The translations under genes were made by a program, and so were the position numbers. From Rhytidiadelphus loreus (Eukaryota; Streptophyta; Bryopsida; Hypnales; Hylocomiaceae): a DNA stretch of 64,000 nt. Below the pieces are notes generated by a model. That model was given only the letters and a program-made list of their open reading frames with translations. It ran no database searches and was not told the origin of the DNA. This document shows positions 1-64,000 of the stretch, piece after piece (the stretch's first letter is position 1; every line of letters starts with the position of its first letter). The stretch covers positions 10,049,501 through 10,113,500 of the forward strand of contig OX344762.1 in the NCBI GenBank assembly GCA_947034895.1. The letters are read 5' to 3'.

Positions 1-1811
1 AATGCTTGGAGAAAGAAGTGACTGCATTTAAAAGTGTACGTTAATTGACTTATTTCTATACCTTGTCTTCCTTTTTGTTCTAAATTCTTGGATTTTAACC
101 TGATTGAACAGTGGAAGATTTGCCAAAGGAATAACAAATTAATACTATATTCAATAACCTAATTGAATATGTAATCGTGGTTCACAAAATATCCTTTGGT
201 GTCTTAATACGACTTATTGTTCATCTTCACAGGCATGCAAGGATATTGATCCCAACTATAATCCAGGAATCACCTTCATTGTCGCTCAAAAGCGACACAA
301 CACAAGAATCTTTCCTCAAAGTCGTGATGCTTTAAGGAATGGAAACGTTATTCCAGGTATTTTTTTAATGTTACAATCACGTCATCCTAGATATTGGTCA
401 TATTCCATTCTTTTTGTGATGAAAGACTTTCGTATGTGTTTATAACGTTCACTTGTAGAGTTTTCAAGGGTAAATTTAATTAAACAAATTTATTTGAATA
501 ACTTAAATCGAATGCTCTTTTGGCATGCAGGCACCGTTGTGGATAGAGACATTTGCCATCCCCACAATTATGACTTCTTCCTTGTTAGCCAAGCAGGCCT
601 CATTGTACTCTTTTGTGCCCTTATTGCTTTTTTTTCATTAGGAAGAATGCAGTGTGCATTGTTTGATGCTCATGTTGTTTCATTTTTCTATTCTATGATG
701 CTAGTGGAGTCATGGAGGTTGAATGTGGATGTTGGTTTGGCTTGGATGCAGGGAACATCTCGTCCTACTCACTACCATGTGTTGGTGAACGGAAGTAACA
801 AGTTCACTCCTGACCATATTCAGAGTATTACCAACAATCTTTGTTACACGTAAGTGTGTCCAACTTGAAGTTTCAACCCATCAATTGATGCCATGACTCA
901 TCTCTTAATTTGGATTTTTGTGAAGATGTATTGTTGTGGACAACATATTAGAGAAATAAAGTGCATATCATATGCAAACAAAAGTTGCAGATTTTGAGCT
1001 TTGAATTCTATCAATTCAAATAGACTCACAATAGATGATTATCATCAATATTAACAAATAACCATTTAACACTCCTTCCAAACATTGATAAATTGAGACT
1101 AAATTTTGTTACAATAAACTTTTACAATGCAAAACCCTCAACATAGTTACTTTCAAATTACTTTTAACTCAATGAAACAATCTTTGGAGTGAAAATGTTT
1201 TGAAGGACACTGTTTGAACTACAATAGATGTACTTATTTTTGACATACTTGAAATACAATATGTAGAGAATATTAGTTTGTACATTATGGAATTTGTACT
1301 CTTTGATTGATTTGAATTTTGGTTGGATGAAAAATACATTGTTTAGAGATCAAGAGACATCAAGCTTATGGTCCAAAGAATGTCTTTTATTATTGTTGAA
1401 TTCTGCCATTGTCCTCAATACTCACTCACTGTATTTTTTAGGTTTGGCCGTTGTTCCAAATCGATTTCAATGGGTAAGTTTGCCCAAAACAAATTTTCTA
1501 GCATATGTAGGTTTGAAATTATGTAGTAACAGTGCAAGTATTCCTTACAGTGAACACATTGGACATTTCTTTTGCAAATGTCCAAGATGGTTTTTGTTCT
1601 CTAATACAAGGTCTCTTATTCTATATTTGCAGCGGCACCAGCAGCTTATGCCCATCTTGCTGCAAAACGGTACATGATCTTGGTCAACACAACGGGAGAA
1701 TCTGATACATCGTCCTCTTTGAGGTCTGGAGAAGGGCACGGTCCAAGATCAATCCAAGATCTTCCAAAGTTGATGATCACAAGGCCAGATTATTCCATGT
1801 TTTATTGTTGA
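1..1811 (+). CDS. AGO: Argonaute protein, C-terminal part of PIWI domain (5' end outside window)
   Basis: This is the 3' end of a plant Argonaute, the small-RNA-guided effector of RNA silencing. Exons read from the sequence are 1-35, 233-356, 531-604, 752-849 and 1633-1811, with stop TGA at 1809-1811; all introns are GT-AG. The translation contains typical PIWI blocks: ITFIVAQKRHNTRIF, GTVVDRDICHP, GTSRPTHYHVL with the histidine of the catalytic tetrad retained, SITNNLCYT, AAYAHLAAKRY, and the terminal MFYC seen in most plant AGOs. The signature is mixed. SQAGLIGTSRPTHYHVL resembles the AGO4/6/9 clade (HAGMIGTTRPTHYHVL), while NNLCYT resembles AGO1/AGO5. The exon for the expected YARCT-type segment before APAAYAHL is not obvious. 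Exon 752-849 ends in phase 2 and cannot join exon 1633 in frame; a 29-nt candidate exon at 1551-1579 would restore the frame but carries little of the motif. The gene is either divergent or slightly degenerate. Clade assignment is uncertain. Confidence 0.85.
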
Positions 1812-4800
1812 GTTTCTAATGCACACAAGAACTCAGCACCTCTGCCAATTATCCAACCTTTTCTAACTCCGCCTTTGTATCGTAGTACTTATCGTCAATT
1901 TAAATCGTCAATTTAAAGTTAAATTGGTGTGATTCTGGTGCTTTAATTGTGACATACATTTTGTTATTGCAAACAACTTTCAACATGAAAGTGAAATATA
2001 TACAATACACTCAATATGAACAAAGTCAAATTAGTAAATAGTAGATGATTGTGTCTCTTTAGAAGTCCATGGTACTTCATTTAGCATAGCAAAAATTTAT
2101 GAGAAGTTAAAATGTAGCAATAGAATATCAATATTTTAGTGTACCAAGTAGAAATTACCACTAGATGTATAAAGGCCTTTTTACACCTAGAGGCCAAGCC
2201 AATTTGTTGTGGAAGAAGAATAAGAGGCTTGAAATCCTCACTTGTGATTGGACAAAAGGCTAAAATTGGCCTCAACCCCCTTACACCTAGAAGTTGGCTA
2301 ATTTGGTGAACTAAAATTTTTAATCAAAAAAGACATAACCTAGCATAACTTGAGTTTGTTGAATTGGTTGCATAAAAAATGGAAGGTTAATTCTTGGCCT
2401 AGGGGCCAATGTCAAATTTCAATAAAAAAATCTTTTTTATAAAATGTAATTTTTTCAAGAAACTTAATCTAGTAAAAACCCTTTTTTTATAAAATATAAT
2501 TTTTTCAAGAAACACAATCTAATAAAAAAATATTTTTTATAAAATAAATATAATCTATTAGATTTGATAGAAATCTAAATGACTATTTTGGTCTCATCTT
2601 CACTTCATCCTCTCACCCCTTCTCTTTGTCTCTCTTCCTTGCAAAACATCTCTCACTAAATTTTGGAGGTTTGTTAAATTGTTGTTTGTTGGGATAAGAT
2701 GGAGGGAATCTTAGAAATGAATGGATGGAATTCTAGTGAAGGATATGAGATGATGCAAAGGTATCAAAACGTTGAAGCTTGTGATTTTCTGTCGTTTCAA
2801 ACTTTTTTACAAGAACATGTAGGTAGTGTAGGGGTTCCTGATCTTTTTCAACCCCTTCCTGGAGTTCCTATTTCTCCATTGCCACCATTGATTATGGATA
2901 TGCTTACAACTTAGTCATAGAGAAAGGTTGTTGAAGAAATCAAGGAGGATGAAGTACACATTGTAGTTCTACCAACACCAAAAAAAAAAGGAGCCACAAC
3001 TACAAAGAAGCCTTACAAGAAGAACATAAAGACAGAAAAGGAAAAAGATGAAGATTCTAGCACAAAGAAACAATGTATGATTTCTACGTAGGTGAATTTT
3101 TGAAAATAGAAAAAAAAAAATCACATGTATAGCTAAAAACTTCAAAAAACTTCTTGTGGCTAGAGTGGGCATAAGAAAAATTTAGTTCAATTGTTGATCC
3201 TAAAACATTATTCACAAATTGTAGGAGGCTAATTGTTTATATTTGAAAAGAGCCTAAATACAATGCCTCACAAAACTGAGTTAGTGTTTGTTCATGCTTA
3301 GTATAATTTAAAATATCTATTGCACTAATGAAGATTCAAACTATTGTCAAGAGTACATGATAGATAGCCAAGTGTCTATTAATACATGGAAGTTTTAATG
3401 AAAAATCTACACATGTAGTTGAGATATTTGATTTCAAGAAGAGAGTCTCTTACTAACTAACTTTTGGTCTTGCATATCTACACCTCCATTTCTTCCATAT
3501 ATTGACAATGTAGTAGAAAGTTTTGAATCAACAGTGACTATTGTAAGTAAGCAAAAAAATGTCTTTTCTCCTTCTCAAGCAATACATTGCATTTTTAGTT
3601 GCTTATTTACCCAAAAAACTTTCAAACATTGACTCATTGTATTTAGGATAGCATGTTCTCCTAAAAGATGAGACGGCCTAACTTCCTTGAATCACTCCAA
3701 CCGGCATCTTCTTGTGTTCAACATTGTTTTGGGAACCAATGCTACTTGGTGAACAATAGAATCATCCCAAAACTCATAAAATGTTACTATCCTCTCAGCC
3801 CGTGTTGTGATGAGTTCACGATGCCAAGCTTCCTCAACAATGGTGCTCTACGCTGCTTGCGAAAGCTGTCCAGAAACAAGCATCCTTTCGAAACGATCTC
3901 CCGATCCAATTCTGGACCGGAATCCAATGCCCAAACCACACAATGACAATGAGAGCCTCCTCGATCTCGTATTGAATGCACAGATTAGAGCAGAGCCTAA
4001 AATCAGTCTGTAAAGTGAAAAACGAAGGCTCAAAGTGGATGGCTTTACTGAGTGTGCAATCTTCCGGTGATTGTGTTATGTGGTAAAATACCGAAGGCTT
4101 TGAAAAAGCATTATCAATTCGAATCTTCAGTTGGGCTGCCATGATGGGTCCTTTTTGCGATGAATTTTTCTTTTCCTTTCATTTGCACCTAACAACCCAA
4201 AGATTCGAAACTGTGTCAGTCATCAGTGCGTCTGAAACTCTCTCCTATTTTGCAACAAAAAAGTTTGCATGCGTACGGCAATGTCCTTGTGCAGTACTAA
4301 TCTCCGGCCAAAAATACATACTGGATCATCAATGCCGAACGCCTTAACGGGAGTACTGCTGTGCCGTTCCAATACAGCCGTTGCAGAATTCAGCACTCTC
4401 AATGGCGCTCAATCAATCAGCATCCAGCAATGCAGCATATGCGATAAGGTAGAAACACCTAAAAGTGACATTTGTTTTAGACAAGTCCCACTAATTTAGG
4501 TTCAAGGTTGAATGAACTCCAAAAGTTGATGCAATTATTAGCAAACTCAAGAGATATGCAATGCAAGTGGTTTCATAGTTTTCTGATGCTCTAGCGCAAT
4601 TTTACAAATTTTCAAAGTTGAGAAGACAATAAGGTAGTTTATACACAACACTAGACGCACCTTGAATGGACACCCTTGAAGCATGAAATGTTGCACCTCT
4701 CATTGGTTGCTTTTGAAAAGTCGTTGGAAAGTCCATGAAGTGTTCATTCAAGGCCACTTTTTAGATGTTGGAGAACCAAAACTTGGGGAGTTCACTTAGA

Positions 4801-5019
4801 GTGTCCATCAGAAACCACGTGAAAACAAAACTTTGGACCCTCTATATATTTTTTGAATTTAAAATAAAACAAAATTAAAAAAATATGAATAGACTTTCCT
4901 ACTTTGAAAGTTCATGTTTTGAATTATTGATGTTTTCATTTTTTAATAATAATTATTTACAAATTTTTGAAGTAAAAAGATACACTGTAGAACTAAAAAA
5001 TAACTTTCACACCCCTATA
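1812..5019. other. AT-rich intergenic region with a GC-richer patch at 3.66-4.45 kb
   Basis: I see no intact gene. Around 2699-3090 the + strand reads as a broken protein. A 71-codon frame starting MEGILEMNGW stops at 2914, then a shifted Lys-rich frame (PTPKKKGATTTKKPYKK) continues to about 3090. It may be a decayed transposon-related gene, but I do not recognise it. At 3660-4450 base composition is more balanced and contains the minus-strand frame described separately. Confidence 0.4.
3834..4142 (-). CDS. Unrecognised minus-strand open frame, 102 codons (doubtful)
   Basis: The frame starts MAAQLKIRIDNAFSKPSVFYH and lies in a locally GC-richer patch. A good internal acceptor-like CAG occurs near 4010, where FTLQTDFRL is encoded, so it could be the first exon or exons of a gene or a pseudogene fragment. 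No domain or family is recognisable, and no matching downstream exon with clear coding character was found towards 3660. It could equally be a chance frame. Confidence 0.15.
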   Translation of the reverse strand: MAAQLKIRIDNAFSKPSVFYHITQSPEDCTLSKAIHFEPSFFTLQTDFRLCSNLCIQYEIEEALIVIVWFGHWIPVQNWIGRSFRKDACFWTAFASSVEHHC

Positions 5020-5023
5020 TTAT

Positions 5024-5957
5024 CCCCTAAAGGACCATTGTCCCTTCGGGGGACAAATGCATTTTCGGGCAAGTACCTACAGGCTGAAATTTTCTCCTAA
5101 TTTTTTAAATTTTCTTTTGGAGGTAGAAAAGTTGATTAGCTATGTGGAAATATAATTTTTTTTCAAAATCGGTGCCCGGGAACAATAGTTCTGACCAAAT
5201 AAGCTCAAATGAGGGGACGGCAGGCAGCTTGGGCAGCCAAAAAAATGGACAAAAATTTGAATTTTGTTTTTAATATTATTTTTTCTCATAGATTATATTT
5301 TTGTCTATCTGGAAAGCTTTGATTCATTTCATTTGGATATGTTATGAGAAAATTATGGACGTTCTTGTTTTGGGGGCAGTTAGAGCATCTTCTTGAAAAA
5401 AATAACTTGTAGGATTCATTTCTGCATGCAATTTTTCAAATTTTTCAATTTTTTTTTTTTTGCATGGTCTGATTTACTTGCTAGAACAATCTCACCACTG
5501 GGATTAGTGCATTTTAATTCCATCTAAAATATATGACTATTTTAGATTTTCCTTCTATCTCATACCTACTTCTACTTAAAAAAAAAATTGAGAATGATAA
5601 TTAATTTTTTTTTTGAATTTTTTTTTTACCTAGACTCTCAACTCAATTCTCCACTATAAAGATTTAAAGCTCAAAACTCTGTAGTGCAAAAAAATTTAAG
5701 TTAAAAATGTTCAAAGTCAAAAAATCTACTCCCGCAATGTGCTGAAAAACTTGTTTTTTCCACTTTAAACGCAAATATCTTGCAATCTGAGCGGTCAAAA
5801 ATTTTGAAATTTTTTCCACACTCTCATACTAGTTAGGTGTAATATCCTATGGTTAGATATGGAAAAAAAAACAATGTTTCAATTTTTTTACTCCTTGCTA
5901 TAGGTATGGTGATTTTGAGTGTTTTCTAGAAGAAAAAAGGCCTTGGTCCTTTAGGGG
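5024..5957 (+). mobile_element. 934-bp TTAA-type (piggyBac-like) non-autonomous element, copy A
   Basis: The element begins CCCCTAAAGGACCATTG and ends as the inverted complement, GGTCCTTTAGGGG. It is flanked on both sides by TTAT (5020-5023 and 5958-5961), a one-base variant of the TTAA target duplication of the family. A second copy of exactly the same length lies at 62545-63478 and is well over 90% identical by eye. The interior is AT-rich and non-coding, with a GC-rich patch near 5210-5240 (gacggcaggcagc). A TTAA target and terminal CCC are hallmarks of the piggyBac superfamily; the assignment is inferred from the ends only. Confidence 0.75.
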
Positions 5958-5961
5958 TTAT

Positions 5962-8139
5962 ATAAGAAAATTTGTCTAAAAATTAAACAAAAAATTCCTA
6001 AAAATAATTCTCTATTGAAAGCTCATTTTGAGTTGAATATTGATTCAATGGTCATCTAAATGTGTTCTCTATAATTATTTAAGTTGAAAAACATGCCATT
6101 TTAGTTCATTTTCAACCACTTTTAGAAATCATTTCATATTTTATTTGAGTTGGAAATTTCGGCAATAGAAACCAATAGTCATCATTAAATAATGCTCAAA
6201 ATTTTAGGTTGAAATTATAGTTGATTAGAAAACACTTGTTCGCACGTAGTTTGTTATAGTAGAACTAAGTGCACCCCCTGAGAACCAAAAATGTTGCAAT
6301 TAGATGTTTCTACACGATGGACTTTTTTCTTCTTTTTTCTTCTTTTTTCTTTTCTTTTGAACGAAAGGATCAAATGCCCAATGCCTTAACCTTAAAAGGA
6401 TGATGTAGGACTACATCTTTCAACTTCAAAATCCTTTCATTCTCTATAAGTTCATTTTTTATTGTTTACGATTGAAATTTTTTGTACTTATTTAGAGATT
6501 AAATTGCATTTCCTTTATTAGTCTTATAAACTTCAAACTTTTTGGATTTTTTTTGAAATTATCCTAATTGAGGGTCAAATTTAAACATAAATTGAATATT
6601 TTTTTGAAATGTCTTAAGTTCTAATATAATGTAAGTGAAATATCCAAAAGTTTGCAAAAAATTTCTTCCATATTCCCTAAAACCCTAAACCCTAAAGTTG
6701 TATTGATAATAGCCAAAAAATTAGTAGAACATCAATTTTGTTTTATTGGAAATATTCTAGAAGCTAATAATTGTGACATATATCTTTACAAAGTCTAATG
6801 TTATACTACAAACTATGACAATCAAAGATTTTGGTTTCAAACTACTCACCAAAGTACTATAATAGATCACCAAATTATTGAAATTGGTTAAAGTGTCAAA
6901 ATCCTAAAATTTAATTTTGAGCTTACTAAAACTATTCAACACTAAAAAGTAAAGTATTTTAGCAATTTGTTGAACCTAATGTATGGTATTATGAATTTCT
7001 TAAGGAAAAATAAAGAAATTCATATCAAATACAAAATATTCTAAAATAATCTAAATTTTTTCCATTGTTGTGTATATTAATTTAGAATATTGGAAATATA
7101 AATATTTATTGTGTATGTGCATAATTAAAAAAGAAACACATTATGGTATTAGGATCAAAGTTCAAATTGCAATAAAATATTCAATTTCAAATATTTTGCA
7201 AATTTTCAGATTAGAATAGAACCTACACTTCATTGACTTCATTTCATTAGTTGGGCTCAAACTCAAAAAATATCATTTTCATGGCTCAAATTGACATCAA
7301 GATCTAGGACCTTGAAGATGTAAAAACACTACATAGTGATATGCGGATTAAGCATCATCCCATGTAGAAAAGTTGAAAATACCACAACAAGGTAATATTC
7401 AACACCATTCACAAAAAAATGCATTTAGTACACCTCCCACAAAACAAAATGCATCATCCAATTATAAGTGGATGCCACATGTGTTTCAAGGGGAACATGT
7501 AAAGGACATTTGAGTCCTAGGAGGACTACTTCAACTTGGATTTCATAACCTTTCTTAAATGGGCATTCATGTAGCTTGTTCAAATGACCAATCCATGTTG
7601 AACTCCTTAAAGCCATGGGCATTAGGCAAACTCAAAGCGACTATTAAAAAAAGATATCAAACTTTCCACTACTCAAACTTAGGATTCTTCTTTCAAACAT
7701 TGCAACATGACATCTAGTAGACCCCTATCCATTTAATTGGTAAATACTTAGAATATATAAAAAATATTTGAAAATATTTGAGAATGTTCTACGAGCATGT
7801 TCAACATATTTGACACTTTTCTAACATGACATGTGTTGTCAAACATCTAGTACAATGCATAGTACATTTTTTCTGTCAACCAAGACAACCTTGCATAAAC
7901 TACAAGTTCAAACTGTGATTCTAGACCTAGGACTTAGATTGATACGGATGCATCTTGAGAAGACAAAAAGAATGATACCAGGGAAATTCTCATGTAGTTG
8001 AATACAATATGAAGATTTTTCTTGAAGATTCTTTGAAAACCTAGCCCCTTTGATTGTGTGTGTTGTTTAAAGGTTAAGGAAAGAAGAGTAGAAACTATCA
8101 TCCAAGGCCAAAAGCCCTACGGTGGACTATCAATAATGA
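5962..8139. other. AT-rich intergenic region, no gene seen
   Basis: The region has homopolymer runs, a short TTTTTTCTTC tract around 6327-6355, and a short interstitial telomere-like run (two to three CCCTAAA units) near 6676-6696. No coding frame has recognisable content. Confidence 0.5.
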
Positions 8140-8143
8140 CTTT

Positions 8144-8389
8144 ATGGTCAATTTCGTTAAAATGGCCATGTTCCATTAAAATGGCACAAAATGAAACCAT
8201 TGAAAGAATGAAAACAATGGAAAGATTGTCCGAGGGGAGTGGAAATGTGTGAACTAGGAGTGATTTGAATGTGCTAGGCATAAAATTGGCACATGTATGA
8301 CCCTATCGTGGCACACTTATTCTCCATTTGTAGAAGATATTCCATTAAAATGGCATGCAGAATACCGCCATTTTAACAAAATTGACCAT
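8144..8389 (+). mobile_element. 246-bp MITE, copy 1, with 4-bp target duplication CTTT
   Basis: The terminal inverted repeats are about 23 bp and match at 22 positions: the left end starts ATGGTCAATTTCGTTAAAAT and the right end is its complement. CTTT flanks both sides (8140-8143 and 8390-8393). A copy of identical length, about 95% identical, is at 57502-57747 with CTAT duplications. Inside, a second inverted motif (CCATTAAAATGGCA) occurs near both ends. It encodes no protein and must rely on a transposase elsewhere. The superfamily is not clear from a 4-bp duplication. Confidence 0.85.
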
Positions 8390-8393
8390 CTTT

Positions 8394-11300
8394 GAAGAGT
8401 TGAGGCCATGAAATCGGAAGTCCCATTGCCTTCGAAAGTGGAATTTTCTGCGAGTGGCATCTTATTCTTGGTAATTCCAGCCTTACTAGAAATGTCCTGT
8501 AGTCTCTTTTATTGTTTATTTGTTTCGGCTCAAATCAAAAAGATTTTTCAAATTGCAGCCGAAGGAAAGCATATAAGCTTATAAGTCCCGCACCACCACC
8601 GAGAAGCAGGAGGGAACAACGAGTACAAAAAATCCAACTAAGTTTCCCAATCCCAACACGGTTCATTCTCTTTGCTTCCACTTGATGATCATCACGTCCC
8701 TGATGCCCCAAAGGATGAACCTCCCGCCCTCTCCGTTGCTCATCATACGTATTAATTGGGGGGTTTCAAATGCTAGAGCACGCATGATATCGATGTAGTG
8801 ACTTTAACCCCTGATCGATCGCAAGCTTCCGAGGAGGCGATAGCGCATTAAGTTGCTGGATCGCTAATTCAATGTTCCTCTGCATGCTTTGGTTGTTTGT
8901 GAAGGAGTTGATGCAGAGATTCACTGAACTGAAGTTAATTACAAACTAAGTTGCACTTGAGACTGAAGTTAATCACACTGATCTGCACTCACCACTAATT
9001 CTTCCTGCCACTACCAATCATGGCCCTGAATTGCACGAATTGCCGCCTCTAAATGAGCACCATCCGAAAGATTGATCAGTTTCAATTCAACAAGCGAAGT
9101 GAAAATTAATACTAGTCAGAGTTCCAAACAGAATTCAGAGTAGACTCCATTTCAGCCATTGTCAGAATTAATGGTTACCGTACCATCCCTGCATTGTTTC
9201 CATTCAAGAATTGTTGGGTGCTCAGCGAGCTATACTAGCCGCAGCAGCCCGCTCGAACCCAATGCGCGTTCGTACAGCGTAGAACTAAATTACTGCCGCG
9301 CAGCTTTTGACTCTTGCCAGTGTACACCCTCACCGCCCTCACCACCACCAGTCCACCACCACCCCCCCTGGTTGAAAGAAGCTTCCATTCTCCCCCGTTA
9401 TCCGCGGCAGGCCGAGATCGAGAGCAGCTGGGCTGCTGGAAGGCGGCCAGCCCGGCATACCGGCCAGTTGTGACCGTGCGCCTGAAAAAGCTCGGCTCAG
9501 TGCCTCAGACCTGGCTGCAAGCCGAAAGCTAGAAAAGTAGATCGGATTGAGAGCCAGAGCTGAAGGAAGGATGTACGCGTACGTGCACATGCTAGCTTGC
9601 TCGACTCTACCACCAAACGCGGAGTACTGGAGCTAGCTAGATAACGCAGACGTCGACGAACAATCCAATTGCAAGCTGGACTGGCCTGGGTGCCTCAAAG
9701 TTTGCAGCACGTGGAGTGGGATTGATATCGATACTAAGCATATGTTCCTCGTTGTTCATGCGGGAAGCGTGCACGCGATGCCTTTCCCTCGAGCGCGAGT
9801 CGCGAGAGAGACAACAGTGGAGACAACAACCTGACACACTTCGTACTGTCGAAGGCTCGAAGGCTCGAAAGCTCGCGGCAGAGGATGCAGTGATTTTTGT
9901 TTTAAATTTAAATTCTTTAGAAGAGCATTTGCACTCTTGCTAGCGAAACTTAAAATGCTTCAATTGTACATCTAACATATGGACACCCAAAAGTGTCACT
10001 TTTTTTTACTTTTACACAGTTGCTATTATTAGAATGGTCAAATTTTTCATATTTTTTTGTTGGCAAATGAAAGGAGGTTCTAACACTCAGAAGAATGCAC
10101 TATTTGGATATCATTTGCAAAGTTTTTTTTTTAGATGTTCTAAAATCATTTTTTTTAGACATATGTGCATATTGATTTTGGAGATGTACACAATGTGATG
10201 ATGGTGATTTTAGATAGGGTGTGATTTTGGACGTACCTTCCTTATTTGTTTGTCTTTTGTGACAAAGATCCTTCATTTGTATCAAAAATTAATTAATTAA
10301 TAAAAATGAATATTTTTAATCTTTTAAGAGCTTTCAAATCGTTGGTCTTCCATTCTTGCTCACCAAATGAGTCTCATAAATAGTTGATTGACAAATCACT
10401 AAGTAGAATATAGGATAAATCTTACTACATTTTGATTTAAAGGAAACTTGCTTGAAACCCTAGGATTGAAGAGAAGGAGAATATTTTGAAGGGCCTAAAG
10501 CACTTCTCATTCATATTTGGCAAGTGTCAAACCTTTTCAGATTAAAGAGTGGATGCTTTCATGGCACAAAAAGACAATACCCTATTGCATTGTGAAGAAG
10601 TAGTAACAGTACAATATAGACCCTCCAAGCACAAATTAATCAAATTGAAGTTTTTGGTCGATTTAAAAAAAAAAGATTGTTTGTGTATGTAGATAAAATG
10701 GTGCTCAATTGAGTTGAGTTTTCTACAAGCTTTGGTTGAGTTGCGAAATTCAATTAGATATTAAGAGAATGAAACGTATTTTTTTAAGGCCTACTAACTT
10801 CTTGAAAACAATATTTCTTAATTATTCAACCCACTAACTTGAATTTCTTTTACATATGGATGTGCTTGGATTTTCCAATTATAACCATGTCAAAGTGAAA
10901 GATTAGTCTACCGGTATCTAGTATGCATTTAATTATTTGTCTAAACTATTGATAGTTGGATTTGTAGATTATAACAACTTTGGATATTCATTGTTGTTTT
11001 AAATACGAAAAATAGAACAACTTTTTAAGAAGAAAGTTTCTAAATTAAAAAATGAATCTTTTCTTTTCAAAACAAAATTTGGATTAGAATCTAGAGCAAA
11101 TGCTTTTTTTAAAGATTTTAAAAGGTATAACAAACAATATCTCCATGGATTTATCCATCAAATATGAGGATGTAAAATAGACAAAATATTAAAACATATA
11201 AGCACATCATCTCTTAAAATTCAACCATAGATGTCATCAATGTAACTTTTGCAATATTCTCACAAATTTTTTTGATCGTTGTGGATTCGTGGGGAGCTCT

Positions 11301-11535
11301 ATTTTTTTACTAATACAAAGACAAATTACAAATACAATTAAGCAGAATCCATGAACAACATTCAAATATGAAAAAAAAATCAAGATTGAATTAGTAGATT
11401 TTTTTGAGGCTTGAATATTGTGTAATACATCTCATTATTTTCTAGATTTTAAAGAGTATGTTTTTGGAAACAAATTTGGATTTGAGTGATCCTATTTTAT
11501 ATATTATTGTAATGTGGACCATGTACTAGATAAAC

Positions 11536-11593
<58 letters not shown>

Positions 11594-12527
11594 TAGTTTT
11601 AAACATGTGGATTAGATAACTCAAAAGTTGATTGGCAATTAGTTTTAAGTCAGTTTTTATTTACCGTTTAAGCTCTTAAATTGCTTTTATTTGATGTAAT
11701 AGACTTTAAAAAGTACATAGAGGGACAATAAAGATTTAATTTATATTATATATAGGATGAGGAGATGAGAAAATATATTAGGATACAAATATATTGTATT
11801 GGGAATAGAATATATGAAGATGAAGAAATATATTGGGATTTTTGGATCTTAATAGTAGTGAGCGTTGGATTCTAAGTTTTGCAGTTGGTCTAGAAAACCA
11901 TGGAGCTTTTGGATATAGTAGTACTTGTATATATTTTCAATCAATTACCAGAATCTATATTTAATGTACTAACGCCTTTGGTATCATTTTCCAAAGTTTA
12001 TTTCCAATGGTAATCCAATCTTCATTAGAAGAGGTTTGAGGGCAAAGAATGTTTGTTTCAAGCTTGTTCCCTTTGCTAAGAACTAGAATACTACAGTCAA
12101 AATATTCAATAATAAGAATTTTTTTTTTAAAAACTTAAAAACTCTTTAAAACTCTCTCAGTCTCCCACAAATTTCAAGAAGCATTGAGAGCTCAAAGCTC
12201 TCAACCATCTCATGTTTTGAAACCTTATTAAATTGCATCTTTTTTGAATAAATGAAACATATTTTGAAACATCCCGCCCATCAAATTTGAAATAAGATGC
12301 AATGTTTGGTTGCCAATGCCATTAGAGAAATTCTCAGCCCTCCAAAGGGCCGCTCTATAGTGACCAAAATAGTCTATTAATTGCGTAAGAATTAGTAGGG
12401 GCATATAGCCACAGTGCATTGTTAGATTGGGTGAATATTGCAAAAAACGTTAGAATTCCAATAATAAAAGTGTAGTATAAGTCTATTTAATAATCAGCCG
12501 TGTGAGCATACACGGTGATTAATTGGG
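8394..12527. other. Intergenic: GC-richer stretch 8.4-9.95 kb, then AT-rich DNA
   Basis: 8400-9950 is clearly less AT-rich than its surroundings and resembles gene-adjacent DNA such as promoter, leader or a decayed gene. Its open frames (for example 9159-9473) have no recognisable domain, so no gene is called. 9950-12527 is AT-rich and repetitive with no coding signal. Confidence 0.4.
11537..11590. repeat. (TA)n microsatellite
   Basis: About 50 bases of alternating TA follow a short GTGTG start. This is a simple sequence repeat, likely length-variable and prone to assembly error. Confidence 0.95.
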
Positions 12528-13384
12528 AAATTAAGCAAATTCAATGAAATTAAGAAAAATGAAGTGAATTTTCAAGCTAGTTGCCAAAAAAATTAAGAAA
12601 CTCTTACATTTTCCAATTAGCTTTTAAAGTCACTTAGTTTAGGATATTTAATGATGAGAAGAGAATCTCTTTAGGTACACATGGGGTGGTAGGAGGTAGA
12701 ACAACCCATGTGGGATATGTAGTTTAGAATTTGTAGTTTTTCAACCGCTCATAGTTAAGTTTAAAATAGGAATTGTGTTAAAAGTAAAATTTCAGACCTC
12801 ATTTAGGCATAGTAGAATAATTTGTATCAAAAACCTTTGAACTAAACAAAGTTGGATAATCAAGCTAGTTTTCATGTCCAAAAATACGTTTGAAGTTTAG
12901 AGCCTCCAGTAAAAAGTTATGGGAAAAATTTGGAGAAGGTTTTTAAAAATGTCAAAGAAAATCTCCCTTTCAACCCCTTTTAGAATTTTGTCGATAACTT
13001 TTTATTAGAGACTCTAAACATCAAATGGATTTTTGGAAATAAAAACTAGTTTGATTTTTCAACTTTATTTGGTTCAAAGGTTTTTGAAAAAATTCATTTT
13101 ACTATGCCTAAATGGGGCTTAAAATTCTAGTTTGAACACGATTCTTATTTTAAACTTAACTATGAGTGGTTGAAAAGCTACAAATTCTAAACTACATATC
13201 CTACATGGGTTGTTCTACCTCCTACCACCCCATGTGTACATAAAGATATTCTCTTCTCATCATTAAACACCCTAAATTAATTGGCTTTAGAAGTTAGTTG
13301 GAAGTCAGAGTTTTCTAATTTTTTTGGCAACTAGCTTTGAAAATTCACTTCATTTTGCTTAATTTGATTGAATTTGTTTAATTT
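12528..13384. repeat. 857-bp near-palindromic foldback (hairpin)
   Basis: The left arm (from 12528, AAATTAAGCAAATTCAAT) is the imperfect reverse complement of the right arm (ending 13384, ATTGAATTTGTTTAATTT). Pairing runs with few interruptions to a centre near 12957, giving arms of roughly 380-400 bp. Distinctive paired blocks are CATGGGGTGGTAGGAGGTAGAA at about 12680 and its complement at about 13220, and AACTATGAGTGGTTGAAAA around 13160 pairing with 12740. No coding frame spans it. It could be a foldback transposon, two head-to-head copies of one repeat, or an inverted duplication giving a long hairpin transcript. Confidence 0.85.
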
Positions 13385-13988
13385 ACAATACTTGAACCTT
13401 GATTATTTAACTACTTATACTTGAATTTTGAACCATTGACAGTCGTTGGACATTACGACTTCCATGATCGACTATAGGGGAAAAACAAATCATTAAGCAA
13501 AGTTAAATGTAATCTTGGGATCCTTTCAACTACTTTGGAGTGGCCCTCGAGAGGGGTAAGAATTTCTCTAATGCTTCCCTTCATTGCTCAACTTATTGTT
13601 TCCTAATAATCAAGTGGAATGCTTCAAACATCCTCATTGTGCTAGCATCTCGTACCTCAACTTGAACACCAAATCCATTGAACATTTCAAAATATACTCA
13701 AAATTACAAACTCTACCATGTTGGATGCTTCATAGCAAACGTAGTAGAGTTTTTATAAGTGGTTGATCCACGGTTACAAGAAAAACTTAAATAACTTTTG
13801 AAAAATTGTTATAAAGAGTGTGGTTTCAAATCTAACTAGAAAGATGTAGAGGGGGTTGTGTCATTGCTTACTAAGAGACAATGGTGAATTGAAGTAAGCG
13901 GTGTTAAACTTAATGTATCCAAACCTTCTCATGTCCTTGCAAAAATTGAAGATTTGGCTATAGATGAATTTGTAAGGGGTATTAGGAA

Positions 13989-15130
13989 TTGAAGTTGAAG
14001 TTTGCCAAACTTGAAGAAAAAGATTATGGACATGTTGGTACATCAAAGCAATCATTGGGAACTAAATCGAAGCCCACTAGAGGAAAGTTGCCTCTTCATT
14101 GTATGTGGTGTGATAATTTTGAATGTTCACAAAGAAGTTGTGTTCATTTCATGAAGGCTTTGCATAATGACATTGTATTTTTCAAAGAAAGATTCAAAAA
14201 AGAAAGATTGGATTACCATTAGAAATAGACTTTGGGAAAGATGCCCTCGGAAAGATGCCTGAAGGTGTTAGTAGAGGAAACATCCTAAAAGAATTCATTC
14301 TCAAGTAATGAAGGAATAACTTATGGAATTGGGCTTGTTCATGATTGTGTAGGAGTGAACATTGACCTACTAGACTAATCCAATGTGTTGTGAACAAACA
14401 CTATAAAACTTGCTAAAAGTAAAGAACTTACCAAAGAAAAGTTGCATTGATAGGCAACTCTATTTATCAAGATTTGGGTTGGGATAATCTAGTTGATAGT
14501 CTATTGATTCATGCTTGTATTACAATTAATCTTCATGAAGCAATAGTAGAAGAAAAACGTAAATCGGGAAGGGCCGCGAGTTCCTAAGAAGAAAACTGGA
14601 TGAAACTGACGAAACTGGACAAAAAGTCGCCGTTCGCAGGGCCTGCTGACCTGGCCGAGCGACTGCCAGGTCGACATTTTCAAAAAAAAAAAAAAAAAAA
14701 ATTTAACTTTGTTTTCCATTTTAAGAACTATAAATTTTTTTTTTTTTTTTTGAAAACAAACAAACTGTTAGCCGCGTTCGACGGGGCCCGGGGGAACGGA
14801 CGGGGGAACAGAGCTGGGAACAACCTGAAACGGCCCTCCAGCCCCCCCGAATCACATCTAATGAAATGAAAGAAACAAGTGTGTGGGGAGGCCACGAGGG
14901 ATGCTTCTTCAAAAGACAAAGAAAAGGCCTCCATTGATACACATTGCAATTGGATATTGAAGTAGCTATGGATTTGAAGAAAATATTGGAGGATTGCATT
15001 TTAATTGTGAAGGTGGAATTTACACTAGGAGAAGTTCTTGAGATGTAAAGTTTGAGTTTTATGAAGTCAATATTATTGACATTATCAAGCATAAGAGACA
15101 AACTATGAGTGATACTATCAATGACTTCAA
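13989..15130 (+). pseudogene. Decayed LTR-retroelement gag/protease-like region
   Basis: 13989-14222 encodes 77 residues with a zinc-knuckle-like block, CMWCDNFECSQRSC, followed by HFMKALHNDIVFFKERF. This resembles the C-x2-C-x4-H-x4-C knuckle and its following helix in Gypsy-type gag proteins, with the histidine position occupied by cysteine. Further on, about 14950-15110, interrupted frames read DIEVAMDLKKILEDCIL, VEFTLGEVLEM and a shifted IIDIIKHKRQT. This is like the segment before the protease in such polyproteins. Stops and frameshifts separate the pieces, and a GC-rich insertion (about 14555-14860) lies between them. No reverse transcriptase or LTRs are visible. The assignment rests on motif resemblance. 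Confidence 0.45.
14555..14862. repeat. GC-rich insertion with central A/T homopolymers and loosely inverted ends
   Basis: This block contrasts sharply with its AT-rich surroundings. Its ends are loosely inverted: AAATCGGGAAGGGCC on the left and GGCCCTCCAGCCCCCCCGAAT on the right (GGCCCT to CGAAT). In the middle, a 20-base A run and a 16-base T run are separated by about 37 bases and can pair. It may be a small transposon inserted into the decayed retroelement. The ends are imperfect and no target duplication was identified. Confidence 0.35.
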
Positions 15131-16092
15131 ATATACAAGGTAAAAGAGGGGTGGGAGATGAAGGTAAAGAAGATCAAAATGAGCATGCATATGGAAGTGT
15201 TTCTTATGTTGAGCTTATTGAAAAAGAAAGAGGAATCATTTAGGATTCAAGTCATTTATCTCCAAACAATTCACAAGGAAGTTTATATATGGAAGTTGTT
15301 CAAATACTAAAGCGATGATTGATTATGTGAATGATGAACAATTTTTTTTTGAAATGATCATCTATTGGAGTTACCATCTGTTTAGTCCGTTTTATATTAT
15401 AGTTCTCCCAATAATCCTTTCCAACTTATAAAATCCTTTCTTTTTCTATTTTTTTTAATACTCCTCACTCTCAAGGTAGCCAAAGTTGATGCTTGTTTGT
15501 CTGTCTCGAAGGTAAGTTCCATACAATTCCATAAACTACAGACTGTAGCCGTTCTGGGATCACTCAAGTCGGCTGCTCCTGATGAGTATTGATCAGTGGG
15601 GGAAATGAAAAGCGAACGACATGGGATGCTGGTGAAGTCAGTCAGTCAGTCATCAGTCCCTTTTGAGTTTTGACCTGCTCTTGCGCATGTGGAATCGAGC
15701 CTTGACGCTTCCATCTACAACAGTGCCCACCTCGTTGGGAATCAACAGCCAGGCAGTTGTGGAGATTTCAGGACGATTCCCCCCGTTTGTCGAGTTGACT
15801 GAATCCTCCGTCGCCTTCGATCGAACGATCAGTCCATCCGCATGATGATCATGGTCCTGCCTGTGCCTCCTGTGCAGTAGGGAATTCCATCCAATAATTG
15901 GTTGGCGAATCACAAAGTAGACGGCTTAACGCTTCGTAGTTCCGAAGTTTCTTGCGCAGAGATCGATCATCAGCCTCGGGAGTCGGGATTCGCTGTCCAG
16001 AGGAAGATGCCGGGATCGCAGGGATTCAAGTGAGCCTGGGAGCACTTCGAGTTCATCACTTCAGCTTATTCCTAGAAACTGTCGATAGCGGA
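15131..16092. other. Intergenic, GC-richer from 15.5 kb, no gene seen
   Basis: 15540-16080 is more balanced in base composition and has short open frames on both strands without recognisable domains. It looks like former or flanking gene DNA but gives no supportable gene. Confidence 0.35.
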
Positions 16093-16876
16093 GGTAGTAT
16101 GCTCTAAAAGCGACCATTTAAAGGTTTTGGTCCGCCTTTTCCGTGGAGAGAATTATTTTTAGATCATTTTCCAGAGAAAGAAAAATAGATGTGGAACCTA
16201 ACACAAGTGGTTTTGTATTTTTCCAAGCATTTTTGAATTACTTAGAAATTTTCAAAGATTCGGGGGTATAGACACCTATTTGTGACCATAGGTCTTCCAA
16301 AATTTGTCCACTTGCAACTGTAAGAGGCACTCTCCATTGGGGGCCTGGACCTCCAGGAGCTAGACCCCCCCGGGACCCCCCTTCGGAGGCCAGTCCCCCT
16401 CTGGATGGTCTCCATTGGAGTCTTGGAGGCCAGAGCTGGAGGGGCCTTTTACGAGCAGATTGTGAGAGGGACCCAGACCCAACTGATTTTAGAAATGAAT
16501 TGCCACAAATTACCTCACCCGAGAAACACGAACCAAGATACTTTCTTGAAATAGGGGTCCGGGGGGAGGGTCCGGACCCTCTAGCCCTGCGTGGCCGGTA
16601 TGCGCAGGTTGGAGCCTAGACCTCCAGCCCGGTGGCTTTTGTCAATGGAGCCCTCTTGGACCCCTCCGATCCTGGAGGTCCAAGAGGCAATGGAGAGTGG
16701 CTCTAAAGAGACTGTGAGGAAATCAAAGAGAAAGATTGGCTCTTGCAATAGAAAAACAAGTTTTCTTGGATACATTCAATTGCTAAAGTGGTCCATTTAA
16801 GAATCGCCCCATCTCCATTCTCCACCTAATTATAGGGGCAGTTTGAAGAAGATGGGCGCTTTTAGAGCATACTACC
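16093..16876. mobile_element. 784-bp inverted-repeat element with nested GC-rich inverted repeat
   Basis: The outer ends match as inverted repeats: GGTAGTATGCTCTAAAAGCG at 16093 and its complement CGCTTTTAGAGCATACTACC ending 16876. An inner pair follows: CACTCTCCATTGGGGGCCTG with GACCTCCAGG near 16328-16358, and its complement CCTGGAGGTC...CAATGGAGAGTG at 16671-16698. The interior (16340-16690) is strongly GC-rich with C and G runs. No transposase is encoded, which suggests a non-autonomous foldback-type transposon. Superfamily and target duplication are unclear. Confidence 0.65.
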
Positions 16877-19800
16877 TTAATCGTAAAGGTCTTTCCAATT
16901 TGTAGAAGGAATGTCAAAGGAAGGTGGAATTAGGAATAGTTCAAAAGAAATACATCACCCAACTCCATTAGACTCAATTTGGGTTTACAGCCAGTTTTGT
17001 CTTGTTTTTTTTTCAAACTCCAGCTCTTGGTCCTTCATTGCACACACTTTACGATTAATACTATTGCCCAATGTACTTCAAATATAAAAACCTTAGTACA
17101 CCATACATACAATCATTCTCTTTACATCTAATTTTTCAATATTTTAAAAGCTGCTAACATTTTCTTAACTAATGGAGAAGTGGTTGTTATCCAATTAATC
17201 CCTTAGTACTCCAATGACCACAATTTAGACAATGAATATAGAGGTCGGTTTCTTGGGGCTTTTTTGGATCACATAATTTCTCATTCATCTAAACCAATAC
17301 TTGACTTTTTCTTTTAAAAAATTTCTAAATGATGAATTTGAGGTGAACATATATAGATATATATCTGTGTGTGTGACAAATATGTAGAAATTCAAGAAAG
17401 CATTCAGTTGATAAGGGGTTAAGTTTGTAACAATACTTGTAATAATTATTTATTCCCTTGATAACAAAAGGAAACCCGCACTCTGCGACTGGACAGCCTG
17501 TGCATTTCCTTTTCTCTGCAATAAATCATACCTCATGTCAGTTGTGTCAGGAAGAAAAAGAAAGCAAAGGGACTGGCCAAGTGACTCGGTTTCCCGCATC
17601 CCAAGTTAATCCAAGGCACCATGTTTTGGTGGTAAATTTTTTTTGGAAGCTTACTAAAATATTATTCTTTGTATTTCTTATCTAAGATTTGTAATCATTC
17701 AATTCTATTTTAAGCATCATCATTTATTATTTTTAAAACAAATATTTATGATTTTTCTATTCAAGTTTTTGTGCTAGAGAGGCATTGTAAAACACAATAG
17801 ACTTGTTTGAAATTCCCTGTGACAAGTTTGAAGATTCTATAGTTTGTCCTTGCTAGTTTTTGTTGGTTCTTATGTTTCCTTATGTTCTAATGTCATCGTG
17901 CCAGGATCTTCAAAGAATTCCTATATGTAAGGAAATTGAGTGGATTTTCTTTGTAAGGATCTTCATATACTCGTTCCAAATCCCTTGTGTGCAATCCAAA
18001 TTGGTAGACTTTATAACAAATTGACACATCTTACATTTAAATGTTGTTTCCACCTAATATTTGGTAGATTTTACAAGATGCAATTGTCCCATATTGAGTG
18101 TTAAGAGTACCGTAAGGTTGGACACATATTAAGAGTTGTAAGTTGTCAATGTTCATAATAATGAATTCTATTCACAAAAAGCTACCATTCTAGAATTTTC
18201 ATGTTTAGAAAACTAAGAAATTTTATAATTTATGAAATTATAAACTAAATGAAATGTACATATTACTAACACTTTGAACTTGAAACCTAGAAAAGGGCCA
18301 AGAAAAGTCGACATAGATCAAAAATTCTAAGATGTATATATCAATGAAATTGGAAATTCAAAGTCTACGTATTACTTTGGGAGGCTCATATCTAATTAAT
18401 ATGTAGACTTTTGAAGGCTCATAAATTTTGATTATGTGTACTGAAATCTACATTGAAGTTAGATTTTAGAGGCATAAATCTACATTCTAGAATATTGAAT
18501 TTTATAAATGAGTTTATTTGGAGTTGGAGACATCTTCAAATAGCACTAAAAAACTGCACAAATCCTCCCTTCAATAGAATTTCCTATCTCACATTTTCCT
18601 ATGACAACCACATTCCTTGTGTATAGAAAAAAGAGGTAGAAAAGGAAATTATTGTAGGGGATTTTCATTATAGTGCCTATAGGGGACTTTAAAAATGTTC
18701 CTTGTGAAACTTTATTTTCTATTTTTAAAGAACTCTTGGAGATGAGTCTCAAACATACAAAACCTTGGGAAAAATCACATAGCAATTTTGTATTACTTGA
18801 TTTTAATACAATATATTTTGGTGTGTAATGTAATGATTTTAGTTATGTACATTGTTTCCTTTGAACTTGTACTTTTATTAAGAAGTCCTTCAATTTTAAG
18901 TTTGACATGTAAAAAAAGAGATTGGAAGACTTGAAACAATTTCCAAATTTCAAACCCCACATTATAATCTTTCAATCCATCTTGGATATTATTGTGTTTT
19001 CTTTTCCCATGTGATCCACAACACATCTTATTTAAGATCCTATGGGTACTATTCAAAAAAAGTTGTGAAAATATGTAAAAGCTTTGATTTTTTTTTCCTG
19101 TTTTCTTCAAAATCTGCTCCAAGATCCTTGGGCATTTAGGAGATAGTGTTGGAGGTGTAAACTACCGTAATAGGGGTCCGGATAATGTTGGTGATAATGC
19201 TACTAAATACATTTTTTGACTTTTCAGCGACTCACGTAGATTATGATCTGCTACTAATCTCACATTCAACTCAAATTATGACTGATGAGGCTCACAGAGG
19301 AACGTTGTCCACCCTCGAAGCAATCTGTGAGCGTTGCTTTGGGGCGTAACAAGTAGTCTACCGATTACGCGAGAAGAGATTGTCGATTTCAAAGTTCCGA
19401 CTACGCTATGTTGCTGGATCAGTACCGTCTTTCTGATACGAAAGAAGACCCTAGCTCAGTACGTCTGCTCTTCAATAATTGTTTCGGCATGCACTGATTG
19501 CAAAGATTGATGACAAAAAATGAAGATGGCGTGCACAACAAAGAAGGGGGATGGCGTGCTTGAGCCTTGAGGTGCTGGACTGCCGGAGATTTCTGCGGGA
19601 GTGCTTTTCAGAATTAGACAAAGCTTCGCTGGATGGCAGTCAGAACTTATCAGAAGTTATGCCGATGCCAAGGTCAAACCTTCCAAAGGCGACGTCAACG
19701 CCGTAACGAGGACATTATAATGCATGTACATGGGTGCTAAATTTTCCGCGCGGTTTTTGCTAGATTGGCTAAATTTGATTGAGCTCCATTATGCCCCGTG

Positions 19801-20990
19801 AGGGCGGATCCTCGTACGGCTGTACCCTCTCCGTATTCGAGGAAAAACCATAGAACATTCCTGCTTCCAGCTGGTGCACCACCAAGTTTATGAGTCCAGT
19901 TGCGAAGGTGCAAACTGTCTGCATTCAGCACCCCGGCCAGGTATGGCAGACTCATCTGACGCGGCACTGCTTGGTCTGGACTCTGGACATTGGGTACTGG
20001 GATTACATCCATTGTACGTATCCTCTATGGGTCTGTTTCTTGGTGAGCAAACTGGCGCAGAAGATTGTACAATTTACGCGGGGATGGCCTGCCACAACAA
20101 GCTGGATAACTCCTACTCTAGCAATAACTCGAATAGGAACACTCTCTTCTCAGTAATTCCCTTACTGAGACTTGATGCACCCACGGTACGGTGAAGTCTT
20201 TTGTTCTGGCGACGCTAGCTCCCCTAGCCATGGAAGCTGGCTCCCACCCTGGCACCCGTACGGCCAAGCTGCCTATCATCCAGGTCTGGGACCAGGGTTT
20301 CTTCGTCTTGTTCTGTTCTTTTTTTTTCCTACGCCTTAATTTATGAAAACCAGAAAAAATCCAAATAAAAAACCGCATCGAACTGACCTTTAGTTTCCGC
20401 AAAAAAGACGGCAAACTGTTCAAAGCCCAAGTGTGTGTGAGCCCTAATTAGACATTGCTTTTGCTCTGACGTTGCTTCAGGTACACTTCAGCTTGCTGTA
20501 AGCCTTGACTCTGATTGGATGTAAGTCAGGCTTGGACATTGGAATTGGTTTGCCTTGCCAATACACATTCTTGCAATGAATTAACCAAACTGAACCAAAG
20601 GGTAATTATCCTTTCGACACACTTGCTCCTGAACTGGGTTTTAGCAAGTAAGACTACTATGAAACAATAGTCTCGTCTGCACTCTGCAGCAACGGAAAAG
20701 GATGTATCCGATGCATGATTTTCATGCAAACGCAGGCCTTTCTGTCACTAGTGAGTGCATGCTTACTGTAAACAATCCTCCACCTACTAAAATTCCAACT
20801 GGCAGGCCCAGTGGATTAGATTCCTGATTCCTTGACGCACTCCACGTACCCTCTCTTCAACCGCCGTTCCCGGATCGGTCGAAAACTCGGAATTACAAAG
20901 TCAACCACGCGGAACCACTGATTGATCAAGTCCACTGATGAGCCCGATGACGAGACTAGTGTCTGTGAGCTTACGAGCCAATCCCAAAGT
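16877..20990. other. Intergenic: AT-rich to 19.1 kb, GC-richer from 19.2 kb to the glyoxal oxidase promoter
   Basis: No gene is supported. From about 19150 base composition rises towards that of the downstream gene. Open frames near 19874-20423 have no domain, hydrophobic pattern or splice logic that would make them genes. Confidence 0.4.
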
Positions 20991-21004
20991 CCATCGCTAG
21001 CACG

Positions 21005-21010
21005 TATAAA
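21005..21010 (+). promoter_or_regulatory. Probable TATA box of the glyoxal oxidase gene
   Basis: TATAAA occurs in the context CACGTATAAAGCTCC, 208 bp before the first ATG of the gene, which would place transcription start near 21035-21040. It is the best TATA match in the GC-richer upstream DNA. No start-site data are available. Confidence 0.5.
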
Positions 21011-21217
21011 GCTCCAGGTGGGCCAAGGTCACACACACTTCTATCCAGCTCCAATTTTCCTACAGTTCTCAGAAGCAAGACAGTCCACTCTCGTACTCCA
21101 ACTACGACCTGTCGTCAAACGCTTGTGACTCTGGGTGTACTAGTCTCGGTGCATTTTTTATTTGGACTTCATCGTATTCTAGAGCTCGATCAGAGAGAGC
21201 TGGTGAAGGGATCAAAA

Positions 21218-23235
21218 ATGGGTGTGGTGAGTCTAGTGATTGTGCTGGTTCTGATACAGAGCTGGATGGCTTTGTCACCTGTTTCAGCGCAAGGCTCATG
21301 GCAGGTGATCCAGCAGAACGCCGGCATCGCGACCATGCACGCCGCGGTGACGCACTTCGACACGGTCATCCTTCTGGACCGCACCAATACGGGTCCGACG
21401 CAAATCAAGCTACCAAACGGCCGCTGCCGCAACCAGCCTCTGGAGCGTATCTCCAAGACAGACTGCTATGCGCATTCCGTGATGATGAATCCCGGGAACG
21501 GCGCAGTCCGCCCCTTGTACGTCTTCACAGACACTTGGTGCTCTTCGGGGCAGTTCTTCGACAACGGCGTCATGGTGCAAACCGGCGGCGACTTCGAGGG
21601 CAACAAGAAGATACGAACTCTCTCGCCCTGCGCCGCGGGCGGCACCTGCGACTGGGTGGAGCTCGGGGAGAATCTGAACATGGGGCGCTGGTACTCCTCC
21701 AACCAGCTGTTGCAGAGTGGGACTCGGCAGATCATCATGGGCGGTCGCGGCACGGCGACGTACGAGTTTTACCCCAAACGGAAGGCTGGTGAGGGCTCCT
21801 TCAATCTGGGCATGCTGGGCGGGTCGGACAACCTCTATCCGTTTGTGTTCTTGCTTCCCAACGGCGACTTGTTCGTGTTCGCGAACATGGACTCCGTGCA
21901 GTTGAATTGGAACACTGGGAAAGTAGTCCGAAACTATCCCAAGCTCGGACCCAATCCCCGGAACTACCCCTCCGCCGGATCCGCAGTCATGCTACCCCTC
22001 TCGTTCGCCTCCGGATTTGCGAAAGCGGAGATTCTGGTTTGCGGAGGAGCGGCGGCCGGGGCCTCACGAACGAACAATGTAGGCGCGGCGGCTTCCAAGA
22101 GCTGTGGCAGGATTGTAGCCTCTGCGGGGACCGCAGGATGGGCTATGGAGGACATGCCGTATGGGCGCACGATGGGTGACATGCTGAACCTTCCGAACGG
22201 GGAGGTGATAGTTATTAACGGCGCCGGGAATGGATTCAACGGCTGGGGGAAGGCGAGCGCGCCAGTCTTGAACCCCGTCAGTTACAATCCCAATGCCGCA
22301 GCGGGGAGACGATTCACGACGTTAGCGAAGACGGGCATTGCGAGGTTGTATCACTCCACGGCCAGTCCGTTAACGGATGGCAGGATTCTGGTTGCGGGAA
22401 GCAACACGCACCAGTTCTACACCTACACGGGCGCATTCCCCACGGAGTTTCGCGTCGAATGCTTCTCGCCTCCGTACTTGGCCGCAGGGTAGGGATACAT
22501 CCATCAACATCACCTCGCCCATCCGTCTCTGGAGTAATTTGTTATTGTTATCTCTCTAATTGTCGATTTTGTGGACAAGGTCGTATTCATTGAAAAAGTA
22601 TGTTGTAGAGTTCCAAAACCGTGACATTCACCAAGTACGTACCCAAAGTGTTGAACACTAGGATAGTATGTATAGATCCATCACCTCGGGATAGCTAATT
22701 TTTTGGGGGGGTGGGATGGGGGCATCGCCAACTGTGGATTCGTCAAAACTGGAGTGTTGTCGCTACAGTTCCAAAATCGTCACTTTCACAAGTGCCCAGA
22801 GCGTGCTCCGAGATTTCCGTACCCTTCACCAAATTCTAGCTTTGTCATGTATGTGTGATTTTGAGGTGCCCCTGTTCACGCACTGACATGTTGAGGTTCG
22901 TGGGTTGCAGCAACAATGCCGTTAGGCCAGCGATAACCGGCACCCCCGGCGCGTTGAAATACAACCAGGTGTTCACGATGACGTTCAATGTGGCGACGCG
23001 AGTGGGAGGTGTGACCGTGTACCAGAACAGCGCGCCGTTCACCACGCACTCGTATTCTCAGGGACAACGATCTCTGCAGTTGAAAACCACGGTGCCCGTG
23101 AAGGTCGGCGCGGGGTGGTCTATCCAGGTGACAGCCGCGCCCAGCAACAACATTGCGCCGCCGTCGTATTACATTCTCTATGTGGTGCAGAATGGCATTC
23201 CTTCCAAGGGCAAGTGGGTGAAGCAAAACAACTAG
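21218..23235 (+). CDS. GLOX: Secreted glyoxal oxidase (galactose oxidase-like copper radical oxidase)
   Basis: The product oxidises small aldehydes such as methylglyoxal or glyoxal, or a related alcohol substrate, releasing hydrogen peroxide in the apoplast. There are two exons, 21218-22488 and 22911-23235, joined in frame across a 422-bp GT-AG intron, giving 531 residues, the normal family length. ATG at 21218 is the first in the transcript and opens a signal peptide (residues 1-24, ending SPVSA). All radical-copper residues align: Cys83 in TDCYAHS and Tyr159 in GRWYSS (the Cys-Tyr cofactor pair), Tyr378-His379 in ARLYHSTASP (axial tyrosine and copper ligand), and His470 in FTTHSYSQGQ (second ligand, in the C-terminal DUF1929 domain of exon 2). 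Kelch-like repeats lie between. Plant relatives act in pollen, tapetum or defence-related wall chemistry. The true substrate cannot be told from sequence. It stands alone amid repeats. Confidence 0.95.
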
Positions 23236-25261
23236 ACAAACCCCACTAGACGTTACTATCATCACATCCTCATAAATTGTTCGACTTTGGCATTTTTCTA
23301 CATATCTCGTTGCTGGAGTTCGTGTACTGTACCAAAGTAAAGTTGCGCTGCCATTAGAATTTGACGAGCTTGTACATTCAGCTAGCGCTGGCACGGTCCT
23401 GACTGATTTTTGCTCGTTAATAACTGGAATTTGCCTCGCAATTGGGCTTCCAGGCTGAGACTTAATTAGCTAGCTGATGGTTGAGTTTTGTGTATATTAT
23501 TCCAATCAATAACATTCTTTTAGTTGGCTCGTTGTTAAGCATCATACTGGGGCTTGAGTTTTGTGACTTCTGTCTGGTGGCACATATGGTCGCAATCATT
23601 TAAATTAAATCGTGGGTTTTTTTGTTTTTTTGTTTTTTTCAAACAAATGGACAATTCCCATTGATAAGAGGAAACAGGGAGGTTGAGAGGCCACAGGCCT
23701 CTCAAAAACCAGCATCCTCGCATTCAAACTAATGACAGGACGATGAGTGATCGACGTATCAGATCTTCCTTTATGCAAAGGCGCCCACCTTAGGGAGAGC
23801 CAGGTCCCAACGCATTAGCTTATGGGATCGCTCTCCGAAGAAAAAAAAATGGCGGATTTCAGAAGTGCCTAACGTAACATTCTAGTGGCTGCTCAAAACT
23901 CTGCAATTCGTGATTTTTCCAAAAGAAATCCTCTCGCTGAGGCTCTGTTTCTGGTTCGATGTACATTTTTCTTTTGTCGATCTAATGGATTGATTTTCCT
24001 TCGTTTAAATTTTAAAAAGCTTTTAAAACCAACACTTTCAAGTGCCGAAAGTTTTGCAATGTGGAATTGAAGTGTTCTGAGGGGTTTTGTGGTGACCAAT
24101 TGAACCTTTGATCGAGCGCTTAATAAGCTGCGAATCAGTTTTCCAGTTCCTGCGCACCTCAAACAAGGCTCTTCAGTTTGTTTGTTTTTGTTTTTGTTTT
24201 TGAAACACATGGAGCTCTTTCAGTTGTTTTTCATTCGGTTCAAAACTGCTCCGGTTCCTGAAGTCAACTGCCCGCCAATTTTTTGAGCAGCCATTTTTAT
24301 TGAATATGTGGGGGTGGGCAGGTGCAGCCGCATGTTCCAAACACTGAAACGCCGCAGAGGGCATAAAGTGTCCAATGGATGACTCTGTCTGTTACTGTAG
24401 AACCAGAGAATGCACCATTGGTCAGAAAATTGAATCATATTTGAGAGAGAGAGTTCCTATCACCGGCGTCCTTCCAGTGTTAAAGTTTACTGAATTTGGT
24501 GGCTTTAAGGGTCCATGAACTCTCTTTTTGCACATGTGGAGTACTGAAATGATTATCAACTTCAATTTACGTGACGTGAGTTGTACTCACAGCCAAGTGC
24601 CCCCGGTCATGTGAAATATGGAGTGCAGAGTGCCAGGTGGGAGTATGCCCAGTGCTGGATGATTATGAGCAATTTTTTATGCAATCTTAACTCTTAAGAC
24701 TACAGTGGTGGTACTATATTCCTTATCTACTGTCAAGGACTCAGGAAAGTATACTGCTGCAGATACCCTTGTGCCAGCGTGCTTCAATGTAAAAAATATA
24801 TTAAAAAAAAATGAGCCCCTCTGACTTATATTATACTCCGAAAATGAGTGCCGACTGTGTTGCAACACCAACAACTTGGGTGCATGCGCTAAGGAACAAC
24901 TGAACGTTGTATTCAGGAAAGAATCCTATCAAATTAATAAGGTTTGTCAACTTGCGTGACGCGACAGACCGTGCATGCCAGACTCAACGCCGCGCGCTTC
25001 AAAGGCAACACTGCTTTGATAATTGTAAGAAGCTGACGAGTGTTTTCTATCGGTTTTCTAGGAGTGTTTTCTATCGGGTTTTTTGGTGCAAGCACCAGAA
25101 GTTCTGCACTGGGATTTCAAGTAACCCGAAGCGGGACCTCTTCAGTTGGCTTTCGACGTTAGCCCCCTCCTACAGTACCCTTTTTTCTTGCTTTTGTGGA
25201 TTGCTTTGTGGAATAGAAACCAACTATCTTCAAAGAAAAAGAAACATGTGTCAATAACAAC
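23236..25261. other. 3' flank of the glyoxal oxidase gene and intergenic DNA
   Basis: No further gene is seen. 23617-23850 could be a minus-strand retroposon, described separately. Another T-rich tract of TTTTTG units is at 24178-24201. The remainder is moderately AT-rich unique-looking sequence. Confidence 0.4.
23617..23850 (-). mobile_element. Possible SINE-like retroposon (weak)
   Basis: Read on the minus strand, about 200 bp of moderately GC-rich sequence ends in an A-rich tail with units AAAAAAAC (the T-rich tract at 23617-23640 on the + strand). A stretch GTTTGAATGCGAGG resembles a pol III B box. No convincing A box or target-site duplication was found, so this is only a suggestion. 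Confidence 0.25.
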
Positions 25262-25265
25262 TTAA

Positions 25266-25489
25266 CCCCTTAACGCCTCAATCCTTTTTCAAATTTTCAC
25301 ACATTTTTGCTTATATCGTTGTACAGTAATCATCATTTACCAAAATTTCATGAAATCGGACATAAAAGAAGGTTGTCTTTACAAGATTCAAGTGTTACAT
25401 TGGATGAATGAGAAGGTAGTTGGATGAAACAACGCATGTGCAAGCCCTCTATTCATCGTCAAAAATATGGATGTTGGAGCGCTTAAGGG
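25266..25489. mobile_element. TTAA-bounded MITE, unit 1 of a three-unit concatemer
   Basis: The 224-bp unit is flanked by TTAA at 25262-25265 and 25490-25493. Its ends are inverted: CCCCTTAACGCCTC at left and GGAGCGCTTAAGGG at right. The interior is unlike units 2 and 3. The target site and terminal CCC match the TTAA family elsewhere in the window. Confidence 0.65.
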
Positions 25490-25493
25490 TTAA

Positions 25494-25945
25494 CACTTAA
25501 ATGACAAAGGGGTGACCTTGGAAATCATCCCTTTCCATTACCGTGTGAATTATGGGTTTTAAAAATAGCAAAAGCACTCATTGGAAGTTAAACTACTGTA
25601 GAAGACCTCCTTTTTTCACAACAAATTTTTGAAGATGATTAGTTGCACTTCTGTCCTAGTGCAAGGATTCCCTGTCATCCATCGGACACCAAACGTCATT
25701 TTTGACGTTTAAGGGTTAAAGGATGAAGATGTGACAAAGGGGTGACCTTGGAAATCATCCCTTTTCATTACCTTGTGAATCATAGGCTTTAGAAATAGCA
25801 AAAGTACTTATTGGAAGTCAAACTATTGTAGAAGACCTCCCCTTTTCACAACAAAATTCCAAGGATTAATAGTTGCACTTCTATCCTACTAGAAGGATTT
25901 TCTGTCATCCATTAGACGCCAAACATCCTCCTCGACATTTAAGGG
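25494..25945. repeat. Two tandem ~225-bp TTAA-separated units (units 2 and 3)
   Basis: Units 25494-25715 and 25720-25945 are about 88-90% identical by eye and share GACAAAGGGGTGACCTTGG near the start and ACATTTAAGGG or ACGTTTAAGGG at the end. TTAA lies between them (25716-25719) and after unit 3 (25946-25949). Unit 2 has inverted ends (CACTTAAATGAC versus GACGTTTAAGGG); the left end of unit 3 is degraded. Confidence 0.7.
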
Positions 25946-26235
25946 TTAAGATAGAACAAAAAAGACAAGTATTGCCATAAAGTCAAACATCAATTCAGAG
26001 CTCAATCTTGGTTGGTTTATAGTTAATAATTGAGATTGTATTTTTCACTACTAACATCAGTTAAATTCAATTTGAAATCTATCAATCTATCTAAAATTTT
26101 CTAATAGTTTGGTAAACACTTGTCACTGATGTCATTTTTATAGCAAAAAGAGAAAATAAAGTTAATAAAGTTAACAAAAAGTAATTAAGTAATTAGAAAC
26201 TTCATCATATTGTGGAACTTAATGCAGTTACTCCA

Positions 26236-26720
26236 TCTTCTGAGTTCATTGTCATTGTGACACAATGAGCTCAAAAAATTAATTAATTAATTAATTTTAA
26301 AATTTTCATACCCTCCCCGTCCTCTCCCCTGCCTTCTTGTAATTTTCAAAAAGAAATGTAATTGACAAACAATATGGGACAAACAACATTCCGTATCTTG
26401 TATCCGTACCCATATCTTGTATCATGTATTCATATTTGTATTTATATTGAGTATTGTGCCATATCTATATATGTATCCACATTTGGTATTTACTATGTAT
26501 CTATATATGATATTGTATCCATACCTAATATTCATTTTCGTATCCGTATCCGTATCCGTATTGATATTTGGACGGCTCAAATTAAATCTCACAAAATCAA
26601 TGGCTTGTGATTTTTTGAAAAATCAACGATGATTTTGAAGGTAAGCATTTTAAAAAAAACAATCAACAACTTTTAAATTTTTTGAGAGAAGGAGGGAGGG
26701 CAACCAAGGTTGCTATTCTA
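26236..26720 (+). repeat. Dispersed repeat with CGTATC-rich core, inverted copy at 60.5-61.0 kb
   Basis: In order, the block has an AATTAATTAATT tract, a CCTCCCCGTCC-type pyrimidine patch, TTGTAATTTT, ACAATATGGGACAA, a run of degenerate CCGTATC and CCATATC words (26400-26560), and an ATCAA-rich end. The same order appears on the opposite strand at about 60556-61000. The hexamer-like core has expanded differently in the two copies. It is probably a non-autonomous transposon. Its left end here may extend to the ATTGTGACACAATGAG hairpin at 26254-26270. Confidence 0.6.
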
Positions 26721-28285
26721 TGAGCGTGTGAGCATGAGCTTGTAAGCCTGTGAGTATATAATTTTTTAGAGATTTCATTTCAAAATTTTGGTCAAATTTT
26801 ATTATGTTTGGTACCTATTATTACAGACCTATTTCCATGGACCTATTACCGTGGTCCCTTGAACAACTTTGATTTGCTACTTATTGGACTTTGTTAGATT
26901 TTAAGATGAAAAAAATTGATAATTAAATAGGATTCGCTTGAAATTGGTTAAAGATGTTCCATTAAGATTTTGATTTTATAACCACTCCCTTCTTGTTGTT
27001 GGGTACCTCTTGGTAACGAGAGGAACCCCCTAGAGGCTGAAAAAAATGAAAAAAATAAAATAAAATAAAATATTTTTATTTTTATTTTTATTTTTTTGTA
27101 CCTATGGTCAGGGGTACCTCTCGGTGCCAAGAGGTAACCCAACAATAAGAGGGGAGTGGTTATAATCTCAATGGAACAACCTCAGTTGATTTCAAACGAA
27201 TCGTAATTAATAACCATTTTTTTTCTTAAAACCTAGCGAAGTTCAATAAGTAGCACACCAACTTGAAGATAAGTGCTTGATCCTCCTCTTGGTGCCGAGA
27301 AATATCAAGCAACGAGAGGGGAGTGATTAACCAAATAACTATTTGATCAAAGATGGAAGAGTTGGATCTCTAGAAGGTCCTACAAGAAAACAATGGTCAA
27401 CTAATCAACAATTTGGTGTAACTAAGCTCACTCTTTACAAAATAATCCCTATCAACCAAATGTTGTCTTCCAAAATCATTATAAGTCCAATTACCAACAC
27501 ATCAAGGCAGAAGTATAGGTACCCTCCGTCGACTTCGAGAGGATCCACGCTACTACAAGATAGTGAACAATAAAAATGAAATTTCGTGCAGCCAAGCTTT
27601 TTCCAAATATATTGAATTCCAATTAACAATCTTTCTTTTCTAAAATCTAAACAAGTTCATTGACTTATAAATCCACAAAGAAGTGTTGGTACCTTTTCAT
27701 TGACCATGAGAAGATCTATGATGCTACAAGACAATGATCAACCAAAATAAAATTTACTATGACAAAGATCATTAGATATAAAAATAATTCTTATTAACAA
27801 TTTAAAAAAAATCTAAACATGTCCAACGATGGTTCATCAAGAGAATATTATTGATACCCTCCTATCAACCCCGTAAAGACCCACATTGCTATAGAACAAT
27901 GATCAATCAATATTCTATACAAATTTATTTCCATCTCCATCCATCTTTCATATCAATTAAGTTCATCATTTTCATAATGTATACTTTTAATATTTTAGAC
28001 AACATTGGAAATTATAATTTTCATCTAAATTCTACATAACCACGGTAATAGGTCCATGGTAATAGGTCCATGGTAATAGGTCTATAGTAATAGGTGCAAA
28101 ATTTGACTAGAAATAGTAAAATTTGACTAAATTTTCTAAATGAAATCTATTTTTAGAAATAATATTAAGTTTTTTAGTGCTTCTACAAATTTTTGAACTC
28201 AACGCTCACATAATCCCTGATCACCGCTCACATGCTCATGCTCACACGCTCATAGAATAGCACCGCTGGGAAGGCAACTAATACC
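26697..28285. mobile_element. ~1.6-kb composite element with ~150-bp inverted terminal arms
   Basis: The left arm (26697-26850) contains CTATTCTATGAGCGTGTGAGC and later GACCTATTACCGTGG. The right arm (28036-28285) contains the complements CCACGGTAATAGGTC, locally triplicated, and GCTCACACGCTCATAGAATAG. Between them sit a 400-bp hairpin (26868-27265) and four degenerate units of about 170-180 bp around 27370-27930, recognisable by CTACAAGA.A.TG..CAA.CAA. Nothing codes for a transposase. Long arms suggest a Mutator-like or foldback element. The exact boundaries and target duplication are uncertain. Confidence 0.55.
26868..27265. repeat. ~400-bp hairpin nested in the composite element
   Basis: The arms pair around an AT-only centre at 27055-27090. 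The best-matched core (26955-27177) has TATAACCACTCCC, TTGTTGGG and TACCTCTTGG at left and their complements at right (ACCTCTCGGTGCCAAGAGGT, GGGAGTGGTTATA). Outer arms match through GCTACTTATTG.ACTT and AAGT.CAATAAGTAGC. This is either two nested foldbacks or one. Confidence 0.7.
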
Positions 28286-28606
28286 CTTGGTAGCCTCTTT
28301 TGAGTACAAGTAGCAAAGAATTCTCCAAATAATCATTTTATTTTTTACACCCAAAATACCCACCTTGGCAATTCAAATCACTAGTATTAAGTTAAATTTG
28401 ACCTTCATGTAATTCATATCTAAAATTATAATATTTTTATATGAAATTACGCATATACATACATACACACTTATATTGATCAATTTATAATCTATGATGG
28501 AAAAATCAATACATTCATTGCATTGTGATTTTCCGAAGTTTAATGTGTAATTGAAATTGTATCAATTATTGTATATATTAGAAAAACTGGTTTCTTAAAA
28601 CCAAAA

Positions 28607-30021
28607 TTCAAGGTTAGAATGAATAATAGTTCTTTGTAATTTAAATTTTTTTTTAAAATAGCTCGTTTTCATGTTATAAGCTCTAAAATAATTTTTGTAA
28701 TTAATCCTTATGAAGTGATGAACATATTATATGACTTGTAGAAATTTTAATTTATGCATAAGCTATACCATCTTCAAAAAGCTTGAAACAAATTGCATTG
28801 CGAAGATTTAAAGATTCTAAAACCCTATTTCAAAACTACTTCACAACAATCTAATGTTGGAGTTTCCAAAGTTGGATAGTGCCTCATTCTTTACAAAGTT
28901 GACCCTATTGGATAGGGCCAAAATTTCCTTTCATCAAGCTTCAAATTTTATAATCTTGCAATATATGCAATCAAATGGTCTAAAATTTTTCCACAAATTT
29001 CTATAGTGGTCTAGTAAAAATTTCTATAGTTGAAAGTTTGAAAAATATTTTTTTATTTCAATTATTCTCAATACACTAGAGAGTGATAGCTCGAGTGATA
29101 GTTTTGGACATCTTTTTTTGTGGAAAATAGTCCATTAGAATTGGTTTGGACTCAAGTAGTTCCCCTTAAGGAGTTTGGATTGGATACCTTGATTTTCATT
29201 TAAATTTGTATTTCACTTGTGAAGAACATAATATTTCCCCTATTCCTACCTATTGATGGTAGTTCTCAATCAAAGCATGGGAATGAAATTTCATTGGTTT
29301 GGAGTGTTGATTGATGAAGGATAGAGGACATTTTAAAATGTAGAAACTTGAAGGAGGCTCTTAAAGTATTGAATTGTATTGCTAGAAAGGACTCCCTAAA
29401 TCTCTGACACACTAGATATAATAATGTACAAATTGAATTGTATTGCTAGAAAGGACTCCTACAATCTCTGACACACTAGATATAATAATGCACAAATTGA
29501 ATTGTATTTCTAGAGAGGACTTCCAGAGTCTCTGACACACTAGATATAATAATGTACAAATTGAATTGTACTGCTAGAAAGGACTCCCACAATCTTCAAC
29601 AAACTAGATATAATAATGTAGACGAAGGCTCTTAAAGGTATTGAGCTATACTGTTAGAAAGGACTTCCAACTAGATATAATAATGTACACGGAGGCTCTT
29701 AAAGTATTGAACTGTACTGCTAGAAAAACTGTACACACTAGATATAATAATTACTTTGACATCATGCTATCATCAAAGAGAAGGGACTTGTTTGGAGCAA
29801 ATAAACAATTTCTCATTGCCATGTGTTTATATTATAGGTCTTAACCTAACTAAATTTAGAGGTTAATATTCTCTTGTGGAGCCCCAATATTACCTCTTTT
29901 AGTCCTATTTTGTCTCTATTAAGCATATTTTGTTGATGTTGAAGAATTCAAAGAGTTTTGTTGTCTAGTTTCTTGTCCTTGACACATTGTTTGTATTAAG
30001 GGCACCTTAAGAGTACTCAAA
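28607..30021 (+). repeat. Segmental direct duplication, copy 1, with internal 75-80 bp tandem array
   Basis: Matching sequence begins with AAGGTTAGAATGAATAATAGT and runs to GGGCACCTTAAGA. It is repeated in the same orientation at 36313-37931 with about 90% identity outside the array. The array (about 29340-29760) repeats a unit containing TTGCTAGAAAGGACTCC and ACTAGATATAATAATGTA with variable deletions. No protein is encoded. The unit could be an old transposon with variable copy number. Confidence 0.8.
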
Positions 30022-33000
30022 CTTTTTGTTCATCTCATACTCCACGTGATGAGTCACCTACAATGTTTGGAACTATGTAGAAATTTTTAAACTATTTTTT
30101 ATGAACATTTTGATGGTTAATTTCATTATTTGAAATTGAAGTTCTCAAACTCATAATTGGTTGGCTTCTTTTTGTTCTTGACTGACAATCCTAAATCAAT
30201 CCTAAATCTACCAATTAAATATAGTTGTTGCCATATAAAATTTTCTAATTGAAGATGATGTAGTGGGTCACCAAAGAAAGATTCTGTTTTTTAATTATGT
30301 AACTAAAGCAATATAATTTTTATAAAACAACTTGTTCATCTTATGGTGACACCTAAACTTGCTCAAGGTTCAAGCATGGTTCACTAACATCTGCTATCCA
30401 AGAAATTCTAATATGAGTATTACATATGACAATTTTTGTTTCTAGTACCTAAACTACAAGCATGTTGGAGACAATTCTAGGAGTACTTGGTCATAATTAA
30501 AAAATGTGTTAATATCTCAAATTTGCAAGGACTATTAGCTTGTTGTACATGTATGTCTACATTTCACCCTTTAAATAACATTTATCACATTGCTTCCTCT
30601 ATTATGTCCTTGCCAATACTACTTGACAACTTCATACATGATACCATTACTTCACACACCTTTTGTAACTCTAGATTCTAGAAGTACGCTTTGAACATGA
30701 AAATTATTTTTTAGTGATGCCAAAATTAAAGGGCACTTCTTGAGTCCAGAAAACCTCTAATGAAAGAATTTTAGGAGTTAATTGCTCAAAAAAAGAGAAG
30801 AAAATAATTTCAAAGTTTGACTTGAAAAATAGTTGAATTTTCCTTCAACTTTAAATGAATGAATCTTTAACAATAAATTATAAAAGAAACTATGATTTCT
30901 TATAGTGCATTTACACATTCTAAAGCATTGTGACATGCATAAAATGGAAGGTTTTTTAGTTTGAAAAATAATCATAGTTTGAGAACAAATAGAAGTCAAT
31001 ATCTAATTATTGAATTCAAAATGAATAAACTTTTCATAAATTTTATTATTCACAATTAAGTTTCATAATTATGAAATTGTTAGTTTGTGACTACATTTTT
31101 GGAGTTTAAGTAGAGTGAAAACACCCTTTCAAAGGAAGAAATACAAATGAATATAGACAACAACTATAATTTGGACTCTAACACATAAACATTGCAATTG
31201 TAATATATCATTTAATTTTAGGATTTTTATCAAAATTATAAGATGGACTAGAAATAGGACTTGTCAAGTTTTTATTTAAATTAAATACTAAACAACATGG
31301 ATACTCCATTAAAATTTACAATCAAGTTTGATGCAAGGTTGTCATGGCCCAAGACAAGCATACTCGACCAGTTGAGCCTCTTATGTTCAACATGGTCAAC
31401 CACATGTTGACCAATAGAGAGGATAATTCAAATACACATAGATTTTATCTTGTTTACAAGAAGGTGTCACATGGCCACTAGCATGGCCACCATATATGCA
31501 CTAATGTCATAATCTAGAGTCCAAAGTTATAAATAAATAAATAAAACCTTGGCACTTTGAAACCATGTCCAAATTCCTTAAATATCCATCTTGGTCCCTC
31601 TAGGTATCCGCCTTGACCCCATAAGTATCTACCCTCACCCCTTATGTTCTAATGACTTGCCTCTTATTTTGTAGCTAGTTATCCAATTTAGGAACCTAAA
31701 TTATAAAATCTTTTGTCATTTCACATAATAATTGTAAACTATAAGTGCTTGGTAAATTTTTTTCTTAAATCCTAAACCCAAGTCCTAAATAAATGAATCT
31801 TTCATTTGGGACATCCATTAGTCTTTGTTTGACAAACACATCGACTAATCCAAACCTCCTTGGTGCAATAACCCTAATTTGATCCATATGCATAAATCTA
31901 ATTTTTTAATGTAGAAACCTAAAAAAGTTAATAACTAGGGTGATTGTAAGAAACAATTGAACTATTTTTGTCGGCTTGTCCATCCTAATTCTTGAGGATA
32001 AACTCAGACTATGTATGTATATCATAAACTTTGAGAGGGATAAAACAACCGTATGAAGGTGAAGATAAAAATAAAGACACTATACAATACTTGAATCTCA
32101 ATCATTCATCACAGTGGGGGGTATTTTACCCCTCTCGTGCATGGTTAAGATATTCCCTATAAAGGTGAATGCATTCTAAAGGATTGACTTTTGGCCACAA
32201 TTTTTGCATTATACCTTTAATGAATCCAAGAGTTATAATTGAGATATGAGACTATTTTACACTATTTATAAAAATTTATACGTTTCAAGTATGGTTGACT
32301 AATTTGAAATAATCCTCAATTACAAGCCTACTTTTGTTCAACTTAAGGTATGAATTCAAATTTATGAATTTTAAGCTAAGGTTTTGAAAGGATATTTTTC
32401 ACAACAAGAATTATGATTCTTTAAGAATTTTTATTTTATTTTATTTATTTTTCATGCTATTAATTATATAGTGACTTTATGTAAAATGCCATTCAACAAA
32501 ATGGCTTACCTCACATGGTAATCTTTAAAGGTTTGTGGGGAACCATATCTATAGTGTCATGATTTGTCTCCTAGAATACAACATATATGTATCATAATAT
32601 AGCAAGATATATTGTTGACAAGTAATCTACATAATTGCAAGGCTTAGCTTGAGTATGTTTATTGTATATAAGATAACTCTTCAATAACCAAGCAAGAATT
32701 CATATACAATTATCAATGAGAAAAAAATGGATGACCAAGAAACAATATAAGCAGTACGAGAGATGAATAAGAACTAATGTGAGCAAAAAATCATATCATA
32801 GGGTGTTTTTATGTTCTGGATATTCCAATGGCCTTGGAACTAGGACTGAATTTTTAGTTTACATTTGTGTACATAGAGAAATAATTACTAAAACAATAAT
32901 TTCGAAACACGTTTTGTAATTAATTCCTATCAAAATTAAGATTGTAAAAAATTATTTATAGAAACTTTAATGTATAAATAAGCTATATCTTTTTTGAAAA

Positions 33001-35639
33001 AATTGAAAAAAGTTTTATTGCAAAGATTTTGGGATTTGGAAATCCTCTTTCAAAAATTGAAAGTAAATTATATCACAACTAAATACAAAAAATGTGTAGT
33101 GTAGATTTTTGTATATGTGGCCCCTACATCATTATTAGATCAATAATTTTTTGAAGAATCTAAATATAGAATCAAAACACCAATGACATTATATTTTAAA
33201 TCATGTTTTAATTATATAAAAAAGATTAAAAAATAATTTTGAAAATTTGAGTTGATAATAGTGTTTTATTTTCCATAGATAAGTGTGTTTTTAGCAATAA
33301 TATTTTAAAATCAAATTTGATTTCTTACTACATTTATGTATTTTTTTAAGTGCAACGACCATAAAAGAAATCCATTTGGTAGGTTCCTAATGTCAAAAAT
33401 TACCAAATTTGGAAAATATATAGAAACAAACACCTAAATAGAAAATCCCAAAAGAATAAATATTTTATAGAGCTTGTAATTCACAAAGAAGTGTCAAAGT
33501 TGTGAAATTGTTAATTTGATATTACTTTTTTGGAGTACCCATAGCGTGAAAACAACTTATATGAATAATAATGAGAGGATGGGAGGCACCACATAAATAA
33601 GTATTTTAATTGACTTTATGCTTAATTCTAATGTATATAGGATTAGAATGCCTATATTCAAGTGACTATGGGGTGTTTTTGTGGCAAGAGTGTTGAGTGC
33701 ATGACAATCCTCAAGATGGCATGACTTGTATGGAATTAGGTCTCATCAAGACTACCTTTTGGTCTATCTATTACTTTGATTACAATTGTCTAAATGTGCC
33801 CTTTCAAGCATAGTGCTTTAGGGGACCATCCATTTAGATTTAGAGTTTAGAGTTTGCCTTTGGAATTTGCCTTGGAATTCAAGGTGATTGGAATCTATTG
33901 CTTTTTTACATTTTATATTTTTAATATATCAACCTTTTGTAGTTTTAATTGGTTGTCTACGGTAGTGCGGAGAAAATTGGAATTCTAGTGTGAATTTCAA
34001 AGCACTTAAGGTAAGGTGACACATTATTGTTCCTTTGGTCATTGCCAATTTTTAGACTTATTGGATTCACAATTGAATGAAAAATAAAAATATTTCCATA
34101 TGTATTTTGATCAACTAATTTTTGTGCTCTCCCTATATAAATAGGTTCCCTTGAAAAAAACAAATGCCTTTTTGTTGTTCTTTTTAAGGTAATTGTTCTT
34201 GTCCATTTGGATGCCAATGTGGCTTTCTTAATTCCTTGTACATGTACATTGGTAATCCAAAAGTGGCCCTAGATTTTGGAGTAATTAAATTGGAACATTT
34301 TGCCATGTACAAAAACCACATAGTGATGTCTTTGATTCATAAAGTTGTAGTTTTTCAATGCAATTTCAATCCTTTCAACCCCAATTCCATTTGTACATCA
34401 TCCACTTTGGTCCTTTAGTAAATTTTGGGCACTTAATAAGATGTTTAGCAACCCTCTAAAATGATTGACATTTTAGGTTGCGATGTAGAGAGAGATGGAC
34501 AAAGGTGGGAGGACCAATCCTACAACAAAAGAGAGCCACCATGCAATCATAAGGATATTTTTGCCTAGTCTTTTTTTTGGAGGACTTACAAAAGAAATCC
34601 CACAGAGCGTAATAGGCATTAGAATTCTATAGGCTCATGGTAGTGGCACACCTATTAGTGAAGAATAGGGGATCTCATTTCTTGACAAAATTTGTAAGAC
34701 TTTCAATATGACATTCTAGGCAGTTATTTGAAGAACAATAGGGGATGCTCTTAGTTGTGATAATGCATTCTCTTGTTCACTTTTCACTACATTAGGAATT
34801 TAGGATGCAACAAGGCAAAATTGGATATGCAATTAGATGTTGCAATTAAAATTGGGGCATTTTTGGATCTACGTACCGTATATTAAAAATTATTTCACCT
34901 ACAATAACCTCCATAGCTCCTAACAATTGGGTAGCATTCTACCTACTAATTAATTGAAGTACAAAATATAGTTAGGCAACCCCAAAATGAATATATTAAA
35001 ATTGATTGATTTAAAAATATAATTAAAATTAGTTAGGCATTCATTCAAGTTGTTCTTTCAATTTTTGGATGGTTGTCGCTACTTTCATCTAAAGTGACGA
35101 CTTTTGCCTAAACCCTTATCTTGACCTCCAAATCCTAAATTCTTTATCTTGTCCAACCTCATTGTAGACACAAGGATAGACAACAAGGCCTCCAATAGAG
35201 TCATAGCTTTACTTATAGAACTTTAGTTGTGTATTGGTGTAGGTTCAAATTCCATGGCTTCTTGTCCCATTGCTTTAAATATTTCATGGTTCCAAGTCAA
35301 GTTGCAAACCAACTCCTAAGTAAAGTTTGTCACTAAAATAAATCAACTCACAACATTTAGTAGTTGACCCTTGTAAAAGTATTTGATGTTTTTAGGCTCA
35401 AAACTTCTTCAAAGTATTCAAACTTAGAGCAAGGCTAAAATCTTCATCTATATTTATTCATTAACAAATCCAATTGTAGGATCCTTTAGTTAATTTTGTA
35501 GGGTACATGCTCCTAAAAAAATCTTAGAATAAAAATCTTACAAATTGCAAGACTAAGTCATTTGAATTTGACAAAGAAGTATTTTCAACTCTTCCCAAAT
35601 GGTTAGATTTTGTCTTTCAAACTTTTTACACAAAAATGT
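30022..35639. other. AT-rich intergenic region, no gene seen
   Basis: This is 5.6 kb of AT-rich sequence without long or domain-bearing open frames, and I found no clear inverted-repeat element. It contains diffuse decayed repeat DNA resembling parts of the 28.6/36.3-kb duplication, such as GAAACTTTAATGTATAAATAAGCTATA near 32961. Confidence 0.4.
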
Positions 35640-36303
35640 GTAGATTCTACAGCTTGTTACTCTCTATAATGTGTTGAAGAAATAAATTGGAAATACATAC
35701 AAAAAATTTCAAACAAAACAAATTTCATATTTGTGCTTGAAAAAAATATTAAATTGAAAGAAATAGAGTATGATTTAAAATACTAAATTGTTAAGAATTT
35801 AGTTATAGAATTGAAAAATGCCAATACCAATGGTTGCAATGTTCTAATAAAAAATCTATATCCCAATTTTTTATTTTATTTCAAAAATATTGAAAATTGA
35901 ATCAAATAAAGCACTTCAAAGTTTATCATAGAGTAGAGATTCCATAACTACCCGCAAACTAAAACTCCTCATAAATTTCATCTTTCTAATGAAAATGGAA
36001 TGATTCAAAGCTTTTGACTTATATATAAATCTCGAAAACCAATTTCAAATTTTTATTTCTTAAAAAAAGTGATTTTTAAAGAATTTTTTTGAGTTGGTTG
36101 GGTTGCCCGTCTAACAAAGAAAATCACAAATCATATAATAACTTTTTAACCATGTAGTCAAAACTTTTGAAACTTTTACATCTCAAAGCTATTCCTTGGA
36201 CACATGTTGTGTGAATTTCAAAGAAAAAAAATAAAAACTTAATTTGTAGTGAGCTGCCCAAAATTGCTATACTGCCAAGAAACACTATTTGGTCCTATAG
36301 GGG
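35640..36303 (-). mobile_element. Truncated TTAA-type element
   Basis: This stretch matches the corresponding part of the 59098-60019 element in the same orientation, sharing blocks such as CAATGGTTGCAATGTTCTAATAA and CCGCAAACTAAAACTCCTCATAA with small changes. It ends TTTGGTCCTATAGGGG followed by TTAC. The other end, with its CCC terminus, is missing, so it is a broken copy. Confidence 0.6.
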
Positions 36304-36312
36304 TTACAACCA

Positions 36313-37931
36313 AAATTGAAGGTTAGAATGAATAATAGTGCTTCGTAATTTAAATTTAAAAATAAAATTGTTCCTTTTCATGTTATAAGCTCTCCATTGG
36401 CTTTGGAAATAGGTTTGTATTTCTAATATATATTTTGTATACGAAGCGAGATATGAAGGAAATTTGACTTAAAATCATTATTCTAAAATAACTTTTGCAA
36501 TGAATCCCTTTGAAGTTATAATTATAATATATGACTTGTAGAAATTTTAATTTATGCATAAGCTATACTCAAAAAGTTTGAAACAAATTGCATTGCAAAG
36601 ATTTAAAGATTCTAAAACCCTATTTCAAAACTACTTCACAACAATCTAATGTTGGAGTTTCCAAAGTTGGATAGTGCCTCATTCTTTACAAAGTTGACCC
36701 TATTGAATAGGGCCAAAATTTCCTTTCTTCAAGCTTCAAATTTTATAATCTTGCAACATATGCAATCAAATGGTCTAAATTTTTCCACAAATTTCTATAG
36801 TAGTCTAGCAAAAATTTCAATGGTTGAAAGTTTGAAAAATATTTTTATATTTCAATTATTCTCAATACACTAGGGAGTGAGATAGTTTTGGACATCTTTT
36901 TTTGTAGAAAATAGTCCATTAGAGTTGGTTTGGACTCAAGTAGTTCCCCTTAAGGAGTTTGGATTGGATACCTTGATTTTCATTTAAATTTGTATTTCAC
37001 ATGTGAAGAACATAATATTTCCCTTATTCCTACCCATTGATAGTAGTCTCAATCAAAGCATGGGAATGAAAATTCATTGGTTTGGAGTGTTGATTGATGA
37101 AGGATAGATGATGGACATTTTAAAATGTAGAAACTTGAAGGAGGCTCTTAAAGTATTGAACTGTATTGCTAGAAAGGACTCCCACAATCTCTGACACACT
37201 AGATATAATAATGTACAAATTGAATTGTATTGCTAGAAAGGACTCCCACAATCTCTGACAAACTAGATATAATAATACACAAGGAGGCTCTTGAAGTATT
37301 GACTGTACTACAAGAAAGGACTTCCAACTAGTTATAATAATGTAGAGGGAGGCTCTTAAGGTATTGAGTTGTACTGCTAGAAAGGACTTCCAACTAGATA
37401 TAATAATGTAGACGGAGGCTGAGCTGTACTGCTAGAAAGGACTCCCAACTAGATATAATAATGTAGACAGAGGCTGAGCTGTACTGCTAGAAAGGACTCC
37501 CAACTAGATATAATAATGTAGACAGAGGCTCTTAAAGTATTGAGCTATACTGCTAGAAAGGACTCCCAACTAGATATAATAATGTAGACGGAGGCTCTTA
37601 AAGTATTGAATTGTATTGCTAGAAAAGACTTCCAGAGTCTTTGACACACTAGGTATAATAATTACTTTGACAGCATGCTTTCATCAAAGAAAAGGGATTT
37701 GTTTGGAGCAAATAAACAATTTTTCATTGCCATGTGTTTCTATCATAGGTCTTAACCTAACTAAATTTAGAAGTTAATATTCTCTTGTGCAGCCCCAATA
37801 ATGCCTCTTTTAGTCCTATTTTGTCTCCATTAATCATGTTTGGTTGATGTTGACAAATTCAAAGAGCTTTGTTGTCTAGCTTCTTGTCCTTGACACATTG
37901 TTTGTATTAAGGGCACCTTAAGACTACTCAA
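36313..37931 (+). repeat. Segmental direct duplication, copy 2, with expanded tandem array
   Basis: This is the counterpart of 28607-30021. The tandem array is longer here (about 37130-37660) and includes several near-identical 55-70 bp units containing CTGCTAGAAAGGACTCCCAACTAG and ATAATGTAGAC. Copy 2 begins immediately after the truncated TTAA element. Confidence 0.8.
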
Positions 37932-38606
37932 ATCTTCAAAATTCCTATCTTCAATTTTTTTTCTATCTTCGTAACATTCCATTTTGTACCCCTGGGGGAT
38001 AATGGGAGTGAGAGTGGTGTTTGAGAATCTTAAGAAGGAATTTAGTTAAATCTTTGACCTACATTCACGTGCGAGCATTCCTGCTATTTCAAAACGCTAA
38101 CCGGGACGCTAACATACCTTATGTATAAAGATATGTGTTTTTGCAATTCGGTATAGTACTTCAAAAATAATGATTAACAGAGTTGTCACATCAGATTGGC
38201 TTTTTCTATGCGACGACAATTCATACTAAAGCCAACTGTCCTGAAGTGTAAACAGAGTACCGGTAGTCCATCAAAGTCCTCAGTTGTAGATTTTGAAGTC
38301 AAAATACAGCACACCCAGATATGGCATGCTTGTCAAATGTCACAAGCAGCAAAAATGGTTTGCACGTTCTTATTAACCCTCTACACAACTTGACGTTACG
38401 TTACACTACACTAAGCGTTACTGATTTGAAACTCGTATCAATCTGGTGTCTTTCAGTGGTTACGCATTCCACATAAGCCGAATGCTTGACCTTTACAAGT
38501 GGGGCACCAGGAAAACGCAGTATCACTTCAAATTTTGACCGTGTCCTGAATTTCATTACTTTCCAAAATATCTTCAAACAATCTGTTCCAAGAAATGAAT
38601 CGTCAT

Positions 38607-41600
38607 TCAGATTATAACCCGCATGGGTTTTTCTTTCAGCCCAAGCTTGACCTTCTTCGTTTTTCGCCACGACTGCCATTCCGAAGTACTTCTTTGGACA
38701 TGATCTGTGGAAAGGTCCAGGCTCAAAATTGTCCCCGTGCTACTACTACTGTTTGTATCTTGGTCCAGGTTCCCAACATCCAAGAGACCCGATTGAATTT
38801 CCAATTTCACAAGATTACTACCACTAGCGTTCCCATCACTCACCATTCCAGCAACTGTGTCTTCCACATCTTTACTCCTGATATCCACCATTTTGGATGC
38901 TTTCTGATGATGTTCGCTTTCAGGATGGTCTTCGCTAGAATAACTCTTCCCAACAACTTCATCTCTGGCAGTGTGCCTTCGCCGCTTACTCTCCCTAGAA
39001 GCTCTCTCTATCCTGTGTTTGGTTTGTTTTAAATATTTCTCTTCCTGCTCCTCACTGCTGGAGTAGTGGCCATCTTGACTGCGTGCCCTATGGGAAGTCG
39101 ACCTATCCTGGCTCCTTGACTTCCGGGCCCTGTGGCTACTTGGACTTCTTGACCTTCTTCTCGAGCGATGGCGGTGGCTTCTGTGGTGGCCAATACGATC
39201 AGAGGTTGGGGAATGTCTACCTGAAACAGAGGCAATTTTACACAAGTTATTGCCCGACTCATATCAGAAAGTCTCAAAGTTTTAAGGCGAAAAAATTTGA
39301 ACACATCAAAAACCGAGACTTTGTAAAAAGATATGTAAAAAGATATGTAAAATGTCGGAGGGGCGTGTTGAGGCACTAGTCAAAAATCACCACTGACCTG
39401 GATGACCAGCATCATCGTCATCATCGTGTTCGTCATTCGTAGCACTCCTATGGTGCCGCTCTCTTCTTCGATTCCTATGATGAACCATGTCATCTGTCTC
39501 TGGGTTGTCATCACCTGCAATCCATCTCTCATCGTTGATGCATCCTGGTTCACCCCCATGAATGGAAATCCTTGCTGAATCATCATCATATATTGAATCT
39601 CCTCCAAACTTCTCTCTCATCCGATTATCATAGCTATTCTCTTTTGAATGCCTTGCTGAATCGTCATCATATATAGAGTCTCTCTCATGCTCCTCCCTCT
39701 GTCCATCATAACTTTTCTCAATCGAACGCCTTCCTCGGTGTCGATCATTGTACTTCGATGACCCTCTCCTTGTCCGGTCTTTCATTTCATCTTCATAATA
39801 ATACTTCCGTTCTCTGTCACTCCTGCCGCTTCTTTGATCATCCTCGCGTGCAGAATCTCTCATACGCCTATCTCTCTTGCGGTCGTTATCATACACCAGT
39901 TCTCTGTCGTCTCTGTGTCTTGCCCTATGATCAGTATCGTGAGTGGATTCTCTAGGAGTCCTTGATCTCTCATCAACCTCTTCATCAGAAACATGGGCAT
40001 ATCCAAAAAGCTTAGCCATCTTTCTCTGCCAGAATCTAGGAGCTGGTCTGTCCGTGTCTGCCCACTCATACTCCCTGTGGGGATTTTCGAAACAATGCAA
40101 GAAATTGCACGCTGTTCCGCGAGAACATGTCTGCAGAGAAGAACATGCAATTATGTCACACCCCTACAGAGTGACTAGTTAACCCTTAAATGACCAAGAT
40201 AAAAACAGAAAGTCCGCATTGAGAGATAATAGACAATCTTTCAAAAATATAGGGTATGATTTCTTCATTCTATTGGTACATTTAGTTGCCTTCTTCGGTG
40301 CTTCCTAAATGATTAATTTCAACTCCTCTGGATATGGAAGCGAACACTTTTGGCCATTTGAACAATTAGGGGTCCAAAACAGCTTTGAGAACAACCCGGA
40401 GCTGCTGAATACGTCATCAAAACAGCACAACAACATAACCTTTGCTGATGACAACAGAAACAGCGCATACAGACAATCAAAATATGAAACATCACCTTGA
40501 AATATGTCCTCATAAATTCCCCGCAAATCGCTAGCTTCCACTTGTGAACTCCTACAAATTCACAAGATATCTGAAACTCAGACAAACAAGTAAGCGTTAA
40601 TTGATGTCGAACAAACCATTGCAAAAATAAGAGTCCTACGGTCCACTACACACAAGAACCTGCTGAACTACAGCTGCACTGCATGAGAAGCAATAATGAA
40701 TGTACTGGTTTGGCAATGGCAAATCATGGACAGGGCAAGCAGTGAGTTTGTGGAATTCTTGCCATAACGCCTTTGGCTTCAGGTATCCCTTCAAAACACC
40801 ATGGGAATAGAGAAACCATACCTGTTTCTTAGCATAAAATCGTCCATTCATGTGATTGTAAGCAGTCATTGCCGACTCCTGTGATACATAGTGAACATAA
40901 ACATTTCCTCGCAGATGTGGTGAACTGTTTCGGCATACCTGCTCAATATGGATGCAACAACAAAAGTTACAGTGATTACAATTTAGATCATTTCAAGTAT
41001 ACATACAAAAGAACACCTTTATCAGATAGAGGGCGGAACATTATCCTTCGAATGTACTGTTGGATTCATATCCAATACCTTAAAATTCACAATTTCTCCA
41101 AATTGAATGAACTCTGAATGCACATCGCCGTAGAATTCTTCATAATCTTGTACCACCTCCTCATCAGTGTACTGTCAATCAGCATAGGGCACACACTGGA
41201 TGAAATGCTCGTAACGAACATTGACCATTTAATTGATGCCAATTCACCATCTATCACTGGTGTCAAGGAAATCATTGGCAAGAGAACAATTTTGTTAGAG
41301 GCTCAAAAAACGCGTGATTGTATCATCCTAACGAAGTCACCAATTTTTTATTTGTTCTACAATAAATATCAGCAGTAATTGGAAACACCCATGTCAAAAA
41401 GCTGTCTCAACAGAAAGTTCAGCATTCCGCAGGCAGGATACATCATATGGCTGCCTCCTTCTCACGCTGCCACCTCAACATCCGGTCACCTCTCCGTAAG
41501 GTAAGCTTGTGTGAAGATACATTGGTGCCTTGAGGAAGAATAGTTAAGCAAGACTGAAGGGAAAATAGTTACCATCATTCAAAATGAACGGCAATGGTCG

Positions 41601-44210
41601 AATAAACTACAAAAAGTACGCCACGACGCGAAACAGACCAACTATCTATGGAGATTTCTCGGGTTTCCAACATCGGAAGTGAGTCTGAGGTTCATCCATA
41701 TAATTAGTCTAATGCATGAAAGATAATTAACGCTTTAGATGAACATACGTGTCTAACAATGGTGGATACTGTCCAGTAAGTAGAGCACATTGGCTTCACA
41801 TACACAATTTCCCAAGCAGAGGTGACACTGGTAGAAGGATATTGATGCCAGCACAAACCTCAAGGCTTTCAACAGGCTCCAAAGCTAGGCCAGCCCCAGT
41901 ATACATGGAACGCATCAAAAGAGTGCATGCTTCATTGAACACCGGATGCAGGCGGTTGCACCGCACACCGAAACGGCAGACGCCGGTCTTGATGTAGAAT
42001 GGGCAATTCCTCTGATCCTGCGACATTGCGAAGTGAAAAAGCTTCAGTAGGAAACAGGATCAATATAATTCAAAGTATTTCAAGAGTCTTCTTCGCAGAA
42101 TAGCTTCAAAAGCGGTTTCATTTGTAAGTATTTTCGCATCTCATCAATTAGGACAGCTCAAACATACCAAGGCCTTCTAAAAAGACTAAAGCAATGGGAG
42201 TTGCAAATCATGTCACCTTCTCCGTTCCGAAATTTGTAGACAAATCAACATCTTGAGTATTCGCCTGATAACTCGAAAAAGCAACGTTTTGAGGAGGCAA
42301 CGGATTTGAGATTGGTCCATCTATTTTCTTATCCTGCTGAAATCGAAGCAAAAGTGGTCAAAACATTGATGTCTGCTTGGTTTCCAAACAGACTTCATAT
42401 AGTCCACACCTAACCCGTAAAGGACCAAGAAGCCCAATTGGGCCTCATGTCTGTTAGCAGTTTTGGTAGGTCATGTTAGGGACTCTCTTTCAGCCAATTT
42501 TATTTAATTTATAACCAGCAAATAAAATGTTCTTCATTGATCCTGGTGAAATGAAATTTGGTTCGTCTGAACTATATTTTTCATGATATGATCCAGCAAA
42601 TTGGTCATTCTTATACCATGCATCCTGGTCTTTTAGGGGTTAAATTCATTTGCATGTGACCACTTGCAAACGATGAAAGAGAACGGAATTAAATAACACA
42701 GCAAGCCGTGTTAATTTCTAATAATACTCAACTTATATTTCATATGTCGATAGATCATGCTATATAACCTATTCACACGTCCGTTTAGAAGTTTGAACGG
42801 ATCTTCCAAGATGCTCTAGGTTTATCAAATTCAGAATAAAAAATGGTTCCCACTAATAACGACTACGTTATACACCATCCTGTTCAATATATCAACCATG
42901 ACCTAGAAACCTTTCACATGGAGCACGTATGTTGAATAATCAATATCCTGCAAAGCCGCTCTCTAATGAAAACAAAACAACCAAAACACACAAGTATGAT
43001 TACCTCAATGGCAAGGGGGGTGCCGGAGTGCGAGCCCTTTCGAACTTTTTTACGGGGTTTCTTCACAATAATCTCGTTCCCTTGCCAAATAATTTCGGCA
43101 GGACCATCCTCCACATACTCCCATCCTTCTTCAAGGTCATCTTCACCGCCTTCGCCTTGCAGTCTCCGCTCCTCCTCTTTGCGCTGCAGATCATAACCAG
43201 CCGAACAACTCAAGAATCGCCCCACCAACATTCAAGAAAGCAAGCACTACGGCGTTTCCCTACATACTGTAGCACAAAAATCAATTCGCTCTGCAAATGC
43301 CAATTTCACCAAAAAGAACAAAAAAACAGAGGTGAACGAATTCGGGATGAGCAATCCTGTTTACAAAGCTCGTGCGCAAAATACCTAGGAGTGGATCTTG
43401 AATTTGGATCAGAAACCACTCAAAGTAGAATCTACTGACAAAGCACCCAGAAGCTAATCGCATTGGATCGAACATTGATGCAGCTAGAACTAAGATGTTG
43501 CCCTAATTCAGCACGAACTGTAGCCCAAAAATCTATTCCCTCGCCAAATGGAAATCTTAACCCAGAAAAAAAGAACCAACACACAGTTGAATCAATTTGA
43601 GAAATTCGGTTACGCAACCCTAATACGCAAGAACCCCAGTAGCGGCTCTTGAAATTCGATCAGAAAGTGCTCAAAGTAGAATTCACTGACAAAGCCAACC
43701 AGAAGCTTGTCGCAGTTCAAAGTTGCATTGGATCCAACATTGATGCAGCTAGAACTACGATGTTGCCCTAATTCTGCACGGACCATAGCCCAAAAATCTA
43801 TTCACTCGGTCAATGGCAATCCCAACCCAGAAAAAAAAGAGTACGAACACACAGAAAAAATCAATCCAGCTTTGCAACCCTAATTCGCAAGAGTCCCAGG
43901 AGCGACTCTAGAATTCCAGTAGGCGCTCAAAGTTAAACCAAACCTTTCTCTCTACTTCTTCTTCCTGTTTCCGAATCCATTCGATTCGCGCCTCTTCCTC
44001 TCGCAACAACCACAGCCTCTCCTGCTCCTCGTGCTCAGCCTGCTCCTTTGCCAACGCTTCCTTCTCCTCTCGCTCTTGCCGGATCACCGCCTCCTCATCC
44101 ACCACCACCTCTTCCTGCTGCGCACTCAACAAAGCCGCCTGCAGTCGCTGCTGCTTTCTCTTCAGTTTCTTCAATTCCTTCCGCTTCTCCAGCCGCGACA
44201 TCTCGCTCAC
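38607..44210 (-). CDS. ZRSR2: ZRSR2/Urp-like U2AF35-related splicing factor (CCCH, RRM, CCCH, RS)
   Basis: The product recognises 3' splice sites; in known family members it is needed for U12-type introns and contacts the U2AF large subunit. Nine exons join in frame: 43944-44210, 43004-43183, 42217-42336, 41859-42017, 41079-41171, 40822-40938, 40496-40570, 39398-40130 and 38607-39220, giving 785 residues. Residues 1-100 are a charged Glu/Lys coiled coil starting [13 protein letters not shown]. Zinc finger 1 is C194-x8-C203-x5-C209-x3-H213 ([17 protein letters not shown]). A UHM-type RRM follows, with [11 protein letters not shown] as its RNP1-like block. Zinc finger 2 is C328-x10-C339-x5-C345-x3-H349 ([14 protein letters not shown]). 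The C-terminus (from about 380) is an Arg/Ser/Asp-rich RS domain with [15 protein letters not shown]. Exon 3 has a tandem NAGNAG acceptor. Intron 2 carries a TTAA element and intron 1 a tandem repeat. The gene is head to head with the VAL-like gene. Confidence 0.93.
40179..40192 (+). repeat. Solitary TTAA-element terminus inside an intron
   Basis: TTAACCCTTAAATGACC, the terminal signature of the TTAA family, occurs in intron 7 of the splicing factor gene. No matching inverted end was found within the 365-bp intron, so this is a remnant or a chance match. Confidence 0.3.
42414..42639 (+). mobile_element. 226-bp TTAA-type MITE in intron 2 of the splicing factor gene
   Basis: The ends are CCCGTAAAGGACC and GGTCTTTTAGGGG. 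The flanks are CTAA (42410-42413) and TTAA (42640-42643), so one target copy has mutated. Length and interior differ from the 934-bp copies, but the terminal 13 bp place it in the same family. It is read through as intron sequence. Confidence 0.7.
43266..43930. repeat. Imperfect tandem repeat (about 240-255 bp period) in intron 1
   Basis: Three units recur. Each has AGCCCAAAAATCTATTC or a variant, then AACCCAGAAAAAAA, CAACCCTAAT.CGCAAGA, CAAAGTAGAAT and AACATTGATGCAGCTAGAAC. Units 2 and 3 (from about 43431 and 43671) are most alike; unit 1 is partial and diverged. The last unit abuts the exon 1 donor. Confidence 0.75.
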
Positions 44211-47200
44211 AGGGCAACTCCCTCTAAGTTAAGCTTCGTTTACACCCCAACTCCCCAAAACCGGTAGCTTACTCCAAACGACCAGAATCCAACTCCAGTA
44301 TACCGAGCACTCCCTCCCTCCCTCCTGGCATCTGACATCCCTCACAGAACCCAAGACGCCACACCGAATCCAACCCTCCCCTGAAGCCCTAATGTCAGAC
44401 ACATGCGCCACCAAGACGACTGAACCAAATGAAAAAAGCCACAGAAAAAGTTAAACCTTAGTACAGAAAAGGCTCCAAAGTATACGAAACCGCATACGCT
44501 ACCCTAAGTACAGTACAGTCGTGACTTACTACTCCCCCCAGAGGCCCAGACAGGCCGATTCCAGAACCTACCAGGCCAATTCCAGAACCTACCGGACCAA
44601 CATGGCGGCCAGAACTGAGGTCCAGGACTGGCCTACCGACTTGCCCCTCAGCTCTCTCCCATACAGTAGCCCCTGTTGGGCCCCAGCACCATGCAGCAAC
44701 ATTCTCTTTGGGCGTTGCTGGCAGGGGCGCCAGGTGACGGCCTTGATCACAAATAGTGTGGCTGCCGTTGTGGAACTGAACGGGGCCCCTGGCCTGCGTG
44801 TGTTGAGACGTTGGATTGGCACAGCCAGCGAACTGAATTCCCAAGCTCTCATCACTCGTCACTCCTTGTGCCTGTAAGTTCGTAAGTGTATCGTACTCAC
44901 TGGGCTGGCTTACATAACTGGAGCCCCACCCAGACAGACGGGATAGCCAGCCAGCCAGCCAGCAGCCCTTGCCTTGCCTGGTTCTGCCTGCCCGCTGCCT
45001 GTGTGCCTGCGAGCCTGCCTTTTGTCTAGTAACGGAATTCTCCCTCGCTCGCTTGCTTCACTCCTCATCATCACCCGCAACCCCTCTCGCGCTTCGCACT
45101 TCGCGGCGTTTGTTTTACTTCTTGGAGCCTGGTTCTGTACTTTCCCGTTCGCACGCTGGTGCCTGCAGCAAGCCCTGGCTGGCTCTCCCCCCGCTAGCCC
45201 TGCTTCCCCTTCCATAACTTAAGCTTATATCACAATTGTAATACTCAGGTTCAGGTAAGGGACGATCTCTGGCCTGGCCGTCGTCTCTCTTGATGATCGA
45301 GTCTGTGTGGTCGGGTCCACCCTTTATAACTTATATGCCACCTTGGCGCGCGGGCGGGCTCACTCACTGGGGGAGATGGTATCGGTTCTTGCAGGCGGGA
45401 GGCGTTTCTTTATTTGGGGGGCTGGGAGTCGGTGCAATCTCACTGCTGGTGGCGGGGCCTCGTTGACGACGCCCGGCGCAGGTGATGTCATTGGGGTATG
45501 TCACTAACATATGTAAGCGAGGGTCGTCGCAGGGGCCGGCGATGAAAAGTTGGGTGCTTTCGATCGTCGATTGTGGTTTCCATGTTCGTGTTTTCTTTTT
45601 TGTGTTGTGGTGTCTAGGAATGGCGAACGGGAACCCATGGCATTGGAATCTTGTAGGGTGGGGCGGGGTGAAGGGGTTCTGGGAGAGGTTTGGGAAGAGC
45701 TCGCTCGCTCGCTCGTCGTACGCCGTCGTAGCTTTTGGTTGGTTGCTGTTGCTGTTGCTGTTGTTTCGAAGAATTCTTGGGCGGGATTTTTCTGGTTCTT
45801 GGAAACTTAGGGGTCTTTCATATATGCAATTGCCTTGGTGCGGGTATATTAACCTTTGGTTATTGTAGAGTAGGATCAGCCCGTGGACTCTCGCTTTCTC
45901 TTAATTTCTCTGTGTCAAGGCATTGCATTGCGTGCAGTCCTGACCTATGTACCGGAACACAATTTCTCTCGTGTCGCGTTTTTGTGTATTATTTTCTTGA
46001 GAAACCTTCGTGATATGTGCAAACTCTCCGAACTTCGCAGCCCGCGCTGCCTAGACGATGAGAGATGGCCTTGTAGCTACATTCAGCCCAGTTGCTAGAA
46101 TTGATAAGAAAGTTAAGGTCATGGAGTGTGAGTCCTTGTAACTGCACAGCAGCAGCAGTAGCGCCAAGAAGTGGTTCCCCGTGGACACTAGTAGCTTCAG
46201 GCACTTGTAGTCAGTCATCAAGTGCTCCTTCCAGTACGGTCCTTCCCCATCTCCGTCCCGTGACTTGTAATCCTCCTTTTTCTGACTCGCGCTTGGCGAT
46301 TCGTAATTCGGTCATCCTCGTCTCGCAGACCTCCTGGCTCATTGGTTTTGGTTTGGGGTTGCACCTTCTCTTTTCTTTCCAGTGTCCATCTTGCATTGCC
46401 TCTATCTAGCTTCCAGGGTTGCACCTCCGGCGTTCTATCACGCCTTTCGACCCTTGTCGCTGAGGAGCCGAACGGTCTGACTGACTGACTGGCTGACTGA
46501 CTGAGTTTCGAGCGGATCTTGGTAGGCAGGGAATCGTCGCCTAGAAAAGAGTCGCAAGATGAGCTTGGGAAGCGCACGCAGTTCTAGAAACGATCATTCT
46601 CACCCGTGACTACTAGTAAAGACGCGCGCGTGAGAGATTGAACCGATTTGGTGAGTCGGTGTTTTGTTGGACTTCGATGTCTTTATATATGTGTGTATGA
46701 ATGATCGAGCTAGCACGAGTGGATGGTCTTGTTAGCAATCTCCCGAAGCTATGAGCGGGGTTATGAGTTGATATTGTTGTCTTCTCCGAAAGGTGTTGAG
46801 GAACCAACTTACCCTGGTCTTCTAGAGTCGCACCTCGAGGACATAGCTCTTGGTTTCTTTACAGTTTTCTGTCTGTAGAGCTAGCGCGAGTCAATGCGAG
46901 TCGAATGCATTCTTGGCGCCGCTGCGGGCGTTACGGTTGTTACATGGCGCTTGCGCTGGCTTGCTGGGGTAACGCCGGCGTCTCTCTCTCTCTGGCCGGC
47001 TCTCTCGTTGGCACGTGCCAACTGCTGCAACAATTGGCCGGAGACTATCGAAAGGCCGATCGTTTGGGTCATGACCTACCGCAGAGTAGAAACTGTAGAA
47101 TGCAGCACCTAGCTCTTTGCTCTTTGTGTCGATGACCACCTTTGGCCTGGGGTTCTGTGCAATTAAACCTCCGAAGTTTCTAGATCGGTCGGCGGTGGCA

Positions 47201-48060
47201 ATGTTAGGTCGTCGACGTCGTCCTCCTTTGGTATATCCTTCGGTAAAAGCCCGCTTTTCACTTCCAGTAAACTTTTCCCTGCAACCGGATTGTCCTCAAT
47301 GCTGTGAGTTCTCGTATTTCAATCGCAATTCAAGGTGGTTTCCAGTCTTGAGTCAAGCAGGGTGCCGGGTCCCGAGATTCTGTTTCTAAATTTAGAAATC
47401 AGTACAAAGGTGTGACTTTAGGTTTTGCATTTATATTCGGCAACTAAAGGGAACCGCAGGTATTGTGCAGAAATCTCGTGGAAATACCTAGTGTCTAGAA
47501 ACCCCAGTTTTGTTGTTGTGAGTTTGCCAGGAGCTTATATTGTCTTTGAAAGTGAAAAAAGGGTTGCATACTGAAAGCTTGGGCTAAGAATTTCTCTTTG
47601 AATCGAACAAGATGTTGATTGCTATCCTTTATCCTGTCCACCGTCCGTTTCGGTAGATGGTCGTTGTAAGTGTATTGCACTCGAAACTAGTTCTCTTACT
47701 TGCTACTACGGTCATCTTATGCTGTGCAGAATATTATGGCAACCAGTTTGTGGGAACTTATGAGATGCGTGTGAAGTAAGACTTGAGTGGTATTGCTAAT
47801 TTCCATCAGCAGAGAACGTAGGAAATTTTATTCAGCTTTTAGCACGCGGAGCCAGGCCAGTTGTCTAAGTATTACAACGGTCAGCTGATGACGTTAGAGA
47901 TGTGGAAGAAATGCTGTGTCCATCTGAAAGTACATCATTTATGAAATGACTGACTGGTGGGGATGATGCAGGCGAGGAGTATAGAGTAGAGCCGAAGGAC
48001 AGTGGCAGTTCATCGCTATGAACGAGGATAGTTCTGCTGCAACAGAGGACGCCACAATAC
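44211..48060. promoter_or_regulatory. Head-to-head intergenic region and probable VAL 5' leader
   Basis: This is 3.85 kb of GC-rich DNA between the start codons of two divergent genes. It holds a CAGCC repeat (44946-44967), a GACT microsatellite (46476-46504), CT/TC tracts (46980-46996) and numerous short frames with no recognisable domain. It probably contains both promoters and one or more non-coding leader exons of the VAL-like gene. Promoter elements could not be assigned confidently. Confidence 0.5.
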
Positions 48061-48074
48061 ATGCATTGCGTTGA
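48018..48074 (+). other. Upstream open reading frame overlapping the VAL start codon
   Basis: An ATG at 48018 opens an 18-codon frame (MNEDSSAATEDATIHALR) that ends at 48074, beyond the chosen VAL ATG at 48061 and in another frame. If the leader is transcribed as assumed it would reduce initiation at 48061. Alternatively the real start lies in an upstream exon. Confidence 0.35.
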
Positions 48075-51000
48075 AGAACTTTTGGGAACGGGACAGAATT
48101 TAGAATCAATGCTGAGCCGAGATTTTCCAACTTTCAGCAAAAGTCAACTCCGGCATGCCATGGTGTCGCACAACATTGGTAATCCTGACCGGGAGGGGGA
48201 GATTCCAATGGACAACAGCAAGGGAGATGCTTTTCATGTGTTCGGAAACCCAGCATCTCCAAGCTCAGAGGGCGTCCCGAAGAAAAGCTCCAATACTTTG
48301 GCAAGCGCATTGTCCAGCTGCCAGGTTCCAGGTAAATCCCTTGAGTTCTATTTCCATTGTGGCACCGTTTTACAAACTTCTGAGGATTATTTTTTCTACT
48401 TTTCATTTTGCGATCCAGTCCCTCTTATATATTGCTACTGTTTACTCAGGCTCGAAACTGGCAGGTGGGACAAGTTTACTAGTAGCATCCGTCTTGGGGA
48501 AGAACTTACAGAAATCTAAACAACCAATTCGAGGATCTGTCAAGCGCAAGCCTGTCGACCGGAGGAAGGAGTCCAATGACAATGAACCAAATCCAAGTAA
48601 GCACTGTTGTAAATGGCATAAGAAAAGAATACTTCCTTTGTCAGTCTGATAACGTCAGCTGATCCTTCTTTTTGTCAGTGGAGGCTTTGTCAGTATCATA
48701 TAGTAGTTTAAGGACTTCGGTGGTTTAATATCATTATTGGTTCGATCAAGGTTCACGGATTGTCTCTGCAACTTTAACTGCTTGCTACACATTTCTGACC
48801 AGAAATGATCCCAGATGGAAAAGGAAGAGCTGGTCCCTTGGCGCTGATGCCTCCGCCTCGATCAATGTCTATAAATGGACCCCACATCAATCTGAACTCA
48901 CCTTTGTATCCTCTTAAATATAATGTAGTCATGACCATCTTTGATAAGTTAGGTTTTGAATGCGATGAATTGATCCAAACTCTTCTTAATTATTACATGA
49001 AACTGCCATATTATGTTCCCGATTATGTTCAGTTGTCCTTGATAAAGTTTTAGTGTGGGAGCGAACATGACGTACCTGTTTGATAAGGTGGCTAGTGTCA
49101 CTGATTGCCGAAGCACTGGGCATTTTGTTCTTCCGAAGCGCAAAGTTGAGGTGTGTATTCGAGATCATAGCTGGGTCGATGTCCTTGTGCTATATTCATT
49201 GCTTTCTGGATTTTTCGCTCGCCAATTGTACATGTACAAAGATAATCGAATGTGACTAAAACTATGGGTTGTTGTGATAGGAACATTTTCCGCCAATTAA
49301 TAAGCCAGGAGGCATCTGGATGAAACTTCTGGATAACAAGGGAAAGGAATGGTGCTTCGAATTCTGCTTCTGGCACAGCAAGGACAGTCGGATTTACTAT
49401 TTCAAGAAATTCTATCCATTTGTTCAATCGGAAAATCTAGTCGGTGGTGATACAGGTGCCATGTCTTCACTTTCTCTAGCACCGGTATAATATCACATGC
49501 GGCAACTGTCTTTAAATTCGTCCAAAAACGTGACAGGAAAATTGTTTAGGCCTCCTTAAACTGTGTGTCATGGGTCATCTTGTAAGAGCTGCTGGCAACT
49601 AATTAGTTATCTTAACAACTTACTCTTGTAGCAGTTCATATTAATTTCCGCGAGAAATTTTATGCACTGACCCTGACTAACAACCGCTATTGTTGGACCA
49701 GTCTTCTTCAGCAGATTGGAGCCAGAAGGAACGTTGTACATGAGCGTCAAGGATCGCGTCCAAAAGTCCCCCCAGATAAAGGTAAGGCACCTAGTATTCT
49801 CATTTTGGCATGGAATATCAGTTGCAATAGTTTTATCAGAGGGCCTTACCAAGTGCTCTTCTGGTTCAGCAATCCAAGCAAACCAAGGCTTCGACTGGTG
49901 GTGCTTCCAAGGATCGGTTCAAAGAAAGGGAACATTCAAATGGAGGAATTAGGTACCTCGCAAACGATTGGAGCCCATCCCTTGAAGATGAAGTTGCACC
50001 ACGTCAAGGAAATGTTGATAAGGCATATATGGAACGAGCCTTAGACAGAGGCACTCAATGCAAGAGGAGGAGAAAGAACGAGTTCCCTCGCATGTCACAT
50101 GCCTCTCGGTCAAATTTCATCGAATATTTGGGAGTAGATGAAGTGTCCAAAGAGAAAAGATCAGCAGAGAGGCGGTCTATTTCTCTCGACGATTTCCAGC
50201 ATGTGGATAGGGTAGGAGGGGTTCTTGGCTCAAAAAGAAAGAGGCTGCAAATAAATGTGGACGAGTATTCTGAATGGATGGACATGCAGGAGCTTCTTCA
50301 ACCAGCTCCTGGAGTTGTTCCGACTGTTGTCACGATTGATGGTCACGATTTTGAAGAATACGAGGTGATTGTTTTGAGACCTCATAATGAACTCAATCAC
50401 TTGCGTGGGTGTAGTTGTATCTTGTCTGCATAATTATTAAAAATGAGGAAAGCTTGCTTCAAGTCAAATTTTAACACGGAGATAGCCTTGCAGGAGCCTC
50501 CTGTCCTTACCAAGGAACCGACCTACAGCCCTAAGAAAACATATGGGTGAGTTTCACACATGAACTGAGATTTTGCCCTTTGGACACCGTGTGTATGCAA
50601 ATACTGAGTTTACTTCAGTTCTTGGAGTTAAGGCTGACTTAGTAGCGTTTGATTTAGGCCGGAATACCAGTGGGTGAAGTGTATCGATTGTGGGAACTGG
50701 AGGAGGGTGCCTTCCGATGCATTCATTGTACCCTCAAGATGGGTTTGTGCTGACAATGACCAAGATCTGGAAAGGTTCCTTTCAAACGCTGCTTTGGGGG
50801 CATAATTTGTGTTTCAAGAAATATTATCGGGAAAAAATGTCGCCATGCTGTTTAATTGTTTAATTGTCGAACTGTTCTCTTACCGATTCTTTGATTTGCT
50901 ACGGCCTTGGCAGGGCACATTGCGATGCACCACAAGAGTTGAGCGATTTTGAAGTCCATCAACTCTTGGGTATCAGTTCAGACGCAGGTAAAGTCCCCGA

Positions 51001-52012
51001 CATTAGTCAAATATGGAAAAATCTTGTTTAAAAACCCTAAATAAATAAATTTGAATGTGAATTTTTGTATGGGTCGTTGAGGTCAAACTTAAGGTAATTT
51101 TGTGTGGGATCACGGACATTGGAGTTTTTGCAAGTAGTGGGCACATAGTGAAACCAGTGCTTATGATGGTTTCTAGGATCCACACCTTCGTTGAACTTCG
51201 CTTATTGAGAGCTGATCTCTGAGTATCTAGATAGTTGTTGATCAAGCATCGACAAAATAAAGAACCTAGCTTGTCTATGCAAGTGTTCTTATTAAATGCA
51301 AGTGTTCTTATTAAATGTGAATTTGGCAGAGGATGAAGAGGTGCAAGAGGAGCATTGCGATGTAGATGAAGGTGACGAAGAAGAGTATAACCAGCCGCAG
51401 GCTGTTTGGAGCGCCACAAGAACTCTCATGGATGGGCTTCAGCATCGGAACATTGTGCAACCGGAAACTGATAATTGCATATCTTACACATCGGATATAG
51501 AAACTTTAAATGGCGCTGGGAACACATTTTGTGAGCCTGATGAGGAGTCGACTCCATTTACAGGGAGATCAGAATTTTTAGTGTCTGGAGCTAGAAAGGA
51601 TTCCGACGCATCAACAGACTGCTATGATTTCTTGGGTTTAGGTGCAGTTGAAAAGGATTACCAGGTGTCGACAACCGAAACAAAAGGAGGTCAATTCTTT
51701 GGCTTAGCTGACACGGTATGTCCTTTCTCACCTCAGTATCATCCTCACCGAAAGCATTTTATAAAGGAGTCATCTCTAGCTATATTCCATTCCATGCTTT
51801 TATTTACAGAAAATAGATCTCACATATTTCATCCAACCCATGCTGGAACAGGTGGAACAGGAGAATTGGTGATGGGAGCAATCAAACGACACCATCACAG
51901 TGAGTCCAAGTTCATCTTGGAAGCCAATTTCAAGCACTGCTTTGGTTCCAACTCAAGCCTGCATCTTGCTGACTTGCAATGGTATCAAAGTTCCAGCACC
52001 CTCTCTTTTTAG
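48061..52012 (+). CDS. VAL: VAL/HSI2-like B3-CW transcriptional repressor
   Basis: The product is a nuclear regulator of the VAL (VP1/ABI3-LIKE) family. In known plants these bind RY elements through B3 and recruit Polycomb and histone deacetylases to silence seed and flowering genes. Exons: 48061-48331, 48450-48596, 48803-48905, 49054-49150, 49281-49455, 49702-49781, 49870-50364, 50494-50546, 50658-50774, 50914-50987 and 51330-52012; all join in frame (764 residues). B3 is at about 176-284: LFDKVASV, FVLPKRKVEEHFPPI, GKEWCFEFCFW and GDTVFFSRLEPEGTLYM. A conserved linker block (MQELLQPAPGVVPTVV...FEEYEEPPV) follows. The CW zinc finger is at about 476-530: WVKCIDCGNWRRVP, RWVCADN and HCDAPQE. 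An acidic tail (EDEEVQEEHCDVDEGDEEEY) comes next. An optional last intron (51716-51809) would give an earlier stop at 51872. The usual N-terminal PHD-like finger and EAR motif are not seen. The start codon is uncertain: an in-frame stop precedes 48061, and upstream exons are possible. Confidence 0.88.
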
Positions 52013-54588
52013 AGAATTTTTGGCTACTTATGAAACCCCACTTACAATAGATTTTGGAGATTTAATGGATCATGAATGATCTATGTAATGTACATATGAA
52101 GACAGCAGAGCGGAAGAGCGGAAGCTGGGAGTCATTTCAGCTCAATCGGAATTAGGCATTAGACTACACAGATTGAAAACATGTGTCAAGTTTCACTTTC
52201 TGGAAGATCTTGAACCAGTGAGAGTTTTGGTCTCCAGAGCTTATAAATTCTCCCCAATAGTGTACCCATATACGTTATGCTATCTATCAATGGGACGGGT
52301 GGTCATGCAGGGCTGGTGATCTTAGTTTTAAGTTTACCTCCATTGTCATCAGCAGGATGCTTACTTGTAGGTTACAAGTCGGGATGAGTTTTGATCATAA
52401 GTTCAACTGAACAGTTGATCTGTGGACACACATCAGAATTGTGTTTTGAGCGGAGCGTCTGAAGATGTACCAATTTTGAAAGTCAAGGTATATGGAACAG
52501 GTTTATAGGACTGTGTTTAAGTTTAAGAATTTGCATATTTGGTTTGTTTCTTCCTTTTGCCTCTTTGCAGCTGAGAATTTCCATCCTTTTTTAATGCCAA
52601 CTTGAATTATAGTAGTCCTCTAGGGCAATCAAATACAACTTTAATTAAATACTTTTTGATGAATTATAAATCCTTAGAGCAATCAAATACAGCTGTATTT
52701 AAATACTTTCAGATCGTCATAGTAATTTTTGTATCATTTGGCTCTAACAAATGAATTTTAGTGCATATGTACTAATTAAATGAAGAAATAGTGAAACTAT
52801 CAATAATTAGTGGGTAGGGACATACAATGTTACAGTTAGTAAGTATAAAAAAAAATTGGTATATGTTGTATTATGTCCAAATATTTAATATTATATTTGA
52901 ATTATACAAATTTATTTTTCAAGCATACAATATAACATTAAGTAGTTGAATTGTAGTGATTTGAAAAAATGTACTTGTAATTTGAGAATACATATATGTA
53001 TTGTGATTTGAAATGACATGTATGTGGAATTATTTGAAAGGACATTTGTGCAATGTGATTTGAAAGGACACATATGTAATGTGATTTGAAAGGACACATG
53101 TAATGTGATTTGAAACAACACATATATAATGTGATTTGAAATGACACATATGCAATGTGATTTGATCACTAGAACACATATAATGTGATTTGAGATAGCA
53201 TTTGTAACATATAAAATCATAATTTAATAGAATAGAGATAATAAATAAGGACGATTAATAATCATTTTCATTTTTGAATAAATAATGTGCATATAAATGT
53301 TGAGAAAGAATATGTGAATTCAATACATTTGAATGATATATATGAATGAATCATGAAAAATTATAACATTTTAAAATATAAAAATCAAATAGCAAATGAA
53401 ATTGAAATCTTATAATAGTCATTCAAATTAACACTAGAAAATTATGTGCATTTTAAGGTGTATAACACTATATACTAATACTAATTATAAGAAAACAATA
53501 AAGATTTGAGCTCCTTTGGTTAGCCTCAAATCAACTTTGTTAAGTTTAGATAATAGATTTTCAATAACAATATTAAATTTTAGATAAACCCATGGTCAAC
53601 ATTCTAAATATTCAAACAATGTAAAGAATTTTCTTTTTCAATTGCCAACAAAATTTTACAAAAACTAAGACAAGTTTTTAATGAAGAACGTTAGTCAAAT
53701 ACCAATTCAAACGCTTCTTAGTGTGATTACCTTAACCACTAAAGGTCCCTGCATTTCCAAAATAGATGCTCCTCAGTCAAACTTTATTGTAATTTTCAAG
53801 GTATCCATTTTAGGTTTTGATTTAAATTTTAAAAATGAAGACTAATAAGTTATCTTCTATTCCATTTCAAATCTTTAAGGAAATCTAAGGGTTCAATAAA
53901 TTATTGCAATTGGAAGTTGCATGTGCTATAATCCTGAAATAACACATTGTTGTATGTATTTCATTTGTATTTTCATCTTAAAAAATGATTTTCAAGTTTC
54001 AATTACAAACATTGTTTTTTATCCTAACCTTCATTTTTTTAATCAAAATCCCAAATTATTCTAATACACATTCTAATTGATAAAATTTTATGTTCATACT
54101 ATATATTTTATAAAATCACAATAATTTGAATTTTTTCCAAAATATATTAAAAAAAAATTCTACCAAAACATTATTTATTTACACAAAAAAAATTATCAAT
54201 TTTTTTAATCAAAATTGATTATACAAATGCTAAATTTAGATTGATGGTAGTGATTTGACATGTAGATCATTGCCAAAGGGGTTTTAGATGTAAAAAAGAA
54301 AACAATTATTTCAAAAATATTCACACTATTTTCCATACCTACTTTTAACTCTTGAAGAAATTTGAAATTATTGAGTTTTTTTAATATTTATCAATTTATT
54401 TTTATTTATTAGTTCAAAATAAAATAAATTATGATTTATTAGAAAACTAATAGATTCTTCACATTGATAGATAACACTTAGTTTCATGGAATAAAATATT
54501 ACATTCACATTCAAATATGATTTGAAAGGCTATATTGAGTTTTCAAACAAAATTTGACCATTTGGCAATAGAACCAATCCATTAGGGG
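52013..54588. other. 3' flank of VAL and AT-rich intergenic DNA
   Basis: To about 52600 the sequence looks like 3' UTR and flank. A 60-bp imperfect duplication lies at 52620-52720 (GGGCAATCAAATACAACTTT and GAGCAATCAAATACAGCTGT). After a minisatellite at 52.95 kb the rest is AT-rich with no gene seen. Confidence 0.45.
52951..53200 (+). repeat. Minisatellite, ~23-28 bp unit, about nine copies
   Basis: The unit is approximately TGTGATTTGAAAGGACACATATGTAA with size variation between copies. It produces overlapping minus-strand frames of repeated SNHI and SFQITL peptides that are not genes. Confidence 0.9.
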
Positions 54589-54592
54589 TTAA

Positions 54593-55787
54593 CCCCTAAA
54601 GTCCCATTGTCCCTACAGGGGACAAAATGGATTTCAGGCAAGTTCTTATGATCTTAATTTTTACTGAAACTTTTTGAAACTTTTTCATAAGATAGATAAA
54701 CTTATGAGCTTTCCAAGAATAAAAATTTTATTCCAATTGGTGCTTGGGAGCAAAAACTATGCCACAATAACCTCAAAATGGGGAAGACCGGGCAGCAAAA
54801 CAAATCCACCAAAAATTGAATTATAATTTTTTACAGTTTTTTATTCTTGTATATTACTCCCTCCGCCCCAAAATGATCTTCCAAATGGCCTTAGTTTCTT
54901 GTCCCAAAATGATCTTCCTAGGTGACGTGGAAGAAGAGCCCGGGAAATCAAGCCTTTGCACAGTAGGGTCACAAAAATTCCTCCTGTAATGGGTAATTCC
55001 TCCCGAGCTTTGGAATAGTGGAGTCGAGCAATAATGTGGGCAAAAAGGTGGTGGCAAGGATGACATAGCCATTACCTGTTAATAGTCGACATGTTTTGGA
55101 CAAGTATTCCGAATTAGTAATTGCAATTTCTTGACTAGAAATGACTTTTCGGGGCTATAGTTAGCTTGGTGATTTTGTAAGTTGAACCATTGCGGGAATG
55201 ACCACGCACAACGCGGGAAGAGAAAGGAACGCAACTCCATAGTGCGGGAGTTCATGAAACAATTGGTCACCATTACTCCAAAATAATGGCCCAAAAATGC
55301 CTCTCTTCAATCCATTATAGCTAAATTTTAAGAACTTATCCAAAAATGAAATTTTGAGGACAATACAAGTGCATCAAAATCTACTTACTGGTAAAAAAAA
55401 ATTGAAAAATTGTTATTTTCAAGCTTATTCTAGACCATTTTGTGAAAGAGGAAGATCATTTTGGGACAGAGGGAGTATATTTTCTTCTAAATGGTAAGCT
55501 TTTATTCATGACATTTGGATTAGTGATGTGAAAGTTATGGAGTTCTTTGTTTTGTGGGCAATCATAGCAACTTCTTGAAAGAATTTTTTTCTTCTACTTT
55601 GAATGCTAATATCTTTCAATCTATATGGTCAAAAATCACAAAAATTTTGTCACTTTATCTAAGATAAGTGTAGAACAAGATCCTATGGTTAGATTCTAAA
55701 AAAATTTAATTCATTTCATAGGTGAATATAGCAAAAGTGGTAGTTTTGAGTGGTTTTGGCAAAAAAATAGCCTTGGGACTTCAGGGG
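54593..55787 (+). mobile_element. TTAA-type element interrupted by a Stowaway-like MITE
   Basis: The flanks are TTAA at 54589-54592 and 55788-55791. The left end is CCCCTAAAGTCCCATTGTCCC and the right end GGGACTTCAGGGG. The outer parts align with copy A at 5024-5957 but are more diverged. Removing the nested 619-bp insertion leaves about 574 bp. Just before the left end, TTAGGGG precedes TTAA, making a palindrome TTAGGGGTTAACCCCTAA, as if another element end had abutted it. Confidence 0.7.
54857..55475. mobile_element. Stowaway-like (Tc1/mariner) MITE, 619 bp
   Basis: The terminal inverted repeats are CTCCCTCCGCCCCAAAATGA at left and the complement of CTCCCTCTGTCCCAAAATGA at right, flanked by TA on both sides (54855-54856 and 55476-55477). 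CTCCCTCCGTCCC ends with a TA target are the classic Stowaway signature. A second CCCAAAATGATCTTCC occurs 49 bp inside the left end. At 619 bp it is longer than most Stowaways, and no transposase is encoded. Confidence 0.85.
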
Positions 55788-55791
55788 TTAA

Positions 55792-57497
55792 TTGAATTCT
55801 CTGTATATAACACATAAATATAATAGATTTGCTCGGTTGAAACTCCTTGATATTGTCACTATCTCATTTTTAGAAAGAGGTGATTTACATATAAATGGAA
55901 TAATATGAAGTTTGGCAAACATAAGAAGGTTTCATTCAATAATTGTGATAATATTATATAAATAAAAATATTAAATGAAAATATGCCAATAGAGTAATTA
56001 AAAATGATGAATAGAGCTATGATACTCTTTGCGCTACTAGTGATGCCTATTTAAAGATTTTAGAATCTATTTTTAGCTTTAGAGACTTTAGAGTGACATT
56101 TACAATGCAATTTTTTTACAAATATTAGAGCCTCGAAAGCGTGGTCAATGATACCAGCTTTGGGGAACAACACCAACATTTTTCTATGGATGCAATTTTG
56201 CACGTGTGTCTTCATCATAGATTTAACATAGACTAACATCTTGAGCAGAATGTGAAACTTGATGTCTTTGGCATACACAATTTGCTAAGGTCTTGTCTAA
56301 CAAACAAAAATACAACAACAAAATTCCAAGTGCAAATCTATAAATTTTTATTAAATGCCAAAAAATTATTGATGAAAAGATCATGCCAAATTTTATCCCA
56401 AAAGTATATTTTTATAGAAATGGAACTTTTGATTTGGCTAGGAAACAAGAGCTATTAGATTGTTTGATGAGAGAAAGATTGCATGCATCAATGCTAATTT
56501 AGAACAACTAAGAAAAATTGCAACTTAATCTACCCATGCACTCCCTTGTAAAATTTTCACCATAGTGAGCACACTACACTCAAAACCCTCAAGCAATATT
56601 GAAAAAAATAAAAAATAAATCCCAAATTAAGCATTCCATACTTTTGGATCTATCAAATCCATTCAAAATGACAGAAAGTTCAAGGAAGAACAAATTGTTC
56701 CGCAACATCATCAAACTCTCAACACTAAACAATACCATCGAATTTGCTTGAAGTAGTGAGAGATAATTACATGCCCTTCTTCATCTTTTAAACATAAGTT
56801 GGACCAAAATAGACCCATCAACTCATCAAGGCTCTCCAGAAAGTTGTGTCAATGGTGAGTTGGTGACTACAATGATGGTGAGTGACAACTATGAACAAAA
56901 TAAAAAATTGGCATGGGAAGCTTTAGCAAATAAGAGCATCTCTTAAATTTGAGCATGCAAAATAGAGAAGGGTCTTTAATGATTGCCTTGGTTATGCGAG
57001 TGGTCTACCTTGCTTCTTTTGTAACTCTTGTTTTTCAATCTAACTGAATTGTGATGTGGAATATTAGGTAGATAGGTAATCTACATGGTATAAAATGAAG
57101 TATCAACAAAGTAACCACCAAATATTCCAAATGCTTATTTGTTCAATTTTAGATTTAGGATTTAGAAAAAAACATAATCTTGTATAGAAATCTTTATAAA
57201 ATCCATTTTCTTTAGGATTCAAACATATATTGGAATTTTAGCAAAATACATCCTCCATTGGAGAGGTTGCTTTTTGACTCTAAAAACACAATTTTAAAAT
57301 ACATAGATTTCTTCAGTGTCTTATGTTAACCCTAAATCCTTGAGAGGAAAAACGTCCTTTGGATGATTTTAGGGGAAGCTCTAGGATGGAAAAAGATTGT
57401 TTTATTATCCAATTTCTTTTGGGGGACATACTTGAATTCATTTTCAATGAATGGTGTTGGATATTCTTTCATAGTAATACTAGGGTTTTACTTCTTT
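55792..57497. other. AT-rich intergenic region, no gene seen
   Basis: No frame with recognisable content and no clear element ends were found. Confidence 0.4.
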
Positions 57498-57501
57498 CTA
57501 T

Positions 57502-57747
57502 ATGGTCAATTTCATTAAAATGGCGGTATTCCATTAAAATGGCACAAAATGAAACCACTGAAAGAATGAAAATAATGGAAAGATTGTCCGAGGGGAGTAG
57601 AAATGCGTGAACTAGGAGTGATTTGAATGTGCTAGGCATAAAATTGGCACATGTATGACCCTATCATGGCACACTTATTCTCCATTTGTAGAAGATATTC
57701 CATTAAAATGGCATGCTGAGTACCACCATTTTAACGAAACTGACCAT
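57502..57747 (+). mobile_element. 246-bp MITE, copy 2, with 4-bp target duplication CTAT
   Basis: It has the same length and orientation as 8144-8389 and about 95% identity. CTAT flanks it at 57498-57501 and 57748-57751. The different duplicated tetranucleotides at the two sites show that both are independent insertions, not a segmental copy. Confidence 0.85.
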
Positions 57748-57751
57748 CTAT

Positions 57752-58407
57752 TAGTGACGCCCATTAAAGATTGAAGGTTTCAAAGCCCCATTTCTATTTG
57801 AATGAAATATGATTGAATGATTTCTCAACCTACATCCGAGGTATGCTCATATCAAAATAAAAAATAAAAAATCCTTGAATGCAATTTATTTGCAATAAAA
57901 AGCCTTGCTTTTAATCTTTACTTGAATTTCAACTATTTATGGGTGACAAGATTTGATGCATGATTTGCACTTCTATGAGCAATTCTCAATGACTAGTAAG
58001 AGCATTTTGTGCACACATCTACTTGGTTTCAACTTCAATATTGGTTTTGCATTTTTGACCTTGAAGTATATCTTTTCATGTTTATTTTTAGCACTTTTTA
58101 AAGGACTTTCTTTCACTTAGTTTCTTTCATTTTTATTTGGTCAATGCATGCAATGTTCATTGATGATTCTAGTGACCAATAAAAATTATTTTTCACAACA
58201 TGTACTCCAAACTCTAAACCACAAGTGACACTAGGGCTATAGTCATGGCTACATTGAAATATTGGAATACTTAATTAATTTCAATATTATAATCATTTTT
58301 CAATTACCAACAAGGAAAAAAATATTCAAGTAACTTAATTAATAAAAGGACCTTGTTCTAATGTTTTCTTGGATGGTTTCCAAACATAGTCATTAGAAGA
58401 GTTTTCA
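57752..58407. other. AT-rich intergenic region, no gene seen
   Basis: No coding frame with recognisable content and no clear inverted-repeat ends were found here. Confidence 0.35.
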
Positions 58408-58660
58408 GGCCATTGGGAGACCTCGAGTTCTCTGACGTTCCCAGACTGTGGGAATGTCGCAGAACCAACAATCCGACCTGGTACAGAGATTGCTAGATTA
58501 GACTGCATTAATGAATTAATTTTTTAAAAAAATTATTAAAAAATATATATTTAAATAATATTTTATTTTATTTTATTTTTAATAATTAATTAATCAAATT
58601 GTCCAGCCATGGTTAGCAGCATGGGGAACCATGGCTAGAAGGTCTCTCACATGCCTCATT
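58408..58660. repeat. ~250-bp foldback with nested hairpins
   Basis: The outer ends are roughly complementary: GGCCATTGGGAGACCTCGAG at left and CTAGAAGGTCTCTCACATGCC at right. Inside are two strong small hairpins, one of GTTCTCTGACGTTCCCA with TGGGAATGTCGCAGAAC and one of AGCCATGGTT with AACCATGGCT, around an AT-only centre. It is a possible foldback element. Confidence 0.5.
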
Positions 58661-59097
58661 TCTCCCCTAATGCATATTATAGTCTTCTATCCTAAAGGCT
58701 ACTTCATATCCTTATTTATTCATACAAAGATATAACAATCTTTTTGGTAGGAGATTATATTGCATATAGAATATGCTCTTTGATTTGAAATAACCAAGCT
58801 TATAACAATGTTCAAAATGCTTAATTCCTAAGTGCTTTAAAGTCTATAATCTAGATGGTGAACATAATACATCAATAAAATGTTTCTATAAAGCAATTTT
58901 TCATTCATCCTAAGTAATACTTGAATTTATAAATGATAAACTTTTTTAACGATCAATTTTATAAAATTGAGGTAAATAATATGTTTTTACAAAATTATAT
59001 CCAATTGTTCCTTTTATACCCAAAGATGGTTGTATGAAATACATTGAGAAGAATGTAAGCTTTTCAATTGTTGCATTATTAACACTCATATTGTTAA

Positions 59098-60019
59098 CCC
59101 TTAAAGGACCGTCACTATACTTTCACCAAAAATGCTCCAAAACTGCCATTTCTAGTACAAGTACCAAAATTTTGAAAAAAAACTTTTTTTGACATATCTA
59201 ACCGTAGGATCTTGTATTATATAGTATCAAAAACATGTGGTAAAAATTTCAGACATTTCCACCGGGTGGATTGCAAGATAGAAGCATTCAAATTAACTAA
59301 AATCATTTTTTTGACCGTGTGAAAAGCAGGGCAGCTGCACTTCACAAGCTCACATTTCTATGAAAAAATGACCTAAATGGTGGTGCTTCTTGGATTTGTT
59401 TTCCTAGACAAATTGGCCACATGCTTAAAAATTTTCAGATTATTTGGAATAGTACAACATATAGGGAAAAAATAGTAAGTAGGTAGAAGTATAGAATGAT
59501 TAAAAATACTAAATTATTTACAATTTAAATATGGAATTGAAAATTTCCAATCCCAATGGTTGAAATGTTGTAATAATGTATCTACATCCTACAATTATAT
59601 TTTTGTCCAAAATATTGAAAATTGGGTAAGATAAAGGATTTCAAAGTTTATTTTAGAGTAGGAAATCCAAAACTGTCCGCAAACAAAAAATCCTCATAAC
59701 TTTTGACTCATTGATCAAAATGGAATGATTCAAAGCTTTTCATGTATACGAAACTCTAGAAAATCAATTCCAAATTTTTATTTATGAAAAAAGTGATTTT
59801 TTTTATCTGCCCGAACTGCCCTGTCGGTGAAAGAAGTAACATATTCGGCCATAACTTTTGACTCGTATTTCCAAATGTCACGAAATTTGGTGCATATGAA
59901 AGATATTCCTTGCCCCCACATTCTATTAAAATTTCAGCCCCAAATACAAAAATCTCTGCTCGTAGGTACCTGCCCAAAATTTCTATACAACCAAAAAACA
60001 CAATCCGGTCCTTTAGGGG
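59098..60019 (-). mobile_element. 922-bp TTAA-type element, inverted relative to copies A and B
   Basis: The flanks are TTAA at 59094-59097 and 60020-60023. The ends are CCCTTAAAGGACC and GGTCCTTTAGGGG. Its complement shows the same order as copy A, including GGTACCTAC near the terminus and a GC-rich GGGCAG patch. The interior is strongly diverged, so this is an older subfamily; 35640-36303 is a truncated relative. Confidence 0.75.
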
Positions 60020-60555
60020 TTAAGATAAAATTAAAGAGAATTTGTTTTGCAAGCTATTACACAATTATAATCACTATCAAATAATATCTCTATCATTACA
60101 CCCAATTTGAATTTTGCACTTGATCTTCACTTGAATTTACATCTATTGATGGACACAATTTCAATATATATAACTAATTTAAATAAATGTGTTGATGTTG
60201 ATGTATTCATGTTGTGTTCAATTGAAAAATAAATGTACTCAAATGTGACCTATGCTCTTGTGATTATTATTAGCCTTACTAAAACATTTGCACCATTAGC
60301 AATACAATACAGTACATAAATCAAATTTATAAATAAATTGGTGATTTAAATAACTCTTCAACTTTCAAAGCTCAATTTTAAAAAATTAAAATAATGAAAT
60401 TGTGGGTGAAGGGACACACAAATTATTTGAATATAAGAAAAAAAATTTGTAAAAAAATTATTGGAAGCAATAAATGTTGTGCACCCATGTGCCTTCATTT
60501 CCTTCATTTCGTGGTTTCATTCATATGGTTACTATGCACCCAAAAGAGGCAGTCA

Positions 60556-61000
60556 CACATCTAGTTTGCCATTAGTTGCCCCCCCTCTCCCAAAAATGAA
60601 TAAGGTGTTGATTTTTTTTTAAATGCTTCCCCTTCCATAATGCCGTTGATTTCTCAAAATTTCTTAAGCCGTTGATCTTTGAGATTGAATCTAAGCCATC
60701 CATCCAAATACGAATATAGAATCAAAATACGGATACGGATACTTGATATTGGAATATTGTACAATATGGATACGATATATGATATATGGATACGAGATAC
60801 GGGATTTTCATTGTCCCATATTGTTTATTATGTAAACCTCATTCAAAAAATTACAAGTAGGGAGAGGGGGATGAAAAATTAAGAAATTAATTTTAATTAA
60901 ATTTCTTTTATAAACCTGGGGTAGGGGATTCTAGAGGGGAGTTTAAAATTAATTAATTAAAATTTTGAGTGCATAGTGATAGAAGTGTCACTATGCACCC
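60556..61000 (-). repeat. Inverted copy of the 26.2-kb dispersed repeat
   Basis: Read on the minus strand it follows 26236-26720: AATTAATTAATT tract, pyrimidine patch, TTGTAATTTTTTG, ACAATATGGGACAA, then CGTATC/CCATAT words and ATCAACGGC. It is bracketed by ACTATGCACCCAAAAG in direct orientation at about 60529 and 61012. Confidence 0.6.
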
Positions 61001-62540
61001 AAAAGTGGTTGTAATAGCCACAGTACAATTTTCATGTGGTTACAATTCTATTGATTCCATCCGATGTAATGGCTTCATTTCATAGCTTTAGTCGTTTGGC
61101 CTCACAATTTCATGGCCAAATTGAGGCTTTATTTCATGGCTTCAATTGCATGGCCTCAAATTCGATGGCTAAGTTGTATCTCCTTGTCCCTTACACATAG
61201 TGCATTCTATATTTGTCAATATAGAAATATATCACCAAATATTAGTCAACCTTAAAGGTCATCACTAGAATTTTTAACTTTCCTACATTAGAAAATGACA
61301 AATCCATATAGTGTATTTTGGCAATTTATGCTCATTTTTGCTTGATTTGAATTTCCGTTGTGAAAATGTTCTTTTTGAATTTGAATCCAACTAATGAAAT
61401 AAATTGTATCAAGTTTTGTTTCTAATCCAATTGAAAACATTGAATAATTTTTAAAATTGAATTTTTATAGCAATTTGAACTTTGGGTCTATAACCATGGA
61501 GTGACGATTTTTTAATTTTAGAATGATATAGTAAAAGATTGTACTATGATATTCTATACTATAATGTAAATCTAAAAAGTAAATAAATTTTTTTTGAGCA
61601 CATATGTGCATTTGATATGAATGTTTTACTTTCTATTTAGAAATTCATGATAATTTCAAATTTTAACAAATGAGATATGAAATTTTTACAATTAGTAGAG
61701 CACATGTAATCACATCTCTGAAAAATAAATGCTAAATTAAAATTCATAGGTAGTTGCAAAATGAAGTTTGAAAAATAGTTACAGGCTTGTCTTTTTAGGG
61801 TTATAAGTTTGCAACTCATAATTTGTTATATTAGACTTTGGAACAATGCATATTAACTAATAATTGACATTGAATCCTATACTTGTCAATATAGAAAAAA
61901 ATAATCCCATGTTTGCAAAGTGGATCCTAAATTTCATTCCTATTTGTCAATCCTATAGATTGCTTCAAAAAACTTTCAACTCTCAATTAAATAAATAAAT
62001 TCTAATCCAAAATTTTCCAAACTTTGTTCACAAATTAATTGAATCCAAAATGATCCCATTTTCCATCCCATTGGTTCCCTCAAAACAAACTTTTCAACTC
62101 CCTCAATTAAAAAGACACAATGGACTTCAATTTAAGTTGTGTGACATCAAAGTTCCATTATTCTTATTGTGACTTTAAAATTTTTGTTATTTTTGTCCTA
62201 GTTGCGTTCCACCATTTTTACCTTGGGCTTCATTCTATCACTATAGTTGTGGCTTCAATTTTAATCTTTGCTTCAAATGCATTCTATTGTCAAAGAAATT
62301 CCAAAAAGTCACTTTAACGATTAACAAACCAATTTTGACCCAAAGGTGGTCACTATAATAATAATTTTATACATAAAATAATTATATTATTTTTAATAAA
62401 AAAAATAGATTTTAAAAATTTAGGATTTGCATAATTTTATGTATGAATCGTATATTGTTTCATTTTGTACATGTTTACCAACACCATATTTTCACTCATT
62501 TGTGTTATCATTGCATTTTAGTCTTCTAAGATGCAAGAAT
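61001..62540. other. AT-rich intergenic region, no gene seen
   Basis: Apart from short runs of TTTCATGGC-like words at 61074-61170 there is no visible structure and no recognisable coding frame. Confidence 0.4.
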
Positions 62541-62544
62541 TTAA

Positions 62545-63478
62545 CCCCTAAAGGACCATTGTCCCTTCGGGGGACAAATGCATTTTCAGGCAGGTACCTA
62601 CAAGCTGAAATTTTCACCTAATATTTTGAATTTTTTTTCGGAGGTAGAAAAGTTGATTATCTTCGTGGGAATATAATTTTTTTCGAAATTGGTGCCTGGG
62701 AACAATAGTTATGACCAAATAAGCTCAAACAAGAGGACGGCGGGCAGCTCGGGCAGCCCCAAAAAAATGGACAAAAATTTGAATTTTATTTTTTATTTTA
62801 TTTTTTCCCATAGATTATATTTTTGTCTATCTGGAAAGCTTTGATTCATTTCATTTGGATATATTATGAGAAAGTTATGGACATTCTTGTTGTTTGGGCA
62901 ATTAGAGCATCTTCTTGAAAAAAATAAGTTGTAGGATTCATTTCTGAATGCAATTTTTCAAATTTTTCAAATTTTTTTTCTGCATGGTCTGATTTACTTG
63001 CTAGAACAATCTCATCATTGGGATTAGTGCATTTTAATTCCATCTAAAATATATGAATATTTTAGATTTTCCTTCTATCTCATACCTACTTCTACTTAAC
63101 AATTTTTTTAAGAATGATAATTAATATTTATTTGAATTTTTTTTTCTTACCTAGACTCTCAACTCAATTCTCCACAATGAAGATTTAAAGCTCAAAACTC
63201 TGTAGTGCAAAAATTTTAAGTTAAAAATGTTCAAAGTCAAAAAATCTAGTCCCGCAATGTGTTGAAAAACTTGTTATTTCCACTTTAAACGCAGATATCT
63301 TTCAATCTGAGCGGTCAAAAATTCTGAAATTTTTTACACACACTCTTATACTAGTTAGGTGTAAGATCCTACGGTTGGATATGAAAATAAAACAATTTTC
63401 AATTTTTTTTATTCCTTGCTATAGATATGGCAGTTTTGAGTGTTTTCTGGCAGAAAAAAGGCCTTGGTCCTTTAGGGG
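62545..63478 (+). mobile_element. 934-bp TTAA-type (piggyBac-like) element, copy B
   Basis: A perfect TTAA lies on both sides (62541-62544 and 63479-63482). It begins CCCCTAAAGGACCATTG and ends GGCCTTGGTCCTTTAGGGG. It has exactly the same length and orientation as copy A and over 90% identity, indicating a relatively recent burst. It is non-coding. Confidence 0.8.
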
Positions 63479-63482
63479 TTAA

Positions 63483-64000
63483 GATTATAGTTGAAAGTTT
63501 TGCGTATACATTAATGTTTAGCTAACTAATAATTCAAGATTAATTAATGTGTAACATATCTTCATAGATATCACCCAAAAATTCATTGAATTTTTTCCTT
63601 CTTTTCATATTTTGTACATTATGGCAAATATTCAAGCCACAACAATTGTTATATTTATTATAAAAAATATTTAATTTGAATATTTAAAAAAATAAAAAGT
63701 AGATATATTAAAATTTTCAAACATTGAGGAGAATGTAGCCTAATGTTTAATGAATAGAAGGTGATGATTTGAATGTGTGTAACTTATGTTACATGAATTA
63801 TTAATATACAAAATATTCTTAGAGTAAAAAATATTTTAGATTATTGTAGTGAAGATTGGAAAAAAAAATTCTAAAATCAATTGCTAAAATTTTTAGTATC
63901 AAAGTCATTGAAGGCTGTTTGAATAGGTGTTTAAAATGTTACTTTGAATGATATTTCAAAGGGTCATTATTATGTAGTCCAAAATATTTAATGCTACAAA
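63483..64000. other. AT-rich sequence to window end, no gene seen
   Basis: No feature can be supported here. Confidence 0.4.

Follow-up and report, generated by a model that had tools for sequence, protein, structure and literature searches.

Non-coding TTAA-flanked elements of a moss have ends homologous to those of a piggyBac transposase element

Introduction

Which superfamily do short elements with CCC termini and TTAA borders in a moss genome belong to, and which transposase moves them? The question arises from a 64-kb stretch of DNA (the window; C2:10049501-10113500 of the 407-Mb assembly of Rhytidiadelphus loreus, in which sequences C1-C5 of 94, 90, 85, 75, and 51 Mb together hold ≈395 Mb). 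The original prediction for this stretch described a piggyBac-like MITE family with at least five insertions that share the same ends. Animal piggyBac-derived MITEs are non-coding, are flanked by TTAA, and have ends in common with a transposase-bearing element.

piggyBac is a known superfamily that is thinly documented in land plants. A repeat table for the fern Ceratopteris includes 1,230 PiggyBac elements (PMC6890710), and a review counts PiggyBac as one of seven superfamilies of angiosperm MITEs (PMC10004981). Plants are also mentioned in general terms among piggyBac hosts (PMC8086355; PMC10794571; PMC10813416), and red algae are named as hosts (PMC12732532). Given these mentions in print, plant piggyBac is not without precedent. 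A MITE survey of 207 plant genomes uses five superfamilies, without piggyBac, and one special group (PMC12550479). Our literature search, which had most subscription journals outside its scope, returned no titles or abstracts that describe an autonomous moss piggyBac element. Within that search, the scale and clear anatomy of piggyBac in this moss appear to be new.

Results

Elements in the window

Allowing at most two mismatches on both strands, the 13-bp TIR CCCCTAAAGGACC matched the window 13 times compared to 0.73 matches expected, and each of 100 shuffled windows gave at most 3 matches. The shuffles, and the reversed control of the genome-wide count (below), led us to reject a chance origin.

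Element A (5024..5957, plus strand) is a 934-bp non-coding piggyBac derivative with the perfect 13-bp TIRs CCCCTAAAGGACC/GGTCCTTTAGGGG, and it is bordered by TTAT on the left (5020..5023) and on the right (5958..5961). Element B (62545..63478, plus strand) has TTAA on both sides and is 91% identical to A. As predicted, both are exactly 934 bp long, and they are the two elements with perfect ends on both sides. All five predicted sites hold elements; of these five, only A and B have perfect ends. The predicted abutment to TTAA or a one-base variant stands, with the correction that A has TTAT, and not TTAA, at both borders.

The other elements are more diverse. Element E (54593..55787, plus strand) spans 1,195 bp between TTAA words and has the ends CCCCTAAAGTCCC and CCCCTGAAGTCCC; it measures 574 bp after subtraction of a nested, TA-flanked, Stowaway-like element of 619 bp (CTCCCTCCGCCCCAAAATG...; 54857-55475) and its TA. 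Element C (59098..60019, minus strand) is a 922-bp member of a diverged subfamily, with TTAA on both sides and reversed relative to A. Element F (35741..36303, minus strand) is partial and 72% identical to C, with a right end (GGTCCTATAGGGG) followed by TTAC and no left end found. Internal blocks of E, C, and F are common to A and B or to one another. The predicted insertion at 42414, element D (42414..42639; 226 bp; CTAA left, TTAA right), matches at 11 of 13 TIR positions, but it has only its ends in common, and its interior corresponds to no other window element.

The predicted list had missed element G, the right end of F at 36303, and a tandem trio. Element G (53736..54588; 853 bp; TTAA on both sides) adjoins E, with one TTAA common to both; its TIR is weak (8 of 13 positions), and its membership in the family is uncertain. 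The trio H1-H3 (25266..25945) consists of three repeats of 222-226 bp with TTAA borders in common and ends such as CCCCTTAACGCC and CCCTTAAATG. H2 is 84% identical to H3, whose left end is unlike the others (4 of 13 TIR positions). These repeats are possible derivatives of other piggyBac groups, and their membership is likewise uncertain. A tblastn search of the window with four transposases as queries found no transposase (best E 0.02).

Copies across the genome

Exact CCCCTAAAGGACC occurs 6,502 times genome-wide (3,242 + 3,260), compared to 1 + 1 occurrences of the reversed control. The TTAA-preceded form TTAACCCCTAAAGGACC accounts for 5,550 of these (2,745 + 2,805; control, 0), so that 85% of ends stand directly after TTAA; the other 952 exact 13-mers are not preceded by TTAA. 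The related word TTAACCCCTAAAGTCCC occurs 1,123 + 1,086 times (control, 0).

Twenty genomic copies were fetched by the criterion of exact CCCCTAAAGGACC at both ends; by this selection all 20 carry the 13-bp repeat, with termini 5'-CCCC and GGGG-3'. TTAA is present on both sides of 17 copies and is replaced on the left by TTAC or TTAG in the remaining 3, and the sequence beyond TTAA varies between copies. Two subfamilies (9 and 8 copies) show mean divergences between copies of 7.9% and 7.1%, and the longest stop-to-stop frames in their majority consensuses are 84 and 79 aa. As in MITEs, there is no transposase coding, the copies are many, and the ends are common to a transposase element (L079, below). 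By contrast, 14 of the 20 copies are 917-947 bp long, compared to a typical MITE length of 50-800 bp (PMC12550479). Because these 14 copies exceed this range, "internally deleted non-autonomous piggyBac" is a safer name than the predicted term MITE.

Duplication of the target site

For 35 elements, we connected the two flanks through a single copy of the 4-bp border and aligned these joined sequences to the loci fetched and to the window. Matches spanned the joint for 10 of the 35, and 7 of these 10 cases were judged convincing. Some fetched loci overlap (for instance L003/L032, L004/L033, L005/L034, and L060/L079), so that spanning matches do not equal independent places.

For element A, whose filled site is framed by two copies of TTAT, three uninterrupted copies of the host repeat contain TTAT once (L029, 92.7% identity; L081, 92.2%; L048, 89.8%). 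All four spanning matches of A are gapped within the 24-base joint zone; in the three that were inspected in alignment, the gaps of 1-2 bases near the joint lie outside the TTAT. The transposase element L079 has an ungapped empty site in L008 (92.6% over 176 bp) with a single TTAA. Single TTAA words also mark the empty sites of L026 (in L034; 94.7% over 75 bp) and of L029 (in L048, 89.8%, and in L081). L010, L024, and L041 are inserted within other elements of the same kind, and the joint is ungapped in 48 of 49, 31 of 31, and 29 of 29 spanning matches to uninterrupted copies, respectively, with overlapping loci counted twice. At the target place, the uninterrupted copies for L010 mostly have TTAG or another word, and those for L024 and L041 have TTAA in twelve matches each.

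The three other candidates were rejected: L015 matched its own inverted end, L022 had a single match at 70%, and both matches of L028 were gapped at the joint. The convincing paralogous empty sites, which in this sample contain one 4-bp target where the filled site contains two, therefore show that the elements inserted at TTAA-like targets and duplicated 4 bp, in one case at a one-base variant. They also reject the possibility that TTAA is part of the element. Other TTAA variants are known for animal piggyBac (PMC10813416).

A transposase element with related ends

Genes matching PF13843 (DDE_Tnp_1_7), for which the original prediction proposed a genome search, proved to be abundant. There are at least 767 first-look candidates in the genome, of which 116 were scored and matched (best E 1.9e-80); all listed matches were above the cut-off, and the candidate counts are lower bounds. 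No PF13843 match was found in 14 control genomes.

One such gene lies inside a 4,844-bp element, L079:2116-6959, whose two 13-bp ends are identical (CCCCTAAAGTCCC) and which is bordered by TTAA left and right. Its transposase is an open frame of 530 aa (PF13843, E 5.6e-79). The protein matches the insect piggyBac transposase 6x67 (E 4.9e-31) and piggyBat 9c0f (E 1.1e-23) with the aspartates aligned. The catalytic DDD motif is present, with D185, D274, and D392 aligned to the Trichoplusia ni (T. ni) transposase, and these three residues and D395 are invariant in an alignment of 21 sequences. The majority consensus has, judged from sequence alone, a Cys/His pattern at the C terminus. An AlphaFold2 model (mean pLDDT 85.7) had 6x67 (E 1.1e-25) and 9c0f as its top Foldseek matches, and Tn5 transposase matched more weakly. 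Upstream of the transposase, an acidic 216-aa frame (L079:3221-3871) that matches no Pfam family may be a first exon.

L079 is the only full-length, stop-free copy found in its lineage. L058, whose protein is 72% identical and contains stops, also ends in CCCCTAAAGTCCC, and relatives above 60% identity have stops or are partial (81 scored of at least 1,163 candidates). The transposase gene within the same 13-bp ends, for which the original prediction proposed to look, was found only in part: the ends of L079 are identical to each other, but they differ from CCCCTAAAGGACC at 2 of 13 TIR bases, and the inner part of each repeat reads GTCCC where CCCCTAAAGGACC has GGACC. No transposase element with exact CCCCTAAAGGACC (GGACC) ends was among the retrieved elements, and none of 30 loci had a complete transposase element within 1.5-kb flanks. 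L040, L042, L043, and L044 were considered as transposase elements and rejected; they have common flanks and contain a 552-600-aa frame instead.

Two side observations can be added. A larger repeat, with copies that are ≈98-99% identical and have their flanks in common, contains a fixed GGACC-type end in L040, L042, L043, L044, and L002; the 552-600-aa frame of the first four is on the other strand. Beside the L079 element, L079:1177-1320 holds three direct copies of TTAACCCTTAACCCCTAAAGCCCC, 60 bp apart; here, close to the transposase gene's element, an element tip has been amplified locally.

Homology and a subterminal palindrome

Of the 21 small elements fetched (L009-L029), 20 match L079 at both ends with the relative orientation preserved, and so do A, B, and E in the window. 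The homology extends over ≈50-95 bp at the left end (73-84% identity) and ≈50-530 bp at the right end (67-83%). In the 934-bp elements, the left homology covers only ≈90 bp at ≈80%, and a large part of the interior is without a match to L079; in A, the matching bases are 1-90 and 739-852. The left 13-mer of E, CCCCTAAAGTCCC, is exactly that of L079. A single end region of C matches, and no match to L079 was obtained for L016, for D, F, G, H1, or H2, or for the window stretch from 40183. In L010, a 651-bp GGACC element is nested between paired GTCCC ends (within C1:872450-874027), an arrangement consistent with two waves of insertion.

Close behind one tip, many small elements and L079 have a 19-bp palindrome, TTGTCCC-N5-GGGACAA, at element positions 15-33. 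In the window, it lies on the plus strand at 5038..5056 in A (positions 15-33), 62559..62577 in B, and 54607..54625 in E. The stem is at least 7 bp in 19 of 25 small elements and 9 bp in L079; the L012 palindrome has a longer stem at positions 17-41. It is weaker or absent in the other six (C, where no clear palindrome is present, and L016, L020, L024, L025, and L029), and nothing beyond a different stem of 6 bp is present at the opposite element end. The palindrome was not found in L081 or L082, two further transposase elements described next.

Other transposase lineages

Complete transposase elements with different TIRs number three: L079, L081, and L082. The L081 and L082 transposases are 33% identical to that of L079, and their elements end in CCCCTCAAYGCCC and CCCTAGAACGCCC, respectively. 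A further group comprises at least nine stop-free transposase frames of 626 aa. One member, L080 (C1:28702800-28712799; L074 is the same locus), matches L073, L075, and L076 at 98-99% identity over ≈4 kb, which implies recent movement of this group. Its element ends were not found within the 10 kb that make up the L080 locus. The 626-aa frames are preceded by a repeated stretch.

In database searches that depend on matching 5-residue words, the named organisms among the best 120 of 140 matches to the L079 transposase were a shark (29% identity) and a bee (27%), and the closest relatives among the matches listed were metagenome contigs (82%). The L082 search gave 34 proteins, in which the named organisms were animals and the closest match was a contig (81%). 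No named plant or model-moss protein was among the matches listed for L079 (120 of 140) or L082 (34 of 34).

Discussion

The 4-bp target duplication, the CCC ends, and the homology of these ends to a transposase element bear out the predicted piggyBac reading; CCC starts are usual in piggyBac (PMC10813416). We are highly confident that the A-type elements represent non-autonomous piggyBac derivatives, internally deleted or rearranged, that would be mobilised in trans by DDE_Tnp_1_7 transposases encoded elsewhere in the genome.

Other superfamilies can be weighed against the same evidence. One Sola group has TTAA targets, and the 4-bp, AT-rich target would suit Sola-type derivatives; however, the element whose termini are homologous to theirs encodes a piggyBac transposase, which makes this origin extremely improbable. 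Nor is there much more than a vanishing chance that the elements are of the PIF/Harbinger (Tourist-like) type, with a 3-bp TTA/TAA duplication and a fourth base that is due to chance or part of the element. Tourist elements, known as MITEs of plants, do duplicate TAA/TTA (PMC10004981). However, TTAT stands twice at A and once in each of three empty sites, implying that the fourth base was duplicated too, and the related transposase is again piggyBac; we therefore rejected this reading, as four bases and not three are duplicated. Kolobok likewise duplicates TTAA, but its termini are 5'-RR and YY-3' (PMC9587614), in contrast to 5'-CCCC and GGGG-3' in the moss, and the transposase of the related element L079 belongs to PF13843. 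A Kolobok derivation was rejected for its wrong terminal bases, and we consider it next to impossible.

Within piggyBac, the source of the transposase is a closer question. The L079-type lineage is probably the supplier for the GGACC group. It is appreciably less probable that another, so far unseen transposase group of this genome moves the GGACC elements, in which case L079 would be a sister and not their supplier. In line with a sister relationship, two TIR bases differ, the three complete transposase elements have three different TIRs, and the scored candidates amount to only 116 of 767 and 81 of 1,163. By contrast, only L079 among the three has subterminal sequence in common with the small elements, and element E, which is homologous to A, has the left 13-mer of L079 exactly.

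If the L079-type transposase acts like that of insect piggyBac, it would cut at the element tips, and 4-nt TTAA hairpins would form at the cut ends. The donor site would be left seamless after excision, and the excised element would insert into another TTAA. The C-terminal cysteine-rich domains, acting as a dimer, would hold the 19-bp palindrome near one tip and in this way pair the left and right ends. In insect piggyBac, two ends are bound, and at only one of them a dimer of this domain contacts bp 17-33, which lie in a palindromic repeat of 19 bp (PMC7351741). The moss palindrome would fit such a mode of end binding.

T. ni piggyBac, whose 13-bp TIR begins with CCC, differs from the moss element in its transposase, which is 22% identical in structural alignment; the moss element, moreover, is 4.8 kb long with an upstream acidic frame that is maybe a separate exon. 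The two are alike in their CCC ends. They also have in common DDE_Tnp_1_7 with aligned catalytic aspartates and TTAA duplication (6x67, 6x68; PMC7351741). Both also have a 19-bp palindrome close behind the tip, with the T. ni dimer on bp 17-33 compared to positions 15-33 of the moss palindrome (PMC7351741). However, T. ni has palindromes at both ends with differing spacings (PMC11707139), whereas the moss has one at a single end. In this respect, the moss resembles piggyBat of Myotis lucifugus (9c0f), which is similar in sequence and fold and has palindromes on its left end and none corresponding on the right; however, the imperfect piggyBat palindrome occurs three times on that end (PMC11707139), compared to one copy in the moss. 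The small moss elements are like animal piggyBac MITEs in being non-coding and TTAA-flanked with ends common to a transposase element; they differ in their host, a moss, and in number, CCCCTAAAGGACC alone occurring 6,502 times in the genome. The Ceratopteris table and the angiosperm review likewise assign land-plant sequence to piggyBac, but the table line and the list entry give no ends, duplications, or transposase (PMC6890710; PMC10004981).

As to activity, the stop-free 626-aa copies, at least nine in number, suggest that piggyBac may be moving in this moss today. By contrast, the closest relatives of L079 have stops or are partial, so that the peak of the GGACC/GTCCC group may already lie in the past. 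A broader scenario, which we put forward tentatively and hold to be somewhat doubtful, is that this moss carries a large, still active radiation of true piggyBac. Several transposase lineages with 13-bp ends of their own (CCCCTAAAGTCCC, CCCCTCAACGCCC, and CCCTAGAACGCCC) would each multiply a distinct set of small elements, and the superfamily would either have entered this moss lineage or have been retained in it.

With at least 116 recognisable transposase loci, thousands of element ends, and duplication shown, this moss makes it testable by which route piggyBac came into land plants or survived there, and whether piggyBac resident in a plant is active. These results also suggest that plant MITE surveys limited to five superfamilies may misfile TTAA elements.

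Other features of the window

Rfam and tRNA scans of the window found nothing. A GLOX (glyoxal/galactose-oxidase-like) gene at 20969-23235 has mosses as its closest named relatives: the protein is 78% identical to that of Ceratodon purpureus and 74% to that of Physcomitrium patens, and one further match reaches 82%. On the minus strand at 38607-40992 lies, judged by eye, a putative gene for an Arg/Ser-rich, U2AF/ZRSR-like splicing factor.
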